DNA of 64,000 bases. Origin: Halorubrum sp. Atlit-26R. Its GTDB lineage: Archaea > Halobacteriota > Halobacteria > Halobacteriales > Haloferacaceae. The notes below the pieces were generated by a model that saw only the letters and a program-made list of their open reading frames with translations, made no database searches and had not been told where the DNA came from. The stretch lies in the NCBI RefSeq assembly GCF_003666015.1, contig NZ_QPLT01000008.1:62001-126000 (forward strand), in the 5' to 3' direction. Shown here piece after piece: positions 1-64,000 of the stretch. The translations under genes and the position numbers were made by a program. Within the stretch, counting starts at the first letter, position 1; each line of letters begins with the position of its first letter.

Positions 1-219
1 GGGGGGCCAAAATCATACAACGGTCGGCAAAACCGTCGGAGAGCTCTCGCGAAAGCCGGAAAATGCTTTGTGTGAGGCGAGGTTTTATTAGCCAGTTGTT
101 CTAACAGCATCCGTAAAGCAAGAAGCCATGTTATTTGTGTAGTGTGAACGGAGCAAATAACGTGTTTCTCCGTGAGCTCGCCCCGTCAATTTGCGGGGGA
201 TGTATGATTTTGGCCCCCC
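1..219. repeat. Nested inverted-repeat region
   Basis: Bases 1-19 are the exact reverse complement of 201-219. Between them lie further inverted pairs: TTATTTG (131-137) with CAAATAA (154-160), ACGGAG (148-153) with CTCCGT (168-173), and CCCCG (181-185) with CGGGG (194-198). No credible gene overlaps. Because the outer arm starts at base 1 it may extend beyond the window, so it could be a larger inverted repeat, a terminal repeat, or a structured origin or terminator element. The symmetry is seen directly; the role is unknown. Confidence 0.75.
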
Positions 220-401
220 TCCCCCCCGGACTACGTGTTCTCCGGGAGATCGGCGTGTTCGCAGACGTTTTGCGCCGGAATCGCGATAATCCGCCGCGCG
301 GGTTGTAATGCTGCGCCCCCGTTGTAACTCTCGACCCGGTGATGTAACCCCGAGGTTGGCTCAAACGGCTGTAATTCTCTGGTTTTATAAACAACCCCGG
401 C

Positions 402-636
402 TGTAACCCTTGTAATGCCGTGGGGTGGGTTGTAACCCTTGTAATGCGCTGGTGGTAATACAGCAGGGGTTGTAACCCTTGTAATGCTGTGGGGTGGGTT
501 GTAACCCCTGTAACGCGGTGGTTTTATAAACAAACCCGGGAACTGGAGGGTTGTAACCCATGTAATGCTGCGGGGTAGTTGTAATCCAACGGCTTGGGGA
601 GGCCCCGGCCGAGCGGGGGTTGTAACCCCTGTAATG
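402..636 (+). repeat. Iteron array, six copies of TGTAACCCNTGTAATGC
   Basis: Near-identical 17-mers TGTAACCC(T/C/A)TGTAA(T/C)GC start at about 402, 431, 471, 500, 552 and 621, all in one orientation, with 29-69 bp between starts. Diverged relatives (GTTGTAATGC near 302, GATGTAACCCC near 342, GTTGTAATCC near 580) flank them. Direct repeats next to an Orc1/Cdc6 gene are probable initiator-binding sites. The repeat unit itself is TGTAA twice, 9-10 bp apart, which suggests two half-sites on one helical face. Confidence 0.8.
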
Positions 637-806
637 CCGAGGGGTGGTTGTATGGTTCCGGTTTGGGTGGTGTCCTATACTGCGCTGGCGTAGGATACTG
701 CCGGGGCTCCCGATACTACTCCGGCACCGGCAAATGCTCTGGTCGTTGGTTTTATGTAGGATGGATTAAAACGGGTATGTAGCGCGATGCGAGTGAGCGA
801 TACAAG

Positions 807-852
807 CCCGTTGACTACGGGCGACCGACCAACAGATCCCGTTGACTACGGG
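807..852 (+). promoter_or_regulatory. Two tandem CCCGT-N5-ACGGG palindromes upstream of orc1/cdc6
   Basis: The 15-mer CCCGTTGACTACGGG occurs identically at 807-821 and 838-852. Each copy is a perfect 5-bp inverted repeat around TGACT. The 31-bp spacing is about three helical turns, and the second copy ends 41 bases before the start codon. They could be autoregulatory operator sites for Orc1/Cdc6, ORB-like sites, or hairpins in the leader. A TATA-like TTTTATGTA lies near 750. Confidence 0.6.
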
Positions 853-893
853 TGTCAGACGGATAGCCACAGCCTGCCGGGGGGTGTCTGATA

Positions 894-2135
894 ATGGCGA
901 ATTTGTTTGAAGACACCGCCACAGACATTTTCGATTCGATGGATCGACTCCGGGATGCGTATATCCCAGATGAGGTCCTCCATCGGGAGGAGCAGATCAG
1001 CGAACTACGCATGGCCCTCATGCCGGCAGTAAACGGAGATACGCCGTCTCACCCGTTCCTCGTGGGACCGAACGGGACGGGGAAGACTCTCGTCACTAAG
1101 CACGTCACCTCTCAGCTGAAAGAATACATCGAGGAACAAAACGAGGAGAAACCGCCGGAGGACCAGCAGGAGGTTTCGATCGTCTACACGAACTGTTCAG
1201 ACTGTACCTCCGGCTACGCTGCTTCTATTCGGGCAGCAAACCAGATTCTCCCAGAAGAACAACGACTCTCAGAGACGGGACACTCGTCTCGTGTGGTCAA
1301 CAAACGGCTGTTCAACGCGCTCAACGAGCAGGGCGATATTGTGGTGCTGGTTCTCGACGAGATCGGCGGCGCCGACGATCTCAACGACCTGTTCTATCAG
1401 GCGAGCCGCGGGACTCAGCCCGGGACGTACCTCGATGGAACGAAGTTGTGTGTGATCTGTACGGCAAACAACCTCTCGTTCCGGGACAACTTCAACAGCG
1501 CCGTGCGTTCGTCTCTTGTCGAGCACACGATCGAGTTCCCAGCCTACGACGCAAACGAGATCCGAGATATTCTTGAGATGCGAGCGGAGGAGGCGTTCAC
1601 GGAACAGGGTATCGACCAGTCGGCAGTCGAGATCGCCTCGGCTTTGGCTGGCAAGCAGAACGGAGACGCCCGTTACGGGCTCGATATGCTACTCAAGGGC
1701 GGCCAATACGCGATGAATATGGGTGATTCACCGGTTACTGACGAACATATCCGTCGCGGAAAGGAGAAAGTCGACCGCACCCGGATGGACTCCCTGATTT
1801 CGACGTACTCCGAAACGGGGCAGATAATCATAGCATCTCTCGCTCACGCAATGAAGCAGGCCGAAAAAATGCCCGAGAGTGCTAAGGTGACCGGGACAAC
1901 CGTGTTGAACATCTACGAGCAGGCTTGCGAGGCTACGGCCACCAACGCTGTCAAGAGACAGAACTTCTACAGTTACCTCCGCGACTTCAGCGATAACGAG
2001 GTCGTGGAAGTAATCCGAAACAGCAACTCCAATACTAACGAATACCGGCTCTCTTACCCGCCGGACGCGATATTTCAGGCACTTTCACCTAACATTCAGG
2101 AGTCGCTAAAGCAAGAGACGAAGCTGATTGACTGA
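894..2135 (+). CDS. orc1/cdc6: Orc1/Cdc6 replication initiator
   Basis: This AAA+ initiator is expected to bind the adjacent iterons and recruit replicative helicase. The 413-residue protein has Walker A GPNGTGKT (about residues 58-65), a Walker B VVLVLDEI stretch (about 150-157), an AAA+ lid, and a C-terminal region that can hold the winged helix. Length is normal for haloarchaeal Orc1/Cdc6. The ATG at 894 follows a G-rich leader and is the first in frame before the conserved N terminus. It lacks the window-wide promoter module. The nucleotide-binding residues look intact, unlike the MCM encoded at 44133. Which origin it serves is inferred from adjacency. Confidence 0.93.
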   Translation: MANLFEDTATDIFDSMDRLRDAYIPDEVLHREEQISELRMALMPAVNGDTPSHPFLVGPNGTGKTLVTKHVTSQLKEYIEEQNEEKPPEDQQEVSIVYTNCSDCTSGYAASIRAANQILPEEQRLSETGHSSRVVNKRLFNALNEQGDIVVLVLDEIGGADDLNDLFYQASRGTQPGTYLDGTKLCVICTANNLSFRDNFNSAVRSSLVEHTIEFPAYDANEIRDILEMRAEEAFTEQGIDQSAVEIASALAGKQNGDARYGLDMLLKGGQYAMNMGDSPVTDEHIRRGKEKVDRTRMDSLISTYSETGQIIIASLAHAMKQAEKMPESAKVTGTTVLNIYEQACEATATNAVKRQNFYSYLRDFSDNEVVEVIRNSNSNTNEYRLSYPPDAIFQALSPNIQESLKQETKLID

Positions 2136-2276
2136 CTGAGTGTTTTCTTTCCGGAGCGACGAAGACGCTCTATTGCGGTAGAGGTTGAGAGATACCGGTG
2201 CCCGACGTCGAGGGCGCCAAGTATGGAGCTTGTGTTGACAAGCGAAGATACCACCGTGCCCTGTATATTTCATTAC

Positions 2277-2305
2277 TATACTGGAAATAATGGAAAACAC
2301 TAAGT
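2277..2305 (+). promoter_or_regulatory. Element promoter for 2342 gene
   Basis: Module TATACTG, TAATGGAAA, CTAAGT; leader GAGGGGAAGAACG precedes the ATG. First copy in the window. Confidence 0.8.
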
Positions 2306-2341
2306 AGCACGGGGCCCTTGATACAGATGAGGGGAAGAACG

Positions 2342-2680
2342 ATGGCACCAGAGCAAGAGCAGGAACTTGAATCGGTACAGGCGGGCGAATCGGTGTACGT
2401 CGAGATTGGGACGGGATCGGTCCTTCAGGGTGTGATGCTGGACGGGCCGCCGTCCTCGCACGGCTACTCCGGGCGGGCCGACGCCAACGACCGGCGTGTC
2501 GTGCGGGTCGAGATCGACCACGACGCCCGCCGCGGCGATCCCGGCCTCCCAGACCACATGGCTCCCGGAGAGTACCAGCCGGACGACACCGGTGCCGTGT
2601 TCCGAGACGCGTACACGATCGACGCCGACGAACAGACCTACCTCGTTGATCCCGAGCGGTTCCGGGGGCGGGCGCAGTAA
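2342..2680 (+). CDS. Small acidic protein, beta-barrel-like, unknown function
   Basis: 112 residues, strongly acidic. Residues about 12-35 (AGESVYVEIGTGSVLQG) resemble short beta modules in the products at 14322 and 50994, where a GD/GES-V-V-L-G-G-FEG pattern recurs; this may be a small Sm/KOW-like fold, which is inference. I chose the ATG at 2342 rather than an upstream in-frame ATG at 2327 because the ATGGCA follows the GAAGAACG leader exactly as in other genes. It is first in an apparent operon with 2698 and 3472. Confidence 0.75.
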   Translation: MAPEQEQELESVQAGESVYVEIGTGSVLQGVMLDGPPSSHGYSGRADANDRRVVRVEIDHDARRGDPGLPDHMAPGEYQPDDTGAVFRDAYTIDADEQTYLVDPERFRGRAQ

Positions 2681-2697
2681 GCGGTTCGAGGTCTCCT

Positions 2698-3456
2698 ATG
2701 CCTACACAACCCAACTCCGATACGACACACGAGGAGACGGACGCACCGCCGCGATACGACTGTCTGTGCTGCGATCGCGACTACCTTCCCGAAGACGAGC
2801 TCGGCCGCCACGTCACCAGAGATCACGATGCGGGCGACGTGGCGATCAGCATGGCTCCGGCGAACATCCCGGCAGTCGCCCGGTTCCCGGACGATCCGGA
2901 GATCACGACCCGGAAGGCGGCGCTAAAGGCGATCAAGCAAGACGGTCGCGAGGGCGAACCGCCGGAGGTGACCCGGCGGCTTTCCGCCGGCGAGTGCCCC
3001 ATCTGCCGCGAGCCTGTGGCGCCGGACAGCGACGTTCCGGTCCGGATGGTCCCACCGCACGGCCACGGGCCGTGGGAGTGGTATCAGGCGCTCCGTGAGG
3101 CGGTCCCCGACGAGTATGAGCAGAGCCCGACGTTCGACGACGGTGGGTACCCCCGCCCGGCAGGAACGGTCATGGAACTTGTCCCGGGTGATTGGTTCGA
3201 GATCACCGTCGAGGGGTGGGACGAGCCGGTGGCCGGGTACGTTCGCGAGGTCGACGACCCCCGGGCGAGAGCCGTCGCGGGCGAGTGGGAGAGTCGCGAG
3301 GTTACGGCGACGGTGTCCAACACCCCCGGCGCCGACGGCCGAGAGTCTGCCACCCTTCATCCGAACCCTGATGGGGCGGTCAAACTCCGCCGGCCGGGGG
3401 TACCGTCCGTCGACGTGCGAACAGTTACCCGCCGGCCGTGGTACGTGAACGAGTAA
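2698..3456 (+). CDS. Zinc-finger protein, C2H2-like plus second Cys/His cluster
   Basis: 252 residues. The N terminus has CLCCDRDYLPEDELGRHVTRDH (residues 23-44), a C-x2-C-x12-H-x4-H finger; a second cluster CPIC with HGH follows around residues 100-125. The C-terminal half is beta-rich and unrecognised. Such fingers bind nucleic acid or protein, and no partner can be named. It starts 17 bases after the 2342 gene ends and is followed 15 bases later by 3472, consistent with one transcript from the promoter at 2277. Confidence 0.75.
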   Translation: MPTQPNSDTTHEETDAPPRYDCLCCDRDYLPEDELGRHVTRDHDAGDVAISMAPANIPAVARFPDDPEITTRKAALKAIKQDGREGEPPEVTRRLSAGECPICREPVAPDSDVPVRMVPPHGHGPWEWYQALREAVPDEYEQSPTFDDGGYPRPAGTVMELVPGDWFEITVEGWDEPVAGYVREVDDPRARAVAGEWESREVTATVSNTPGADGRESATLHPNPDGAVKLRRPGVPSVDVRTVTRRPWYVNE

Positions 3457-3471
3457 GCGGAGATCCCGAAC

Positions 3472-3747
3472 ATGAAACTCGATATTGAATCTCCAGACGA
3501 GACGACGAAGCGATACATCGTGAACTACCGGAAGCGCGACAGCGAGGAGTTGGCCTATCACATCCGGGCGTTGCTGGAAACGAACGACCGGGTGGAACTG
3601 TGGGCGGCCGGCGAGCGCCAGCTGGCGACGGTCGACAGCGACGGGTCGGCTTACGAACCGGAGGAGGCCCGAGGCGTACTGGTCGGCGGCGAGCAGATCC
3701 ACCCGGAAGACGTCGACGAGATACAGGCGATCACAGGGTCGATCTAA
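3472..3747 (+). CDS. Small protein of unknown function
   Basis: 91 residues, alternating helix and strand, no recognised motif. An RBS-like GCGGAGATCC sits upstream of the ATG. It is probably the last gene of the 2342-3747 operon. Confidence 0.65.
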   Translation: MKLDIESPDETTKRYIVNYRKRDSEELAYHIRALLETNDRVELWAAGERQLATVDSDGSAYEPEEARGVLVGGEQIHPEDVDEIQAITGSI

Positions 3748-4227
3748 TCCACGGGGCGCTGGTTATCAACCTTCGATACTGTTCCCCCATGCTTAGGTTC
3801 TGCCAGCTCTGTTGAAATCCTCAGATGCTGATAGTTAGGAGAGGCTATGCTGAATACACAGCGCGTATCTTGTACTTGCCCTCGGGGTATTCTGGCTGTT
3901 CGAAGAGGTCGCCGCTGCGCACAGAATCGCACTCCGCTTTTGTAGTGATATGGTGGAGAACCGTGTTCAGGGGGGGAATAAAAAAGGCTAGCTCCAACAT
4001 TGTCACGTACAAAGCCGGCGGCAAGGATAGGTAATCTACGCCGGTAGAGATTGGTACAAACTGCTCTGTCGAATAGCGGTGTTGACCGAGGGGGTCAAAC
4101 TTCAAGTCGGCTTGTTAGCGGTTGACGATAGTGGTCTCTACATCGGTATCGTCTCACCATGGCTCAGAGATCGCTATTCAACACAGCAGTAGAAACACTA
4201 ATCCGATTCGTGTGAATATACAATCAT
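3748..4227. other. Intergenic stretch with IS-like end; no confident gene
   Basis: 480 bases with AT content rising to the right. It contains the first copy of the TCTGTTGAAATCCTC end sequence (3808-3822). A minus-strand reading frame at 3845-4105 (86 residues, one hydrophobic segment) ends at this repeat and may be a truncated host gene fragment; I do not call it a functional gene. Confidence 0.5.
3808..3834 (+). repeat. IS-like end, left copy
   Basis: TCTGTTGAAATCCT-C-AGA followed by TGATAG; pairs as an inverted repeat with 6769-6795. Confidence 0.6.
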
Positions 4228-4797
4228 ATGGACCGTCGCCACTATCTCTCCCTCTCTTCCGTAGCCCTTGCTGGATTGAGCGGTTGTACAGGAGATCCGT
4301 CTGGAATCATCAGCGACAACGATAGTGTATCTCCGAACACTGATTCAAACACCACAGTAGATTCTGACGAATCGAATTATTCTGATAGTTCCGATGATTC
4401 CACTAATGAATCCACAGATGAAGATGGACAATCATCTGTGGAGGAAGTGATTGATCTCCCTGTTATTGAGGATATGTCTGTCAGGTCTGATGAAAGTTGG
4501 TTATATCTGTCACGGGCTTACAAGACGCCGAACTACGCTGATGAATTCACGATGCTAGAACAGTGGACCATCGAGAGCGATGACATAACCATAGAAGAGG
4601 AAAATGAGAATGATATTGAACCAGAAACAGAAAGTGATGTGGTGTTAGTGGGTCTCAGTATTCTCTCTTTGAATCGGTGGGGTAACAACATACAGACAGG
4701 TGATTACGATGTGACACTCGTTCTTGAAGCTCCAAATGGAGATACGAGTGAGCCTGCCTCTGAATCGATATCAATTACAGAACAGGCTAGTCAGTAA
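4228..4797 (+). CDS. Tat-type lipoprotein
   Basis: 189 residues. Starts MDRRHYLSLSSVALAGLSGC: twin arginine, short hydrophobic stretch, then a lipobox LSGC, predicting Tat export and lipid attachment at Cys20. An acidic Ser/Asp/Thr-rich linker (about 30-70) follows, then a beta-rich domain, typical of haloarchaeal surface lipoproteins. The N terminus is shared with the convergent gene at 5453-6196 (GCTGDPSGIIS), so the two are paralogues flanking the rhomboid gene. It lies in the AT-richer insert. Ligand unknown. Confidence 0.8.
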   Translation: MDRRHYLSLSSVALAGLSGCTGDPSGIISDNDSVSPNTDSNTTVDSDESNYSDSSDDSTNESTDEDGQSSVEEVIDLPVIEDMSVRSDESWLYLSRAYKTPNYADEFTMLEQWTIESDDITIEEENENDIEPETESDVVLVGLSILSLNRWGNNIQTGDYDVTLVLEAPNGDTSEPASESISITEQASQ

Positions 4798-4855
4798 TAC
4801 TCGAAAACCATGGTGTGAGGACCATTTAAATGAGATGACTGCTTGAAGACACAGT

Positions 4856-5452
4856 ATGCCCTCTGAATCTGATTCAGGCTCTGAAATTGCTACTGGCATT
4901 TTTTGGAATCCAGTTGTACAGACGCTCAGTATAATGTCTGTAGTGTCAATTGTGGGTTGGACTGCGTTTATGGGAGCAGGTGGTGTGGTTGAACCATTTG
5001 TTTTGTCCGCCCCTCTTGATGAATCTCCAGAGTCTATTGTCCTCTCTATCTATGCTCACGCAAACACACAGCATCTAATTAGTAATGCGATGTTGATTGG
5101 GTTGGTTGGTGGGCTTATTTCGTTCTCTTCATCGTGGCTTCGCTTCCACCTCTTCTTTGTCCTGAGTGGATCTCTTTCAGGGATTACACAGTTGGTTGTG
5201 ATGGAGTATTATGGCACGGCTGGACCTGCTCTTGGGGCTAGCGGGGCGGGGTTCGCTTTGTTGGGATACTTGGTTGTAGCGAACCCAGTCGCGGACTACC
5301 TCTCTGGGCGGGCAATTGTTGGTCTCATCATCGTCGGAGCATCCGTACTAACAATCTACTTCTCACCATCGGGAAGCGGAATAATGGCTCACTTCAGCGG
5401 GGCAGTAATCGGGATGATTGCGGGTCGCTTCCACCTACTGAATGCGGAGTAA
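4856..5452 (+). CDS. Rhomboid-family intramembrane serine protease
   Basis: 198 residues, about six membrane segments. The signature residues are visible: HANTQHLISN (about 67-76), the nucleophile motif GASG (about 127-130), and MAHFSG with the catalytic His (about 177). Rhomboids cleave substrates within the membrane. Length is short but complete for a six-helix core. It ends at 5452, directly abutting the convergent lipoprotein gene, and lies 58 bases after another lipoprotein; a functional link is possible but unproven. Confidence 0.8.
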   Translation: MPSESDSGSEIATGIFWNPVVQTLSIMSVVSIVGWTAFMGAGGVVEPFVLSAPLDESPESIVLSIYAHANTQHLISNAMLIGLVGGLISFSSSWLRFHLFFVLSGSLSGITQLVVMEYYGTAGPALGASGAGFALLGYLVVANPVADYLSGRAIVGLIIVGASVLTIYFSPSGSGIMAHFSGAVIGMIAGRFHLLNAE

Positions 5453-6196
5453 TCAGTTGTCTGGCTCAGTTATCTCGACCTCGTAAGAGACCTCTTGACT
5501 GTCCTCAAGAATACCCGCAGTAAATAGAGAGTTTAATGGACACCATACCCAACACACCTCAGAAATATTTATTGTATCCAGATTCACGAACGAGCCTTTA
5601 ATATCCTCATTTTGTAGGTAATCTGCTGAAATAGTTTGTATTGTCTCCCCTTCTTGATTAGCAAATACTAGATTCATCTCAACATTTGTCCGTAAGCGAG
5701 GTTGGTGGAACCCATCAAGATTGAATGGTCCGAATACATTTTCACTGCTACCCGAAAATTCGATCGGAAAAGTAGCTTCCCCTACATCGTCTTCAGAATA
5801 TATCGGTTGATCTTCCACTGTGATACTCCAATCAATACTATCCTCTGCTTCGATCTCCAAAGCATACTCTTCCGAAGTAGTATCGACAGCAGTTCTCGTG
5901 AAAGCCCGTGGGAAATCAACACCCAGATCTAGAGGAGAATCATTATCCGAATTCACCAGAGAAACCGTAATTGGCTCTTCTGTATCAATTCGGAAGAAAG
6001 TCATTCCATCGTTTTCGACTGTTATTTCATGTAAACCTGAGCCAGTTCCCTCAAAGGTGGTCTCAGTCGGCTCTGGACCAGAATCTGGCACCAAATCTGT
6101 TCCTTCGCTGTCGTTCGAGATTATACCAGATGGGTCTCCAGTACAGCCAGTAAGGGCTACTGAACCAGACAGGGCAATATAGTGACGACGATTCAT
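5453..6196 (-). CDS. Tat-type lipoprotein, paralogue of 4228 product
   Basis: 247 residues from the ATG at 6196 (MNRRHYIALSGSVALTGC), chosen over an upstream in-frame start because it begins the signal peptide. Twin arginine and lipobox LTGC predict Tat export and lipidation. After the Cys it shares TGDPSGIIS with the 4228 product. The rest is an acidic beta-rich domain with CWVWC near residue 215. It converges with the rhomboid gene with zero spacing. Confidence 0.8.
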   Translation of the reverse strand: MNRRHYIALSGSVALTGCTGDPSGIISNDSEGTDLVPDSGPEPTETTFEGTGSGLHEITVENDGMTFFRIDTEEPITVSLVNSDNDSPLDLGVDFPRAFTRTAVDTTSEEYALEIEAEDSIDWSITVEDQPIYSEDDVGEATFPIEFSGSSENVFGPFNLDGFHQPRLRTNVEMNLVFANQEGETIQTISADYLQNEDIKGSFVNLDTINISEVCWVWCPLNSLFTAGILEDSQEVSYEVEITEPDN

Positions 6197-6259
6197 ATTC
6201 GAAGTATAACGACTCGACACTTATTAGCTCGCCTACTACTCAAATTCTACATCAGTGGC

Positions 6260-6274
6260 TCTGTTGAAATCCTC
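6260..6274 (+). repeat. IS-like end, internal copy
   Basis: TCTGTTGAAATCCTC, same orientation as 3808. With 6769-6795 it could bound a separate 536-bp unit carrying the small membrane protein. Confidence 0.55.
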
Positions 6275-6371
6275 TTCTTCAGATATATTCTCACCTGAAA
6301 CAGCCGGTTGGTGTGAGTTGCTTCGTGATTAATAACCGTAATTTAAGACATTCGGACATAACGAGTTTCAC

Positions 6372-6728
6372 ATGCCCTCCTCAAAACGTATTGCGGCGGT
6401 GTTGGTACTGATTGGTATAATTGGATTGGCGTATTCGGCACTGACTGGTCAAGTCATAATTGGAGCGTGGTTGACGCTTTCAGCATTTGGTGTCGCGGCA
6501 CTGGTGTACTACGGCGATTCCGAACGTCATACGCTCACTCGTGCTGCGATCGCTGTCACGGTTGCCTATGGCATTTTTATGCGCCAGTTGCCGATGGCTG
6601 TCATCGCCGCCTGTGTTGTCTACCTCTCTGCGTGGCTTACCGGACCAAACAGTCCGTTCAACGCACCTGACACAGCGATATTTCCTACTCGACAAACAAC
6701 TACTGAAGGATCAGAAGACACTGATTGA
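6372..6728 (+). CDS. Small integral membrane protein, unknown function
   Basis: 118 residues with three to four hydrophobic helices (about 7-27, 30-47, 55-70, 74-92) and a polar C-terminal tail. No family recognised. It sits alone between two oppositely oriented copies of the IS-like end (6260 and 6769), so it could be passenger DNA of a small mobile unit. Confidence 0.65.
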   Translation: MPSSKRIAAVLVLIGIIGLAYSALTGQVIIGAWLTLSAFGVAALVYYGDSERHTLTRAAIAVTVAYGIFMRQLPMAVIAACVVYLSAWLTGPNSPFNAPDTAIFPTRQTTTEGSEDTD

Positions 6729-6768
6729 CAGTCCTGATTTCTTGTACTGACCACAACCGGGGCAGCAT

Positions 6769-6795
6769 CTATCACTTTCTAAGGATTTCAACAGA
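6769..6795 (-). repeat. IS-like end, right copy (inverted)
   Basis: Reverse complement begins TCTGTTGAAATCCTTAGA and contains TGATAG, matching 3808-3834 apart from a few bases. It marks the right edge of the AT-richer block. Confidence 0.6.
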
Positions 6796-6846
6796 ACCGT
6801 TCTGCCGTATAGTACCGCCGCTCAACGGCTAATTCAGAGAGTAAGC

Positions 6847-7107
6847 ATGGATACCGACAAACCCACCGACCGGGCTATTGACTCCGAATCCGAACCGTAT
6901 CTTCGCCTTGATAACGAGCGAGTCGCTGGTAGCGACAGCGAGGTCGGCATCGAGGGGGCAGACGAACAGACGGTAGCGGTGAGGCATAAACACGAGGGCG
7001 TCCGGTTCGACGCGACGCTTGACGACGACGGGTATCTCCGTGGCGCCCACGACCGATACCTCCCAACCGGGCTGTACGCGATCGTCGACGAGTCCCCGGA
7101 CCAGTAG
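6847..7107 (+). CDS. Small acidic protein, unknown function
   Basis: 86 residues, D/E-rich, beta-like C terminus (VAVRHKHEGVRFDATLDDDGYL). The ATG follows GAGAGTAAGC. The element promoter module is absent upstream, where the inserted AT-rich block ends only 51 bases before the start; the insertion may have cut the gene off from its original promoter. Confidence 0.6.
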   Translation: MDTDKPTDRAIDSESEPYLRLDNERVAGSDSEVGIEGADEQTVAVRHKHEGVRFDATLDDDGYLRGAHDRYLPTGLYAIVDESPDQ

Positions 7108-7171
7108 ACGCACATCTCGCCTTTTCTCCGCTACTCTCGTCCCGGTAGAAGTGCCAGCCGAGAACCACAAC

Positions 7172-7201
7172 CATACTAAGAATAATGGAAAACAACTAAG
7201 T
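7172..7201 (+). promoter_or_regulatory. Element promoter for 7238 gene
   Basis: Module CATACTA, TAATGGAAA, CTAAGT; leader ends GAGAACG before ATGGCA. Confidence 0.8.
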
Positions 7202-7237
7202 GCCCGGGCCTCCACGATCCGATGAGGCAAGAGAACG

Positions 7238-7735
7238 ATGGCATACAGAACTCAGTCCAATCGCGTTGATACGCTCGCAGGAGAAGCGGTCGAGCCGTTC
7301 GGGACCGACGTGCTGATCGACCGGGTGGTCCCAGCGGTTGAAGACTCCCACAAGGTGAACACGATCGCGACGCTCGTTCAGAGCGCCGAGGCCGTCGACA
7401 CGCGCGCTTTCTCCGAGCAGACGACCGAGAAGGCGGGAGACGCGGCCGAGGAGATGGGCGAGGAGATCCACAACGTCGTCGACGAGGTAGTGGCCGACGA
7501 GTGCGCGCAGGTCTTGGAGGAGGCAGGCCCGGAGTGGTGGGAGCAGTCCGATATTCTCACCGAGGAGATGGTCTCCGAAGCGGTCAGAGAGGCGGCGGCA
7601 TGGCTTCAGGACCACCCGGACGCAGCCGAGCGTGCGGGTGTTACCGTCCCGAGCGACACCCCCGAGGCGGGAACGGCCGTGACTCACGACCCGTCGTACA
7701 CCAGCGATAAGGCGACAGAATCAAACGGATACTAA
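7238..7735 (+). CDS. Acidic helical protein, unknown function
   Basis: 165 residues, predicted mostly helical in the middle (about 50-130, rich in E-A-A heptad-like runs), with a disordered acidic tail. No motif recognised. The start follows the canonical leader. Its stop codon (7733-7735) lies inside the next promoter module, showing very tight gene packing. Confidence 0.75.
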   Translation: MAYRTQSNRVDTLAGEAVEPFGTDVLIDRVVPAVEDSHKVNTIATLVQSAEAVDTRAFSEQTTEKAGDAAEEMGEEIHNVVDEVVADECAQVLEEAGPEWWEQSDILTEEMVSEAVREAAAWLQDHPDAAERAGVTVPSDTPEAGTAVTHDPSYTSDKATESNGY

Positions 7736-7751
7736 TGGAAAACTATTAAGT
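7724..7751 (+). promoter_or_regulatory. Element promoter for 7786 gene, overlapping preceding stop
   Basis: Module ACGGATAC, TAATGGAAA, TTAAGT; the TAA stop of the 7238 gene is part of the TAATGG box. Confidence 0.75.
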
Positions 7752-7785
7752 GGGTGCCCGCCCTCGTTTGATTTAGGATCGAACG

Positions 7786-8244
7786 ATGGCAGGTGACTCA
7801 GACGAGCATTCGGTTTCAGACCCGCCAGCAGGACCGACGCTGCCCGATGGGTGGGTGGATTACGAGGTACCGCTAACAGCGACCGGGATCGCCGTGGTTC
7901 GGGCGACGTCGAAGGCGCAGGCGGCCGAGTGGGCGCGCGAGCAGGGCGACGATCTGCTTACCCACGTCTCCATGACCGCAGACGAGGGGATGGAGACGAA
8001 CGCCCGCCCGAACGCCACGGACCCCCCGGAGAACGTCCGTTCGGGTGATGGGTCCAACTACGTTCCGTCAGTCCCGACCATGTCGCAACTCGTCGAGGCG
8101 CGGGAGCGGGCAGAGCTCACACAGGCCGATGTTGCGGCGGAGCTTGGCGTCTCTCCGGGGACGGTAAGCAACTGGGAGCGGGAGACGACCCGACTGTCGC
8201 TCAGGCAAGCTCGCGAGTATATGCGGGCGGTCCGCGACGCGTAG
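7786..8244 (+). CDS. HTH (Xre/Cro family) DNA-binding protein
   Basis: 152 residues. The C terminus (about 100-150) is a Cro/CI-type helix-turn-helix: LVEARERAELTQADVAAELG followed by VSPGTVSNWERE. The N-terminal 80 residues form a separate small domain (PDGWVDYEVPLTATGIAVVRA), absent from typical bacterial Xre repressors. It is likely a transcription regulator of the element; targets are unknown. Started by the canonical leader; the Zn-finger mini-gene at 8252 follows seven bases later. Confidence 0.85.
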   Translation: MAGDSDEHSVSDPPAGPTLPDGWVDYEVPLTATGIAVVRATSKAQAAEWAREQGDDLLTHVSMTADEGMETNARPNATDPPENVRSGDGSNYVPSVPTMSQLVEARERAELTQADVAAELGVSPGTVSNWERETTRLSLRQAREYMRAVRDA

Positions 8245-8251
8245 CGACACC

Positions 8252-8413
8252 ATGTTGGAGCGGCGGACGTATGCCGATGGGACGATCCGGCTAATTCTCA
8301 AGCGGTGTCCGGCGTGCGAGGAACCGATCGACAGCAGCGACCGCGCCGACCACATCCAGTCACACACGCCACAGGACTTTGGCCTCTCCCCGGCGGGGGA
8401 AGTCCGTTCCTAA
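8252..8413 (+). CDS. Zinc-finger mini-protein
   Basis: 53 residues. CPAC (residues 19-22) and HIQSH (about 39-43) form a C-x2-C...H-x3-H finger. Lies seven bases after the HTH gene and ends ten bases before the next promoter, so the two probably form a bicistronic unit. Such mini-fingers recur throughout the window. Confidence 0.65.
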   Translation: MLERRTYADGTIRLILKRCPACEEPIDSSDRADHIQSHTPQDFGLSPAGEVRS

Positions 8414-8422
8414 CCCAATCGC

Positions 8423-8451
8423 CATACGGAACATAATGGAAAAATTTAAGT
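8423..8451 (+). promoter_or_regulatory. Element promoter for 8487 gene
   Basis: Module CATACGG, TAATGGAAA, TTTAAGT, then the CCCCGTAGCCCCTTGTGTG initiator-type sequence and leader ACAGAACG. Confidence 0.85.
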
Positions 8452-8486
8452 CCCCGTAGCCCCTTGTGTGAGATGAGAACAGAACG

Positions 8487-10370
8487 ATGGCACGTTCCGA
8501 ATCCCACACTCAGGACGGCAGTTTCGAGCAGGTAACGCTCATGGCGGACTTTGGCCCGACGGTCGACGTCGAGGACGGCGAGCCGGTCCCGCCGACCGAG
8601 GTCGCGGGGTACACGCTTCTGGATGGATCCAACACGCGATTCCGCGCGCCGTCGCGGGTTTCGTCGAGCAGCGCGCGAAACATCGTGACGCAGCGGTACG
8701 TGTGGGTATGGGTCGATTTCACCGGCAACGGTCCGTGCGAGGTCTGTGTCAGCGAGGCCGACGAGAAGCCGTGGAACGGCCCCGTCGTCGCGACGGCGGA
8801 GGATAAGGTCGAGGCGGTCCGCGAGGCCGTGGCGTGGATGGACGACAACCCGGCCCCGGACGCGCCGGAAACGGTCGCCCGGGTCGGTGAGAACACCCAC
8901 GCCGAAATGAAAGAGCGGGCGGTCGGCCGCGCAGCCAAGCAGATCCGCGAGGGGTCGGAGGTTACGGTCGACGGGTCGTACCCCGCGACCGTCACGGAGG
9001 TCGAGGAGATGGACGAGTCGGAGACACCGTTCATTGGGACGACCGCGGCCGACGTGTTCCGCTGCGAGACCGCGGCCGGGACGACGTTCGAGCTCATCGT
9101 CGAGCAGGCCACCCACACGACCCCGGACGTGTTCTACGCGCCGGAGGGCGACGAGTGGGTTCTGCCGGCGGCGCTTACGGTCAACAACGAGCAGAACCTT
9201 CGCGAGAGCGTTTACACGGACACCTACGAGTGGGTGAAGGGCCGCGAGGGCGAGACGGTTATCCACCAGACCGGTGACGCGCTCTTTGAGGTGGTCGAAC
9301 TTTCCGACGTTCGCGACGGGTTCGTGAACCCGCCGTCCGGGAAGGAGTTAGACCCCGAGCAGACCCGCGGTGGGACGTACATTGATGAGGAGGAGGCCGG
9401 CAAGTGGTTCGACGCGCCGGACACGCTCGCGACCGGGATGTACCGTGTGACCCCGTTCGGCGTGGCCGAGCACGCCGACGAGTACGGCTTCGATCCGGTG
9501 GTCGAACCGGACGAGTGGGACGGCGTCGACGCGAGTGAAGCGTTCGACGCCGAGCGGGGTGCGGGGACCCCCGACCCGACGCCCGTCCCGTCCGAGCGGT
9601 CGAACCTCAGCCGCGACGCGGCGGTCGACGCGGTCACCGGCATCGGAGACACCGCGGTCGAGGAGGCATTCTACGCGACGGTCGGGGAGAACTACGAGAT
9701 GGGCTTCCCGCTCCCGTTCGTGGGAACGCAGTATGCCGCGAAGGCGGTCGCGGACCTATACACGCTCCCGGACGAGGGGCCGACCGCCACCGACGCGTTC
9801 CGTGCGGTCATCGGGCTACTCGGCGGCATCGGCTACCGCGCCGACCAGTCGACCGTGACGGCCGCGACCGCGATCACGGACCCGTCCGGGATCGACATGG
9901 ACGCGATCGACAGCGCGTGGGTCGCAGAGGACGCGCAGATCAAAGGCGAGTACCTTCCGGGATGGGCCGCCGAAGCCGGCGCCGACGAGACCGACGACGG
10001 TGGTACGATCGCCCGGCTTGGCGTCGGCAACATCAACGCGCAGGACCTGAAAGACCACGTCCCCGAGGAATACGACGAAACGCGGGGTGCGGTGGTCGCC
10101 CGGACCCACCCGCACACGGACGCGATCGGGATCGCCGGGACGAACGGCGAGGGCTACGTGTCCTTCCCGGAGCGCGCGGCCGAGACGGCGGCGGCGATCG
10201 CCGGCGTCGACCTTTCCGATCCCGAGGCGGGCCTCATGGCGTGGAGTGACGGCACGGGCGACGGCGTCGTGCTACTCTCCGGGGACAGCCCGTGGAACGT
10301 CGTCGTCGATACGAACGACACGCTCACTACGCTCCCCGTCGCGGCCGACGTAGCCGACGCTGCCGAGTAG
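8487..10370 (+). CDS. Large acidic protein with HhH-like motif, unknown function
   Basis: 627 residues, one of the largest proteins here. N-terminal region (30-130) is beta-like and carries CEVC. A second beta region lies about 150-230. A helix-hairpin-helix-like AVTGIGDTAVEEAF sits at about 378-391 and resembles FNGIGENTAREVF in the 15317 product; HhH motifs bind DNA backbone non-specifically. The C-terminal 170 residues look like an alpha/beta domain. Two palindromic sequences after the stop may terminate transcription. No family recognised. Confidence 0.75.
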   Translation: MARSESHTQDGSFEQVTLMADFGPTVDVEDGEPVPPTEVAGYTLLDGSNTRFRAPSRVSSSSARNIVTQRYVWVWVDFTGNGPCEVCVSEADEKPWNGPVVATAEDKVEAVREAVAWMDDNPAPDAPETVARVGENTHAEMKERAVGRAAKQIREGSEVTVDGSYPATVTEVEEMDESETPFIGTTAADVFRCETAAGTTFELIVEQATHTTPDVFYAPEGDEWVLPAALTVNNEQNLRESVYTDTYEWVKGREGETVIHQTGDALFEVVELSDVRDGFVNPPSGKELDPEQTRGGTYIDEEEAGKWFDAPDTLATGMYRVTPFGVAEHADEYGFDPVVEPDEWDGVDASEAFDAERGAGTPDPTPVPSERSNLSRDAAVDAVTGIGDTAVEEAFYATVGENYEMGFPLPFVGTQYAAKAVADLYTLPDEGPTATDAFRAVIGLLGGIGYRADQSTVTAATAITDPSGIDMDAIDSAWVAEDAQIKGEYLPGWAAEAGADETDDGGTIARLGVGNINAQDLKDHVPEEYDETRGAVVARTHPHTDAIGIAGTNGEGYVSFPERAAETAAAIAGVDLSDPEAGLMAWSDGTGDGVVLLSGDSPWNVVVDTNDTLTTLPVAADVADAAE

Positions 10371-10411
10371 GGACCACCCGGCCAGCCCGCGCTTCCGTTT
10401 TCCCGACCGGC

Positions 10412-10456
10412 TCACAGTTTTTGTGAACCCCACCCCCCGTCACAGATTTTGTGACG
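10412..10456. promoter_or_regulatory. Two tandem TCACA...TGTGA palindromes
   Basis: TCACAGTTTTTGTGA (10412-10426) and GTCACAGATTTTGTGAC (10439-10455) are near-identical inverted repeats about 27 bp apart, with T-rich centres. They could be a terminator of the 8487 gene or an operator upstream of the 10469 promoter. Confidence 0.5.
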
Positions 10457-10468
10457 GTTGCGTATGTC

Positions 10469-10497
10469 CATACGGAAAATAATGTAAACTATTAAGT
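10469..10497 (+). promoter_or_regulatory. Element promoter for 10533 gene
   Basis: Module CATACGG, TAATGTAAA, TTAAGT; initiator-type CCCCAGCCCCTTGTGTG follows. Confidence 0.8.
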
Positions 10498-10532
10498 GCC
10501 CCCAGCCCCTTGTGTGAGTTGAGGACAGAATG

Positions 10533-10880
10533 ATGGCACACGCAGAATCTCAGGACAGCGACGTTGCGGTCGAGTCCCGGCTTGTGACCGACGCAGACGA
10601 ACTTTCCGAGGGCGACGTGATCCACATCGAGGACGAGCATTGGATCGCTCGCGCCCGGGTTCTCAGCGTCGGTGACGCGGTGACCGACCCGACTAACCGC
10701 AACTTCGAGTTGGAGGTCATCGCGAGCGAGAACTTCGACACGGAGGGGATCATCGATTGGACGGCGAAGCCCGGGAGCAAACTGACGTGGCGGATCCACG
10801 GGTTCGCTGCCGATCACGATACCTTCGAGGGGTGGCGGGTCATGTCCGATGCCGCGGTCATCATGCGCGTCGAGGAGTGA
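10533..10880 (+). CDS. Small beta-rich protein, unknown function
   Basis: 115 residues. ELSEGDVIHIEDEHWIARARVLSV suggests a small barrel. An ATG three bases upstream exists, but ATGGCA at 10533 matches the start used after every other leader (the usual GAACG reads GAATG here). Followed after four bases by the split methyltransferase gene at 10885, so probably co-transcribed. Confidence 0.7.
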   Translation: MAHAESQDSDVAVESRLVTDADELSEGDVIHIEDEHWIARARVLSVGDAVTDPTNRNFELEVIASENFDTEGIIDWTAKPGSKLTWRIHGFAADHDTFEGWRVMSDAAVIMRVEE

Positions 10881-11178
10881 CCGCATGGCGGTCGAGTACC
10901 GGGTCGCCAACTGGGTCGACGTCGCCGGCGACTATCGCGAGCAGGCGGCAGTAGTCCATCTCGATGCGAACTGGGCCGCGCCGGCGCGGTACTCCGGTCG
11001 CGGCGTCGACTACGTCACCCACCCGATCACCGACGAGGCGACCAGCGACTTTCCGGAATCGGAGCTCCAACGCGACGAGATCGACACGTCGCGGACGATC
11101 GCGGACATGATCGACGCGGCGTGGGATGCGCTCAAGCCCGGGGGCTGGCTGTTGATGGACGCCGACTCATCTTTCTAC

Positions 11179-12577
11179 AAGCGGGAAACCCCGCCGTTTA
11201 CGGCGGGAGGAACGCGACACGGTGAGAAACAACCGCTGTTCGGTGGCCGACCGACTCCCCGCATCAAACCCAACCTATATGAATGTAGGGTACTACATAT
11301 GAAGTATGGCGGAGGTGCGTCGCACGGCCGTCGTCAAACTCGATATGGACGACAGCGACGCGACTCTCCTCCACGAAACCGTCGAGGAGTACCTGTGGGC
11401 GTGTAACTACGTCGTCCGAGACGCGTGGCAGGACGACTACAAGCCCACCTCGAAAACAAAACTCCACGACCGGACGTACTCCGACGTGCGCGAACAGACA
11501 CGGCTTCAAGCCAACCTCGTTCAATCCGCACGTAACAAAGCCGCCGAAGCCATCAAGGGCGTCGTCGCCCGCTGGCAGAACGGCAAGAAGGCGTCACAAC
11601 CACACTTCACGACGCCATCCGTCCGATACGACAAACGGAGCGCGACGTTCCACGACGACCGCGTATCCCTCTCCACGGTGAACGGACGTATCGAAGCCGA
11701 ATACGTCCTTCCACCAGAGGGAGACAACCCGCACACGAAGTACCTCCGCGACAACGACTACGAGGTCACGGGTGCGACGCTTCAGTACCGCGACGCGACG
11801 GACACGTTTTTCCTCCATATTGGAACGAAGGCCGACGTGGAGACCGAGATACCGGACGAAGGCGACGCCGAGAACAGCACAGTCCTCGGCGTGGACCTCG
11901 GTATCGAACAGATTGCCGTCACGTCAACCGGAATGTTCTGGAGCGCCGACTACCTCAATCACCGCCGTCGGGAGTACGAGCGGGTTCGTGGTGACCTCCA
12001 ACGGACAGGCACGCAATCAGCCCATCGAACAATCGAACGGATGGGCGACCGAGAGACACGGTGGGTCGAAGATTACCTTCACCGTATCTCAAAAGCCATC
12101 GTCCAAGAAGCCGTCGCGCACGGGTGCGACCGGATCGCCTTCGAGGAGTTAACGGACATCCGCGACCGGATGCCGGGCGCAAAGAAGTTCCATGCGTGGA
12201 CGTTCCGCCGTTTGTACGACTACACGGCGTACAAGGCCGAAGCGGAGGGTATTGAGGCCACGCAGGTAGACCCGGCGTACACGTCCAAGCGGTGTTCGAA
12301 GTGCGGGACGACGCTGGACGAGAACCGGCAGTCGCAAGCGAAGTTCTGTTGCCAGAAGTGCGGCTACGAGGTCAACGCAGACTATAACGCGGCGAAGAAC
12401 ATCGGCTTTCGGCTACTCCGTGCGGGGCAAAAGTCTCCGCATGGAGGGGCGACACGTCACCTCGCCCTGAAGTCGGGGACGCTGAACGTGAACGGCGGCT
12501 ACTCGCCTGCCACCCGGTAGGGTCGGCCAGAACGGGAGTCCACCGACAAGCTCCGCCCTTTAGGGCGGAGAAGGTGA
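11179..12577 (+). mobile_element. IS1341-type (IS200/IS605 superfamily) tnpB element, copy 1
   Basis: 1399 bp, no tnpA. Ends inferred by comparing with copy 2 (19935-21333, same length) and by restoring the host reading frame. Left hairpin CCCGCCG-TTTA-CGGCGGG (11190-11207); right hairpin CTCCGCCC-TTTA-GGGCGGAG (12551-12570). Both copies are preceded by the identical TCATCTTTCTAC, the likely target/TAM sequence, and no target duplication is seen, as expected for this superfamily. Confidence 0.88.
11306..12520 (+). CDS. tnpB: TnpB RNA-guided nuclease
   Basis: 404 residues. The split RuvC residues are present: VLGVDLGIEQ (Asp about 196), FEELTDIRD (Glu about 279) and NADYNAAKN (Asp about 358), with the zinc ribbon CSKCG...CCQKCG between the last two. 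Start MAEVRRT is typical. TnpB proteins cut DNA guided by an RNA from the element right end and help the element persist. Differs from copy 2 at about a dozen residues. Transposition would need a tnpA in trans. Confidence 0.93.
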   Translation: MAEVRRTAVVKLDMDDSDATLLHETVEEYLWACNYVVRDAWQDDYKPTSKTKLHDRTYSDVREQTRLQANLVQSARNKAAEAIKGVVARWQNGKKASQPHFTTPSVRYDKRSATFHDDRVSLSTVNGRIEAEYVLPPEGDNPHTKYLRDNDYEVTGATLQYRDATDTFFLHIGTKADVETEIPDEGDAENSTVLGVDLGIEQIAVTSTGMFWSADYLNHRRREYERVRGDLQRTGTQSAHRTIERMGDRETRWVEDYLHRISKAIVQEAVAHGCDRIAFEELTDIRDRMPGAKKFHAWTFRRLYDYTAYKAEAEGIEATQVDPAYTSKRCSKCGTTLDENRQSQAKFCCQKCGYEVNADYNAAKNIGFRLLRAGQKSPHGGATRHLALKSGTLNVNGGYSPATR

Positions 12578-12597
12578 CACGCGTCCCGCCGGTTCCA
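12430..12597 (+). ncRNA. Putative omega (reRNA) of tnpB copy 1 with guide from flank
   Basis: In TnpB systems the guide RNA overlaps the 3' end of tnpB, runs to the element right end, and continues into the flank, which acts as guide. Here the right-end hairpin at 12551-12570 and flank from 12578 fit. Exact 5' end unknown; inferred by analogy. Confidence 0.45.
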
Positions 12598-13130
12598 GCA
12601 GTATCTTGCGCGTGAGTACGGCGAGGTGCGGGTAGCGGCCGGGGACACGCGACCGTACCGCGGCGGCGGGCTTCGGAAGGTGGCCGACGTGCGGTACACG
12701 AAGAAGGACGGCACCCCCGACTGTTCAGGAACCGGCCAGTACGGTACCGAAGCCGGCTACCCCGTGGTCATGGCGCACAAAGGCGAGACGGATCGGGAGT
12801 GGTCCGAGTCGGTGCGCCTCGATGCGCGCCGGCCGCGATGGCGGGAGCCGACCGACGAGTACGGGCAGGGGACCGTGAAGCCGGTCGGCCCGTACAAAGT
12901 GTGGCTGGACGCGATCGCGGAGCAGGGCGAGCTTGTCCTTGCGCCGTGTGCCGGCTCAGGCCCGGCGCTCATCGCGGCCGAAGCGTTATGGGGAGAAGAC
13001 GCCCGGGCAGTCGGGATCGACACACAGCCCGACGCACGCTCCGCGTGGGAGCAGCGACGGACGCACCTTCTTGGAGACTGCGCCCGCGACCAGCAGTATC
13101 TCGGCACGTTCGCGGAGGACGCCCCGTGAG

Positions 13131-13172
13131 TTAACCAACACCTGTCGGGAGACCCGCCTGCCTGTTGGTTAA
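13131..13172. terminator. Inverted repeat after methyltransferase gene
   Basis: TTAACCAACA (13131-13140) pairs perfectly with TGTTGGTTAA (13163-13172) across a 22-base GC-rich loop. Starts two bases after the stop codon, so a transcription-end hairpin is likely. Confidence 0.55.
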
Positions 13173-13301
13173 GACCCGGGCGACTGACGGCCGCGTGACC
13201 CGGAAATTTTCGGCCAACCGAACGCCCCTCTATCGATGTGTTCTGGTCGCTCCCCCTGCGAACACACCCCCGCTTATCGATGTATTCCACCACTACACAT
13301 C

Positions 13302-13330
13302 TATACTGTATATAATGGAAAGCCTTAAGT
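13302..13330 (+). promoter_or_regulatory. Element promoter for 13366 gene
   Basis: Module TATACTG, TAATGGAAA, CTTAAGT, then CCCCGTAGCCCCTTGTGTA and leader ATCAGGACG. Confidence 0.85.
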
Positions 13331-13365
13331 CCCCGTAGCCCCTTGTGTAAGTTGAGATCAGGACG

Positions 13366-13755
13366 ATGGCGACAAACCACCCACTCAGCGAATACACGGA
13401 GGAACAGCCGGACACGCCCGAGTGCGACCCGGGCGATTTGGTCCGTGAAGTGGACGCGGACAACGACGACGATGAGGCGATGGTCGTCGTCTCGCTCCCG
13501 GGAGAGCAGGCCGACGAGTACGAGATTGACCCGCTCGCGGGGACCACGGTGTTCGGCTACTCCGGGACGCCCGACAGCGTCGAGGCGGACGAGCCGGTCG
13601 TCGAGGTCGCATACGTATCGACGCTCACCCACTACGCCGACAGCCTCCCGGACGGCTGTACGCCCACGACGGCCCACCAGCACTTCGAGGTGATCGAGGA
13701 CTCTCCGGTGACCGTCTACGCGTATCCCGAGTCGCAGATCGAGAACATCGAGTAA
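13366..13755 (+). CDS. Acidic protein, unknown function
   Basis: 129 residues, strongly acidic; central beta-like stretch (AMVVVSLPGEQADEYEIDPL) and ADEPVVEVAYVSTL. No motif recognised. Canonical leader fixes the start. Followed after 31 bases by the 13787 gene, probably on the same transcript. Confidence 0.72.
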   Translation: MATNHPLSEYTEEQPDTPECDPGDLVREVDADNDDDEAMVVVSLPGEQADEYEIDPLAGTTVFGYSGTPDSVEADEPVVEVAYVSTLTHYADSLPDGCTPTTAHQHFEVIEDSPVTVYAYPESQIENIE

Positions 13756-13786
13756 CCACTACCACGACCCACATCAACCACAGATC

Positions 13787-14233
13787 ATGAGCTCACACGA
13801 TATTCCGGCACTCCCGGCCGGCTGGGAAGTCGCGGTGAACACGCCGAAGCACGTCGCGCTGCGCGATCCCGCCGGCGACGGGCACCTCATCAGCCTCTCG
13901 ATGGACCCCCACAACCCCGGCAAGACGTGGGCGGTCCACGGGAGCGCGGAGTACGGACATGACGGGTTCGAGGATCACCCGCTGTTCGCGGAAGGCGAGC
14001 AGTTTGATGCGGCGTTCGCGACCGCCGTCGACGTGATCAACGGGCTTTCCGGGGGCGACGTTCCGGAGCCGATCCCGGACGATCACCGGCCCGAACCGGG
14101 CGCTACGGGGTCCGACGAAACCGAGGATGAGGCCGAGACCGAGGTCGAGTCCGATCCACAGGACGCCGCCGACGCCGAACCGGCCAGCAGCGACGACGGC
14201 CCCGAACAGGCCGGGCTTGGCGAGTGGGTGTGA
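13787..14233 (+). CDS. Small protein with acidic tail, unknown function
   Basis: 148 residues: an N-terminal folded part (about 1-95, LPAGWEVAVNTPKHVALRDP) and a disordered D/E/A-rich tail ending GLGEWV. The N-terminal pattern LPxGWxVxVxTPxxVALRDP suggests a small beta domain similar in layout to the N terminus of the 7786 product (LPDGWVDYEVPLTATGIAVV). Function unknown. Confidence 0.7.
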   Translation: MSSHDIPALPAGWEVAVNTPKHVALRDPAGDGHLISLSMDPHNPGKTWAVHGSAEYGHDGFEDHPLFAEGEQFDAAFATAVDVINGLSGGDVPEPIPDDHRPEPGATGSDETEDEAETEVESDPQDAADAEPASSDDGPEQAGLGEWV

Positions 14234-14258
14234 GGCCGGGTCTCCGGCCACAGACATC

Positions 14259-14287
14259 CATACTGTTCTTAATGGAAACTCTTTTAC
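14259..14287 (+). promoter_or_regulatory. Element promoter for 14322 gene
   Basis: Module CATACTG, TTAATGGAAA, TTTTAC variant of the TATA-position box; leader GAGGACAAACG. Confidence 0.78.
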
Positions 14288-14321
14288 CGCCGGGGGTCGA
14301 ATCGGGGAGTGAGGACAAACG

Positions 14322-14798
14322 ATGGCACAAGTCACCCTCACACCCGACCAGTTGAGCGCCGTGGAGACACGGGGCGCGTACACGACGACGGACGAACAGG
14401 GCAACCGAGTCACGATCGTACTCGATGATGAACCCGCCGAGCAGGACGCCGGGGAGCCGGCAGGTATGGTCGCGGAGGTCGCGGCGGTCGAACACGGCGA
14501 TCGCGTTCGCGTGACGCTTGAATCCGGGGAGTCGTTCGAGGGGACGGCGACCGAACCAGCGTCGACAGAGCCGACCGACCACCACCACGCCGAAGCGTCG
14601 TTCGTGTTCGACGGTGTCGACATGGACCACGGTAGCAGCGTTGCCGATTACGCGGCCGTCCGGCAGATCGAGAAGTGGGGTAAGGCCGAGCTTGATGATC
14701 CCGAGTTAGTGTACGCGGCCGGCGTTGAGCGCCATATCCCGTCGACCGACGACGAACGAGTCGGCGTCGTCGAATCGATCCGCGTTCTCTCGTCCTAA
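14322..14798 (+). CDS. Acidic protein with small beta module, unknown function
   Basis: 158 residues. GDRVRVTLESGESFEGTAT (about 60-78) parallels GESVNVTLEGGTRFEGITI in the 50994 product and GESVYVEIGTGSVLQG in the 2342 product, suggesting a repeated small barrel. HHH at about 85 and DMDHG follow. No catalytic motif seen. Confidence 0.72.
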   Translation: MAQVTLTPDQLSAVETRGAYTTTDEQGNRVTIVLDDEPAEQDAGEPAGMVAEVAAVEHGDRVRVTLESGESFEGTATEPASTEPTDHHHAEASFVFDGVDMDHGSSVADYAAVRQIEKWGKAELDDPELVYAAGVERHIPSTDDERVGVVESIRVLSS

Positions 14799-14810
14799 CC
14801 CCTCCACCAC

Positions 14811-14839
14811 CATACGGAACATAATGGAAAGCCTTAAGT
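14811..14839 (+). promoter_or_regulatory. Element promoter for 14875 gene
   Basis: Module CATACGG, TAATGGAAA, CTTAAGT; CCCCGTAGCCCC initiator-type sequence and GGACAGAACG leader. Confidence 0.85.
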
Positions 14840-14874
14840 CCCCGTAGCCCCTGATCTAAGTTGAGGACAGAACG

Positions 14875-15315
14875 ATGGCACACCGAAGTCCCCTCAAGCG
14901 CCGACAAGAAGAACAGGTTTCGACCCTCGATGGATTCACGGCGGTTTCCACCGCGGACGACGCGCTCGCGGCGGAGTTGGAGGCCCACCTGCCGAACGGG
15001 TGGAACGTGTCGGAGTTGACTTACTCTCCGGAGCCGGCCGAGAGCGACACGTCGACGTACACGCTCACGCTCACGCACGACCACGCTCCGGTTTCGATCG
15101 AGGTCGAGCCCGCGTCGACGGCCCGCGCCCAATGCGCGATCCGCCCGCAGAACACCCACCGGGTCGTGTTCGTCGCCCCCGACGAGACGATCGAGAAGGT
15201 CGGCGCGGAGAAGATGTTTGACCGGGAGGAGCCGGCCGAGGTGTTCGAGCCTGTCGTTGCGGTCGCGAAGGCGGCGCTCGACAGACACGGACTCTGGTTC
15301 TACACCGAGGACTAA
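14875..15315 (+). CDS. Protein of unknown function
   Basis: 146 residues, mixed alpha/beta. STADDALAAELEAHLPNGWN and the Ser/Thr-rich TYTLTLTHDHAPVSIEVEP suggest a helix followed by a sheet. Ends one base before the ATG at 15317, so translationally coupled. Confidence 0.72.
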   Translation: MAHRSPLKRRQEEQVSTLDGFTAVSTADDALAAELEAHLPNGWNVSELTYSPEPAESDTSTYTLTLTHDHAPVSIEVEPASTARAQCAIRPQNTHRVVFVAPDETIEKVGAEKMFDREEPAEVFEPVVAVAKAALDRHGLWFYTED

Positions 15316-15316
15316 C

Positions 15317-16558
15317 ATGAGCCAGCAGGACCTTTCGCAGTACGTCGACGCCGTTCGCGATGAACAGACGCCGGCGCCGGGGGCGTCCCCGGCCGGCGAG
15401 CCCTCCGGGGCGGCTACTTCGGACACCGACGCGTTCGAGACCCCCGGCGCCGAGGCGTTCCCGGGCGACGGGGTCGACGTCGACGGCCGGGCGACCCTTT
15501 CCGTGGAAGTGTGCCTTCCCGACGGCGACGAGGAGACGGTTCGGTTCGCTCGCGTGGCCGGAGAGGGGGGTGTAGGCCGCTCCGAGCTTGACGCGCCGGA
15601 GGCGGCCGCAGCGACGCTCACCGACGCGGTCGGCTCGCCGGCCGTGTTGACCGGGGGCGGTCGTGTGGTCGGAGATCAGCGGTACGGGTTCGGTTCGCTT
15701 GAGTCGGTCACCGCCGAGGGCGACAGCATCCGCGTTGAGATCGACGAGAAACACGCGATCAACGGGCGGCCCAAAGACGACCCGCGGACGCCGATACTCG
15801 GCTCGTGGCAGGTGTACCTCCCGGCGACGGGCGCGGAGGCCGAGACGATCGCGAACGCCATTCGCGCCTACCAGACGGGCGAGACGGACCACTTCCGTGC
15901 GTCCCAGCGGCGGCGCGCGAACAAACGCGAGCGACTGTATGAGCGGTTCCGGTCGCTTTCCCCGGGTGACACGGTTTCGACGCCGGCGTATGCGACGGAT
16001 CTCACCGTCATCTCCCACAGCTACGACGTATGGGCGACCGGTGTCTCCACCCTTCGGGGAAGTACCGACAAGCAGGTTCACGCGGTCGTCGTGTCGAACC
16101 CTCGTGGCGGCTTCTACCAACTCGGGATCCAGCAGTCGTGTTCTGACGACGAGCTCCCAACGTGCTACCTGTCTCGGTCTCTCAAACACGTTCCGACACC
16201 CAACACCGAGTTTTCCGTCGAGGACCGATTCACCGCTGACGACTGTGCGGTCGAGGGAGGCTCGCCAGCCGATGACGCACCGTTCGCGATCCCCGACCGT
16301 GCGGCAGACGAGTCGCCGCTACCGGCGAAGTGCCGTCGCGAGTCCCTTCGAGACTTCAACGGGATCGGAGAGAACACCGCACGAGAGGTATTCAAGACGG
16401 CCGGAACTACCTGCGCGCACGAGATCGCATATGCCCTCTACGGCGAGGGTGACGTCGACGCGGCCGCCGGCGCGGTCGCGGAGGCAATCAAGACGAGCCC
16501 GAAACACAACGAGGTGTTCAATCGGCTCAAAGATATTCATAATGATACATTAAAATAG
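15317..16558 (+). CDS. Large acidic protein with HhH-like motif, unknown function
   Basis: 413 residues. A disordered N-terminal 50 residues is followed by a beta-rich central domain (about 50-210) and a region with CSDDELPTC near 275. A helix-hairpin-helix-like FNGIGENTAREVF lies at about 347-359 near the C terminus, similar in placement relative to a following helical segment to the motif in the 8487 product. Start ATG at 15317 follows the stop of the preceding gene by one base. DNA binding is inferred only. Confidence 0.74.
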   Translation: MSQQDLSQYVDAVRDEQTPAPGASPAGEPSGAATSDTDAFETPGAEAFPGDGVDVDGRATLSVEVCLPDGDEETVRFARVAGEGGVGRSELDAPEAAAATLTDAVGSPAVLTGGGRVVGDQRYGFGSLESVTAEGDSIRVEIDEKHAINGRPKDDPRTPILGSWQVYLPATGAEAETIANAIRAYQTGETDHFRASQRRRANKRERLYERFRSLSPGDTVSTPAYATDLTVISHSYDVWATGVSTLRGSTDKQVHAVVVSNPRGGFYQLGIQQSCSDDELPTCYLSRSLKHVPTPNTEFSVEDRFTADDCAVEGGSPADDAPFAIPDRAADESPLPAKCRRESLRDFNGIGENTAREVFKTAGTTCAHEIAYALYGEGDVDAAAGAVAEAIKTSPKHNEVFNRLKDIHNDTLK

Positions 16559-16626
16559 TCAGACTACAAGACTATTTACCCCGAACACATAACTAATTAA
16601 TATAGTAGTTGCGAAGTGACGAAGAC

Positions 16627-16965
16627 ATGAGGTTGACTACCCATGATACCTGCGTCTCTACCGGCCAGCCTTCGGAGCCTCTAACGGGATCAACACTACG
16701 TTCTGCTGCCGAACGTATTGCGGAGGAACGAACGGCAGACGGCCGCAACGACTCATACTACAGAGCCAAAGAGCAGCTTTACAGGAACCTCGCAGACCTC
16801 CAAGAGTCAGGGGATTTCCGGGAGGAGATTCTATTGGGTGTTAGCGCCGAGGCACGAGAGGTAATATCTCAGGATCCGCCGATCGAGCAGCTAAAATCGG
16901 CAGTTGCGCGTTTGGAAGTCGTCATCGAGATCCGCAACGGACCTCTCTCCGGTCCCGAGCCGTAA
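16627..16965 (+). CDS. Small helical protein, unknown function
   Basis: 112 residues, mostly helical (AAERIAEERTADGRNDSYYRAKEQLYRNLADLQ). Upstream DNA is AT-rich with TAATTAATATAG near 16596-16606 rather than the element module, so it probably uses a host-type promoter. ATG at 16627 preferred to an earlier TTG. Confidence 0.62.
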   Translation: MRLTTHDTCVSTGQPSEPLTGSTLRSAAERIAEERTADGRNDSYYRAKEQLYRNLADLQESGDFREEILLGVSAEAREVISQDPPIEQLKSAVARLEVVIEIRNGPLSGPEP

Positions 16966-17066
16966 CGGGCCGCGTTCGGCGCGCTTCCCTCCCCTTCTGT
17001 TTCTCCCGCCGTAGCCACAGCGGTACTTGGATCTGCCCGGCATGGTCGTCCCGCGATCAGAATCTC

Positions 17067-17096
17067 CATACTGATATTGATGGAAAATACTTAAGT
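17067..17096 (+). promoter_or_regulatory. Element promoter for 17120 gene
   Basis: Module CATACTG, TGATGGAAA, CTTAAGT; only 23 bases to the ATG, so the transcript is probably leaderless. Confidence 0.8.
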
Positions 17097-17119
17097 ACCC
17101 CCGGACCGTGTTATGAAAC

Positions 17120-18466
17120 ATGAGTCAGAGCGAAGCTCACGCAGCAGAGTGGAAGAATCGCGACCGGTACGCCGAGATGCTGGACTCGGGCATGACGCCC
17201 GACGAGATCCACGAGGAGATCAGCTCGGAGTTCCCGGAAGTCAGCCTGTCGGAGTTTCGGACCTACCTCTCCCGCTGCCAGTTTGACGGCGTCGGCGGTC
17301 GGTGGAGTCCGGATCAGTCGGTCCCGATGCGCCTTAGCTCCGGCGTCGAGGTGAGCTTCCCGCTCCCCGAGGAACTACTCGACTCCCCCGAGTTCCCCCG
17401 GAAGGTCGAACACGGCGTCCCGATCTCGTTCCACCCGATCATCGACACGACGAAGACGGGGACGAAATTCGGGATCCGCGCGATCCCGTGCGACTACCCG
17501 GAAACCGACGATCCCGACGCGTTCGACGACGACTACGAGGGTGCCAAGATCCACACCCGGTGGAGCAACGAGCGCAAGGCGTTCAACGTCGGGGCCCGCA
17601 GCATGGAGCTCCGGCTGCGCCGCCGCATCTCGCACGTCATGGGTCTCTCTGGGATGTTCGCCCGATACGACCCGGGGACGGCGAAGCTTCAGATGAAGGG
17701 CGAGTCGGAAGTCGTCGAGGATGGCATCCTGTCGGGGATCGACAGCAGCCCGACGTTCGGGGACGACGGCAGCGCCGAAGTGGACACGGAGAGCAGCGGG
17801 CGGTCGGAGGTCTCCGCGGACCTGACGGTCGAGGATGGCGGCCTGACGGTTCATATGTCGCCGGCGCCGCCGGTGTGGACCCCGTCGTCCGTGTCCGACC
17901 CGCTTGCCGAAGGGAGTGCCAGCGACCCGCCGGAGGCCGAGGATGGCGAGCTTCTGGAGCCCAAAGAGATCCACATCGGTCGCGGGTGGGACCGCAAAGA
18001 ACTGTGGGAGAAGGTGGACAGCGACCTCACCTACTCTGAAGCCGTCGAGAAGTACGCCGACGACGATGACGACGTAATCGGTGACATGGTGAAACCGTAC
18101 AAGCACCCGTGGAACGTCCACTCGCACCAGTTGGTGTTCCCCACCAGCTACGCCAGCGCGTACGGGATCGAGGATGGCGACGAGATCCACCAGCACTACG
18201 GCGCCGTCGAGATCGACGGGCACCGCCAGCTGGCGATCATCTACCGGTTCGACGAGGACGCCGACGATGTGCCGTCCGTCCGGTCGACCATCTACGGGCA
18301 GCAGAAGAACGACGAGGTGGACACGACCAACTACGTAACGACACCTGACCGGGTGCTGCTCCACTCCCTCGGTATTCTCGTCGAGGAGAGCATAGACGAC
18401 GACGCCTCTGCGATGGTGTACCCCGGGGAGAACTACATGGCGCTCGTCCCCAACCCGGACCTGTAG
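17120..18466 (+). CDS. Acidic protein of unknown function, possible AbrB-like segment
   Basis: 448 residues. N-terminal 60 residues are helical (MLDSGMTPDEIHEEISSEFP). The C-terminal third has LVFPTSYASAYGIEDGDEI (about 340-358), which resembles the swapped-hairpin AbrB/SpoVT pattern of antitoxins and regulators; a weak call. A central region 200-270 is low-complexity and acidic. Apparently monocistronic. Confidence 0.72.
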   Translation: MSQSEAHAAEWKNRDRYAEMLDSGMTPDEIHEEISSEFPEVSLSEFRTYLSRCQFDGVGGRWSPDQSVPMRLSSGVEVSFPLPEELLDSPEFPRKVEHGVPISFHPIIDTTKTGTKFGIRAIPCDYPETDDPDAFDDDYEGAKIHTRWSNERKAFNVGARSMELRLRRRISHVMGLSGMFARYDPGTAKLQMKGESEVVEDGILSGIDSSPTFGDDGSAEVDTESSGRSEVSADLTVEDGGLTVHMSPAPPVWTPSSVSDPLAEGSASDPPEAEDGELLEPKEIHIGRGWDRKELWEKVDSDLTYSEAVEKYADDDDDVIGDMVKPYKHPWNVHSHQLVFPTSYASAYGIEDGDEIHQHYGAVEIDGHRQLAIIYRFDEDADDVPSVRSTIYGQQKNDEVDTTNYVTTPDRVLLHSLGILVEESIDDDASAMVYPGENYMALVPNPDL

Positions 18467-18609
18467 GCAAACGTCGACAGCCCGGTTCGGCCGCGCAACT
18501 CTAACGCACCGCTCCTTCTCACGATTCTACGCCGAACGGCAGCCACGTCGCCGTGAACGGCTATCTGGTCCGGTCGCCCAGTCACACACCGACGAGTCGG
18601 GAAGTGGCC

Positions 18610-18732
18610 CTAATACCAAATATACAGCGACAGCATCCACATCAGCGTGGCCGAGATCATGAACAGAACCAGTAGTCCGATCCGCGCGATACTAACCGTT
18701 CCGCCGACGGAGAAAACCGATTTCCGAGCCAT
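18610..18732 (-). CDS. Single-span membrane mini-protein
   Basis: 40 residues: a basic start MARKSVFSVGG, a hydrophobic helix (about 15-36, RIGLLVLFMISATLMWMLSL) and a YIWY end. It begins two bases after the stop of the minus-strand gene 18735-19130, so it looks like the second gene of that operon. Confidence 0.6.
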   Translation of the reverse strand: MARKSVFSVGGTVSIARIGLLVLFMISATLMWMLSLYIWY

Positions 18733-18734
18733 CG

Positions 18735-19130
18735 TCAGTTGAGATACGGGTGCGCGTCAAGCACCGGTTTGATGAATTGGAAGGTCTCAGGGTCGCAGAC
18801 CTTTGCCTCCGCAGAATCAGGGTCAGTAAACGAGTACGCGTCGATCGTGTCCCACTCACCGGGAGCAGCAGCGAAGTTGCGTCGCACAGCAGTCTCTCCC
18901 TCGGGACTGACGTACAGGACGGTACAGCCGTCCTTTGTCACCAGATCCCCCTTCGAGCGGTATTGGACCGCCCCGTTGATCCGGGCGACCGCGTAACAGA
19001 TCACGTCACCGTCTGAGCGCCGATACTCCCCCGGCTGGTGGCAGTCTTCGAGTTGTTCAGCCGTCAGACGGGAGGCCGTCCCCGTCTGTGTGAACTCCAA
19101 GCCGTTTCCAGTCGTGGATCGAGTTCCCAT
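18735..19130 (-). CDS. Protein of unknown function
   Basis: 131 residues, one of few minus-strand genes. The ATG at 19130 is preferred to a GTG three codons upstream because AGGTGA sits just before it as a ribosome-binding site. Beta-rich (DGDVICYAVARINGAVQYRS, CTVLYVSPEG). TTTATG about 60 bases upstream may be its TATA box; the element module is absent on this strand. Confidence 0.68.
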   Translation of the reverse strand: MGTRSTTGNGLEFTQTGTASRLTAEQLEDCHQPGEYRRSDGDVICYAVARINGAVQYRSKGDLVTKDGCTVLYVSPEGETAVRRNFAAAPGEWDTIDAYSFTDPDSAEAKVCDPETFQFIKPVLDAHPYLN

Positions 19131-19203
19131 ATTATTCACCTATTTTGACGGTCTGGGTTGCCCCAACTTCCTGTTTCACCCTATGAGCCGGATGCCCATA
19201 AAC

Positions 19204-19231
19204 CTACTGGAAGTAATGGAAACTTATTAGT
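19204..19231 (+). promoter_or_regulatory. Orphan element promoter
   Basis: CTACTGG, TAATGGAAA, TTATTAGT: a full module with no start codon or leader after it, 54 bp upstream of an intact module at 19258. Likely a duplicate or relic, possibly an alternative start for 19324. Confidence 0.6.
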
Positions 19232-19257
19232 ACCCCACAACCCTCACGTCTCAACAC

Positions 19258-19286
19258 CATACGGATTATAATGGAAAGCATTAAGT
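19258..19286 (+). promoter_or_regulatory. Element promoter for 19324 gene
   Basis: Module CATACGG, TAATGGAAA, TTAAGT; GGGTGGGGGCCC initiator-type sequence and leader GGTCAGAGAACG. Confidence 0.83.
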
Positions 19287-19323
19287 GGGTGGGGGCCCAC
19301 ACTACAGTTGAGGTCAGAGAACG

Positions 19324-19716
19324 ATGGCAACCGCAACCCACACTTCGACGGAACAGGCAGCAATCACGACGGAAGTCGATGCCGAGGCCGGCTACGCCGA
19401 CATTCGGGTCGACGGAGCGGGGGTCGCTTCTGTTGACACCGATACGGACGCAACGACCGTCCGCGCGATCAATCCCGATCACCCGGAGGATGCGGCCGGC
19501 GAGTGGGAGCTTACCGGGATGGACGGCCAGATCGAGACGATCGTCAACGAGCCCGCGGGTTACGCCGACGTGATCGTGAACGAGATCATCGTCGCGAGTG
19601 TTCACGTCGACGACGGCGCCGTGACCGTTCGGGCGTTCGACCCCGAGATGCCGCAGAACGCCCTCAGCGAGCATGACTTTTCGGTTGATGCGGCCGAGGA
19701 GGAGACCGATGCCTGA
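19324..19716 (+). CDS. Acidic beta-rich protein with internal repeat
   Basis: 130 residues. Two similar halves: AGYADIRVDGAGVASVDTDT then TVRAINPDHPEDA, and AGYADVIVNEIIVASVHVDD then TVRAFDPEMPQNA. This points to an internal duplication of an about 50-residue beta unit. Function unknown. Overlaps the next gene by eight bases. Confidence 0.75.
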   Translation: MATATHTSTEQAAITTEVDAEAGYADIRVDGAGVASVDTDTDATTVRAINPDHPEDAAGEWELTGMDGQIETIVNEPAGYADVIVNEIIVASVHVDDGAVTVRAFDPEMPQNALSEHDFSVDAAEEETDA

Positions 19717-19934
19717 AACGAGCGGCGTGTCGCTCCCGATCGCGTTCCGGCACCTGATCGAGTCGGCGCTTTCTGACTTCGGCGTCGAGGTGGCCGGAGA
19801 GATCGAGGCGACCGAGATCGACGGCGGCTACGAGGCGGCGGTCCCGATCGACGGGCGGCTGTTGCTGGCGGACGTGACGGAGCATCAGGGCCGGCTACTG
19901 GCGTTCCAAGGCGGTCGGGAGATCATCTTTCTAC

Positions 19935-21333
19935 AGGCGGGAAGCCCCGCGTTTACGGCGAGGAGGAACGTGACACGGTGAGAACCAACCGCTGTTCGGT
20001 GGCCGACCGACTCCCCGTATCAAATGCAACCTATATGAATGTAAGCTACTACGTATGAAGTATGGCGGAGGTGCGTCGCACGGTCGTCGTCAAACTCGAT
20101 ATGAACGACAGCGACGCGACTCTCCTCCACGAAACTGTCGAGGAGTACCTGTGGGCGTGTAACTACGTCGTCCGAGACGCGTGGCAGGACGACTACAAGC
20201 CCACCTCGAAAACAAAACTCCACGACCGGACGTACTCCGACGTGCGCGAACAGACACGGCTTCAAGCTAACCTCGTTCAATCCGCACGTAACAAAGCCGC
20301 CGAAGCCATCAAGGGCGTCGTCGCCCGCTGGCAGAACGGCAAGAAGGCGTCACAACCACACTTCACGACGCCATCCGTCCGATACGACAAACGGAGCGCG
20401 ACGTTCCACGACGACCGCGTATCCCTCTCCACGGTGAACGGACGTATCGAAGCCGAATACGTTCTTCCACCAGAGGGAGACAACCCGCACACGAAGTACC
20501 TCCGCGACAACGACTACGAGGTCACGGGTGCGACGCTTCAGTACCGCGACGCGACGGACACGTTTTTCCTCCACATCGGAACGAAGGCCGACGTGGAGAC
20601 CGAAATACCGGGCGAAGGCGACGCCAAGAACAGTACAGTCCTCGGCGTGGACCTCGGTATTGAACAGATTGCCGTCACGTCGACCGGGATGTTCTGGAGC
20701 GGCGACTACCTCAACCACCGCCGTCGGGAGTACGAGCGGGTTCGTGGCGATCTTCAACGGACGGGCACGGAGTCTGCCCACCGAACCATCGAACGGATGG
20801 GTGACCGCGAGACGCAGTGGGTCGAAGATTACCTTCACCGTATCTCAAAAGCCATCGTCCAAGAAGCCGTCGCGCACGGGTGCGACCGGATAGCCTTCGA
20901 GGAGTTAACGGACATCCGCGACCGGATGCCGGGCGCAAAGAAGTTCCATGCGTGGGCGTTCCGACGCCTGTACGACTACGTGGCGTACAAGGCCAAAGCG
21001 GAAGGTATTGAGGCTACGCAGGTAGACCCGGCGTACACGTCCAAGCGGTGTTCGAAGTGCGGGACGACGCTGGACGAGAACCGTCCGTCGCAAGCCAAGT
21101 TCTGTTGCCAGAAGTGCGGCTACGAGGTCAACGCAGACTATAACGCGGCGAAGAACATCGGCTTTCGGCTACTCCGTGCGGGGCAAAAGTCTCCGCATGG
21201 AGGGGCGACACGTCACCTCGCCCTGAAGTCGGGGACGTTGAACGTGAACGGCGGCTACTCGCCTGCCACCCAGTAGGGTCGGCCAGAACGGGAGTCCACC
21301 GACAAGCTCTGTCCTTTAGGGCGGAGAAGGTGA
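19935..21333 (+). mobile_element. IS1341-type tnpB element, copy 2
   Basis: 1399 bp, near-identical to copy 1 and inserted in the same orientation after the same 12-base TCATCTTTCTAC. The hairpins at both ends are slightly decayed (CTCTGTCC rather than CTCCGCCC at the right). Ends defined by divergence from copy 1 and by frame restoration of the host gene. Confidence 0.88.
20062..21276 (+). CDS. tnpB: TnpB RNA-guided nuclease
   Basis: 404 residues, about 97% identical to copy 1. RuvC residues Asp (VLGVDLG), Glu (FEELTDIRD) and Asp (NADYNAAKN) and the four zinc-ribbon cysteines are all kept, so it is likely functional. Substitutions are scattered (for example Ala to Val at 8 and Asp to Asn at 15), suggesting independent drift rather than an assembly duplicate. 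Confidence 0.93.
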   Translation: MAEVRRTVVVKLDMNDSDATLLHETVEEYLWACNYVVRDAWQDDYKPTSKTKLHDRTYSDVREQTRLQANLVQSARNKAAEAIKGVVARWQNGKKASQPHFTTPSVRYDKRSATFHDDRVSLSTVNGRIEAEYVLPPEGDNPHTKYLRDNDYEVTGATLQYRDATDTFFLHIGTKADVETEIPGEGDAKNSTVLGVDLGIEQIAVTSTGMFWSGDYLNHRRREYERVRGDLQRTGTESAHRTIERMGDRETQWVEDYLHRISKAIVQEAVAHGCDRIAFEELTDIRDRMPGAKKFHAWAFRRLYDYVAYKAKAEGIEATQVDPAYTSKRCSKCGTTLDENRPSQAKFCCQKCGYEVNADYNAAKNIGFRLLRAGQKSPHGGATRHLALKSGTLNVNGGYSPATQ

Positions 21334-21353
21334 CGCTGCGCGGCTTCGAGGAC
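21190..21353 (+). ncRNA. Putative omega (reRNA) of tnpB copy 2
   Basis: By analogy with copy 1: right end of the element plus flank from 21334 as guide. The right-end hairpin has two mismatches. Boundaries inferred. Confidence 0.4.
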
Positions 21354-21391
21354 GACTGAGTGATCCTCACGGCGAAGGTGGTGAAGAACCC

Positions 21392-21763
21392 GTGAGCCGT
21401 GCCGAGAACCGCGGTGCCGAGAAGCTGTTTAGCGCGCTCAATTTCCTCACGTCGGTCGCCCCCGGGACGGAGGTCGAGTTTACCATCCCCGGCGAGCAGG
21501 AGCTCGCGGCCAGCCGTGACGGCTACCGCTACGGTGTCCGGCAGGTGGATCGCTACCAGCAACCGAACCACTACGTACTGACCGGCGCGGCGACCGAGGT
21601 CGACACGGTCGACCCAGACGAGCGGTTCGAGTCGTACCACATGGCCGTCACGGCGCTTGCGGAGGCCATCACGACCGACGAGCGGCAAGACGATCTGACG
21701 CCCTTCGAGGAGCGGGATTCAACCCGGACGGTTTCGGTCCCTGTCTCGCCGTCGACCGAGTGA
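21392..21763 (+). CDS. Small protein of unknown function
   Basis: 123 residues from a GTG start preceded by AAGGTGGTG. Helical N terminus then beta (GTEVEFTIPGEQELAASRDGYRYGVRQVDRY). It lies 32 bases after the split gene and is probably co-transcribed with 19324. Confidence 0.65.
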   Translation: MSRAENRGAEKLFSALNFLTSVAPGTEVEFTIPGEQELAASRDGYRYGVRQVDRYQQPNHYVLTGAATEVDTVDPDERFESYHMAVTALAEAITTDERQDDLTPFEERDSTRTVSVPVSPSTE

Positions 21764-21796
21764 CGATCAGTTTTATTGAACCCGCGCCTGTATGTC

Positions 21797-21825
21797 CATA
21801 CTAATACTAATGGAAAACTTTTATC
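21797..21825 (+). promoter_or_regulatory. Element promoter for 21853 gene
   Basis: Module CATACTA, TAATGGAAA, TTTTATC variant; leader AGAAAGAAACACG. Confidence 0.75.
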
Positions 21826-21852
21826 ACCGTGCGGGGTGTAGAAAGAAACACG

Positions 21853-22197
21853 ATGGCACGTAGGATCCGCACGGGGCACTACAAGCTTGGTGAGACGGAG
21901 GAAGTCCGCGAGGACAGACAAGGGGAGCGGCGTCTCTGTACGTTCGAGTACGGCGTCGTGAAGGGGCACACAGCGAACACAGCAGACCCACCCGAGGAAT
22001 CGGATGAACGGGTGTACTGGGCACACTTCTGCCCGGGTGCGCTCTACCGGAGCAAGTGGTTCGTCTACCGCGTCGAGATCGATCCGGGCGACAGCCCCGA
22101 GGCACAGCCACAACTCCTTGAGCGGCTGGACGACAAGCAGGCGGCGACCAGCTGGCTGGAGAACCGCTACGCTGACGAGTTTACCCGGACCTACTGA
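21853..22197 (+). CDS. Small protein of unknown function
   Basis: 114 residues. Contains single Cys at RRLCTFEYG and HFCPGALY; less acidic than its neighbours. Start fixed by ATGGCA after the promoter; an earlier in-frame ATG at 21829 would lie within the promoter-to-start region. No family recognised. Confidence 0.7.
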   Translation: MARRIRTGHYKLGETEEVREDRQGERRLCTFEYGVVKGHTANTADPPEESDERVYWAHFCPGALYRSKWFVYRVEIDPGDSPEAQPQLLERLDDKQAATSWLENRYADEFTRTY

Positions 22198-22246
22198 TTC
22201 CGGTTGTATCTGACTTTCTGACCTCTGTTCTTACCCCCGCCACTCC

Positions 22247-22275
22247 CATACTGTAACTAATGGAAATTTTTAAGT
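22247..22275 (+). promoter_or_regulatory. Element promoter for 22311 gene
   Basis: Module CATACTG, TAATGGAAA, TTTAAGT; CCCCGTAGCCCC initiator-type sequence. Confidence 0.85.
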
Positions 22276-22310
22276 CCCCGTAGCCCCTCGTGTAAGTTGA
22301 GAGCAGAACG

Positions 22311-23783
22311 ATGGCACGTTCAGAAGCTTCCCCCACGACGCTCACCGACGACCGCACGCAGGACGCCGTGAACGCCGCGGCCGCAGTTGGCGCTCCGCTC
22401 CGCCACGTCTCCGCGGGCGACGTGCTGTACTTCGTCCGTAAAGACGTTCACGCCCTTGTTTTCGAGGCCGGTAGTCTCGATGCGCCCGCCAACGAGGGCG
22501 ACCTGTACCCCGAGACGGTCGACCTCAAGTGGCTCGATGGCTACCGCATGGAGTCGGTCGACCGGGGCATCAGCGCGGACGTGCTTGCTCGGATGGGCGA
22601 GCAGAACACGGTTCGGGTGGTCGACAGCGACGTGGCCGAGAACAAGCGCGCGACCGGCCGGCGCCGTCCCGAGTGGTCGGCCCGCGACGGCAGCGTGGTC
22701 CCGGCTCCGCGGACGAGGGTCGACACGCTCCGTTTCACGCGGACTCGCTCGCGAGACCGCGTCAACGCGTTCCTGAAGTCGCCGGTCGTCGACCACAAAC
22801 AGGACCGGATCCAGAAGGCCCGCGCCATGTTCACGGCCGAGCGCCCCGACGGCCGCCCCGCGGCGGTTCTGACGGTGAGCTCTCCAACCGCTCGCAACGC
22901 GTTCGACCGCCGTACGGTCGAGATCAGCCGCTACGCGAGCCACCCGGAGACCGAGGGCCACGGGACGAACAACACGGCGACGTGGATGCTCTCGCGTGCG
23001 TGCCGCTGGGCGGCGCTTGAGGGGTACGAGCGGGTCCGCACGCTCGCGGGGACCGCGGGCAACGACGGCGGTATCTACCGGGCCGCGAACTTCCGGTTCG
23101 ACGGCGTGGCCGACACGGACGGCAACCACGACCGCGAGGGCCGGTCGAACCACAATCACGACAAGCGTCTCAAGCGGTTCGTCCGCGAGATCGACGCGGA
23201 CGGCGGCAGCGGTGAACTCGGCGTCCCGCGCCGGTTCGACGCCCGTCTCGCGGGCAACACGGCGACCGACGGCGGCATGACGTCGCTATCGGAGTTCGGT
23301 GAGAGCGCCGCGCTCACGCCGGCCAACATGGCGCTGACGCGCGAGGAGGCGTCGGACACCAAGTTCACTCGGAGCGGCGACAGCGACCAGTACGCAGCGT
23401 TCAGTCCCCGCGTTCGCGACCTCGACACCGACGACAAGCTGGCCGGGCTTGAGGCCGCTCGCGGGAAGCTCCCCGCGGCCGTGTTCGGAGCCGACGTGGA
23501 CGGGACGCTCGCGGCGGCCGTCGTCGTGAGCGGCGACCCGGACGCCGCGGTGCCGGTCGCGACCGTCGACGCGTACCTCGCTCGGGAAACCGAGTACCCC
23601 GACGCGACCGCTCGCTGGTTACTGTCGCGGGCCCGCGAGTGGGCAAACCTCGATGGATACCAGTCGCTCCGCGTCCCTCACGGCACGTTCGACAGCGTCG
23701 AGGCAGTCAACCCGACCGTCCCCAAGGGCGTCGGCTTCGAGGCCGACACCACCGCAAAACCCGGGCATCGCGCCGCCTTCTGA
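22311..23783 (+). CDS. Mom-like GNAT acyltransferase, possibly two tandem domains
   Basis: 490 residues. Residues about 175-270 carry a pattern typical of phage Mom proteins: VEISRYASHP, then NTATWMLSRACRWAALEGYE, then TAGNDGGIYRAANFRFDG. A second, weaker copy follows at about 390-485 (ATVDAYL, DATARWLLSRAREWANLDGYQ, VGFEAD). Mom of phage Mu modifies adenine in DNA to block restriction; the family is GNAT-like. DNA modification of this element is therefore a plausible role but is inference. The first 140 residues are unrecognised. Confidence 0.62.
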   Translation: MARSEASPTTLTDDRTQDAVNAAAAVGAPLRHVSAGDVLYFVRKDVHALVFEAGSLDAPANEGDLYPETVDLKWLDGYRMESVDRGISADVLARMGEQNTVRVVDSDVAENKRATGRRRPEWSARDGSVVPAPRTRVDTLRFTRTRSRDRVNAFLKSPVVDHKQDRIQKARAMFTAERPDGRPAAVLTVSSPTARNAFDRRTVEISRYASHPETEGHGTNNTATWMLSRACRWAALEGYERVRTLAGTAGNDGGIYRAANFRFDGVADTDGNHDREGRSNHNHDKRLKRFVREIDADGGSGELGVPRRFDARLAGNTATDGGMTSLSEFGESAALTPANMALTREEASDTKFTRSGDSDQYAAFSPRVRDLDTDDKLAGLEAARGKLPAAVFGADVDGTLAAAVVVSGDPDAAVPVATVDAYLARETEYPDATARWLLSRAREWANLDGYQSLRVPHGTFDSVEAVNPTVPKGVGFEADTTAKPGHRAAF

Positions 23784-23941
23784 CGGCGCGAGTCACCCGC
23801 GACACACGCGTACATTCCCTGAAAGTTCCAGCGTCAGATGCGTCTCACTACTCCGACAAAAATGTATAGATGACTCCCCGGTTCCGTGCTGGTCTCGGGG
23901 AGGGAAACCCACCGATTCAGCCCCGTACTATATCACAGTAC

Positions 23942-23970
23942 CATACTGGAAGTAATGTAAAAACTTAAGT
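23942..23970 (+). promoter_or_regulatory. Element promoter for 24008 gene
   Basis: Module CATACTG, TAATGTAAA, CTTAAGT; GGGTGGGGGCC initiator-type sequence and leader GGTCAGAGAACG. Confidence 0.83.
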
Positions 23971-24007
23971 GGGTGGGGGCCTACGTTACAGTTGAGGTCA
24001 GAGAACG

Positions 24008-24472
24008 ATGGCACGAGGCATTACCGACGCGACGCACGCGATCTCAGAGGAAACGATCGACCAGATCATGACCGACTACGACGGCGGTGTCCGGGTGAGT
24101 GACAGGGTCCGCCGAGAGCAATTCAACAAGCGCCTCAAGGAGTTTCAGGTCAACTTCGTCGACGAGGAGCTACCCGGGTACATCTCGCTGGCGCTCTCCG
24201 AGGAGAACTTCCCCCCGGTCCGGCGCCCCACCGACGAGGGTGTGATAGTCCTGAACGGAGTCGTCGAGTCCATCGACGTGTGTGTCCCGGACGGACACGC
24301 CGACCCAGAGCGGGAGAAGATTATCCCGGCGATCAAGAAGGCCCACGAGCTTGAGGCCCGCAAGCGGTTCCCCGACATGGTGGAGCCGGACCCGTCCGTG
24401 ATACCGTTTATTCTCAGCGAGCCGGCCGTTGAGGTGTCCGTCCCGGTCGGCAGCAAGGCACCGCACGCGTAA
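24008..24472 (+). CDS. Protein of unknown function
   Basis: 154 residues. Helical first half (RVRREQFNKRLKEFQVNFV), a beta stretch (GVIVLNGVVESIDVCVP) and a helical REKIIPAIKKAHELEARKRF. No family recognised. Likely operon with 24497. Confidence 0.7.
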   Translation: MARGITDATHAISEETIDQIMTDYDGGVRVSDRVRREQFNKRLKEFQVNFVDEELPGYISLALSEENFPPVRRPTDEGVIVLNGVVESIDVCVPDGHADPEREKIIPAIKKAHELEARKRFPDMVEPDPSVIPFILSEPAVEVSVPVGSKAPHA

Positions 24473-24496
24473 CCACCACCCCTCTTACTTCCCACA

Positions 24497-24931
24497 ATGA
24501 CCCTTCCGTACACTATCCCGGCGACGTACCGCGCCAAGTGCGCCCCCGATCTCGATGCTGTTGCCCCCACTCCGAGCCGGTGGGACCGACACACCTCCGA
24601 GCAGGACGTGCTGGCGATCGGGCGGGGCGCCCCGGTTGAATACATCGGCCAGTACGTGTTCTCCGACGGGTCGGAGAAACACGCAATCACGGTCGCGTAC
24701 CTTCGCGAAGAATCCGACCTCCATTGGGACCTCTCGTGGGTGTGTAGCGACGAGGAAATCACGGGTACGCACCTCCGCGGAGTCACCCAATGCCACTACG
24801 AAACGCACGACGCCATGATGGACGCTCTCCGGGACTACATGGCGGGTATCGAGGAACACGCCCCGTCACCGCACTACAACGTTGACGCGGTCGTGCCCGC
24901 GCGCTCCCCGGCTGCCGACCCGTCCCGGTAA
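24497..24931 (+). CDS. Protein of unknown function
   Basis: 144 residues. Histidine/cysteine-bearing (HWDLSWVCSDEE, GVTQCHYETHDAMM) but no clear metal motif. It starts 24 bases after the 24008 gene. No family recognised. Confidence 0.68.
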   Translation: MTLPYTIPATYRAKCAPDLDAVAPTPSRWDRHTSEQDVLAIGRGAPVEYIGQYVFSDGSEKHAITVAYLREESDLHWDLSWVCSDEEITGTHLRGVTQCHYETHDAMMDALRDYMAGIEEHAPSPHYNVDAVVPARSPAADPSR

Positions 24932-24965
24932 CCGAACTGGGGAGTAGAACCCTCCCGTTCTTTAC

Positions 24966-24995
24966 TATACTCAGACTAATGGAAAACTACTAAGT
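24966..24995 (+). promoter_or_regulatory. Element promoter for 25031 gene
   Basis: Module TATACTC, TAATGGAAA, CTAAGT; leader GAGGACAGAACG. Confidence 0.82.
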
Positions 24996-25030
24996 ACCCG
25001 TGGGGCCATGATACAGATGAGGACAGAACG

Positions 25031-25957
25031 ATGGCCCACGCAGAATCCACCCCGACCGAGACCGACGCTGAAACCACGAACGACACCCGCGACCCGTCCC
25101 CGGAGATCACGAGCCACGACGACGGGAGTCTGACGGTCACGAAGGACTCGGCGATTCCGGATTTCATCCGCGGCGAGCGGGAGCCGGACTCCGTCGAGGT
25201 CCCCTCCGAGGATGCGGCGCTGTTCCGGATCCTCATGGACGTGTTCGAGGGTGTCCGCCTGCCGGACCTCATGCCGGCCCGTCTCGCCCGCGAGTGCGAC
25301 GATACGGCCGCCGTCGTCGAGCGGCTTGGCGACGTTGAGCGCGGCCACGTCTCCGTCGACGGCGCCGCCTACGGCTTGAGCTACGTGAAGGCCGCCCGGG
25401 AAGCAGTCGAGGAGCATCGCGACCGCGACCCCCTCACGCTCATCGCAGTCGGCTGTTCCGCGTCGAAGCGCGACGTGGAGACGAGCCGTGCGGCCGACCT
25501 CTACTCGTCGGGGTACTGGACGGTCAAGAGCCGCTACGGGTCGGAGGCCGGCGACGAGTGGGGGATCATCTCCGCCAAGTACGGGTTCATCGAGCCTGAC
25601 GAGGAGATCGCGAACTACGACCGCTCTGTCTCCGATATTGAGGGTATCCCCGTCGACGGTGAGGGGCGGCTTCCGAACGGCGACGCGGTGACGACTCTCC
25701 TTGACGAGTGGGCGGTCGACGTCTACGAGGGGCTGTCGGCGTGGATCGACTCGGTCGCCCACCCGGACGACCCCCGTGACGTGGAGCTACAGGTCGTCCT
25801 CGGTGACCGCTACTACGACCCGCTCGCGGAACGCGGCGTGTTCGACGCGCTTCGGGCGAGTGGCGAGCTTACGGTCGAGCCGGTGTTCCAGACCCGAGAC
25901 TTCAGCGGGATGGGCGAACAGATGGGATGGATGAACGAGCAGGTCGACGCGGCGTAG
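25031..25957 (+). CDS. DUF6884-like protein
   Basis: 308 residues. The C-terminal half (about 135-270) begins LTLIAVGCSASKRD, followed by ADLYSSGYW, GIISAKYGFIEPDEEI and YDRSV: the GCSxSK...AxDLYxS...SAKYGxLxPDxxxxxYD pattern of the DUF6884 family. From memory, relatives occur in gene clusters with TGT-like 7-deazaguanine enzymes in haloarchaea and their viruses; a DpdA-like gene is present at 36137. The N-terminal 130 residues are extra and unrecognised. Confidence 0.68.
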   Translation: MAHAESTPTETDAETTNDTRDPSPEITSHDDGSLTVTKDSAIPDFIRGEREPDSVEVPSEDAALFRILMDVFEGVRLPDLMPARLARECDDTAAVVERLGDVERGHVSVDGAAYGLSYVKAAREAVEEHRDRDPLTLIAVGCSASKRDVETSRAADLYSSGYWTVKSRYGSEAGDEWGIISAKYGFIEPDEEIANYDRSVSDIEGIPVDGEGRLPNGDAVTTLLDEWAVDVYEGLSAWIDSVAHPDDPRDVELQVVLGDRYYDPLAERGVFDALRASGELTVEPVFQTRDFSGMGEQMGWMNEQVDAA

Positions 25958-26009
25958 GCACTTCCGGCGCCCCGCGGTCGTTTTTATATGATACCGGGGA
26001 ACCTGTGGT

Positions 26010-26786
26010 GTGACAGTCGCTGTACTCCCGTTACACCACGGAAGCATCATCTACCCAACGCGGGTCCCGAACGCGGAGAGCAAATGGCCCCCTGACGTTG
26101 TGCTGAAGAACTCCTACGACGGCGAACTAATCCGCGCACGCATCGACGCCGGGTGGTACCGTATCGGGCGTCGAGATGAATACGACGCAGAGTATCACGA
26201 GACAGGCGAGCAGTACGGTCACTTCCCGACGGCCGTCGCGAACATCGTTGATCAACAGTCGTTCGGGTACCGACAAGACGGTGAGCCAGCGACCATGCTC
26301 TCTGTCGCTGACGACCCGGAGACGATCGAGGTCGAACCCTTAGACACGGGCGGGATACTGGTCCAGACGTGGAACCAACTTCCCTTCGGCATCTACCTGA
26401 GCAGCGGTGAAGCCTACCGAGTCCGCTTTTCAGAGTCGACCGACCAGCTCTCACAGCCGGAGCCGGGTATCGGCCGTGACTCCACCTCGGTAGTTGTCGA
26501 GTACCGGCAGGACAATGTTGCTGAGTGGGAGCAGAAAGGGTACGCCGTCCCGACAGAACTCCCCAACCTTCTCCCCAGCGTACTGGGAGAGAACTCCCCT
26601 GTTCACGTCATAACGGATCCGTCTCGCGAACGGATGGCCGAGGCCGTCGAGGCACACTTCGACGAGAGCGAGATATACCACGTCGCGCAGTCAGAGACCG
26701 GCGAGGCCGTCTCCGAGCGCGCCGCGATCAACAACCGCACCGCGTTCCCACCGACACACCCGGTGCCGGCCCCCCTATTCGAGTAG
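26010..26786 (+). CDS. Protein of unknown function with a host-type promoter
   Basis: 258 residues from a GTG at 26010. TTTTTATATG at 25981-25990 is a classic TATA box 24-26 bases upstream, so the transcript is probably leaderless. Beta-rich N-terminal part (GELIRARIDAGWYRIGRRDEYD) and a C-terminal helix-strand region (RERMAEAVEAHFDESEIYHV). One of the few genes without the element module. Family unrecognised. Confidence 0.68.
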   Translation: MTVAVLPLHHGSIIYPTRVPNAESKWPPDVVLKNSYDGELIRARIDAGWYRIGRRDEYDAEYHETGEQYGHFPTAVANIVDQQSFGYRQDGEPATMLSVADDPETIEVEPLDTGGILVQTWNQLPFGIYLSSGEAYRVRFSESTDQLSQPEPGIGRDSTSVVVEYRQDNVAEWEQKGYAVPTELPNLLPSVLGENSPVHVITDPSRERMAEAVEAHFDESEIYHVAQSETGEAVSERAAINNRTAFPPTHPVPAPLFE

Positions 26787-26813
26787 CATCGGGCGTTTCC
26801 TCCCACAGAATAC

Positions 26814-26843
26814 TATACTGTATCTAATGGAAAAGAGTTAAGC
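26814..26843 (+). promoter_or_regulatory. Element promoter for 26871 gene
   Basis: Module TATACTG, TAATGGAAA, GTTAAGC; 27 bases to ATG, probably leaderless. Confidence 0.8.
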
Positions 26844-26870
26844 GGGTGCCAGCCCTACTGGGAGATAGGT

Positions 26871-27080
26871 ATGAGCGAAGTATTCGGGAAGTGCGAGTGC
26901 GGGTACGTCGCTGACGACTACCCGGACGCTCGCGAGCATCTGGACGAAAAGCACCCGGGCGCCAGCGGTCCGGGGTTCGGGATGTTTGATAGCTACGACC
27001 CGGACGCTGACGAGCAAGCGGACGAGCAGGCCGACGAGCGGACGGACGTGGGAGACAATAAGGGGGTGTGGGCGAAGTAA
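26871..27080 (+). CDS. Zinc-finger mini-protein
   Basis: 69 residues with CECGYVADDYPDAREHLDEKH (8-28), a C-x-C...H-x4-H finger, and a very acidic disordered tail. First gene of the operon with 27083 and 27340. Confidence 0.7.
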   Translation: MSEVFGKCECGYVADDYPDAREHLDEKHPGASGPGFGMFDSYDPDADEQADEQADERTDVGDNKGVWAK

Positions 27081-27082
27081 CC

Positions 27083-27340
27083 ATGCTCCGGCCCGCTATC
27101 ACTCGGGTTGAGGAACCGAACCCCGATACGGATCCCCACTCGCTGATCATCGCCTACCACAGTTCGGTGCCGCACACGTTCACGTTCAGCGTGAGCGACC
27201 CGCCGTGGGAGGACACCCCGGTCGCGGCCTGTGAAGCGGTCGAGCAGGACAGCGAGACGGTTTCACTCTCCGCGATGGAACTCCCGGAAGAAGTCCGGGA
27301 CGAGGTGGAGAGCCGTGGGTACACCATCCGGGAGGCGTAA
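27083..27340 (+). CDS. Small beta-rich protein, unknown function
   Basis: 85 residues (SLIIAYHSSVPHTFTFSVSDPPW). Starts two bases after the preceding stop; its TAA overlaps the ATG of the next gene (TAATG). Confidence 0.65.
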   Translation: MLRPAITRVEEPNPDTDPHSLIIAYHSSVPHTFTFSVSDPPWEDTPVAACEAVEQDSETVSLSAMELPEEVRDEVESRGYTIREA

Positions 27341-28166
27341 TGGCAACCAACGGCTCGCAGGGTGGAGAGATCCCCGACGAAGCATCCGAGGTATGGCACG
27401 TTCACTACCCAGACACCGACCAAGCGGTCGAGGAGGTGTTCAACGCCGTCGTCGAGGCCGACCAAAACGAGATGGGCGACGTGCCGCCCTACCGGCAGTT
27501 CGTCCTCAGTCGCGGCGACCGGTTCCATCCGCCCGAGGAGCGCGCGGACGACCCGTTCGTCTTTGGTGCCGCCGAAGTCGACGATGAGGACCGAGACATT
27601 GAGACGACGGTCGTTCGGGACGAACCGGTTGCGGTCGGGTATTTCCTCCACATGGCTGAAACCCACGCGATCGCTCGCGACCAACTCCTTGAACCTCTCC
27701 GAGAGCGGGCCCCCGAGTGGGTCGACACCCACGAGGCGTGGGTTGACGGTCTCTCGGTACGCGAGCGTCGGCTTCGGCTCATGGACCTCTTGGAGTGGCG
27801 CGTCGAGGACGGTGAGGACTGGGTCGCCGGTATCTACCTCAACGAGCAGCCGTGTACGTGGCGTTCGACGAACCTCTCTGACGACGGCGAGCAGGCCGCC
27901 CGGCGGATCGAAGACGCGATCGACGTCCGGCCGTCAATGTGCTACCGGACGGCCCAGATGGCGGCGCTGTACGCGTTCGACGAGCCCACGCTTGCCGACC
28001 GCGTTGAGTACGTCGAGGGCGTCGCCCTCCCGTCCGACGCCTCTCAGGCCATCCGTCATGCGTGGATCGAGATCGACGGCGAGGTCGCGGAGCTGACACG
28101 TAGCGAGCGGAAGCCCACCCCTGTCAGGGTGGGTCCGAGCGACAGCACATCGTCGCAACCCACGCG

Positions 28167-28310
28167 CTACGACCCGTCTGGATGTTCCACTGCTTCCAGA
28201 CCGGTTTCTATAACCTCCCGGTAGGCTTCATCAAGAGCCATATCCTGCTGTTTGGCGTAGTCTTTCACTCGACCATTGAGCGTGTGCGATATGTCGATGT
28301 TCGGGCGCAT
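28167..28310 (-). CDS. Ribbon-helix-helix-like small protein of the tnpB element
   Basis: 47 residues: [20 protein letters not shown] then [14 protein letters not shown], the strand-helix-helix pattern of RHH DNA-binding proteins. Transcribed divergently from tnpB with a 47-base gap, so it could repress the shared promoter region or the element. Its carriage within the element ends suggests it is part of the mobile unit. Confidence 0.7.
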
Positions 28311-28357
28311 TTGTGTCCAAAAGACATTTAGACATACAGTCACAAACATCTGTCGTC

Positions 28358-29656
28358 GTGAGGCGAACCAACACGTTCGTAGTGCGCCCGCTCTCCGACG
28401 ACGACGAGCGGCTACTGCTGGACCTGTTGGACGCCTCTGCCAGCCTGTGGAACGAGTTGAACTACGAGCGCCGCCAGCAGTTCTTCGACGGCGAAAGCGT
28501 GTGGGACACCGCCGACTACCGCAAACAGTACGTCGATGTGCTTGGCTCTGCCAGCGCACAACAAATAATTCGGAAGAACAAGTCGGCGTGGCAGTCGTTC
28601 TTCGCCGCCCGCGAGAACGGCGAGGATACCGCCCCGCCGGGCTACTGGGGCAACGAGGACGACGGCAGAGAACTCCGCACGTTCATCCGCAACGACCAAT
28701 ACACGCTGGAGACCGGTGAACGGTCACGAGTCGAGATTCCTGTCGGCCAAGCCCTGAAAGACGAGTACGGGCTTGGCTATCACGACCGGCTTCGCCTCGA
28801 AGTCTGTGGCGCTCCGAAATGGGACGGCGAACAGGGCCGTCTAGAGATACAGTACGACGAGACGGACGACACGTTCAGGGCCTTTCAGCCTGTCACAGTC
28901 CCCGATTCCCGGCAGGATTCACCACTGGCTTCGGAAGAAGCCGCGCTGGACGTGGGCGCGAACAATCTCGTCGCCTGTACCACCACGACCGGCCAGCAGT
29001 ACCTCTACGAAGGTCGGGACCTGTTCGACCGCTTCCGCGAGACGACCGAGGAAATCGCTCGCCTACAATCCAAACTCTGCGAGGGGCGATACAGTAGTCA
29101 GCGGATACGGCGGCTGTATCGCAAACGGACGCGACGGCGCGACCACGCGCAGGATACACTGGTTCGGGACCTGCTGGAACGGCTGTACGCCGAGAGGGTC
29201 GCCACGGTGTACGTGGGCGACCTCACGGACGTTCTCTCGACGCACTGGTGCGCCGAGGTGAACGCCAAGACTCACCAGTTTTGGGCATTCCGGGCGTTCA
29301 TCGAGCGCCTGTCCCACACCGCCGAGGAATACGGTATCACCGTCGAAGTGCGGTCAGAAGCCGATACAACCCGGACCTGCCCGGCGTGTGGGGAACAGGA
29401 CGACACCGACCGGGCCGGCGACGTGTTCCGGTGTCCGTGCGGTCACGAAGCCCACGCCGACTTGTGCGCGTCCCGCACGTTCCTTGAACGACAGGCTAGC
29501 AAAGAAGTTGGGTCGATGGCTCGGCCCGTGCGTCTCAAGTGGGACGACCACAACTGGTCGGAGCTACCACACTCTCCCGAGAGGGCAAGCCCCAACGAGA
29601 AGCGCACAAACCGGAGTACCGGCGACGGGAAACTTGCCTCCGTGGGTGCGGCATAG
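28358..29656 (+). CDS. tnpB: TnpB-family protein, RuvC glutamate apparently missing
   Basis: 432 residues from the GTG at 28358 (then [11 protein letters not shown]); an upstream in-frame GTG exists at 28313. First RuvC Asp is present in ALDVGANN; the last Asp is in HADLCAS. The position of the usual Glu (FEEL in copies 1 and 2) reads [10 protein letters not shown], so Glu appears replaced by Gly. Zinc ribbon CPACG...CPCG is present. May be nuclease-dead or use the neighbouring Asp. Belongs to another TnpB subgroup than copies 1 and 2. Confidence 0.85.
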
Positions 29657-29905
29657 CTAACATCCCCACCGGAGGAATCCCACCCGTTCACGGGTGGGAG
29701 GAAGTCAAGTGGCCGTGGCATCAGTTCGACGGCGCCGACGCCGTCTACTTCGGCGTCTTGGTCGATCCGGCGGAAGTCCGGGAGGCGCGGCTCGGCCGCG
29801 AGCTTGGCGGCCCGGTGTTCGTTGACGAGCAGGATCTCCCGTCGCTCGGGTAGTGCCCTCCATTCTACGCCCTCGCGCGTACATCATGCGAACCTCAACA
29901 TAATC

Positions 29906-29935
29906 TATACTGCTAATAATGGAAAAGAGTTAAAA
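29906..29935 (+). promoter_or_regulatory. Element promoter for 29972 gene
   Basis: Module TATACTG, TAATGGAAA, GTTAAAA; leader GAGGAACGAATCC. Confidence 0.78.
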
Positions 29936-29971
29936 CCGGGGAGGTCCTATGATCGGGTGAGGAACGAATCC

Positions 29972-30349
29972 ATGTCAGAAGCACCAGTGGAGACGGGAGA
30001 ACAGCCCGAACACACGATCGAGTCACCCAACCGGCCGTTCCCGCTTTCGGCAAAGCAGGAACTCCGGGAGGCAGCCGAGACGGTGACCTACGAGGAGCCG
30101 TCCAGCCCGGGAGAGCCGTGGCTCGCGCACGTCGACGAGCTTCCGGACGACGACGTACTGGACCGGTTCGAGCTCTCCGTTGTTCGCGAGCCAGTCGAAG
30201 TCTGGGAGTCCGACTCAGACGAACGCGTCGCGATCTACCCCGAGAAGGTCACCGCAGACGGCTACGAGATGGGGTTCTCGCCGGAGGAGGCGAAAGAAAA
30301 GGTCCGCGAGCAGGACCGCTTCTCCCCTGTCGACGTGGGTGATACCTGA
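29972..30349 (+). CDS. Acidic protein of unknown function
   Basis: 125 residues. Start ATG at 29972 follows the promoter; an open frame runs further upstream but through the promoter. Helix (LSAKQELREAAETV), then LDRFELSVVREPVEVWESDS as strands, then EEAKEKVREQ. No family recognised. Confidence 0.7.
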   Translation: MSEAPVETGEQPEHTIESPNRPFPLSAKQELREAAETVTYEEPSSPGEPWLAHVDELPDDDVLDRFELSVVREPVEVWESDSDERVAIYPEKVTADGYEMGFSPEEAKEKVREQDRFSPVDVGDT

Positions 30350-30484
30350 TTTCCGCTTTGCGGGTACCAACGACCGTCAGATCCCGCGCCGGGCCGATGC
30401 CCGGTTCTCGTCTCACACACGGGTTTCGTCGGTCATCTAATCCGCATATTAAAGAGAGGGCAACAAGACATGATAGTTAGAGCG

Positions 30485-31933
30485 ATGGCAGATGATCTTG
30501 AGAGGGAGCAGCCCCACGAGGGCATGACTCCCTACAGAGAGCGATCTACGAGTCTACGTCCTGCTCCGTCTAATTTCGAGCCGCCGGAGGGTATGGTTAC
30601 CCTGACGGAGATTACCGACGGCACCCTCGGGTTTGATCTCACCGAGATTACTACTGCGCTCGGCTGGGATCCGGAGGAGAACTGGGTCTCTGTTGCGCCG
30701 GACTCCGAAGGCGGACCGGCGCTCATCGTCGGTCGAGTCCCGAAGGACGAGTCCGATACGGACCCCTCGATGGAGTCGAATCTTCAGACCATCGAGCACT
30801 CGTTGGTCGACGGCGAGCCGCGCGTTCAGATACCCGTCCCCGACCGTCACCTCGAACTGTTCGAGATCAACGGCGACTCCTATCGGCGCGGGTCGGATCC
30901 GTTCCTGTTCGATACGTTCGCAGAGGCCGAGTACCCCGACACCATCATACTGGAACCGCTCGGGTACGTGTCGGACTGGGTGTGGCCCAACTCCGATTTC
31001 AACTTCCCGGAGGTCGGCACGGTTGTCCAAGATGTTGCCGACGTGTCCGGCGTCGACGAAGATGAGCTCACCGGATGGATCGACCGGGTCGCCGGCGAGG
31101 TCGTGACGCCGACGTTCCTTCAGTTTGGTGTCCCCATCGAAGAGCGTCCGACGTTCCTTACTGTTAACGGGCAGCGCGTCGCGATCGTCACCACCTCCGC
31201 GGTCGACGGGCTCCCCGGGCTTGTCCAGATCCTCGGAAACTTCTACAGACTCCAATCCCCGCTGTTGGACGCCGTGTGGGAGGTCCACCAGCGGACGGCT
31301 CAAGAGCTCCTTTCGGAACTCCACGGCGGGTCGATCCCCGACGACCACCCGATACAGCAGGAAAACATCGACGCGACGGTTATCCCCGTCACGCCCGGTC
31401 GCGAAGACGGAGAAGCGGGGATCATGTCGAAGACGACCACCCCGATCAAGGAGCGGACCGTGACGGCCGTGGCGGCTGGCAGCAGCCTGCCGGTCGACGT
31501 CTACAATTGGCTCACGGACTTCGCGACCGAGGTCACCAACGACATGGTCAAAGACTCCGGTCTCCGGGTTGACCGCGAGCCGGTGAACATCCCGTACACG
31601 CCGTCGACGCCGCTGCCGGTCGACTACTCCGGAGTGCGGATCCACTTCGTCGAGGAAGGTGCTCTTGAAACGCTTGCTGCCGAAGCCGGACTCTCAGAAC
31701 CCGACCCAGCCGCCCAAAGAGCCCACGACGAGCAGGCCGAGCGCCTTCTGATGGCCCTCCCGGAAGTACCGCAAGACTACAAGCTGTTCCGCGAAGATTC
31801 TCACGCGATCGTCGTGCCGATCTTTGACGACGAGGAGGGGAACCCCGCAACGAACGGCGCCAGCTCGTCGAATCAGACGCCCGAGACTGACGGAAGTGGA
31901 ACGACACAGCAGACCCTCCCGGGAAACAACTGA
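30485..31933 (+). CDS. Large acidic protein, unknown function
   Basis: 482 residues. The start chosen is ATGGCA at 30485 after GTTAGAGCG, about 37 bases from CATATTAAAG (30446-30455), a host-like TATA box; another ATG lies at 30470. Several beta-rich segments (GGPALIVGRVP, RVQIPVPDRHLELFEINGDSY, VAIVTTSAVDGLP), a helical HQRTAQELLSEL, and a disordered tail. The element module is not recognisable upstream. No family recognised. Confidence 0.74.
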   Translation: MADDLEREQPHEGMTPYRERSTSLRPAPSNFEPPEGMVTLTEITDGTLGFDLTEITTALGWDPEENWVSVAPDSEGGPALIVGRVPKDESDTDPSMESNLQTIEHSLVDGEPRVQIPVPDRHLELFEINGDSYRRGSDPFLFDTFAEAEYPDTIILEPLGYVSDWVWPNSDFNFPEVGTVVQDVADVSGVDEDELTGWIDRVAGEVVTPTFLQFGVPIEERPTFLTVNGQRVAIVTTSAVDGLPGLVQILGNFYRLQSPLLDAVWEVHQRTAQELLSELHGGSIPDDHPIQQENIDATVIPVTPGREDGEAGIMSKTTTPIKERTVTAVAAGSSLPVDVYNWLTDFATEVTNDMVKDSGLRVDREPVNIPYTPSTPLPVDYSGVRIHFVEEGALETLAAEAGLSEPDPAAQRAHDEQAERLLMALPEVPQDYKLFREDSHAIVVPIFDDEEGNPATNGASSSNQTPETDGSGTTQQTLPGNN

Positions 31934-32223
31934 TGGCCGTCCGAACCCGTAGGCTTTAATTCGGTTGCCGACTGTCTCTCTCACAGGGGGCGCGGATCAT
32001 TACGTGCCATCGTTCTGACCTCGCCCCCCATTCTACATTGAGTAGCGGTAGCTCTACCGGCTGCTCATACTGTTTAAAATCATTCAATACGATGTGCGGA
32101 ACTCTCCCGGATTGAATTTCAATAGAGTCCAACTCGGAAGTCTTCTGTGTTGTCCCGCTACAACCGCACGTTTATTTGTACCTGCCAACCAGAAGATAGT
32201 ATCCTAATCGGGTTAGGTAGCTC
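31934..32223. other. Intergenic junction with relic gene start
   Basis: 290 bases. On the minus strand it holds GGTCAGAACG followed by ATGGCACG (about 32006-32030), exactly the leader and start of the element's genes, but the frame closes after nine codons. GAGTAGC-GGTAG (32039) pairs with CTACC-GGCTGCTC (ends about 32066). TTTATT near 32171 is probably the TATA box of the 32224 gene. Looks like a deletion or insertion scar. Confidence 0.5.
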
Positions 32224-35200
32224 ATGTCTTCTGGTCACCCAACTGTCGCAACCGAATTTGTTGAAGAAGCGTTCGAGACAACAGTATCCGGTGATGAAGA
32301 AATCCGGCTTCTCGAAGTGATCGACAGTGTTGTTTCCAATCTTAGAGATCAAATAAACGACGAGAAGCTGGAGAACATTCTCCGCGCTGATGCTGGGGGT
32401 TACGTTCTCAAGAGCGACATGACACAGGACGGCCTTCAGCCGGAGTCGTTCACGCAGGACGCCGTTATCAACCCGCTTCTCGACGCACTCGGGTATGAGT
32501 ACATGACCGAAGCCGGCGGCCTCTCAGGTGGCCGGACGAAGGTCGCGGATTACACAGTCTCACTCCGGGACTACCCGGGGGTCGACTCGACTCGCCTTCT
32601 CATTGAAGCCGAACCTATCAATAAGGACCTCGACAGCCAAAAACACGGTATCGGGCAGGTCCGTGATTGGCTCAGTCAACGAGAGTTTGAGTCTGACTTC
32701 GGCTTTGCCACTGACGGCCTTCGATGGGTATTCGTTCGCTACGATCCAGACTCCTACACCCACAACGTCATCGAAGAAATTGATCTTCAACCGGTCTTTC
32801 TCGCCTTGTTCGAGAATCAGGTCGGGGCGCAAGGAGACCCCGACGAAGCCGTTTTCGATGCCGACCGCGAGCGCGTCACCCGCCTCATTCGAACTTTTGA
32901 GTTTGAGAACTTCACCTCGATTGCGGGCGACGCCAGACAGGTTCTCAAACAGAAGCGTGAGGAGATCACCGATGAGTTCTACGACGACTATATCCGGTAC
33001 GTATTCGGGATCGTAAGCGACGATGAGGAGACAACTCGGTCGTTAGTCGGTGACGGGGTTGTGGTTCCCGATGGCGCGACTGAAAACCAAGCGCGGCTGT
33101 TCTCGGTCGAGCTAATGAATCGACTCGTCTTCATCAAGTTCCTTGAAGACAAGGCGCTCGTCCATTCGGACCTCCTTCAGACGCTCACCGAAACCTATGA
33201 CGCCGGGATGTACACCGGATCATTCTACGAGGAATTTCTCCAACCCCTCTTCTATGACGTAATGAACGAGCAGCCCGACAACCGTTCCGAAAACGTCCAG
33301 AACATCGATCTGTTCCAAGACATTCCGTACTTGAACGGTGGCCTGTTCCGACCTACTATCAACGGCGACGATTTCGATGAAGATCAGTTCGACGTGCGGA
33401 ACTCCGTGTTGTTCTCCATCATTGACCTACTCGAACGCTACAGCTTCTCGGCTGACGGCGCGCCGACCGACCTCGATCCGAGTGTCCTTGGAAATGTGTT
33501 CGAGAAGACGATCAACTACATTACGAGCGACAACGCGGACACCAACAAGGAACTCGGTGCGTACTACACCCCAAGCGAGATCACACGGTTTAGCGCCGAG
33601 GAGACGGTTCGACCGGCGTTGCTCGACCGATTCAAGCGGGTTCTATCGGAAGAACGGGACTGGCCGGAGCCCGAAGTAGAGCGGTACGACACCGTCTACG
33701 AACTGATCGAGGACGTGCCGAATAGCTGGAGCCTGATCAGCGCACTTCTCACCGAGGTAGATGATTTTCGCGTTGTCGACCCCGCGTGTGGGAGTGGTCA
33801 CTTCCTCACATCTGTCCTTGAGGAGATCGTCAACATCCGGAAGGCCCTCTACATCCAGAACGAGGACGAAGACGGAGACGAGGAAGCGTACCCCGACGAG
33901 TACAAACTAAAGAAGACGACGGTCCTGAACAACATCTACGGCGTCGACTTGATGGGCCCCGCGGTCGAGATCGCCAAACTCCGGTGCTGGCTCTCAGTCA
34001 TCGCAGAACTCAATACCGAGAACGTAGGCGATCTTTCGGACGACGATGATCTTGCCCTCCCAAACGTCGCGTTCAATCTTCGTGAAGGGAACAGTCTCAT
34101 CGGCTACACCGGATTCCCGGAGACAACTGACGACGGTGAACAGTACCAGATCGGGAGCTTTAGCGAGGATAGCGTTCGAGACCGCTACGAAGATATTATT
34201 CACGAAATCGAGAAGCACGAACAGGCACTTGATAGCGAAACTGCCGAGAAACACAGAAAACAGGCCAACAAGAAACTTCGAACTGCTCGCGAAGAACTCA
34301 TCGAGGACATTCATGGCGACTTCGTTGAAGCCGGTATTGAAGACATTACACCTGATACCGTAGAAGAATTGGAGCCCTTCAATTGGGTGTTGGAGTTCGC
34401 AGAGGTGTATGCGGACGGCGGGTTCGACGTGGTTGTTGGAAACCCACCGTGGGATCGAATCAAGCCGCTCCGCGACGACTTTTTCACTCGATATGACAGG
34501 GAGTTCCGGACGCGTCTCCCAGAGGCCAAAAACGCCCGCCAAGAGGAATTACTGGACGACCCGGAGATTGCCGAAGCGTGGGAGGAGTACAAGCGAAATA
34601 TCAAGATTCAGGCGGATTACTTCAATAATGCCGACGCCTACGAGCTTCAACGCCCTACGGTCGCCGGGCGCACCGAAGGGACTGAGAACGACTTATCCGC
34701 CCTGTTTCTTGAACGCGTATTTCAAATCGCCCGAGAAGATGGCTATGTCGCACAGGTACTTCCCGGTGCTATCTTCAATGGATCGTCTGCGAAAGACCTC
34801 CGGATGAATCTTCTTGACGAGACGACTATCCAATCTCTCGTCACCTTCGAGAACAAGGGTATCTTCCCCGAGATCGACAACCGCTACAACTTCGGGGTCC
34901 TGTCCTTCAAGAACGGAGGCGAAACGGAAGACCTCCGGGCGACGTTCCTTCAGCGAGATGTTGGTGTTCTGGACGAACTGGATGAGAAGGCGCTGAATAT
35001 CCCACGTCTTGTATTGGCTCGGTATTCGCCCGAAGCACGAATTTTCCCCTATGTCGATTCGCAGGAAGAAGTGGATGTACTGACGAACATCCTTGACCAC
35101 CCATCTATCTCGGATGAATCACGGGCGGGATGGCACGCAAATCCATATCGCGAACTTGACCGGACGAACGACGCCGATCGATTCGTAGAAGACCCTTCGA

Positions 35201-36087
35201 AGGGGGACTATCCCGTACTTGGTGGGAGTAATGTCTTCCAGTTCATTCACGATAGCACCTTCTTCGAGACTGATCCGCCCGAGTTCTGGAGCGTCGATGA
35301 GGAGAAAGACCCCGAGTTAAGCGCAAAACGCCGCATCCGAGAAAAGCAGTTCCGGAAACTCAAGCGAGCCGTGTACGATGCTTTTGATGGGAGCGGTTCG
35401 CAAATTGGATACGTCAACGGGCTTCTCGAAGACTATCGGGAGAGTGAACTTAGCGAAGAGGACGTACTGCTTGACTGTACTGAGCCACGTATTGTTTTTA
35501 GGGACATAGCGCGGTCTTCAGATGAGCGAACAATTATCAGCTCGGTGATTCCTGATGGTGTTGTCTGTCACAACACGCTCCATACAGTTCGACCGTACAC
35601 CGTGGAACCCTCGGAAGAAGACCTCGCAGAAGAACCACTACACTCGGCATACGAACGGGTGTTCACCAACGAAGAGTTGTTCGCCGCTCTTGGAATCATC
35701 AACAGTCTGCCCTTCGATTTCTTGTTGAGAACCAAGGTTGACACCCACATAGTGATGTACAAGTTTGAGGAGTCGCAGGCCCCGGAGCTTACCAAGGGAG
35801 ACGAGTGGTTCGACTACATATCGAGTCGCGCAGCCCGTCTCAACTGCTACGGTGACCAATTCGAGGAAATGCGTGATCGACTCGGTGGTATTGAACCGGT
35901 AACGGATATGGACGAGCGTCGGGAGTTACAAGCCGAGATCGACGCCGCCGCGTTCCACGCCTACGGTCTCGACCACGAACAGACTGCCTTCGTGCTTGAT
36001 GACTTCCACCGGGTACAGAACCCACGGATCATGGACGAAGACTACTTCGATATGGTGTTGGAGAAGTACAAGACGCTCTCCGACTAA
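32224..36087 (+). CDS. Type IIG-like restriction-modification enzyme
   Basis: 1287 residues. Residues about 85-160 look like a PD-(D/E)xK nuclease domain (VADYTVSL, LLIEAEP-INKDL). A helical region follows. The N6-adenine methyltransferase core has GAYYTPSEITRF (about 447), motif I VVDPACGSGHFL (about 517) and motif IV VVVGNPPWDRIKP (about 737). The C-terminal 400 residues would be target recognition. Such single-chain enzymes both cut and methylate DNA and defend the host or replicon. Codon use is less GC-biased than the neighbours and the module promoter is absent, indicating recent acquisition. PglX-type methylases are an alternative, but the N-terminal nuclease-like domain argues against it. 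Confidence 0.85.
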   Translation: MSSGHPTVATEFVEEAFETTVSGDEEIRLLEVIDSVVSNLRDQINDEKLENILRADAGGYVLKSDMTQDGLQPESFTQDAVINPLLDALGYEYMTEAGGLSGGRTKVADYTVSLRDYPGVDSTRLLIEAEPINKDLDSQKHGIGQVRDWLSQREFESDFGFATDGLRWVFVRYDPDSYTHNVIEEIDLQPVFLALFENQVGAQGDPDEAVFDADRERVTRLIRTFEFENFTSIAGDARQVLKQKREEITDEFYDDYIRYVFGIVSDDEETTRSLVGDGVVVPDGATENQARLFSVELMNRLVFIKFLEDKALVHSDLLQTLTETYDAGMYTGSFYEEFLQPLFYDVMNEQPDNRSENVQNIDLFQDIPYLNGGLFRPTINGDDFDEDQFDVRNSVLFSIIDLLERYSFSADGAPTDLDPSVLGNVFEKTINYITSDNADTNKELGAYYTPSEITRFSAEETVRPALLDRFKRVLSEERDWPEPEVERYDTVYELIEDVPNSWSLISALLTEVDDFRVVDPACGSGHFLTSVLEEIVNIRKALYIQNEDEDGDEEAYPDEYKLKKTTVLNNIYGVDLMGPAVEIAKLRCWLSVIAELNTENVGDLSDDDDLALPNVAFNLREGNSLIGYTGFPETTDDGEQYQIGSFSEDSVRDRYEDIIHEIEKHEQALDSETAEKHRKQANKKLRTAREELIEDIHGDFVEAGIEDITPDTVEELEPFNWVLEFAEVYADGGFDVVVGNPPWDRIKPLRDDFFTRYDREFRTRLPEAKNARQEELLDDPEIAEAWEEYKRNIKIQADYFNNADAYELQRPTVAGRTEGTENDLSALFLERVFQIAREDGYVAQVLPGAIFNGSSAKDLRMNLLDETTIQSLVTFENKGIFPEIDNRYNFGVLSFKNGGETEDLRATFLQRDVGVLDELDEKALNIPRLVLARYSPEARIFPYVDSQEEVDVLTNILDHPSISDESRAGWHANPYRELDRTNDADRFVEDPSKGDYPVLGGSNVFQFIHDSTFFETDPPEFWSVDEEKDPELSAKRRIREKQFRKLKRAVYDAFDGSGSQIGYVNGLLEDYRESELSEEDVLLDCTEPRIVFRDIARSSDERTIISSVIPDGVVCHNTLHTVRPYTVEPSEEDLAEEPLHSAYERVFTNEELFAALGIINSLPFDFLLRTKVDTHIVMYKFEESQAPELTKGDEWFDYISSRAARLNCYGDQFEEMRDRLGGIEPVTDMDERRELQAEIDAAAFHAYGLDHEQTAFVLDDFHRVQNPRIMDEDYFDMVLEKYKTLSD

Positions 36088-36136
36088 GCGCAAGCAGCGT
36101 CAGCTGATCTTTTCACCAGAGCCGCGAACTAACGTC

Positions 36137-37432
36137 TCAGTCGGCCGCCCAGTCCTCGATCTGAGCCTGATCGTCGTCTCCCGGAGACACCACCCCCCCG
36201 TAGCGGTCAGGCCACGTCTCCACCGGGTCGCACTTCCCAGAGAGCATCTGTGCGGTTTCGAGCGCGATCATCGCCGCGGCGACGCCCCGTAGCACGGAGG
36301 TATCGTCCCCGCGGGGGAACTGGTGGCGGGTCTGCGTCCCGCTCGCTCCGGGAAGCTTGTCGTTCGCCGGCGCCTGTTCGGGAGTCGAGTTATCCAGCGA
36401 GTCGACCAGCGACGGGTTCTCCCGCAGCGCGTCGATCATCTTGGCGTCGCGACCGGGAGCGAGCGCGTGGATGCGGAAGCCGTCACCGAGGTACGACCGC
36501 ACCTCCCGCAGCGCGTCGATCCGGTCCGCCACGTCGTTGATCGTCAGCAGGCCCCCCACAGCAACGTAGCCGACTTCGTCGAGCCAGCCCCGCTCGGCGC
36601 ACGCGTCGAGGAAGTCCGTGTACGGCGGCTGGATGGGGAGGATAACGCGGTCTTCGACACCCAACTCTCGGGCGCGTCCCATGAACATCTCGATCCCCTC
36701 AAGCGCCGCGTCGAACACCCCGCTCGCTTCGGTCCGCCGGTCGGTGAACTCGTTGCGGCCCGGGGCATCGTCGACGTTCGGCATGGCCGGGTTGTGGTAG
36801 TCCTTCGTCGGGTCTTCCATCCCCGTCACGTCAGTCGCCATCACGTAGTCGGCGTCGACCTCGGCGGCTGCCGCCAGCACGTCGTCGGGCGAGCCCCAGC
36901 GGTTCACGCCGGAGTCGACGATGATCTCCCCGCCCGAGTCCGAGATCCGCTCGGCGGCCTTGTAGTAGGAGACGAGCTTGTACTTCCAGCCCCAGAAGCG
37001 GTTAGCCGACGAGCAGTAGACGTCGACCGGACAGTCCTCGGCAATCCGCTCGCGGGCGTCGATCTCCGCTTCGTAGTAGGCAGGCACGCGAGTCGTGTCC
37101 TCCCGGGCGAGCGACCGCATGGCGCCGTCCGAGGGGAGCTCCAACTCAGAGTACGGAACCGGGATCGTCTCCGAGTAGTCGGTCGGCCGAATCTCGGCCT
37201 CTCCCTCTATCGTCCCATCCTCCGATACGCCGGTCGTGAACGCCGAGACAACCTCAACGTGTTCTCCGTCGTAGAACGCCCCCTTACGCCGGAGCTCATC
37301 CGCGCGATCTTCACCGGGGCGAGGACCGGCACCGCGGCTCCCGTGTCGCTCCCGCGGGGAGAGATCGCGGTCGTCGATAGTCGGCTTCGGTTCAAGCTCG
37401 GATACCGGTGTAGAGGGGCGCGAACGTGCCAT
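36137..37432 (-). CDS. dpdA: DpdA-like DNA guanine transglycosylase
   Basis: 431 residues from the ATG at 37432, which follows GTAGGAACG as in other element genes. TGT-fold signatures: IIVDSGVNRW (about 169), VMATDVTG (about 195), ILPIQPPY (about 275), VGYVAVGGLL (about 290) and IHALAPGRD (about 320), corresponding to the DSG, substrate and GG-L motifs of tRNA-guanine transglycosylases. The zinc-binding site of tRNA enzymes is not apparent. DpdA exchanges guanine in DNA for 7-deazaguanine bases. No preQ0 biosynthesis gene is visible here, so precursor would come from the host or elsewhere. Confidence 0.85.
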   Translation of the reverse strand: MARSRPSTPVSELEPKPTIDDRDLSPRERHGSRGAGPRPGEDRADELRRKGAFYDGEHVEVVSAFTTGVSEDGTIEGEAEIRPTDYSETIPVPYSELELPSDGAMRSLAREDTTRVPAYYEAEIDARERIAEDCPVDVYCSSANRFWGWKYKLVSYYKAAERISDSGGEIIVDSGVNRWGSPDDVLAAAAEVDADYVMATDVTGMEDPTKDYHNPAMPNVDDAPGRNEFTDRRTEASGVFDAALEGIEMFMGRARELGVEDRVILPIQPPYTDFLDACAERGWLDEVGYVAVGGLLTINDVADRIDALREVRSYLGDGFRIHALAPGRDAKMIDALRENPSLVDSLDNSTPEQAPANDKLPGASGTQTRHQFPRGDDTSVLRGVAAAMIALETAQMLSGKCDPVETWPDRYGGVVSPGDDDQAQIEDWAAD

Positions 37433-37462
37433 CGTTCCTACTTCCGTCAAGGGCCCCCACCC

Positions 37463-37491
37463 ACTTAGTAGTTTCCATTATTATCCGTATG
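37463..37491 (-). promoter_or_regulatory. Element promoter for dpdA (minus strand)
   Basis: Reverse complement reads CATACGG, TAATGGAAA, CTAAGT, then GGGTGGGGGCCC. Only clear minus-strand copy with full leader. Confidence 0.83.
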
Positions 37492-37558
37492 CTACTCAGA
37501 TGGAAAGGACAACCCTCGCGTTTGAGACCTCAGCGGAGCAACGAACGGCAGAAGAACC

Positions 37559-37732
37559 TCAGTTTTCAGCGTCGGGATCCGACTCCCGCCGACCGCGTGC
37601 GATCTCTCGGCTTGCTTCTCCAAGCGAGCGTGCCGCCTTCGGGATCCTATTGGCGCCGAACAGCAGCACGATCAGCGCGAGGACGATCACTAACTCGGGG
37701 CCGACCGGCACTTGTAGCGGGACGGTATTCAT
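37559..37732 (-). CDS. tatA: TatA-like twin-arginine translocase subunit
   Basis: 57 residues from the ATG at 37732 (68 from an ATG at 37765). VGPELVIVLALIVLLFGANR (about 10-29) is the TatA membrane helix with the FGAN hinge, followed by the amphipathic IPKAARSLGEASREI. TatA forms the export pore for folded proteins. The shorter start is preferred because the ATGGATAAG at 37765 coincides with a promoter-module-like sequence. No tatC seen. Tat-type lipoproteins occur at 4228 and 5453. Confidence 0.8.
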   Translation of the reverse strand: MNTVPLQVPVGPELVIVLALIVLLFGANRIPKAARSLGEASREIARGRRESDPDAEN

Positions 37733-37755
37733 ACGCTGTTGTACGGTCTCATCGG

Positions 37756-37779
37756 ACTTATCCATTAATATCGGTATAC
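37756..37779 (-). promoter_or_regulatory. Degenerate element promoter for tatA-like gene
   Basis: Reverse complement TATACCG, TTAATGGA, TAAGT; shorter than the consensus by several bases and back to back with the plus-strand module at 37786. Confidence 0.5.
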
Positions 37780-37785
37780 GATTAC

Positions 37786-37814
37786 CATACGGAACCTAAT
37801 GGAAAAATTTAAGT
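37786..37814 (+). promoter_or_regulatory. Element promoter for 37851 gene
   Basis: Module CATACGG, TAATGGAAA, TTTAAGT; CCCCGTAGCCCCTTGTGTG and leader GAAGAACG. Confidence 0.85.
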
Positions 37815-37850
37815 CCCCGTAGCCCCTTGTGTGGGTTGAGGCGAAGAACG

Positions 37851-38366
37851 ATGGCATCCACCGACTCCACCGAGCACACGACGCTTTCACAGTACGAGTC
37901 CGCCGGCCGGGCGGACGGCACGATGGACAAGATCCTCAACATGGACGAGGCCGTTGAGGAGTTGACGCCGATCCAGCTCAAGGACGTGTGGGTCCGCGGC
38001 GCGCTGATGAAGCAGGTCATGGACGCGACGCGGCCGATCCCGGGGCGTGAGCCCGACCCAGTCGAACACTTCGAGAATAAACTCAAGAGCGGGTCTCCGG
38101 CCGTGTTCAAGGAACTCGCCGTTGCCGAACTCTCCGACGACCTTGCCGACCGACTCGGCTGGGAGGAGGGGGCGGGCAACGTCGAGGTCATGTGGGACGC
38201 GCTCACCAATGATAAACCCGAAGAAACGAAGCTCCGGTCTGCCCGCGAGAAGGTCAAGACGGCCCTCCGTGGGTGCGGGATGGCCCGGATCACGGTCCAG
38301 CGGGAGGCAGTCAAGTACCACCACAATCACCCCCACGAGTTGACCGCGACGGACGCGACAGAGTAG
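37851..38366 (+). CDS. Helical protein of unknown function
   Basis: 171 residues, mostly helical (MDEAVEELTPIQLKDVWVRG, LAVAELSDDLADRLGW), with a more basic C-terminal third (KLRSAREKVKTALRG, ITVQREAVKYHHNH) that might contact nucleic acid. Family unrecognised. Start fixed by ATGGCA after the leader. Confidence 0.72.
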   Translation: MASTDSTEHTTLSQYESAGRADGTMDKILNMDEAVEELTPIQLKDVWVRGALMKQVMDATRPIPGREPDPVEHFENKLKSGSPAVFKELAVAELSDDLADRLGWEEGAGNVEVMWDALTNDKPEETKLRSAREKVKTALRGCGMARITVQREAVKYHHNHPHELTATDATE

Positions 38367-38409
38367 GTTTCACCGCTTCTGTGGGCTGGTTCGGCCTGTA
38401 GTGAATATC

Positions 38410-38438
38410 TATACTGAAATTATTGGAAACTCATTTTA
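38410..38438 (+). promoter_or_regulatory. Element promoter for 38466-40052 operon
   Basis: Variant module TATACTG, TATTGGAAA, TTTTA. The TATTGGAAA form (T for A) recurs at 51377, 54106 and 56966, all upstream of multi-gene operons. Confidence 0.72.
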
Positions 38439-38465
38439 GGATGGACCACGTAGTTGTGTCACACG

Positions 38466-38624
38466 ATGTTGGTGACAGAGCCGACCACGGCCTCGCCCAC
38501 GAAGGACGGGGCAACGACGGTCGGCGCCGACCATGACCCGTCGGCGCCGGCGCGTACTCTCAGTGAATTACGACCGCGATCACGCGGCGGGGAGGCACCG
38601 CCTCGTGCGGGTGAGCGACGATGA
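38466..38624 (+). CDS. Small protein of unknown function
   Basis: 52 residues. First ATG at the expected transcript start, about 29 bases after the TATA-position box; ends in an ATGA overlap with the 38621 gene, which supports translation. Thr/Ala/Arg-rich, no motif. An alternative frame from 38441 would start too close to the promoter. Confidence 0.5.
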   Translation: MLVTEPTTASPTKDGATTVGADHDPSAPARTLSELRPRSRGGEAPPRAGERR

Positions 38625-38896
38625 GTGACCAGTCTCCGGAGTCTCACGCGGCAACGACGGAGGACCACGAGGTCACCGGCGTGGGTGGGAAAACGCGGGT
38701 CGACTGTCCCACGCACGGCGCGGTTTACGGGCCTCACCCGGACTCGGCGGGGATCTTCCGATACTGTCCGTACTGTGGCGCCAGCGTCGACGACGAGCAG
38801 CACGACGCCAAGACTGTCGACGGCGAAGTGTTCTGCGAGGAGACGGCCATGTCGACGTATCGCTACTGCCCCGGGTGCGGCGTGGAGGTGAGTTAG
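38621..38896 (+). CDS. Double zinc-ribbon protein
   Basis: 91 residues. VDCPTHGAVY with YCPYCGAS forms one ribbon; YCPGCGVEV at the C terminus gives another half-site. Overlaps the preceding gene (ATGA) and the next gene begins two bases after the stop. Confidence 0.7.
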   Translation: MSDQSPESHAATTEDHEVTGVGGKTRVDCPTHGAVYGPHPDSAGIFRYCPYCGASVDDEQHDAKTVDGEVFCEETAMSTYRYCPGCGVEVS

Positions 38897-38897
38897 C

Positions 38898-39269
38898 GTG
38901 AGTGGTCGACGTCGAGCGCCGAGTCAATCCCAGCCCGAGCAGCGCCAGCAGATCAAGTTCGCGAACGAGCTCGTCGCTTCCGTGATCGACGGCGACAAAC
39001 AGGCGACCGTCCGGTACGACGGGTTCGAGGACGTAGAGGTCGGTGACACTCTCACGGCCGCTACCGAGGACGGAAGTGCCTTCGCGGACCTCAAGATCCG
39101 GCGCACAGCGGTGGTCGACGCCGTCGAGGCGTACCAAGTCCTTGCGATGGCCGACGCTGGCTACGATGCGGAGTCGCCACAGGGTGTCATCAACAACCTC
39201 AACAAGCACTACGAGGCCCGTATCCGACCGAGTACGACCGTCACAGTCCTCGTTTTCGAGGTGAGATAG
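38898..39269 (+). CDS. ASCH-domain protein
   Basis: 123 residues from GTG. KFANELVASVIDGDKQATVR, then GFEDVEVGDTLTAATEDGS and KIRRTAVVDAVE match the ASCH (PUA-like) layout: a loop with GxKxATxR, then the VGD strand. ASCH proteins bind RNA or process modified nucleosides. A second ASCH-like gene lies at 60727. Part of the 38466-40052 operon. Confidence 0.72.
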   Translation: MSGRRRAPSQSQPEQRQQIKFANELVASVIDGDKQATVRYDGFEDVEVGDTLTAATEDGSAFADLKIRRTAVVDAVEAYQVLAMADAGYDAESPQGVINNLNKHYEARIRPSTTVTVLVFEVR

Positions 39270-39270
39270 C

Positions 39271-39345
39271 GTGCGTGTCTCGGCTATACCATCCTCCCAC
39301 GAGACCAGCGGGCGGGCGTCCGGGGGCAACCGGGGGGAACCATGA
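39271..39345 (+). CDS. Possible 24-residue ORF in operon
   Basis: GTG start one base after the ASCH stop; ends in an ATGA overlap with the ParB-like gene. Too short for a confident call; may only provide translational coupling. Confidence 0.3.
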   Translation: MRVSAIPSSHETSGRASGGNRGEP

Positions 39346-40052
39346 GCAACCGGATACGCGGCGGTGGCGACCCACTCCACGACACGTCGGTCAGCCACGG
39401 GACTGTCGTGACAGACACGGAGGATCCCGACCCGCGTAAGCTCGTGGTCGTGAACACGCCCGGCCTTTCGATCGAGGAGTGGGATGCGACACCCGGGACG
39501 ACGGTGGCCGACAAGAACCCCGGGTACGACCCCGGCGAGAAGGTCGTGATCGCCGCTCCGAAAGCGGAGATCCACGAGGAGTTTCCATACTACACCGGCG
39601 GCGTGCCGCTTCATCTCTCCCGGATCAACCAAACGAAGATCGACCACACCGGGTACCCCCGGAGTCGGCTCAGTCCCGTCCGTCAACTCCCACCGACGAC
39701 GCTCCCGCTTCAAGACGTTCGCCCGTCACCGTTCCACGTTCGGACATTCGACGCCGCCGATAACACCGAGTTCATCGAGTCGATCAAAGAGCGAGGCCGC
39801 CCGGCCACGCCCCCGCTTGTCCGGCCCGTCGAGAGCGGCTTCGAGATCGTCAACGGTCACAAGCGGATCTGGGCCAGCCACGCCGCAGGTCTCACCGCTG
39901 TCCCCTGTCGGTGTGCTTACGTTGACGATCGACAGGCAGCCGAACGGTGGGCCCGCGCGCACCTACCGGGGTACAACGACGAACAACAGCAGGCAGCTGT
40001 TGCTCGGATTCGAGACGCGTTTGGCGACGACGCGGATGCTATCCTCCCGTAG
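39342..40052 (+). CDS. ParB-like domain protein
   Basis: 236 residues. The C-terminal part (about 145-220) has FIESIKERGRPATPPLVRPV, FEIVNGHKRIWASHAAGLTA and VPCRCAYVDDRQAAERWARA, the ParB/Sulfiredoxin-like pattern with the G-H-(K/R)-R nucleotide-binding turn. No HTH domain follows, so it is unlike a segregation ParB. Such orphan ParB-like proteins occur in phage DNA-modification clusters. The N-terminal 130 residues are unrecognised. Confidence 0.7.
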   Translation: MSNRIRGGGDPLHDTSVSHGTVVTDTEDPDPRKLVVVNTPGLSIEEWDATPGTTVADKNPGYDPGEKVVIAAPKAEIHEEFPYYTGGVPLHLSRINQTKIDHTGYPRSRLSPVRQLPPTTLPLQDVRPSPFHVRTFDAADNTEFIESIKERGRPATPPLVRPVESGFEIVNGHKRIWASHAAGLTAVPCRCAYVDDRQAAERWARAHLPGYNDEQQQAAVARIRDAFGDDADAILP

Positions 40053-40060
40053 AAGCCCCA

Positions 40061-40088
40061 ACGGATATTAATGGAAAACTGTTAAGTC
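40061..40088 (+). promoter_or_regulatory. Element promoter for 40122-41942 operon
   Basis: Module ACGGATAT, TAATGGAAA, GTTAAGT; leader AGGGTCAAACG. Confidence 0.8.
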
Positions 40089-40121
40089 CCGGGATACTCA
40101 ACAGGCTGGTAGGGTCAAACG

Positions 40122-40448
40122 ATGGCATCCAAACAGCCAGCAGCAGACGGTGACAACCCGGACGTAACGGCAGAGGAAGCTCGCGAACGGCTCATGGAGG
40201 GGTACGGGAACCCCGACCCGCAACTTCGCGATCTCACAGAGCTCCACGACGGGATCCTATCGTTTCTCGCGATGCGGGATCAGGCGGTCGATCTCGGAGA
40301 CAACGGCGACGAACTCCCGGACGATCTCGATTCGGACACGCGCCGGCAGTTATCCACCGCACGGACGATGCTACTCCGGGCGAAATCAAGTATCGAGGAG
40401 ACGGCGCAAGAGCGGCTAAACGCGCAGTCGACGGGGAGAAATGACTGA
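40122..40448 (+). CDS. Helical protein of unknown function
   Basis: 108 residues, largely helical (AEEARERLMEGYG, DTRRQLSTARTMLLRAKSSIEE). First gene of an operon with overlapping junctions; overlaps the 40441 gene by eight bases. Confidence 0.68.
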   Translation: MASKQPAADGDNPDVTAEEARERLMEGYGNPDPQLRDLTELHDGILSFLAMRDQAVDLGDNGDELPDDLDSDTRRQLSTARTMLLRAKSSIEETAQERLNAQSTGRND

Positions 40449-41028
40449 CGCTGAAGCCACCGAAGACGACCCGGGCGACCCGGTCATCATTCAGTTTCGG
40501 TCAGCCGGGGCGGGCGAGCGGCTTGCGGAAGCGGGACAGCCAGCGGTCGCGACGGCGTACAACCGCGACCCCCCGGAATCGGTCGAGTACGAGCGCGGGG
40601 ATTTCATCAGGGAACACGCGTCCGACCCGCGAGCCCCAATCGCAGTCGAAGCCGCCGAGGACGGGACAGACATGGCACGCACCCAGAGTGGCCTCCTTCC
40701 GGTCACGGACGCCGAGAGCGCCAACGAGCGCGCCGCCTATCGCGTGTTGTACGACGACGAGCGCCTATCAGACGTGGCGTGGGATCTTCCGTCGTTCAAC
40801 TTCTACCTCCCTGTCGCGTGCCCCGAGTGCGGTGGTCTCGCGTGGGGGTTCCATCACACCGAGACACGCGAGGCGGGGGATCCGACCAACACCAAGTCGA
40901 CCGAAGCCTCGACTCCGTGGCGTCGCCGGCGGGCCGCTCACTATATCGAATACCGGTGTAACGAGTGTGAGAGCAAAGGCCACGAGCCGGCCAACAAGAT
41001 CGCGAACGGAGGAATCGCCGGTGAGTGA
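40441..41028 (+). CDS. Zinc-binding protein of unknown function
   Basis: 195 residues. CPECGG (about 130) and RCNECESKGHEP (about 177) give a C-x2-C...C-x2-C ribbon spanning an Arg-rich insert. The N-terminal FRSAGAGERLAEAGQPAVATAYNRDP looks like an ASCH-type opening and might be a divergent member of that family (weak). Overlaps the methylase gene by eight bases. Confidence 0.65.
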   Translation: MTDAEATEDDPGDPVIIQFRSAGAGERLAEAGQPAVATAYNRDPPESVEYERGDFIREHASDPRAPIAVEAAEDGTDMARTQSGLLPVTDAESANERAAYRVLYDDERLSDVAWDLPSFNFYLPVACPECGGLAWGFHHTETREAGDPTNTKSTEASTPWRRRRAAHYIEYRCNECESKGHEPANKIANGGIAGE

Positions 41029-41782
41029 CGCCACCTCCCCGGTCGACGTCTCCGGCGTGGCCGACCGGCTCGATGCCATCCGCTTCGAGACGGGCCACCG
41101 GAGGCCCCGAATCTTCCGTGACTGGACCATTCTCATGGTCTCGGCGCTCGCTCGCGACGACGAGACGTACAACGACCGGCTGGACAAGTACGCGCCTGCC
41201 GAGGACGACATGGAGCAGCGCCGTGAGCTCGCGACGGCGTTCTCCGAGGCGTTCGGTGAGCTCGTAATCGCGGCCCGCGAGGCGGAGCGCCCCGTCATCG
41301 GGGACGTGTACGAGCAGATCGGCGCGCAAGCCGACGACTTCGGCCAGTATTTCACCCCGTGGGATCTCTGCCGGCTGAAGGCGCAACTGATAACCGATGG
41401 CCGTAACCCCGACGCGTCGCAAGACGAACCCATGAGCGTGTCCGACCCAACGTGTGGGAGCGGCCGGCTACTGGTCGCCGGTGCGAAGCGCCTTCGCGAG
41501 CAGCATCCCGACACGCCCGTCGTCGCGACCGGCGTTGACAAGGACGCTACGTGCGCCCGGATGGCCGTGATCAACCTCGCCCTCGCGGGGGTCCCCGGGA
41601 AGATCCGCTACGGCGACTCTCTCACGATGGAGGGGCACCGCGAGTGGGTCATCGACCCGACCGATACCGACCCCGCTGTCCGCGAGGTCGACCCCGCCGA
41701 TTCGGAACCCGACGAGCCCGACAGCGACCTCCAGACCGAACAGGCGGCTCTCTCGGAGGTGCGTACTGATGGAGGAGACTGA
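41021..41782 (+). CDS. N6-DNA methylase-like protein lacking motif IV
   Basis: 253 residues from a GTG preceded by GGAGG. QYFTPWDLCRLKAQL is motif X and SVSDPTCGSGRLLVAG is motif I of type I (HsdM) adenine methylases; VINLALAGVPGKIRYGDSLT follows as in HsdM. The protein ends about 30 residues later without an NPPF/DPPY motif IV, so methyl transfer is doubtful. It may be a SAM-binding regulator or a partner of another subunit. Confidence 0.72.
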   Translation: MSDATSPVDVSGVADRLDAIRFETGHRRPRIFRDWTILMVSALARDDETYNDRLDKYAPAEDDMEQRRELATAFSEAFGELVIAAREAERPVIGDVYEQIGAQADDFGQYFTPWDLCRLKAQLITDGRNPDASQDEPMSVSDPTCGSGRLLVAGAKRLREQHPDTPVVATGVDKDATCARMAVINLALAGVPGKIRYGDSLTMEGHREWVIDPTDTDPAVREVDPADSEPDEPDSDLQTEQAALSEVRTDGGD

Positions 41783-41942
41783 GGAGCCCGAGCAGCCGAA
41801 GTACCGCTGTACGGAGTGTGGATGGACCGGAAACAAGTACGACCGGGTCGAGGACGGCAGCATGGGTGGGACAGCCGTGTGCGGGAGTGAAGGCGGCTGT
41901 ACCGGCCAACTCAAACTTAATCGCGTCCCTGACCACACATAA
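41769..41942 (+). CDS. Zinc-ribbon mini-protein
   Basis: 57 residues: YRCTECGWTG (13-22), with C at VCGSEGGC completing a four-Cys ribbon. Overlaps the methylase-like gene by 14 bases. End of the 40122 operon. Confidence 0.68.
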   Translation: MEETEEPEQPKYRCTECGWTGNKYDRVEDGSMGGTAVCGSEGGCTGQLKLNRVPDHT

Positions 41943-42051
41943 CATCTCCACCCGTCTTGTACCTCGCCCGAGCGGTGCGTTCCGTTCGGCCGATCCCGTG
42001 CCGGAAATATGTAAACGCTTTTGTGTACTTCTGTTGGATAGAAACATGACT

Positions 42052-42136
42052 CGGCAGTAGGCGCATACCCCCGCCTCGTACTAAGCGACAACTCATAAGG
42101 GGGTTGTGCCGGTGTGAGGCGGCGCGTCTACTGCCG
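42052..42136. other. Nested inverted repeats, possible structured RNA or site
   Basis: CGGCAGTAG (42052-42060) pairs with CTACTGCCG (42128-42136). Inside, GCCTC (42073) pairs with GAGGC (42116), and CCCCC (42068) could pair with GGGGG (42100). The surrounding 41943-42246 has no credible gene. May be a terminator, recombination site or small RNA. Confidence 0.4.
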
Positions 42137-42246
42137 GGTTATGCCTTCATACGCGATCTTCGCACGGCTCATTGGGTTCGCTTCCAGCATCTCTCCCGAT
42201 AGTGGATTCTGTGTTCGTCGAGTATATCGATGGAGGCCAACACTAC

Positions 42247-42275
42247 CATACTGGAAATAATGGAAAGCACTAAGT
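42247..42275 (+). promoter_or_regulatory. Element promoter for 42311 gene
   Basis: Module CATACTG, TAATGGAAA, CTAAGT; GGGTGGGGGCC initiator-type sequence and leader GGACAGAACG. Confidence 0.84.
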
Positions 42276-42310
42276 GGGTGGGGGCCTATATCTGAGTTAA
42301 GGACAGAACG

Positions 42311-43882
42311 ATGATGGGCACACCCACTCCGACCCGCACCGCGGACGACGTTGCCGAACAGCTCCACGACGAGATCGCGGCCGTCACGAACGAGCTACTG
42401 GACGCTTACTACGAGGCGAAGCCCTACTCCAACGCGTTCGGAGAGGAATACGAGGGCGTCGGCACCAACCCGGACGGGACGGTGTTCATCGGCCGCGAGG
42501 ACGGTGCTGACGGTGCGGACGACCCGCTCGGGTTCGATTACTTCAGTATCAAGCACCCGGACACCGACCCGGACAGCCGGCAGACAGACGAAACCCACTA
42601 TGTCTACGGCAAGTACGGCTGGATGGACCTCAACGACCTCGTTGAGTGGGAGTCTGCGCTTAACGACGTGTTCGAGGCGGCGGCTGCCGACGGGTATCTC
42701 TCCGACGCCGCGGCCGAGCGCGTCGACGCCGCCTTCGAGGCCACCCGCGAGACCCTTCGCGATGTTCGCGAGCAGTACGACCTGTCGGACGTGGCGGCGT
42801 TCATCCACGACCATGAGATCGACACGCTCCGCGACCTACTCGGCCACGGCGAGGAGGAGAACCGCGTCCTGTGGCAACTCCTGTTCAGCAAGGACGAGGA
42901 GGGCGACACTTTCGAGAACCCGATCGAGGTGCCCGTCATCAGCGAGCGCGACCAGATGATGCTCGTCCGGACGGAGCGGTACTACTACGACGAGTACGAC
43001 GACGAGGGCGAACACTACGCCTACGCGGCCGTCATCGGGTACGACGACACGCCCGAGCGGTTCTTTGTCCACCGCCTCTCGTCGGACCCGGACGTTCGCG
43101 ACGACGACACCGAGTGGACGGCCGAGCTTGTCCGCGAGAAGATGGGGTTCGACGCCAACCTCTCGGAAGTCAATACCTCGGAAGACGACCGCTTGGACCT
43201 CCCCTACGGCCAGCGCGTCCGTGTTCAGGGTGATCTCACGATCGTCCGGCACGACGTCGAGGCCGCGCGGGCCGAGCGCGTCGAGTCGATCGAGCAGTCC
43301 ACCCGCCGCTCGCTGTTCCGCGACCACAGCGATGCGTTCGCGGAGGCTCACCCCGAGTGGGACGACCACGAGGAGGTGTCGGCCGGGAGTTACCGTGTCC
43401 GGGTCTACAGCGAGGTCACGGACGAACTCAAGGAGATTCAGGGCACGCTCGGGATCAGCGAGGAGGCGGTTCGCGACGAGCAGGACGCCCGTGGCTACGG
43501 CCGTCTCAGCGCGAAGCGGCGCCGGGAGATCGTGACGGACCTCGCGATGGAGAAGGCGGCCGGATGGGCGGTCGGGCAGAGCGACCAGACGGCCGCCAGC
43601 ATCCGCGAGGAGGCGGTCGAGCAGGCCGAAGAGGAGTACGCCCCGGACGGCCAGCAGAACGAAGTCATCGGTAACCACACGGTCATCCTCGGTGGCGCGT
43701 CCGAAGCCCCCGAGCGGACGAAGTGGTTAGACGGGAACAACCGGGCAGCGTTTGTCGTCGAGGACGAGGGCATGATGTTTGTGATCCACGACGAACACGG
43801 GGACAAGCAGGTCATGCTCGGGCCGGGCGTCTACACGTTCGCCTTCCTCGATGGGTACGAGGACGAGTGGTGGATGAACTAA
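42311..43882 (+). CDS. Large acidic protein, unknown function
   Basis: 523 residues (ATG at 42311, another at 42314). N-terminal helical region (1-150), a middle alpha/beta part with EHYAYAAVIGYDDTPERFFVHRLSSDP, a long charged helical stretch (about 315-450) and a C-terminal beta segment (GNHTVILGGASEAPERTKWL ... MFVIHDEHGDKQVMLGPG). No family recognised. Monocistronic from the element promoter. Confidence 0.74.
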   Translation: MMGTPTPTRTADDVAEQLHDEIAAVTNELLDAYYEAKPYSNAFGEEYEGVGTNPDGTVFIGREDGADGADDPLGFDYFSIKHPDTDPDSRQTDETHYVYGKYGWMDLNDLVEWESALNDVFEAAAADGYLSDAAAERVDAAFEATRETLRDVREQYDLSDVAAFIHDHEIDTLRDLLGHGEEENRVLWQLLFSKDEEGDTFENPIEVPVISERDQMMLVRTERYYYDEYDDEGEHYAYAAVIGYDDTPERFFVHRLSSDPDVRDDDTEWTAELVREKMGFDANLSEVNTSEDDRLDLPYGQRVRVQGDLTIVRHDVEAARAERVESIEQSTRRSLFRDHSDAFAEAHPEWDDHEEVSAGSYRVRVYSEVTDELKEIQGTLGISEEAVRDEQDARGYGRLSAKRRREIVTDLAMEKAAGWAVGQSDQTAASIREEAVEQAEEEYAPDGQQNEVIGNHTVILGGASEAPERTKWLDGNNRAAFVVEDEGMMFVIHDEHGDKQVMLGPGVYTFAFLDGYEDEWWMN

Positions 43883-44132
43883 CCAAGCCGAGTCACCCGA
43901 GAAACGCCGCAGTCGCGTAGCTCCGGGAAGGGGGCCACCCCTCCCGGCTAAACGGCCGATAGCCCGATGTCCCACCGAGAAGGTGAGGCCCCTCGAACGG
44001 GCGATCGCCGGTACCGCGGGCAAGTTGAAACATTGTCGGAGCCAACACCCCACGCCGGGACCGACACAGCGGGGCGACCTGATTTCTGTTCCGCCCATCA
44101 GGTTGATTACGGCGGCTAATGTGCCTGTTAAC
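43883..44132. other. GC-rich structured region upstream of MCM
   Basis: 250 bases with strong potential stems: CCGGGA-AGGGG with CCCCTCCCGG (43923-43947), GGCT with AGCC just after, and ACCTGAT (44077-44083) with ATCAGGT (44097-44103) about 30 bases before the MCM start. No element promoter module. Could hold a terminator for the 42311 gene, an operator for MCM and possibly a small RNA. No tRNA signature seen. Confidence 0.45.
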
Positions 44133-46187
44133 ATGGCTAATCAGGCCCTCACAGAGCGGTTTATTGACTTCTATCAAGACCACTACCCCGAGGAGATCGA
44201 AGAATTGGCCGAGAAGTACCCCGACGAGAAGCGGTCGCTGTATATCTCACATGAGGATCTTGAGCAGTACGACGACGACCTTGCGGCCGACTTCCGTGCC
44301 AAGCCCGACCAGATGCGTGAGTATGCGGAGGAAGCCCTCCGGCTCTATGACCTTCCAAGCGACGTGAGCCTTTCCGGCGCCCACGTCCGTATCACCGGTC
44401 TCTCAGAAAATATTGAGATCGGTGATATTCGTGCCCGTGACGACCAACTCGGCAGTTTAGTCTCGGTGCGTGGTGTTGTTCGGAAGGCGACCGAAGTTCA
44501 TGCGCGGGTCACGGAGGCCGCGTTCGAGTGCCAGCGGTGCGGGACGCAGAGTTATATCCCCCAGACCAGCAGCGACGAGTTTCAAGAACCGAGCGAGTGT
44601 CTTGGTTGTGAAAAACGGGGCCCTTTCACCCTCAACATCGAGCAATCGGAGTATGTTGATCATCAAGAGATCCGGGTTCAAGCGACACCTGACGGGGTCG
44701 GAACCGAGGAAACGCCCCCATCCATCGAGGTCAACTTAGCGGACGACCTGTGCGGGCAGGTGACTCCGGGCGACCATGTTTCCGTTATCGGCATCCTCCG
44801 TGGCGAACAGCTGGAAGATGGGAACAGCAAAACAGGGCTACTGGGTCGATATATCGATGGAGTCGCGGTCACTCAGAGAGACGAGCTTACGCCCGAACTG
44901 ACCAACGAACAGAAAGAGGAGATAATCAAACAGAGCGGCGCTAACGACATATATGAGAAATTCGTCCGTTCGATCGCCCCCTCTATTCACGGCTTAGAGA
45001 CGGAGAAGCTGGCTGTTTTGCTACAACTGTTCAGCGGCGTAGCGAAAGAAATGGAGAACGAGGAGCCACTTCGAGGTCAGATCCACGTCCTGTTCGCGGG
45101 CGATCCCGCAGTCGGAATCAGCCGGATCCTACGGTCGGCAGTACGACTCTCCCCGCGGTCAACGTACACTAACGGGGCAGAAACGTCGAAGGCGGGCCTC
45201 ACGGCCGCCGCGGCCCGAACGGGTGGAGCAGGTGGGCCGTGGGAGCTCAAGTCGGGCGCCCTCCCGATCGCAGACCGTGGTCTCGCAGCCATCGACAACA
45301 TCGAGGCCGCAGATGGGGACGTGATGGGCGCCCTTCCAGAGCCGATGGAGCGACAGCAGATCACGATCTCAAAAGCATCGATCCACGAATCAATCGACAC
45401 ACGAGTAGGGGTACTTGCGGCCGGATCTTCCCCTGACGGACGATTTGATTTGTACGAGCCACTTGGCGACCAGTTGCCCGTCGATACACAGGTGTTGACG
45501 CTGTTCGATCTCGCGTTCACCGTTCTCGATAACCCCCAACCCGACACCGATGAGGAGATCGCCCAGCACATCTTAGGTATCCATCACGCCGGCGAGCAGG
45601 AACAGGCAGGCTATCAGTCGGATCCTCCGGAATCCGCTACGGCGCCGTTCGAGCCGGGGTTCGTTCGGGACTACATCACTTACGCCCGGCAAATCACTCC
45701 CGTACTGACGGACAACGCAAAGGAGTGGATCACCGACTTCTACGTCGATCTCCGGTCGAGGGGGGCCGATGAGGATGCCCCAGTCCCGGTGAGCGCCCGC
45801 AAGTTAGAGGCTCTTGTACGCCTCTCCGAAGCCAGCGCCCGGGTTCGGCTCTCCGAGAGCATCGAGCTTGAAGACGCCAAGCGAGTGACTGACCTCGTTG
45901 AAGCCAGCCTCAAAGACGTAGGTGTGGACCCGGAGACCGGCCAGTTCGACGCCGACGTGGTCGAAACGGGAACTTCGCAAGAACAGCGTGAGCGGATTGG
46001 GAACGTCAAAGAACTGGTCGCCGCTATCGAGCAGCAGTACGAGGCAGGCGCACCCATAGATGAAGTCCTTGACCGTGCCGGTGAGGCCGGACTTGAACCC
46101 GGCAAAGTAGAGGCAGAGATCGAGAAGCTACGGACGAAAGGAAAGTTGTACGAGCCCAAGCAGGGCCACCTCCGAACCGCAGAGTAA
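44133..46187 (+). CDS. mcm: MCM homologue with degenerate ATPase site
   Basis: 684 residues from ATGGCTAATC. N-terminal domain and zinc finger CQRCG...CLGCE (about 133-160) are normal, and the C-terminal winged-helix region is present. The AAA+ core aligns throughout with haloarchaeal MCM, but Walker A reads GDPAVGIS (about 323) where GDPGTGKS is expected, Walker B reads AAIDNIE instead of a DE pair, sensor 1 reads AAGSSP rather than AANP, and the arginine finger SRFDL reads TLFDL. ATP hydrolysis is therefore unlikely. It may modulate the host MCM or act as a loader platform (inference). Confidence 0.9.
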   Translation: MANQALTERFIDFYQDHYPEEIEELAEKYPDEKRSLYISHEDLEQYDDDLAADFRAKPDQMREYAEEALRLYDLPSDVSLSGAHVRITGLSENIEIGDIRARDDQLGSLVSVRGVVRKATEVHARVTEAAFECQRCGTQSYIPQTSSDEFQEPSECLGCEKRGPFTLNIEQSEYVDHQEIRVQATPDGVGTEETPPSIEVNLADDLCGQVTPGDHVSVIGILRGEQLEDGNSKTGLLGRYIDGVAVTQRDELTPELTNEQKEEIIKQSGANDIYEKFVRSIAPSIHGLETEKLAVLLQLFSGVAKEMENEEPLRGQIHVLFAGDPAVGISRILRSAVRLSPRSTYTNGAETSKAGLTAAAARTGGAGGPWELKSGALPIADRGLAAIDNIEAADGDVMGALPEPMERQQITISKASIHESIDTRVGVLAAGSSPDGRFDLYEPLGDQLPVDTQVLTLFDLAFTVLDNPQPDTDEEIAQHILGIHHAGEQEQAGYQSDPPESATAPFEPGFVRDYITYARQITPVLTDNAKEWITDFYVDLRSRGADEDAPVPVSARKLEALVRLSEASARVRLSESIELEDAKRVTDLVEASLKDVGVDPETGQFDADVVETGTSQEQRERIGNVKELVAAIEQQYEAGAPIDEVLDRAGEAGLEPGKVEAEIEKLRTKGKLYEPKQGHLRTAE

Positions 46188-46245
46188 CGCCCGTTGCGGC
46201 TCTTTTCCACCAATCCCCTCTTGTGAGGTGTTCCTATTCTATATC

Positions 46246-46274
46246 TATACGGTTAATAATGGAAAGTATTAAGT
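46246..46274 (+). promoter_or_regulatory. Element promoter for 46298 gene
   Basis: Module TATACGG, TAATGGAAA, TTAAGT; 23 bases to ATG, probably leaderless. Confidence 0.82.
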
Positions 46275-46297
46275 GATCCCGGGCCCATGATACAGAT

Positions 46298-46606
46298 ATG
46301 AGCCAAGCACTCATGGAGGCGGTCGTTGAGAGCGCAACCGAAGACGGCAGCGAGTCGGCCAGCCCGTACTCGGTCGACACGGGCGTGTTCGAGCGGTTCG
46401 ACGCCCGGCTTGAGGACCTGTATTGGCGCGAGGGGCCGGATGGCGCGCTCTACGCCTCTGAGGAAGAGCAGCGCCCGAGCTTCGCGGTGAGGATCGAGGT
46501 CGAGGGCACCGAGCTATCGGCCGAGACGGTCAAGCGCCCGCGCTTCGGGCGGAGCTACCGGATCATCAGCGGCCCAGAAACCAACACCAGCCCGCAATTC
46601 GACTGA
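46298..46606 (+). CDS. Small acidic protein, unknown function
   Basis: 102 residues. Helical start then beta (FAVRIEVEGTELSAETVKRPRF). No family recognised. Confidence 0.68.
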   Translation: MSQALMEAVVESATEDGSESASPYSVDTGVFERFDARLEDLYWREGPDGALYASEEEQRPSFAVRIEVEGTELSAETVKRPRFGRSYRIISGPETNTSPQFD

Positions 46607-46729
46607 CCGAACGGAAGAACTTTTTTGATCATACTGACAAATATCAACAGCCGCAGCGGCCGTACCGGCTCCGCGTCTACGGTACGTCCACCATCCGACT
46701 ATGACGACGTGACCACAGCCACCTCTACG

Positions 46730-47290
46730 ATGGGAACCCCCGAAACCACCGACCAATACTGTCCAGATGATTGTACCCCCGATGAGTGGGAGCAATACCG
46801 ACAGCAAACTCTCAAACGTGACGGGTACACTTGTCAGAAGTGCGGCTACGACGACGGCGATCGCGAACTCCATGCTGACCACCAGACCCCCATGTCACGC
46901 GGTGGGTCAACCCATATGGACAACCTCCAAACACTCTGTTTTCCGTGTCACAACAAGAAGACAAAACGAGATACTGGAAAGTGGATTGAGCCTCCGACTA
47001 CAGAGTCTCCCGACACCGCCGGGTCGAGGGGCCGGTCCAACACGACCACTACGTCTGGAGGGGGATCCAGTACACCTTCAATTGGGGAGTGGGTAGCGGG
47101 TTTCCGAACAGGATCTATCGTGTTGCTGGCGATTGTCGGTGTGACTGTCTACGTGTTCTCGATTTTCGCAGCCACGTTCCTCGCTCTGGTAACGGGCCAT
47201 ACGTGGATCATGCCCGCATACACCTTCGGGTTCCCACTAGTTCTCACTGCGATCCTTCTCTACCGCGCTGAGACTAACATCTTGACCTGA
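46730..47290 (+). CDS. HNH endonuclease with C-terminal membrane helices
   Basis: 186 residues from the ATG at 46730. HNH core: RDGYTCQKCGYDD, LHADHQTPMSRGGS, and DNLQTLCFPCHNKK, with both Cys pairs and the catalytic His. A Ser/Thr/Gly linker leads to two hydrophobic segments (about 128-150 and 155-175). A nuclease tethered to the membrane suggests a defence or DNA-uptake/exclusion role; inference. Upstream DNA lacks the element module. Confidence 0.8.
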   Translation: MGTPETTDQYCPDDCTPDEWEQYRQQTLKRDGYTCQKCGYDDGDRELHADHQTPMSRGGSTHMDNLQTLCFPCHNKKTKRDTGKWIEPPTTESPDTAGSRGRSNTTTTSGGGSSTPSIGEWVAGFRTGSIVLLAIVGVTVYVFSIFAATFLALVTGHTWIMPAYTFGFPLVLTAILLYRAETNILT

Positions 47291-47357
47291 CGGCGGTCCC
47301 CGTCTCGGCAGCAGATTAGTGGTAAAACCCTATTTTAACCTCTTAGCACCGGATTAC

Positions 47358-47386
47358 CATACTGGTAGTAATGGAAATTATTAACT
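47358..47386 (+). promoter_or_regulatory. Element promoter for 47422 gene
   Basis: Module CATACTG, TAATGGAAA, ATTAACT; CCCGTAGCCCC initiator-type sequence and leader GGTCAGAACG. Confidence 0.82.
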
Positions 47387-47421
47387 TCCCGTAGCCCCTT
47401 ACTACAGGTGAGGTCAGAACG

Positions 47422-47994
47422 ATGGCACAAGCCGATACAAAGCAGTCGACGGAGGATGAGGACACGTACAACAAGGTCTACGGCTGGGTCTCCGTGCCCG
47501 TCAACACCGTGGTCGACGCCGAGGCAATACCTGCCGAGATAGACTACGCGCTGGCGGAGGAGGTGGCGATCGACGTTGATACGGAGAACGTCGAGGTGGA
47601 CAACGAGATCGAGACCGATGACGGCGACGGAAAACAGGTCGAAGGGTGGGTGTGTGATCCCGTCGATGTGACCGCCGCGAGTGACGCGACCACGGATGAG
47701 ATGCGCGAGGCGCTACTCCAAGAAAGCGACCTCGATGCTCACCCCTCTAACGTGGAGATCGACTCCATCGACACCGGGAAGTCGATAACGCTGGTCGAGA
47801 TCCACGGGCTCGCCCCGGAGGAGATCCCGGCATCGGTCGACCGCGAGCAGGGGACGGAGCGAGACATGGCGGTCGAGCTGGCGAACGATCTCAACGCGTT
47901 CATCAAGGAGAACTACCCGTCGCTCGATCACGATGGCGTCGCGGTCGCCGCCGGCGAGGTGCCGACCACGGCCGCCCCAGACTACCCCGAGTAA
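47422..47994 (+). CDS. Very acidic protein with internal repeat
   Basis: 190 residues. Two similar segments: VYGWVSVPVNTVVDAEAIPA then VDTENVEVDNEIETDDGDGK, and VEGWVCDPVDVTAASDATTD then AHPSNVEIDSIDTGKSI. Suggests tandem beta domains. Function unknown. Confidence 0.7.
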   Translation: MAQADTKQSTEDEDTYNKVYGWVSVPVNTVVDAEAIPAEIDYALAEEVAIDVDTENVEVDNEIETDDGDGKQVEGWVCDPVDVTAASDATTDEMREALLQESDLDAHPSNVEIDSIDTGKSITLVEIHGLAPEEIPASVDREQGTERDMAVELANDLNAFIKENYPSLDHDGVAVAAGEVPTTAAPDYPE

Positions 47995-48164
47995 CGGCCA
48001 CAGGCCGCTCCGGGACTTGTCGCTGATCGCGCTTCTAACTCCCCGGTGAGGTACCGAACCTTGCTGGGCCCAGCTTTGTCTAATACCGCTGTATTCACCG
48101 ACTGTAGCGGCCTCTTTGCTGCGGCATCGCTCCGGTGACACCGCCCTCTACCGCCGCAAATATC

Positions 48165-48194
48165 TATACTTCTCCTAATGGAAAACTGTTAAGT
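48165..48194 (+). promoter_or_regulatory. Element promoter for 48229 operon
   Basis: Module TATACTT, TAATGGAAA, GTTAAGT; leader GAGGAAACCA. Confidence 0.8.
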
Positions 48195-48228
48195 AGTCGG
48201 GGGCCTACAGTTGAGGTAGAGGAAACCA

Positions 48229-48429
48229 ATGCCGTTCCAGAACGCGAAAGTCGAAGTCCAGAACAGTACGCTCGTCGTGAAGAACCCCGAGACCGGCAAC
48301 TGCGTGACCACGCAACTGGATACTGGGAATCCACACGAGCCGGGTTCCGGCGAGATCGACTCGATGGTGAGCGTGTTCGGCTCCGAAGCGTTCGATCAAC
48401 CCGAACTCGTGGAGGAGGAAGACGACTAA
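48229..48429 (+). CDS. Small beta-rich protein, unknown function
   Basis: 66 residues: KVEVQNSTLVVKNPETGNCV then acidic tail. First gene of the 48229-50191 operon. Confidence 0.65.
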   Translation: MPFQNAKVEVQNSTLVVKNPETGNCVTTQLDTGNPHEPGSGEIDSMVSVFGSEAFDQPELVEEEDD

Positions 48430-48435
48430 GGGGAG

Positions 48436-48672
48436 ATGGCCGACGAAGAACCACCGGACTTCGAGTGGTGGCCCGATGGGGCGCTGGCGAGCTACGTCAT
48501 CGAGTGTAACTGCGATTGGTGCCGGTATCTCTCCGGGCGGCTCAAGGCGGAGAGTGACCGGGACCTCCCCGACGTGGAGCCCGTAGGCGACGGCTCGGAG
48601 GACCCGTCCCCCAGCGAGGAGCCGGCCGCGCCCGAGGGCGTGGCCCCCCTCACAGAATTTAGTACCGAGTGA
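48436..48672 (+). CDS. Small acidic protein with CNCDWC motif
   Basis: 78 residues. YVIECNCDWCRYLSGRL (about 20-36) has three clustered cysteines, possibly half of a metal site. Disordered acidic C terminus. Six bases after the previous stop. Confidence 0.62.
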   Translation: MADEEPPDFEWWPDGALASYVIECNCDWCRYLSGRLKAESDRDLPDVEPVGDGSEDPSPSEEPAAPEGVAPLTEFSTE

Positions 48673-48700
48673 CGAAACGAGAGACCACGGACGCTATTTT

Positions 48701-50191
48701 ATGGAAACCACGAAGCAACAGACGTTCACACTCCCGGTGATCGAGGCGCCGCTCATCCCGATCCGGGAGTTTGTGAGCGACTTTGGTGAAGACGAATTGG
48801 ACGCCGCCGCCGAGCCACAGGCACGCGGCGAAGTGCGGGCGACGCTCCGAGAGCGGTCGAGCGGGAGCGACCAGATCACGGCCGTTCATACGGACGACGG
48901 CCACCGTGAGAGCTACACGTTCAACGTTACCGACCACGATCGCGGACTCTGTGCGTACACCCGGCACGGCGACGGGGAGGTAGCGCCCCCGCACATCCGG
49001 CGCGTACTCATCGACTTCGGCTACCACGACACGACCGGACCGCCGGAGTCGCCGCTTTGGTTCCCTGAGTACGCGCGGGCCATCCTGCCGATGCTCACCG
49101 GGTGTGTCGATACTGCCGACAGCGAGTTGGTCCGGGGGCATCTCACGTCGTATCTCACGATGGTCGATGGCTCGCTCCGGGCCGCGTACACCGTGAGCCG
49201 CTTCGAGTCGCCTCAAGACGTTCCAGACGAGCTTGCCGAGGAAGTGTTCCAGCAGGGGACCGAATCCCCGCTGTTCGGAGCTGAATCGTGGTCCGACGTT
49301 GACCAGTCGACCTTACAGATGGAGGTCAGCGTTGCCGAGTGGGAGTTTGACCAGTCGTTCCTCCCCCAACCGCCGAAAGGAGACTCCGAGGACTGGGAAA
49401 CCTACCTGTATGCGGACAAGGCCGGGCAAGACCCGAAAGAAGCCGAACAACGGCTGGCAAACGCTCTCGCGTCATCACCAATCTTTCCGTATATCACCGA
49501 CCCCTCCGAGGTTACCGGCGGCGACAACTCGGCGCTGAGTCCCGAGGAAGGGTCGACAATCCAAGTCGAAGCCCCGGACAACCCCGAGCCGGGCGATTAC
49601 ATCCGCGTCTCCCAGTACGGGCCGGTTGGCGTTACCCAACACGAGTTTCGGATCACAACGCCAACCGGAGCAGACCAACGGGGGGCCTGTGTGTTCGAGA
49701 ACCGAGATCCCAACGCGGCCCTCCCGCCGTATGCGGCGATCCACGCCGTCAGTACCACCGGCTACTCGATAGAGAACGCCCCGTCCTTCCGCGTCGACGC
49801 GACGCCGGCGGAGGTGGTCAAGAACACCTACGACGTGTTGCGGGCCATCTACCAGTCACCGCCGGTATCGGAGGTGTTCGGGGTTCAACTGGACATGGTC
49901 AGCCGGCCACTCATCGTCCTGTGGTACGGGCTCACCGCGGTCGACGTCGCCGGTCCAAAGTCCGTCGACGCCGTCGCGACCGCGTTCACACAGGAAGCGG
50001 CCGGCGAATCCCTTTCGACCGTCATGGACGAGATGGGTGCCAAAACCGACCGGCTCATCGTCGAATTTCTCCGGGACAATCACCCGAAGGCCGACGAGAT
50101 CGAAGCTGCCTACAACGACTCATGGCTCCCCGACCACCTCCACCTCGATCACACGGACCTGTTCTCGGACCTCCCTGATCCGCAGCCTTAG
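48701..50191 (+). CDS. Large acidic protein, unknown function
   Basis: 496 residues. Beta-rich opening (TFTLPVIEAPLIPIREFV), a helical middle (HLTSYLTMVDGSLRAAYTV), another beta domain (about 290-360) and helical C terminus (VDAVATAFTQEAAG). No catalytic motif recognised. Starts 28 bases after the previous gene, whose promoter likely serves it. Confidence 0.72.
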   Translation: METTKQQTFTLPVIEAPLIPIREFVSDFGEDELDAAAEPQARGEVRATLRERSSGSDQITAVHTDDGHRESYTFNVTDHDRGLCAYTRHGDGEVAPPHIRRVLIDFGYHDTTGPPESPLWFPEYARAILPMLTGCVDTADSELVRGHLTSYLTMVDGSLRAAYTVSRFESPQDVPDELAEEVFQQGTESPLFGAESWSDVDQSTLQMEVSVAEWEFDQSFLPQPPKGDSEDWETYLYADKAGQDPKEAEQRLANALASSPIFPYITDPSEVTGGDNSALSPEEGSTIQVEAPDNPEPGDYIRVSQYGPVGVTQHEFRITTPTGADQRGACVFENRDPNAALPPYAAIHAVSTTGYSIENAPSFRVDATPAEVVKNTYDVLRAIYQSPPVSEVFGVQLDMVSRPLIVLWYGLTAVDVAGPKSVDAVATAFTQEAAGESLSTVMDEMGAKTDRLIVEFLRDNHPKADEIEAAYNDSWLPDHLHLDHTDLFSDLPDPQP

Positions 50192-50198
50192 AAATATC

Positions 50199-50228
50199 CA
50201 TACTTCGATTAATGGAAAAGTTTTAAGC
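50199..50228 (+). promoter_or_regulatory. Element promoter for 50263 operon
   Basis: Module CATACTT, TAATGGAAA, TTTAAGC; leader GAGACAGAACG. Confidence 0.82.
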
Positions 50229-50262
50229 GCCCGGGGTGCGATCGTTCAGATGAGACAGAACG

Positions 50263-50991
50263 ATGGCAATACAAGCCTACGACGACGCAATCCCCGACCT
50301 ATCCGAACAGACCGATCTTGAGGAGGGGCCGATCAAGGTCCGCTGGTCCGGAGAGGACCGGCAGAGCGTCAAGCGAGGCGTTCGAGCAGCGGCCGCAGAC
50401 GGCTACTCGGAGAAGGCGGTCGCGTTTCCTGTCCTTACTCGGCAGAAGACCCAGATCGTCATCAAGACCGAGGAGGAGCTTGAGGCGTTCAAGGAAGAAC
50501 TCCGGTACAGGGCCAAGCCACGGGTCTACGACCGGATCACGGACGAGATCGAGACACAGAGACGTTCCGGCGACGAGTCGGAGGCACCGGCGTACACCGG
50601 GAAGGCGAAAGAGCGGAAGGAGAACACGGACATGGACGCCCTCCTTGAAAACGAGGTCATCCCCCACGCTCGCGACCGGGTCGCAGACGTGTGGCCCGGT
50701 GGAACGGTCGACGTCGACGAGATCGCGTTCTTTTGGAACCCCCAGTTGACGACCCATTGGGGGATGGCGTACCCCGAGGGGAGCGTCCCCCGCCGGTACG
50801 TCGACGAGCAGTACCGGCTCGCCATCGGGTTCCAGCCCGCGCACTACTACCGAGCCGGGCTTGAGAGCCTGAAAGAGACGTGCCGCCACGAACTCATCCA
50901 CATTTGGCAGTACGAGCATCCTGACGGCGGTACCGGCGGCCACGGCCCGAAATTCAAGCAATGGGTCGACGACATGGGCACCTTCGTCTAA
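50263..50991 (+). CDS. SprT-like zinc metalloprotease
   Basis: 242 residues. CRHELIHIWQYEH (about 207-219) is the HExxH-type zinc site (HELIH), followed by GGHGPKFKQWVDDMG, as in SprT/Spartan proteins. Residues about 145-195 (YPEGSVPRRYVDEQYRLAIG) form the strand before the active site. Spartan-type proteases remove DNA-protein crosslinks; a role in element replication or repair is plausible. N-terminal 120 residues are helical and element-specific. Confidence 0.8.
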   Translation: MAIQAYDDAIPDLSEQTDLEEGPIKVRWSGEDRQSVKRGVRAAAADGYSEKAVAFPVLTRQKTQIVIKTEEELEAFKEELRYRAKPRVYDRITDEIETQRRSGDESEAPAYTGKAKERKENTDMDALLENEVIPHARDRVADVWPGGTVDVDEIAFFWNPQLTTHWGMAYPEGSVPRRYVDEQYRLAIGFQPAHYYRAGLESLKETCRHELIHIWQYEHPDGGTGGHGPKFKQWVDDMGTFV

Positions 50992-50993
50992 CA

Positions 50994-51341
50994 ATGTTCG
51001 ACAGCATACTCCGAGCGTTCGAGGAAGGCGAATCGGTCAACGTGACGCTGGAAGGTGGCACCCGCTTCGAGGGCATCACGATCACCACCCGAGAGGATCA
51101 CGACGCCAGCGACCAGTACCAAGTCTCACGGACAGAGCTTCGGTTCGACGCGCTCGATGTAACGCAACTCCGGCGAGTCCCGGACGACTACACCAGCCCG
51201 CTACAGCTCACGGAGCATTCCACCCGCGGCGGCGGCGAGTGGCGCGAGCCCCCGAAAGCCGAGGCCGTCGACGACACCGACCCGGCGGACATGACCTTCG
51301 AGGACTTCGGCGTGGTCGCGACGATCGAGCTCGTCGAGTGA
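50994..51341 (+). CDS. Small beta-module protein, unknown function
   Basis: 115 residues. AFEEGESVNVTLEGGTRFEG (about 8-27) parallels segments in the 14322 and 2342 products. ATG at 50994 follows the SprT stop by two bases. Confidence 0.68.
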   Translation: MFDSILRAFEEGESVNVTLEGGTRFEGITITTREDHDASDQYQVSRTELRFDALDVTQLRRVPDDYTSPLQLTEHSTRGGGEWREPPKAEAVDDTDPADMTFEDFGVVATIELVE

Positions 51342-51376
51342 CGGCCGGCCTGCCGCTACTCCCCGTTCAGTAGATC

Positions 51377-51406
51377 CATACCGGAATTATTGGAAAACAC
51401 TTACGG
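51377..51406 (+). promoter_or_regulatory. Element promoter for 51430 operon
   Basis: Variant module CATACCG, TATTGGAAA, CTTACGG; 23 bases to ATG. Confidence 0.72.
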
Positions 51407-51429
51407 GGTACCACGCCGAGTACCCTGAC

Positions 51430-51609
51430 ATGGGATACGAGCCAACCCACAGCTACACCCACGGCGGCGCCTCTAACGGAGTGACCCTCCGGTCGCGAAG
51501 GCGCACTCTCACGGACGGACAGCCCCGGAGCGCGGGCGCGTGTGACGACGCCCGCCGAACCCCGGACAGAGAGCCAACCGTCACAGCGCGCCAGCACGGA
51601 GGAATCTAA
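51430..51609 (+). CDS. Small protein of unknown function
   Basis: 59 residues, Arg/Thr/Gly-rich (GVTLRSRRRTLTDGQPRSAG), unlike the acidic neighbours. Its TAA overlaps the ATG of the methyltransferase gene (TAATG), and GGAGG inside its 3' end serves that gene as ribosome-binding site. Confidence 0.58.
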   Translation: MGYEPTHSYTHGGASNGVTLRSRRRTLTDGQPRSAGACDDARRTPDREPTVTARQHGGI

Positions 51610-52487
51610 TGGGGTCGCGCCAGCGGACGCTCGGCGGTGAGCTTGAATCCGGCTCCGGGCAATACAACACGCCGCTTTCGGAGGTCAAACCCATCTCAGA
51701 CGCGGTCGACGGGTTCGACGTCGACGTATGCGCGTCGAAGGACTCCAACCTCGCGGACGTGAACATTCGCGAGGAGGGCGGGCTCGCCGCTGATTGGTCC
51801 GAGTACGACACCGTGTGGTGTAACCACCCCTACGCCCGCGGCGAACCCGAGAAGTGGCTCGGAGAAGCGGTAGAGACGGACGCCCAGACGGTCGTGACCC
51901 TCTCTCGATGCGACACGTCGACGGAATACTTCCGGGACTACCTCATGGAAGCGGACCTGCTACACTTCCCCGACCGAATCGCGTTCGTCGGTGAGGACAA
52001 CGGCGCCGACTTCGCGAACGTCTACGGCGTGTTCGGTGAGGTGCCCGACGAGCTCCGGGCGCACTTTCTCTCCGAAACGGGCGTGACGATCGCGCCGGGG
52101 CGCTCCGGGTCGACGAGAGTGATCAGCGAGTGGCTACACGACGCGATCTCCTTCGAGCAGCGAGAGGACGGCGACGGCGTCGCACTCGTCGGTCCCGATG
52201 GCACCCGACTCGTCGACAACCACGACGGGCACGCCGACCACCGGATCGGACGGAGCAGCAAGTTCGGCAACCCGTTCAAGACCGAGCAGGACGGCGGCGA
52301 CTACACCCGGACTGGGTCCGTCGAGATGTATCGCGGGTGGTTCCACGGGTGCGTTGAGACCGGCACCGGGCCGTTCGACGCCGACGACGTCGAGGCGCTA
52401 CGCGGCGAGCAGATAGGATGTTGGTGCGTCCCGAAACTGTGTCACGGCATGGTGATTCTCAACTACCTCGCTGAAACGTCGGGGTGA
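51609..52487 (+). CDS. Dam-type phage N6-adenine methyltransferase fused to DUF4326
   Basis: 292 residues. N-terminal part (about 10-165): YNTPLSEVKPISDAV, FDVDVCASKDSNLA and TVWCNHPYARG, the phage Dam layout with NHPY as the catalytic DPPY-type motif, then VVTLSRCDTSTEYFRDYL. C-terminal part (about 195-290): IGRSSKFGNPFKTEQDGGDY, MYRGWF and GCWCVPKLCHGMVI, the DUF4326 signature. The fusion suggests a role of DUF4326 in DNA or nucleotide modification. Strong GGAGG ribosome-binding site. Confidence 0.82.
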   Translation: MGSRQRTLGGELESGSGQYNTPLSEVKPISDAVDGFDVDVCASKDSNLADVNIREEGGLAADWSEYDTVWCNHPYARGEPEKWLGEAVETDAQTVVTLSRCDTSTEYFRDYLMEADLLHFPDRIAFVGEDNGADFANVYGVFGEVPDELRAHFLSETGVTIAPGRSGSTRVISEWLHDAISFEQREDGDGVALVGPDGTRLVDNHDGHADHRIGRSSKFGNPFKTEQDGGDYTRTGSVEMYRGWFHGCVETGTGPFDADDVEALRGEQIGCWCVPKLCHGMVILNYLAETSG

Positions 52488-52529
52488 ACTTCCGAAACGG
52501 ATTTCATCGGGCGAAGGTAGAGAGTACCT

Positions 52530-53996
52530 ATGACAGCGATGGCACGTATTGAGTTGTTATCTGAGGTTCGGCGGCTGAAACACAAGCTCGGGTCAAAACC
52601 CACTCTGCGGGATATTGTGACCCGGAGCAGCTACAGCCGGAGTGACTACTCCGACCACTTTGACTCATGGAGCGACGTTCTCCTTGCCGCTGGCTATCCG
52701 GAGCCCGGAGCAGAGATTGAAACTCAACTGACCCCGGAGATTCTGCTGGCCGATCTCCACCGTGTAGCCGAGAAAGTTGGTGGGACACCGACTGTGGACG
52801 ATGTACCGATCCACGGCGACTTTCTCACCGACGACTACCGCACGCAATTCGGGACCATAGGGGACGCGATGAACGCGATCGCGTCCGAACAACCAGACAC
52901 TGTCTCGTTCCCGGGAGTCCCGAGAGACGACCTGATAGCGGAAATCACCCGTGTCCATGATAAAATCGGCCGAGTACCCCGGCTCACCGACATGGACGAC
53001 CACGGAGAGTACCCACCACAGTCGTATATAGCCCGGTTTGGGTCATGGTCGGCAGCTGTCGAATCAGCCGGATACAATTCGGATTTCCCACCGGTACCCA
53101 AAACAGACCTCATAGAAGAAATCCACCGGCTCAGGGATGAACTCGGAGAAGTGCCAACTGCCGGCGAGATGGAAGCTCGGGGAGAGTATTCGATGGACGC
53201 ATTTACCGAAGCTTTCGGGAATTGGGGCACAGCCCTCCAATCAGCAGGATACACCCCCAACGCTGGTGTCGAGATACCCGAGCAGGATTTATTAACCGAA
53301 ATCGACCGACTCCACGATAAAATTGACAGGACCCCGAGAGTGGAGGACATGAGTGAACACGGAGAGTATTCGATCGTCCCGTACCTGCGTGAGTTCGGGT
53401 CGTGGAGCGAGGCAATCAAGGAAGCGGGGTACACGCCTGTTAAACCGGGGCGAAACCCGATACCAGAGGGGGACTTACTTGAGGAGATACATCGGCTCCA
53501 CGACAAACTCGGCAGGCCCCCGAAAGCGGACGAAATGGACGAACTGGGAGAGTATTCGGCCGGGCCATACCGGGACCGGTTCGGATCGTGGGATGAAGCA
53601 GTCAAAGAAGCAGGGTACACGCCTGTTAAACCGGGGCGAAACCCGATACCAGAGGGGGACTTACTTGAGGCGATACATCGGCTCCACGACAAACTCGGCA
53701 GGACACCGAAAACGAAGGAAATGGACGAACTGGGAGAGTATTCGGCCGGGACATACCAAGACCGGTTCGGGTCGTGGAGCGAGGCAATCAAGGAAGCAGG
53801 GTACACCCCGAATAACACAGGCCCCGAACCGATACCAGAAGAAGACCTACTCAGCGAACTCCACCGACTCTACAACGAGGTTGGTAGGGTGCCCAAAGTG
53901 ACGGACATGATGGAGATTGGGGAGTATTCGCCCGCGCCCTACCGCGACCGGTTCGGAGGGTGGAACGAGGCGGTTGAAAAAGCCGGACTGAGGTAG
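52530..53996 (+). CDS. Eight-repeat HNH_repeat (homing-endonuclease-associated) protein
   Basis: 488 residues made almost wholly of eight units of about 60 residues: DLLEEIHRLHDKLGRPPKAD, EMDELGEYSAGPYRDRFGSW, then AVKEAGYTP. This matches the repeat often found beside homing endonucleases, thought to contact DNA, but no nuclease domain is present. Repeats 5-7 are nearly identical and reflect recent duplication. A second ATG (ATGGCACG) at 52539 is possible. No element promoter module upstream; 42 bases after the methyltransferase stop. Confidence 0.82.
   Translation: MTAMARIELLSEVRRLKHKLGSKPTLRDIVTRSSYSRSDYSDHFDSWSDVLLAAGYPEPGAEIETQLTPEILLADLHRVAEKVGGTPTVDDVPIHGDFLTDDYRTQFGTIGDAMNAIASEQPDTVSFPGVPRDDLIAEITRVHDKIGRVPRLTDMDDHGEYPPQSYIARFGSWSAAVESAGYNSDFPPVPKTDLIEEIHRLRDELGEVPTAGEMEARGEYSMDAFTEAFGNWGTALQSAGYTPNAGVEIPEQDLLTEIDRLHDKIDRTPRVEDMSEHGEYSIVPYLREFGSWSEAIKEAGYTPVKPGRNPIPEGDLLEEIHRLHDKLGRPPKADEMDELGEYSAGPYRDRFGSWDEAVKEAGYTPVKPGRNPIPEGDLLEAIHRLHDKLGRTPKTKEMDELGEYSAGTYQDRFGSWSEAIKEAGYTPNNTGPEPIPEEDLLSELHRLYNEVGRVPKVTDMMEIGEYSPAPYRDRFGGWNEAVEKAGLR
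53427..53702 (+). repeat. Recent in-gene duplication
   Basis: A 90-base segment at 53427-53516 recurs at 53613-53702 with one mismatch seen; period 186 bases, equal to one 62-residue protein repeat. Confidence 0.8.
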
Positions 53997-54105
53997 TTCA
54001 CTCTCTATTTCTGGTTCGTGTTGAGGTGAGTCATCAGGGGAGCGGCCGGACCCTGTAAATGCCCTCTCGACACCTCCCGATCGGTATTGCCGGTGTTGAA
54101 ATATC

Positions 54106-54135
54106 TATACTGAGAATATTGGAAAAGCATTATGT
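54106..54135 (+). promoter_or_regulatory. Element promoter for 54163-56934 operon
   Basis: Variant module TATACTG, TATTGGAAA, ATTATGT; 27 bases to the ATG. Confidence 0.74.
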
Positions 54136-54162
54136 CGCGCCGGCCCTTATGTCCAGTTGGAG

Positions 54163-54561
54163 ATGACTGACTACGATACCGACCAGATCGGAGTGACACT
54201 CCGACAACGAGCGGCAGCCGAGCGAGAGTTTCGGAAGGTCCGCGAGTCCGACAGCCCCTTCGCGGAGTTGGCGGTGTCCCTCTACGATGAGGAGATACAG
54301 TCCTTCACCGACATTTACGCACAGTTTGCGGCCGTCGAGGAGGCGCTTCGCGCTGCGGCGCTGGCCGAAGACTCCGGGTTGATCCCCGAGTGGAAAATCA
54401 CGGTGAAACGCCCTGACCCGAACACGCCGAGCGGCTACCGGCACGAGACGGTGACACGGGCACATCAGGATCCCCGGAAGGCCGAGGCCGAGCTCCGCGA
54501 GCAGGGGTACGAGGTCGTTCCGCGAAAAACTGAACGGGACGGGTACGCTGAGGTGGCCTAA
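54163..54561 (+). CDS. Small protein of unknown function
   Basis: 132 residues. Helical N terminus (TLRQRAAAEREFRKVRE) and a C-terminal strand-helix part (KAEAELREQGYEVVPRKTE). First gene of a long operon of tiny genes; stop overlaps the next start (TAATG). Confidence 0.68.
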   Translation: MTDYDTDQIGVTLRQRAAAEREFRKVRESDSPFAELAVSLYDEEIQSFTDIYAQFAAVEEALRAAALAEDSGLIPEWKITVKRPDPNTPSGYRHETVTRAHQDPRKAEAELREQGYEVVPRKTERDGYAEVA

Positions 54562-54791
54562 TGGGATCGGCCCGTTCAACGGGCACAGCCGACCCGGAGA
54601 TGGGAGATACACAATTCCGCTGCGAGTGGTGTGACCTCCCTCGCGAGGACTGTTCGTGTGAGAGCCCCGACTATGTCGAGTACGGTCGCTGCGGTGAGTG
54701 CGGTCTGTGGAAGCCGCTTCGGGCGTTAGAACTCCGCGACAAGCCCGGAACCGTGGTATATAACGGCTGTAAAGGGGGGTGCCCGGTATGA
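54561..54791 (+). CDS. Cysteine-rich zinc protein
   Basis: 76 residues. FRCEWCDLPREDCSCE gives one cluster, GRCGECGLW a second, and YNGCKGGC a third, so about eight cysteines could bind two zinc ions. ATGA overlap with the next gene. Confidence 0.68.
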   Translation: MGSARSTGTADPEMGDTQFRCEWCDLPREDCSCESPDYVEYGRCGECGLWKPLRALELRDKPGTVVYNGCKGGCPV

Positions 54792-55027
54792 CCACCTATC
54801 AGCAACACGAGGTCCAAGACTCCGCAGCCTACCGGTACTTCCCGGCTATCCTCGTGGTATTCGGGATCGCCATGTTCGTGGGGCTTCGGGTGTTGGCCGA
54901 GAACCCACCGCAGGGACTCGTCGCGGCGGCGTTGCTCACCAGCGGGGTTCTGATTCCGCTCGCCATCCAATTCCGGACGATCTACCGCGCTCCCAAACAG
55001 TACCCGGAGATCAGTCGGAGACGATGA
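54788..55027 (+). CDS. Two-span membrane protein, unknown function
   Basis: 79 residues with hydrophobic helices at about 17-35 (FPAILVVFGIAMFVGLRVL) and 42-60 (GLVAAALLTSGVLIPLAIQF), basic C terminus. Overlaps both neighbours by ATGA. Confidence 0.65.
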   Translation: MTTYQQHEVQDSAAYRYFPAILVVFGIAMFVGLRVLAENPPQGLVAAALLTSGVLIPLAIQFRTIYRAPKQYPEISRRR

Positions 55028-55281
55028 GTGGAACCCACAACTGGATGTTCGAGCCGGGGGATCTACTCCGTGACGAGATGCCCGGGCAGAACCGGATGCC
55101 CGGGGTAGGCGCTGGGACCAGCCAGCCCGACTACGACTACGAGGTCGTGAAACGGGTGTACGACGCAGACGACGGTGACCCGCTGTACGTCGTCGACGAT
55201 CCGAACCACGACCAGCAGGTCTACAAGGCCAAGCTGCTCCGAGCCAACTTTGAGAAGGTCGGGGAGGTCGACGATGAGTAG
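55024..55281 (+). CDS. Small acidic protein, unknown function
   Basis: 85 residues. DYEVVKRVYDADDGDPLYVV suggests a small barrel. Overlaps the previous gene by ATGA. Confidence 0.62.
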   Translation: MSGTHNWMFEPGDLLRDEMPGQNRMPGVGAGTSQPDYDYEVVKRVYDADDGDPLYVVDDPNHDQQVYKAKLLRANFEKVGEVDDE

Positions 55282-55330
55282 CCTACTGACTAACGCGTTC
55301 GCCACACGAGACCAGACCGGAGAGAACTAA
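55274..55330 (+). CDS. Possible 18-residue ORF
   Basis: ATG overlaps the end of the 55024 gene; stops two bases before the 55333 start. Very short and without motif; may serve coupling only. Confidence 0.25.
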   Translation: MSSLLTNAFATRDQTGEN

Positions 55331-55332
55331 TC

Positions 55333-55626
55333 ATGTCCGAAAACGCCACCACAGGTAAAGGCAGCAGCAAAGTCGTATTGGCCGTCAGAGCGACTATGAT
55401 GCTCATAGGCTTCTGTTTGGCGCTCGCAGGAGCCCAGTATGTCACATCACGCTTTACTCCGGACCTCTACGCGGAGCTAATGGCGATCTGGGGGGGTCTC
55501 TGGGCGGAGAGTCCCATGCTCGTCGTATCGCTATTCCTTCTATTCTTGATGATTTCCGTCCTCATCGTACTGAAAGTGCTTTACGGGTACGACCTCTCCA
55601 AGTATAATCCGCTCAAGCGTATCTAA
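55333..55626 (+). CDS. Two-span membrane protein, unknown function
   Basis: 97 residues. Hydrophobic helices at about 15-35 and 58-82 (MLVVSLFLLFLMISVLIVLK); basic C-terminal tail YDLSKYNPLKRI, probably cytosolic. Confidence 0.65.
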   Translation: MSENATTGKGSSKVVLAVRATMMLIGFCLALAGAQYVTSRFTPDLYAELMAIWGGLWAESPMLVVSLFLLFLMISVLIVLKVLYGYDLSKYNPLKRI

Positions 55627-55642
55627 CGGCGATTCAATCACA

Positions 55643-55795
55643 ATGTCCACCACCAACGAGGACGTCGACGGAGGAACCGATCCAGAAAACCGCTCCCATC
55701 CCCGCGAGCAGGTCTTACCGCACGTTCGCGTGGGATTGGCGAAATGTGGTGTCTGTGGAACCGCCGTTGAGTGGGGTGATTGTAGTGACCGATAA
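55643..55795 (+). CDS. Cysteine-containing mini-protein
   Basis: 50 residues. AKCGVCGTAVEWGDC (about 34-48): a C-x2-C plus a third Cys, half a zinc ribbon. Overlaps the next gene by 11 bases. Confidence 0.55.
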   Translation: MSTTNEDVDGGTDPENRSHPREQVLPHVRVGLAKCGVCGTAVEWGDCSDR

Positions 55796-56015
55796 CCGCG
55801 AAGCCCCAGCTGGGAGTGAGATCGAGGCCGCAACCGAGCGCGACATGGACGGGATGGGGGCCTGCGAGTTTACCGAAGAATTGCCCGATGGACCGGCCAA
55901 CTGTGGCGACGTGACCGAACACATCGCCGCCGTTCAGGTTGACGGGAAGATCACGCTCGTCCCCCTGTGTAACCGCCACGCTGGCAGTCTCCCGGAGGAA
56001 TACATCTATGAGTAA
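55785..56015 (+). CDS. Small Cys/His protein, unknown function
   Basis: 76 residues from GTG at 55785 (another GTG at 55776). GACEFTEELPDGPANCGD and LVPLCNRH could form a C..C..C..H metal site. Overlaps the following gene by eight bases. Confidence 0.58.
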   Translation: MTDNREAPAGSEIEAATERDMDGMGACEFTEELPDGPANCGDVTEHIAAVQVDGKITLVPLCNRHAGSLPEEYIYE

Positions 56016-56217
56016 CACCACCAAACCTGACGGAGCCGACCCGCACAAATTCGACGAGTGCCCCTCTTGTGAGGGAGAGCTTCAGTACCAGACCGAGTCT
56101 GACGCCCAATGCCTCAACTGTGGCGAGGTGTTCACGCACGAGATCCGAGGCGATCGGCACCTGTTGTGGGATTTCGACGGCGCCGGCCGGATAGACGGGG
56201 TGGTTGCCCGTGCCTGA
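56008..56217 (+). CDS. Zinc-ribbon mini-protein
   Basis: 69 residues: ECPSCEGELQ and QCLNCGEVF, a typical C-x2-C...C-x2-C ribbon. Overlaps both neighbours. Confidence 0.68.
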   Translation: MSNTTKPDGADPHKFDECPSCEGELQYQTESDAQCLNCGEVFTHEIRGDRHLLWDFDGAGRIDGVVARA

Positions 56218-56593
56218 GTCTGAGGGGGGCGATGGGGAGGTTACCCATCCCGCCGCGAAGAACGCTGATCAACTCGCGTGGGCGGTGTGGCTTGGCGACC
56301 GAAATACCGGCGAGTGTGTCTCGGTCGTCGCAGACTCCGAGCGCAACGCGAAGAACAAGGCCCTCGCGGAATCTGCCGAGGGGGAGGTTCGAGCGATCGA
56401 TGGGCCGTTTCAGGGCGGCGAGCCCGCCCAGTACGAGTTTACGTTCCACACCGAACACCGCGAAACCGTCGTCGTCGACGCACCGACCGAGGAGTACGCA
56501 AAGGAGACAGCAGAGGCCGAACGGACGCACCGCGGCGAGTATCTAAGAACGACCCACACCGACGTTCGGAAGGTTCCGAAAGATGCCGAGTGA
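56210..56593 (+). CDS. Small protein of unknown function
   Basis: 127 residues from GTG. NADQLAWAVWLGDRNTGECV then NAKNKALAESAEGEVRAIDG, and a similar second unit with YEFTFHTEHRETVVVDAPTE and YAKETAEAERTHRGEY; two related beta-helix units are likely. Overlaps the next gene by 11 bases. Confidence 0.62.
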   Translation: MPESEGGDGEVTHPAAKNADQLAWAVWLGDRNTGECVSVVADSERNAKNKALAESAEGEVRAIDGPFQGGEPAQYEFTFHTEHRETVVVDAPTEEYAKETAEAERTHRGEYLRTTHTDVRKVPKDAE

Positions 56594-56786
56594 GGCCGTC
56601 CAATCCGGGGGAGCTGGCCCAGATCCCCTTGACCACCTTGCGGTTGTAGCCGGCTTCGCAGCGATCGGCCTCTCCACCGTGGGAGCAGGCAGCCCCGTCG
56701 CCATCGCGGTCGGCGCCGCAGCCACGGTCGTCGGCTTCTACAACCTCGGCCGGGAAACCCCCGGAGGTCTCTCTAATGTCCAGTAG
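56583..56786 (+). CDS. Small membrane protein
   Basis: 67 residues with Ala/Gly-rich hydrophobic helices at about 18-36 and 38-52. Overlaps the next gene by 11 bases. Confidence 0.6.
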   Translation: MPSEAVQSGGAGPDPLDHLAVVAGFAAIGLSTVGAGSPVAIAVGAAATVVGFYNLGRETPGGLSNVQ

Positions 56787-56934
56787 CGACGGCAACGAGA
56801 TGAGAGTTGACACCGACGCGTGTACCCGGTGTGGTGGCGATATGCGGTGTATCGGTCCGGGGTGGGTCTGCCGAGACTGTGGTTTCACCCCGGGAGCCTA
56901 TCGCAGCCGCCCGGTATCCAGCAGCGGCCGATGA
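56776..56934 (+). CDS. Zinc-ribbon mini-protein
   Basis: 52 residues: ACTRCGGDMRCIGPGWVCRD then CGF, giving a C-x2-C...C-x2-C ribbon with an extra Cys; basic tail. Last gene of the operon from 54163. Confidence 0.66.
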   Translation: MSSSDGNEMRVDTDACTRCGGDMRCIGPGWVCRDCGFTPGAYRSRPVSSSGR

Positions 56935-56965
56935 TGAGACCGGTCTCCGCACCACTCCCAAAATC

Positions 56966-56995
56966 CATACTGGTTGTATTGGAAAACACTTTTAC
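56966..56995 (+). promoter_or_regulatory. Element promoter for 57019-59390 operon
   Basis: Variant module CATACTG, TATTGGAAA, CTTTTAC; 23 bases to ATG. Confidence 0.74.
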
Positions 56996-57018
56996 AGCCG
57001 CGGCCCGTTGATCCGGGT

Positions 57019-57399
57019 ATGCCTGAGCCAACAATAGACGGCAGCGAGGTGGAGAAGGACGAAACGGATCCCCCACGGGCGCCGTTCTGGGATGAGTACG
57101 AGATCCCGTTCGAGCACGATGCGGCGATCAAGGTCCGCCGCTCCGGGCTACTCCGGGGCAGTTCCGGGACCGGACACGCCCGAGACACGGTAGTCCACCT
57201 CCACGTCAAAGAGACGTTCGAGGCGGGGCGGCTCTCCCGTGAGGCCGACTCATACCTGTGCGAGAACGGTTCGACCGTCGACTTTCAGGGTCGGGAGGAA
57301 CGCCATCGGAACGACGACGGCGACACGATCGTCCCGGCGGTGAGCTGCGAGACGTGCCTTGAGCGGATGGAGCGATGGAGGGTCGAGGATGGCGAGTGA
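57019..57399 (+). CDS. Small protein with Cys pairs, unknown function
   Basis: 126 residues. SYLCENGSTVDF (about 81) and VSCETCLERM (about 112) may form a zinc site. Overlaps the next gene by 11 bases. Confidence 0.65.
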   Translation: MPEPTIDGSEVEKDETDPPRAPFWDEYEIPFEHDAAIKVRRSGLLRGSSGTGHARDTVVHLHVKETFEAGRLSREADSYLCENGSTVDFQGREERHRNDDGDTIVPAVSCETCLERMERWRVEDGE

Positions 57400-57628
57400 C
57401 GCCGCGGGGAGTAACCCTACAACTGTTCACGGCCCAGCGTTCGCTATCGTCGACGATGCGTGGGTCGTCGAGCGTGACGACGGCCAGTTCGAGGTACGGT
57501 ATAGCACCGAGGGGCAACGGACACACTCCGATCGGTGGAAAGCAACCGTCCCTGACCGCGAGGAAGCTGAGAAGATAGCAGAGCGGTTCGAAGGGTACGA
57601 GTTGGACCCGGAGACCTTCATTCCATGA
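57389..57628 (+). CDS. Small protein of unknown function
   Basis: 79 residues: DDAWVVERDDGQFEVRYSTE then a helix DREEAEKIAERFEGY. ATGA overlap with the next gene. Confidence 0.6.
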   Translation: MASDAAGSNPTTVHGPAFAIVDDAWVVERDDGQFEVRYSTEGQRTHSDRWKATVPDREEAEKIAERFEGYELDPETFIP

Positions 57629-57786
57629 CGGGTGGCGATACAGTCGACGCCGGTGATACTGAGCGTTTCACCGACCAACGGTGCGGCCATTGTGGCGGGT
57701 GGATGATGACTGACGGGAGCGATCTATGGTGTCCAGAATCGCACTCGGATCCAGTCCATCTCGTTACGGACGGGGGTGTCCCATGA
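57625..57786 (+). CDS. Zinc-ribbon mini-protein
   Basis: 53 residues: RCGHCGGWM (about 20) and WCPESH (about 36). ATGA overlap with the next gene. Confidence 0.62.
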   Translation: MTGGDTVDAGDTERFTDQRCGHCGGWMMTDGSDLWCPESHSDPVHLVTDGGVP

Positions 57787-57908
57787 CGACGAGTGACCGG
57801 CGCGGATCGACGCCGCTCGGGAGCGCCCGAACGCGAATCAACCCTATCGACTTACACATGAACGACAGCAACACGACGTGGTTCGAGACGGAGGCACAGC
57901 GATGCTAA
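57783..57908 (+). CDS. Small protein of unknown function
   Basis: 41 residues, polar, no motif. Overlaps the previous gene by ATGA and the next by seven bases, which supports translation. Confidence 0.45.
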   Translation: MTTSDRRGSTPLGSARTRINPIDLHMNDSNTTWFETEAQRC

Positions 57909-58558
57909 CTGAGATGGACGAGTACGAGTCGATCGAAGCGTGGCACGAACACCGAGTCGAGGAGCACAACAAAGAGGAGATCGGGACGGAGCCGTTACCG
58001 TCCTACCTCACGGCAGAGCTTCCGAACGGCGAGATGCTGGCCTTCTGTGTTGAAAAAATGGCTGACTTGGCCGCTGGCGAGCGGGTGCGTGACCTCGATA
58101 TAGACGACAAATCGGAGCGCCGGGAGCGGTTCGCGGAGACCGCCACGGAGCTTGAGCACAACCCCGAGGAACTGATCGATTTCGTCCAGTCGCTTGACGT
58201 CGACGCCGTGAAGCGAAGTGCGGTTCGGATCACCGGTGACCGGCCGACGATGGCCGAACTCTGGAACGACGCCGATCTCGGCCACACGCAAGTCGCAGAC
58301 TCCGAACTCCTACCGGATGGTGGGAGCGAGGCGGCCACCACCGAGCAAACGAAGTACCGCGTCGAGACGGCGTCAGGCCGCCACGCCGGTTTTTCGGGGA
58401 CCAAACAGGGCGCAAAGCGGATGGCCCGCGAGTCCGACGAACTCAGCCCCGACGATGCGCCTCACCACGTCCGTCGTGTCCCCGAGTCGGCAGTCAACGA
58501 GGAGGGCGGCCCGTACCCGATCATCTACGACACCGAGGAGGGCGACCTCGATGCCTGA
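57902..58558 (+). CDS. Helical acidic protein, unknown function
   Basis: 218 residues. N-terminal two thirds helical (YESIEAWHEHRVEEHNKEE, LIDFVQSLDVDAVKRSAVR). The C-terminal part KYRVETASGRHAGFSGTKQG then AKRMARESDELSP looks like a small strand-helix unit. No family recognised. Confidence 0.66.
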   Translation: MLTEMDEYESIEAWHEHRVEEHNKEEIGTEPLPSYLTAELPNGEMLAFCVEKMADLAAGERVRDLDIDDKSERRERFAETATELEHNPEELIDFVQSLDVDAVKRSAVRITGDRPTMAELWNDADLGHTQVADSELLPDGGSEAATTEQTKYRVETASGRHAGFSGTKQGAKRMARESDELSPDDAPHHVRRVPESAVNEEGGPYPIIYDTEEGDLDA

Positions 58559-58757
58559 AGCCGCCGAGAGCGACGGGGAGCGAGTCATCAACGTCCACAC
58601 GCAGATCGGGGAGCGCGAGGGAGTCATCCTTGAGGTCCGTCCTGAAGACCACGAGCAGCCACACGAGAGAGATATGTCGCACCTGACGGATGCGGAAGCC
58701 CGGCGGGTTCGCGACGAGCTCACCGAGTATCTAAGCGACGGGGAGGGCCATGTCTGA
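58551..58757 (+). CDS. Small protein of unknown function
   Basis: 68 residues. VINVHTQIGEREGVILEVRP then helix DAEARRVRDELTEYL. Overlaps both neighbours by eight bases. Confidence 0.58.
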   Translation: MPEAAESDGERVINVHTQIGEREGVILEVRPEDHEQPHERDMSHLTDAEARRVRDELTEYLSDGEGHV

Positions 58758-58974
58758 GAGCGAACGGCGAGCAGAGGCGTTCAAGCACGAGGTTGCGGTC
58801 AGGCCACTCCCCCGAGTGGGGGAGCGCGACGACGCCGAGTGTCCCAACTGTGGACACGCGTGGGACGACGAGGAGTGGATCGAACACCACTACCACGGTG
58901 GGGCCAGCGCCGGGGAATCGTGGAAGTACGAGTGCCCGAACTGTGAGCGAGAAACGTTCGAGGTTGCGATATGA
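58750..58974 (+). CDS. Zinc-ribbon protein
   Basis: 74 residues: ECPNCGHAW (about 30) and YECPNCERETF (about 60), a full four-Cys ribbon with HHYH between. ATGA overlap with the next gene. Confidence 0.68.
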   Translation: MSESERRAEAFKHEVAVRPLPRVGERDDAECPNCGHAWDDEEWIEHHYHGGASAGESWKYECPNCERETFEVAI

Positions 58975-59390
58975 CGGAGAATCCCATGTCGGCCGACTCT
59001 GAGGCGTCAGAAGACGCGTCGGAGGATCCGTTCGAGGGGCATCGAGTGCTGGATGTTGAGGTCACCAGTGGGCTTCGAGATATAGCGGTCGTCGAGATCA
59101 ACGAGACGACGCAACTCAAAATCGTCCAGCATGACCGGGCCGTTCCGGTCATGGCGGAACTGTATATCGGCAGCGAGGAGCAGCCGATCGGGACGATTAA
59201 TACGGCCCGAAACGAGACTGTTCTGTTGGGCGGTACCGAGGAGGACCTTGCGAAACGGGTCGACGAGATCCGGGAGTTACCGGTCGAGGAGATCCCCGAG
59301 GCGCTGGATCAGTTAGCCGAGCGGCTTCATCCGGTTAGGAAAGAGACGGAGCCAACCGACCGGGAAGATCCAGTTGAAGACGCGGGTTGA
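58971..59390 (+). CDS. Small acidic protein, unknown function
   Basis: 139 residues. Beta-rich centre (GLRDIAVVEINETTQLKIVQ), then helical LAKRVDEIRELPVEEIPEAL. Last gene of the 57019 operon. Confidence 0.64.
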   Translation: MTENPMSADSEASEDASEDPFEGHRVLDVEVTSGLRDIAVVEINETTQLKIVQHDRAVPVMAELYIGSEEQPIGTINTARNETVLLGGTEEDLAKRVDEIRELPVEEIPEALDQLAERLHPVRKETEPTDREDPVEDAG

Positions 59391-59457
59391 CGTTCCGACC
59401 CTTTCCTGCGTTGTAGCTGTCTCTCCTGTCGACCCCGGGGGGCCGTCACCTCAGAAC

Positions 59458-59487
59458 TATACTGTTACTAATGGAAAACTGTTAAGT
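59458..59487 (+). promoter_or_regulatory. Element promoter for 59524 operon
   Basis: Module TATACTG, TAATGGAAA, GTTAAGT; CCCGTAGCCCC initiator-type sequence, leader GGACAAGAACG. Confidence 0.84.
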
Positions 59488-59523
59488 GCCCGTAGCCCCT
59501 CGTTACAGATGAGGACAAGAACG

Positions 59524-60189
59524 ATGGCAGCCAGTAACGAGCAGTCGACGACCGGAGCCGAACAGACCACCACCGGGCCGACAGAGAGTGGGGAGAACAC
59601 CGAGACGGAGTCGCTTCGAGACCTAAGCGTCGAGGAGTTTCGGAACAAGCTCGCGTTCGACGCGGACGTTCAGGGACTCCCGACGACCCACGCGTTGATC
59701 GTTCGCGACACGTCCGAGGTTCTGATCTATATCGAGCGGTCCTGTAACAGCGACGGTAAATGGGCTGCCCGTTCAGTCAACGTGCTCGGAGATCGTGTTC
59801 ACTTCGCGACCACAGACCGCGAACGTGCCGATATTGCGGCTATCATGGTTGAGGAGTTCGACGCGGATGATCTGACCGTTGACGACGAATACACCCAACA
59901 GATGCCGATCAAGCACGGTATCCCGACCCCGATCGCAGTCGACGGGGAGCCGGCGATCGCCGCGTGGCTGTTCTACCGGGGCGGTAGCTATGAGCAGGTC
60001 GCTCACGAGATGGGCGTCAGCAAGGAGACCGCGGCCGACTACATCTCGCAGTTCCGTCAGCGAGAGACGGGTATCCCGGACGGGATGGACCTCCCCGAGT
60101 ACGACGAGTTGGTCCCGGAGGTCCCCGAGCGGTTCGACCCCGATCCTAACGGGCAAACCACTTTACAGGCGTTAGGAGAACTGTCGTAG
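59524..60189 (+). CDS. HTH DNA-binding protein
   Basis: 221 residues. A C-terminal helix-turn-helix is visible at about 150-180: YRGGSYEQVAHEMGVSKETA then ADYISQFRQR, typical of sigma-70-region-4/resolvase-type HTH. The N-terminal 140 residues form an alpha/beta domain (THALIVRDTSEVLIYIERSC). Probably a transcription regulator. Start fixed by ATGGCAG after the leader; an open frame upstream passes through the promoter. Confidence 0.78.
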   Translation: MAASNEQSTTGAEQTTTGPTESGENTETESLRDLSVEEFRNKLAFDADVQGLPTTHALIVRDTSEVLIYIERSCNSDGKWAARSVNVLGDRVHFATTDRERADIAAIMVEEFDADDLTVDDEYTQQMPIKHGIPTPIAVDGEPAIAAWLFYRGGSYEQVAHEMGVSKETAADYISQFRQRETGIPDGMDLPEYDELVPEVPERFDPDPNGQTTLQALGELS

Positions 60190-60245
60190 ACCGACCCACC
60201 ACAGCCAATGCTACACACGACTTGGAGAGACGGAGGATCGCGGTA

Positions 60246-60737
60246 ATGTACCTCAACGAGACGGATACCCGTATGTTCCGCCGCGGAGCGCAGGGGTACG
60301 GTGTCGAGGTGTATGGCGGGACGCCCGAGCAGCGGCGGGCGGCGTTCGAGATCCAATTCGACGAGCCCACCGTGTTCGTCGATGCTCGCGAGATGGACGC
60401 TGCCGAGGACCTGTTCAAGACCGTGCTGCTGGCGGTCACCGACAGGGACGAAGAAGCGATCGAGAATCAGCCCAGTTGGGCCGGCTGGGACCTTCAACGC
60501 CCTCTTGAGGAGACCGACACCAACCTCGTTATCTTAGAGTTTGACTCGCTGCCGAGCGATGCCCGAACCAACGTCGCCCAGCACATGAAGGCCCTCGCGG
60601 AGAACCTTCGCGTCGACGAAGTCAAGCTCGGGTTCACATCCGAGGAAGGCGGATCCGTCGTTCACGCCGAGCCCGACCTCCGGATGCGGGTCAAGAGTTG
60701 GGAGATCGAGTCCGAGGTGGTCCGCGGTGAGCTCTAA
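60246..60737 (+). CDS. Protein of unknown function
   Basis: 163 residues. TNLVILEFDSLPSDARTNVA then QHMKALAENLRVDEVKLGFT resembles an AAA-type strand-helix arrangement but lacks Walker motifs. 56 bases after the HTH gene; overlaps the next gene by 11 bases. Confidence 0.62.
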   Translation: MYLNETDTRMFRRGAQGYGVEVYGGTPEQRRAAFEIQFDEPTVFVDAREMDAAEDLFKTVLLAVTDRDEEAIENQPSWAGWDLQRPLEETDTNLVILEFDSLPSDARTNVAQHMKALAENLRVDEVKLGFTSEEGGSVVHAEPDLRMRVKSWEIESEVVRGEL

Positions 60738-61242
60738 CGGTGACCCGGGCGACGCCGAACCCGACGAAGGTGGGTCGAGCGGCGGTCACGTCGGGCCGAT
60801 CGTGTTCTCGGACCCGGACGCCCGTCGCCGGCTTGAACAGAGCGGGGAAGTCGTTACCTTCCGGACGAGCCAGCGGACGACGGGCGAGACGTGGTGGCGG
60901 AAGTCCCGGACGGGAGAGAAGATGGGCGACTGTCGCGTCGAGTTGATCGGCCCGGTCGACTCATCCGACCGCTCCGCCATCCGCGACTACCATCGGGACG
61001 CCGGGTTCCGCAGCGCCCGCGAGTGGGAGGAGGCGATCGAGGAGTTCCACGGCGAGCTTCCGGAGGGCTACCTGTATCGCGTGACCAGCGACGAGATATG
61101 GGCGGAGTGCGAGTCGTGTCACACCTACTCCCCGGAGGTCGCGACGGTCGGCCGGGGTCCGAACGTCACCAACCTGTGCCCAGACTGTCGTCGACTACCG
61201 GGCGGCTCGCAGTCCGGAGAGGGGGGTGACCATGCCGAGTGA
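60727..61242 (+). CDS. ASCH-like domain with C-terminal zinc ribbon
   Basis: 171 residues from GTG. IVFSDPDARRRLEQSGEVVT, then FRTSQRTTGETWWRKSRTGE, GDCRVELIG, GFRSAREWEEAIEEFHGELP and LYRVT follow the ASCH/YqfB pattern. CESC (about 136) and CPDC (about 155) form a zinc ribbon. Second ASCH-type gene in the window. Possible role in recognising modified nucleosides (inference). Confidence 0.7.
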   Translation: MSSNGDPGDAEPDEGGSSGGHVGPIVFSDPDARRRLEQSGEVVTFRTSQRTTGETWWRKSRTGEKMGDCRVELIGPVDSSDRSAIRDYHRDAGFRSAREWEEAIEEFHGELPEGYLYRVTSDEIWAECESCHTYSPEVATVGRGPNVTNLCPDCRRLPGGSQSGEGGDHAE

Positions 61243-61765
61243 GACGCCCGACCCCAAGTGGGGCCCGGGGCAGGTCGTTCTCCGACACAAGACGGCGTGG
61301 TACCATCACGTCGTTTCCCGGTACGTCGACGTCGACGACGGGAGCGTTCTCTACGAGATCGCGGGCCCGACCCACACCGGGAGCAAGTTCATCCCGGAGC
61401 GCGAGGCGATCCACGACTACCAGAGCGCCGGGTTCCGAATCCCGCCGGAAGTCAAGCCTGCGACCGTGTTCGGGACGGAGGTCGAGGGCATCCTCTACGG
61501 CTACAAGGACGAGCCGCACGTCCCCGTTGAGGGCAAGGAGACCCCGATCAAGGTAGGCGACGCGGTCGACGACAGCGACGCCCACGCTGACACCGGCGAC
61601 GAGCAGACGCCAGCAGTCCGAGGGCCGCGTCCTGACCACTTTTCGCACTCCGCGATGGGATGTGACGGGCAGTTCCACTTCGACGACGCTGACGGCTGTT
61701 ACCGGTGCCTCAGTTGCGGTGCCGAGCGGCCGTTTTACGCGTGGCAGGAAGACCTCCCCCAGTAG
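61232..61765 (+). CDS. Small-barrel plus zinc-ribbon protein
   Basis: 177 residues. KWGPGQVVLRHKTAWYHHVV then RYVDVDDGSVLYEIAG suggests a barrel; CYRCLSCGAERPF (about 158) is a C-x2-C pair, with MGCDG upstream as possible partner. Overlaps the ASCH gene by 11 bases. Confidence 0.66.
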   Translation: MPSETPDPKWGPGQVVLRHKTAWYHHVVSRYVDVDDGSVLYEIAGPTHTGSKFIPEREAIHDYQSAGFRIPPEVKPATVFGTEVEGILYGYKDEPHVPVEGKETPIKVGDAVDDSDAHADTGDEQTPAVRGPRPDHFSHSAMGCDGQFHFDDADGCYRCLSCGAERPFYAWQEDLPQ

Positions 61766-61796
61766 TCTTATCCGGTATCCTTCTGTCGGGTGACAC

Positions 61797-62318
61797 ATGG
61801 GACACCCACAGCCTGCGGTCGATTTTCTCACCTCTGTCGCAGACGAAGTAGGGATAACAGCCCCCGAGATACCATTTGCCGAGTGGTACTTGATCGAGGG
61901 CGTCGACGCCGAGCGGGGGGACGATATTCGTGATCACCCCGAAGTGTGGAACAAGGGGCTGACGCTCCCTGACGAGCTTCGCAATCTCTCGCCGGAGGAC
62001 TATATCGCGATCCGCCCATTCGAGGGGACAGTCAACCTCAATGCTGCCGCTATCGGACTTGGCCTGAATAACGTCACATACGAGCCCAAGGCGTTCTCCG
62101 GACTTGTCTACCGACCGGGGAGTGACGCGACGATCATCGTCTACGGGGGGTATCTCTACCTCGCGATCGCGGAATCAAAAGAGGAGGCCGTCGCTGGGGT
62201 CGAGCAGCTACCCGACGACCTCGAACGGATAGGAATCGGTGATGAGATGGTATTCACCTCCGAACCGGTCGCACGCTCGGTCGAGGACTTCATGCGCGAC
62301 GGGGCGGGTCTGGAATAG
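61797..62318 (+). CDS. TBP-derived protein containing one TBP repeat
   Basis: 173 residues. Residues about 78-145 match the second repeat of haloarchaeal TATA-binding protein: NLNAAAIGLGLNNVTYEP, FSGLVYR, ATIIVYGG and SKEEAVAGVEQLPDDLERIG. Normal TBP has two such repeats forming a saddle. Here the N-terminal 75 residues do not resemble TBP. The stirrup Phe (KAFSG) is kept; the second intercalating position reads Tyr. It may dimerise or pair with host TBP. No element module upstream (CTTATC about 30 bases before ATG). The gene at 62319 follows without a gap. Confidence 0.85.
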   Translation: MGHPQPAVDFLTSVADEVGITAPEIPFAEWYLIEGVDAERGDDIRDHPEVWNKGLTLPDELRNLSPEDYIAIRPFEGTVNLNAAAIGLGLNNVTYEPKAFSGLVYRPGSDATIIVYGGYLYLAIAESKEEAVAGVEQLPDDLERIGIGDEMVFTSEPVARSVEDFMRDGAGLE

Positions 62319-63179
62319 ATGGCTCGGCTCTACGAATACGCCGCTTCCAGCGACAAGTCCGGCTACTTTCTCCGCGGAGGAACGAGCGGCAGCAACTACA
62401 CATTAGGCGTGACAGCCCTCGGACGCCGTCTTTTCGACCACTTAGGGTATGACCCCGGCGTCGTGAACAAGGAACGCGGGCCCCGGATCCCCTCACAGTT
62501 ACATTGGTCGATGTACGAGGCAGGACTCATCCGCCCCGGCGACTCCGACCCTTCGGGTCACGGTATCGACGGCGAGATCGACGTCGACGAAACAGAGCTC
62601 ACCGAGGAGCAGATCGACGAGCTTGAGCAATTCATTCGCTCGGCGGATACCAGTCGGTCCGAGATACAGGAGCTTGCTGAGATATTCGGTTTCGACCCCG
62701 GCCCCGAAACCTCAGATGCTACGGACGGCCCGAAGAACATCATCTGGGAAGTCCACGGAAAGGCAGCCGAGATCGTCGCAAACGAGATACAGAGCACGCT
62801 CAAGGGGAGGCTTTCGCCCGGCGAAAACAGCGGTCGCTTCGAGGTCGAGTCTGTGCGGTGTTCGGATGCTTCCAAGTTGTTCGACGAGACGACGACCTTC
62901 CAAGTCCGAACAGCCACAGAAGGCGGATCCACGAAGGAACAGCACCAACTGGTGTTCGTCGAAGGCGATGGCCTCACACAGATCACCTCCACCACGAACG
63001 TAGCCCTCGGGTGGGATGATCGCGTACGGATTCAAAAACAACAGATGGACATACTTGATACGATCAGGCGGGTATCGAACGGGCCACTCGATATGTACCT
63101 CGGCGACCCCGCCGACCCACCGGATATAGAGATCATCGACAGAGCGGCCAACCCACACGATCGGATTCCGAGACAGTAG
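62319..63179 (+). CDS. Protein of unknown function, coupled to TBP-like gene
   Basis: 286 residues; ATG directly follows the TAG of the TBP-like gene. Middle part helical (LTEEQIDELEQFIRSADTSR), then NIIWEVHGKAAEIVANEIQS and beta segments (STKEQHQLVFVEGDGLTQI). Joint expression suggests a partner of the TBP-like protein. No TFB zinc ribbon or cyclin fold recognised. Confidence 0.68.
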   Translation: MARLYEYAASSDKSGYFLRGGTSGSNYTLGVTALGRRLFDHLGYDPGVVNKERGPRIPSQLHWSMYEAGLIRPGDSDPSGHGIDGEIDVDETELTEEQIDELEQFIRSADTSRSEIQELAEIFGFDPGPETSDATDGPKNIIWEVHGKAAEIVANEIQSTLKGRLSPGENSGRFEVESVRCSDASKLFDETTTFQVRTATEGGSTKEQHQLVFVEGDGLTQITSTTNVALGWDDRVRIQKQQMDILDTIRRVSNGPLDMYLGDPADPPDIEIIDRAANPHDRIPRQ

Positions 63180-63230
63180 CGACCCCTCCAGATTCTCAGA
63201 GGCTCAGGCGTGCGTCGGCTCATCAAATAC

Positions 63231-63259
63231 CATACTGTATATAATGGAAACTACTAAGA
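63231..63259 (+). promoter_or_regulatory. Element promoter for 63294 operon
   Basis: Module CATACTG, TAATGGAAA, CTAAGA; leader GGGAAAACG. Confidence 0.8.
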
Positions 63260-63293
63260 GGAAGGAGGCCCTTGAGACAGATACGGGAAAACG

Positions 63294-63515
63294 ATGCTGA
63301 CGCCACCGAAAGCAGAGTCGGTCGACGTATCGCCACGAACGTTCCACCGCGGCGACGGCAGCGTCAAGCGGCGTGAATCTCGGCGGGAGGTCGCCCAGCG
63401 GAGGTCGAAAGCCGCGAAGGGTGAGCACGCCCGGATCAAGGCGATAGAACAGCGGCAGAAGCGGACGTTCGACGCATACGCGTTCGTGATGGGGTTCACA
63501 GGGGAGGCTGCGTGA
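63294..63515 (+). CDS. Small basic protein, unknown function
   Basis: 73 residues, unusually rich in Arg and Lys (GSVKRRESRREVAQRRSKAA) in a window of acidic proteins, so nucleic acid binding is likely. Followed one base later by the 63517 gene. Confidence 0.68.
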   Translation: MLTPPKAESVDVSPRTFHRGDGSVKRRESRREVAQRRSKAAKGEHARIKAIEQRQKRTFDAYAFVMGFTGEAA

Positions 63516-63516
63516 T

Positions 63517-64000
63517 ATGGCACTAATCGACGCCAACCACCTACGAGCGTGCCGGGAACACCGGGTCGTCTCCGAGGAGTGGTGCCCCGTGTGCGCGACC
63601 GACGCCGAAGCGGACGGAACATACGACGGGTCGGTGGGCCACATCGACCGGCGGCGAGCCCCGCCGGAAGACCAGTTACGTGACCATCTCTCCGAGATCG
63701 TGGAGGCCGCGCAAGACGTCGGCGGCCGTGTCACGATCTCGGTCGCGGAGCTCGACAAGAAGGAGCTTCCCGCCGGCTACACGCCACAGGAACGGTGGTT
63801 CAACGTCGTCGAGATACGGAACACCGACGGCATGGTCGAGGAGACGATCAAGTCTGGGAAGGATCTTGAGAACACGGCCGAGCAGATCGAGGCCGGCGAG
63901 ATCGACTTATCCGCCCCGGACTACGATCACCTACTCGATCCCGAGGAGTGGCGGCTGGTGTTCCGTGCGAACGCCTACGAGGTGGAGTTTGAACGGGTCG
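63517..64000 (+). CDS. Partial gene, N-terminal zinc knuckle, runs off window
   Basis: 161 codons visible, open at the window end. ACREHRVVSEEWCPVCATDA holds C..H and a C-x2-C pair. Then a helical and beta region (GGRVTISVAELDKKELPAGY). Not recognised. Confidence 0.68.
   Translation, partial: MALIDANHLRACREHRVVSEEWCPVCATDAEADGTYDGSVGHIDRRRAPPEDQLRDHLSEIVEAAQDVGGRVTISVAELDKKELPAGYTPQERWFNVVEIRNTDGMVEETIKSGKDLENTAEQIEAGEIDLSAPDYDHLLDPEEWRLVFRANAYEVEFERV

Follow-up and report, generated by a model that had tools for sequence, protein, structure and literature searches.

A rare haloarchaeal protein with a single TBP lobe of repeat-2 type, encoded on a likely conjugative-type plasmid, as a possible regulator of transcription initiation

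TBP, essential to both archaea and eukaryotes, has to our knowledge always been described as a DNA-reading saddle made of two lobes. The locus described here raises the question of what a protein with only one such lobe does, and whether it serves the promoters of the element that encodes it. It lies in the window, i.e., the whole stretch of 64,000 nucleotides analysed; on contig C8 (181 kb) of the 4.1-Mb haloarchaeal genome, these are bases 62001-126000. We refer to the protein as half-TBP; its gene is made up as follows.

61797..62318, + strand: half-TBP gene, an open reading frame with an ATG start (173 aa), a single PF00352 match and two full-length orthologues
61797..61994, + strand: N-terminal part (residues 1-66), conserved by pairwise identity and, from TBP-HMM and Pfam negatives, unrelated to TBP
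61995..62237, + strand: TBP lobe of repeat-2 type (residues 67-147), from HMM scores, tree, AF2, Foldseek and VIA-align
62238..62315, + strand: C-terminal tail (residues 148-173), with a strand (158-161) and a helix (162-169) predicted by AF2

The open reading frame at 61797-62318 contains the residues quoted in a preliminary description of this DNA, which had proposed that only the second TBP repeat is present, and profile searches bear this out. Pfam gave one significant PF00352 match, at residues 75-143 (E 4.7e-6), whose 26.8 bits exceed the gathering cut-off of 22.9 bits. Both orthologues also lie above the cut-off (30.4 and 29.2 bits), and the tandem two-lobe architecture is absent, each of the three members having a single PF00352 match. 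The NCBIfam archaeal TBP models aligned over their C-terminal half only (profile positions about 104-185; best E 4e-12), and half-TBP scored 52 bits with a repeat-2 HMM against 22 bits with a repeat-1 HMM (52-60 and 20-28 bits, respectively, for the three members). The N-terminal part had been described as unrelated and 75 residues long; it is indeed unrelated to TBP, but its length is nearer 66 residues, the TBP fold beginning at about residue 67. The first 65 residues gave no signal with either TBP-repeat HMM (scores below zero), and a repeat-1 remnant sought in the N-terminal part with these HMMs was not found. This part has no Pfam match, and plasmids contain no relatives (the best hit, at E 2, is not a gene); a match to designed TIM barrels was dismissed as a short chance resemblance. 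PADLOC returned nothing for half-TBP. The protein is thus a stand-alone one with a single TBP domain and an extra N-terminal part.

A protein query of 392 genomes of the order recovered two full-length relatives, one in genome G188 (44% identity, residues 1-166) and one in genome G080 (42%, residues 1-152), both from haloarchaeal genera other than that of the source; all other matches in this search were ordinary TBPs aligned over the lobe region only. Both relatives share the start M(G/A)HPQPAFDF and a similar length. Pairwise identity among the three members is 44-61% in the N-terminal part and 40-41% in the lobe, and F153, V162 and F165 of the C-terminal tail are invariant in their alignment. 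A three-member profile scored the members at 273-294 bits and the rest at ≤69 bits; a scan of 171 genomes of the taxonomic family found no further members, and no N-terminal part without a lobe scored above ordinary TBPs in the profile search. The protein family is rare, with two orthologues of half-TBP among ∼450 genomes. No viral orthologue came up in IMG/VR, whether the query was the protein, the alignment of the three members or the N-terminal part; scanning viral sequences for TBP repeats yielded nothing but two-lobe TBPs, plus one divided by an in-frame stop. Among the TBP-bearing loci examined, the only single-repeat open reading frames were the three members and two pieces of one stop-interrupted viral TBP. 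Because full-length orthologues with the same start occur in two other genera, the profile separation is clean and only these three intact single-repeat genes appeared among the loci examined, half-TBP is neither a truncation nor an artefact of assembly. On sequence grounds, it is well supported that half-TBP is a genuine, rare family whose parts have stayed together in at least three genera of haloarchaea.

With 42 repeat-1 and 42 repeat-2 lobes as input, FastTree placed the three members in a monophyletic group (0.99) nested in repeat 2 (0.88), in a group (likewise 0.88) that also holds the TBPs of L077, HJTV-2 and HRTV-9 and the host TBP on contig C18; the tree is based on about 85 residues, and the exact sisters are uncertain. 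These comparisons give good support to a lobe that descends from haloarchaeal TBP repeat 2, with the virus and plasmid type as its nearest kin, and to a protein that has lost lobe 1 and gained a non-TBP N-terminal part. Because some virus/plasmid-type TBPs have a degenerate repeat 1 (HJTV-2 gp41, 35.9 bits), the route suggested is decay of repeat 1 followed by its loss. G188 also encodes, ∼4 kb from its half-TBP, a two-lobe TBP (L084:14460-15017, − strand) whose lobe 1 is very degenerate (27.8 bits). As side observations, L008:4713-5327 and L009:4716-5255 are the TBPs of haloviruses HJTV-2 (its lobe 1 strongly diverged) and HRTV-9 and adjoin restriction-modification genes, and L095:4734-5276, on a contig shared with L106, is an HRTV-9-like viral TBP with an in-frame stop between its two lobes.

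A predicted structure of the monomer, as the preliminary description had suggested, gave a TBP half-saddle. AF2 with an alignment of 18 TBP repeats, the two orthologues left out, reached pLDDT 76.6 and pTM 0.70, a setting in which the TBP repeats favour the lobe fold by construction; from the single sequence it gave no usable model (pLDDT 34.8). In the aligned model, pLDDT was mostly 84-93 in the lobe, near 40-52 in residues 21-50 and about 91 and 85 in the C-terminal tail (residues 151-170). The best Foldseek matches in the PDB were TBPs (E 1.5e-5 to M. jannaschii TBP), VIA-align to TBPs gave Z 10-11.7 (best Z 11.7, rmsd 1.8, 93 residues aligned), and a fold search of a phage library gave no match below E 0.001. 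The model supports a lobe with the sheet and two helices of a half-saddle. Several VIA-align ranges do not stop at the end of lobe 1 but reach the first strand of lobe 2 (e.g., model residues 67-162 on yeast 68-160 in 7o4i, and 68-162 on 13-105 in 1ais). Judging from where these ranges end, the C-terminal strand at 158-161 appears to occupy the place of the neighbouring lobe's strand, capping the pairing edge. This predicted arrangement speaks against the saddle-like homodimer or host-TBP partner initially envisaged. It likewise makes it improbable that half-TBP joins a TBP of the host or of the element, or a lobe from some other protein, to form a heterodimeric saddle or act as a dominant-negative TBP inhibitor. 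A single lobe of repeat-2 type would suit such a role, and two-protein pairs of TBP domains exist in CPSF73-CPSF100 (PMC10688271), but the capped edge would hinder pairing, and three intact host TBPs already hold both lobes in one chain. These three are ordinary two-repeat TBPs encoded on other contigs of the host genome.

Whether the lobe could still read DNA was judged at the contact positions, given here in yeast TBP repeat-2 numbering from a common alignment and compared with 42 haloarchaeal repeat-2 lobes; we take these positions to be DNA contacts from general knowledge of TBP-TATA structures. N159 (N in 42 of 42) is D, D and E in the three members, T215 (T in 42 of 42) is A, V and A, P191 (P in 42 of 42) is S, A and S, and K218 is E, E and D. 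R196 (R in 42 of 42) is replaced in two of the three (R, E and Y), and K211 (K in 41 of 42) is Y, I and R, less certainly because the hairpin is gapped. The minor-groove and phosphate contact set (N159, T215, R196 and K211) is thus not retained in the half-TBP family. The intercalating aromatics remain (F190 is F in all three; F207 is Y, F and F), and the stirrup glutamates that contact TFB are partly kept (E186 is E, Q and D; E188 is K, E and E). Because the readout residues are lost in all three diverged members, the sequences argue strongly against TATA recognition through the lobe's DNA face. The loss of DNA contacts, together with the degenerate repeat 1 already seen in mobile-element TBPs such as HJTV-2 gp41, might instead be read as a TBP gene that has lost repeat 1 and is decaying without function. 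This is hardly credible, since three diverged orthologues keep open frames, the start, invariant N-terminal residues and the architecture; purifying selection and expression of half-TBP are strongly suggested by the sequences.

The setting of the gene is an element with a promoter type of its own, as had been proposed at the outset. The promoter motif is YATAC-N6-TAATGGAAA, about 4 bases ahead of a TTAAGT-like box; the window contains 39 copies of TAATGGAAA with at most one mismatch, where 3.1 would be expected. With one mismatch allowed, the motif has 66 copies in the genome, all on C8 (40.6-158.6 kb), and spans 2279-63250 of the window. A stricter form is absent from 52 other genomes of the genus, and the exact form occurs once outside the source genome among 384 genomes of the order. 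GGAAA beside a TATA-like box would amount to a strong BRE-TATA core with additional sequence upstream; separately, a CCAT...ATGG symmetry in the motif hints at a site for a dimeric activator overlapping the BRE. The element also encodes a divergent TFB, outside the window and 6.4 kb downstream (C8:130750-131730, i.e., L087:4750-5730; 326 aa), with a zinc ribbon, one detectable TFIIB repeat and a motif copy in front; its nearest plasmid relatives are only about 31-35% identical. The element is large and its genes are nearly one-stranded. An Orc1/Cdc6 gene (window 894-2135) and an MCM-type replication gene lie in the window, and the left part of the contig (C8 15-36 kb) carries T2SSE, T2SSF, TrbL/VirB6 and TraG/HerA-like genes; because of these genes, the setting is likely a conjugative-type plasmid. 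Two window proteins searched in plasmid and phage records gave no match. In a set of 52 window proteins, three are of IS605/TnpB type, and another matches the HNH-repeat model PF18780 very strongly (E 2.2e-148).

The half-TBP gene lacks its own motif copy. Upstream of it, the closest copy (59458-59477) stands before six closely spaced genes in a row, the last ending at 63179. The remaining features of this row and its borders are as follows.

59458..59493, + strand: element-type promoter TATACTGTTAC-TAATGGAAA-ACTG-TTAAGT, found by motif match (59458-59477), heading a unit that from gene spacing probably includes half-TBP
59524..60189, + strand: opening gene of the unit (221 aa; HTH-like segment), its start moved to the ATG that follows the motif
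60222..61765, + strand: three overlapping small genes (60222-60737, 60727-61242 and 61226-61765), from gene calling
62319..63179, + strand: gene directly after half-TBP (286 aa), with homologues elsewhere
63231..63250, + strand: next element-type promoter motif, by motif match, marking the end of the half-TBP unit

From this spacing, half-TBP is probably co-transcribed with the other genes of the row from an element-type promoter. The 221-aa product has weak HTH/Sigma70_r4 matches (best E 0.007), the first and third of the small genes have no Pfam match above cut-off, and the 286-aa product has no Pfam match. Homologues of the latter (44% and 31% over nearly the full length) occur in genomes without half-TBP, and it was dropped as a fixed partner on this account; its first ∼140 residues recur before other sequence in several haloarchaeal plasmid proteins.

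The preliminary description had envisaged half-TBP as a transcription factor reading the element promoter. A homodimeric saddle that recognizes YATAC-N6-TAATGGAAA-N4-TTAAGT, possibly with the element TFB, would fit the confinement of the motif to an element encoding both half-TBP and a divergent TFB, as well as the retention of the aromatic intercalators. We nevertheless consider it distinctly improbable: the minor-groove and phosphate contacts are lost, the predicted C-terminal strand sits where a partner lobe would pack, and the BRE-like GGAAA and TATA-like TTAAGT would be readable by host TBP and a TFB. In addition, both orthologue genomes lack the motif, without a copy even when one mismatch is allowed, and half-TBP and the motif thus do not occur together in G188 or G080. 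More specifically, that half-TBP, its single lobe acting as monomer or dimer, and the divergent TFB form an orthogonal two-subunit initiation system reading YATAC-N6-TAATGGAAA-N4-TTAAGT is highly improbable. Because the orthologue genomes lack the motif and carry the genes in other settings, the conserved function of the family, as far as sequences tell, cannot be the reading of this motif. A role as basal factor for the element promoter is not supported, although half-TBP may have a secondary role on the source element.

The reading that we tentatively favour, at somewhat under even odds, is that the element encodes half-TBP as a regulator: made from the unit behind the element-type promoter, the protein would make contact with the initiation machinery and modulate its activity at initiation. 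Half-TBP retains the lobe fold and two aromatic intercalators, and the hydrogen-bonding and most phosphate-contacting TATA residues are gone; it would not read TATA boxes. Protein contact rather than promoter binding is proposed because the DNA-touching residues are gone, and half-TBP may be an inhibitor or regulator acting in this way. The lobe would then be a protein-binding module and the N-terminal part the main functional surface, and half-TBP would contact TFB, perhaps the element's divergent one, or TBP, thereby altering initiation. Better conservation of the N-terminal part than of the lobe, and an element TFB behind the same promoter motif, support a regulator. Weighing against it, E186 and E188 of the TFB contact are only partly kept, the candidate partner is putative, haloarchaeal lobes are acidic overall in any case (net charge −12 for host TBP repeat 2), and the AF2 fold was favoured by its alignment. 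The orthologue neighbourhoods also fit an accessory role and do not point to TFB: in G080 the gene comes third in an operon with ParA, next to an integrase, on a contig of 121 kb, and in G188 it follows a gene for a bPH-domain protein, in a region with HNH and helicase genes. The ParA operon, the N-terminal part as the most conserved region and the lost DNA-readout residues could also mean that the lobe has left transcription and that half-TBP serves as an adaptor, in plasmid maintenance or some other accessory function, the N-terminal part being the active surface and the lobe a scaffold. We regard this as rather unlikely, as ParA does not adjoin the gene in the other two neighbourhoods and descent from transcription-type TBPs was recent enough to keep the NLNAxAIGLGL block in the lobe (83% identity).

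Half-TBP is a candidate for a regulator through which an element acts on host initiation, in haloarchaea that are genetically tractable. Its lobe, released from the pair, maintained across several genera, without its DNA contacts and fused to a new domain, offers a natural test of the abilities of a single TBP lobe. Half-TBP shares lobe sequence and fold with haloarchaeal repeat 2 and with virus and plasmid TBPs (HRTV-9 gp39, HJTV-2 gp41), and with haloarchaeal TBPs the NLNAxAIGLGL and YxPxxFxG signatures and a place in the tree inside repeat 2. It differs from archaeal TBP in having one lobe instead of two, in the loss of N159, T215 and other readout residues, and in its additional N-terminal part and C-terminal tail. 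Archaeal proteins of a single TBP domain (monopartite) were reportedly described by Brindefalk et al. in NAR in 2013, and these, like half-TBP, have one TBP domain without a tandem partner. In view of this precedent, half-TBP is a variant of single-domain archaeal TBP proteins already reported, and its initial designation as a new kind of archaeal factor was too strong. Single copies of the TBP domain in multidomain proteins are likewise found in CPSF73/CPSF100 (PMC10688271) and RNase HIII. For the CPSF73/CPSF100 folds, acidic sheets argued against nucleic-acid binding, none was detected, and protein was bound (PMC10688271); an acidic sheet with a protein-contact role and no nucleic-acid binding is a precedent for our reading of half-TBP. 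Those domains, however, are parts of nucleases and processing factors, whereas half-TBP is a stand-alone small protein likened to them by fold only.
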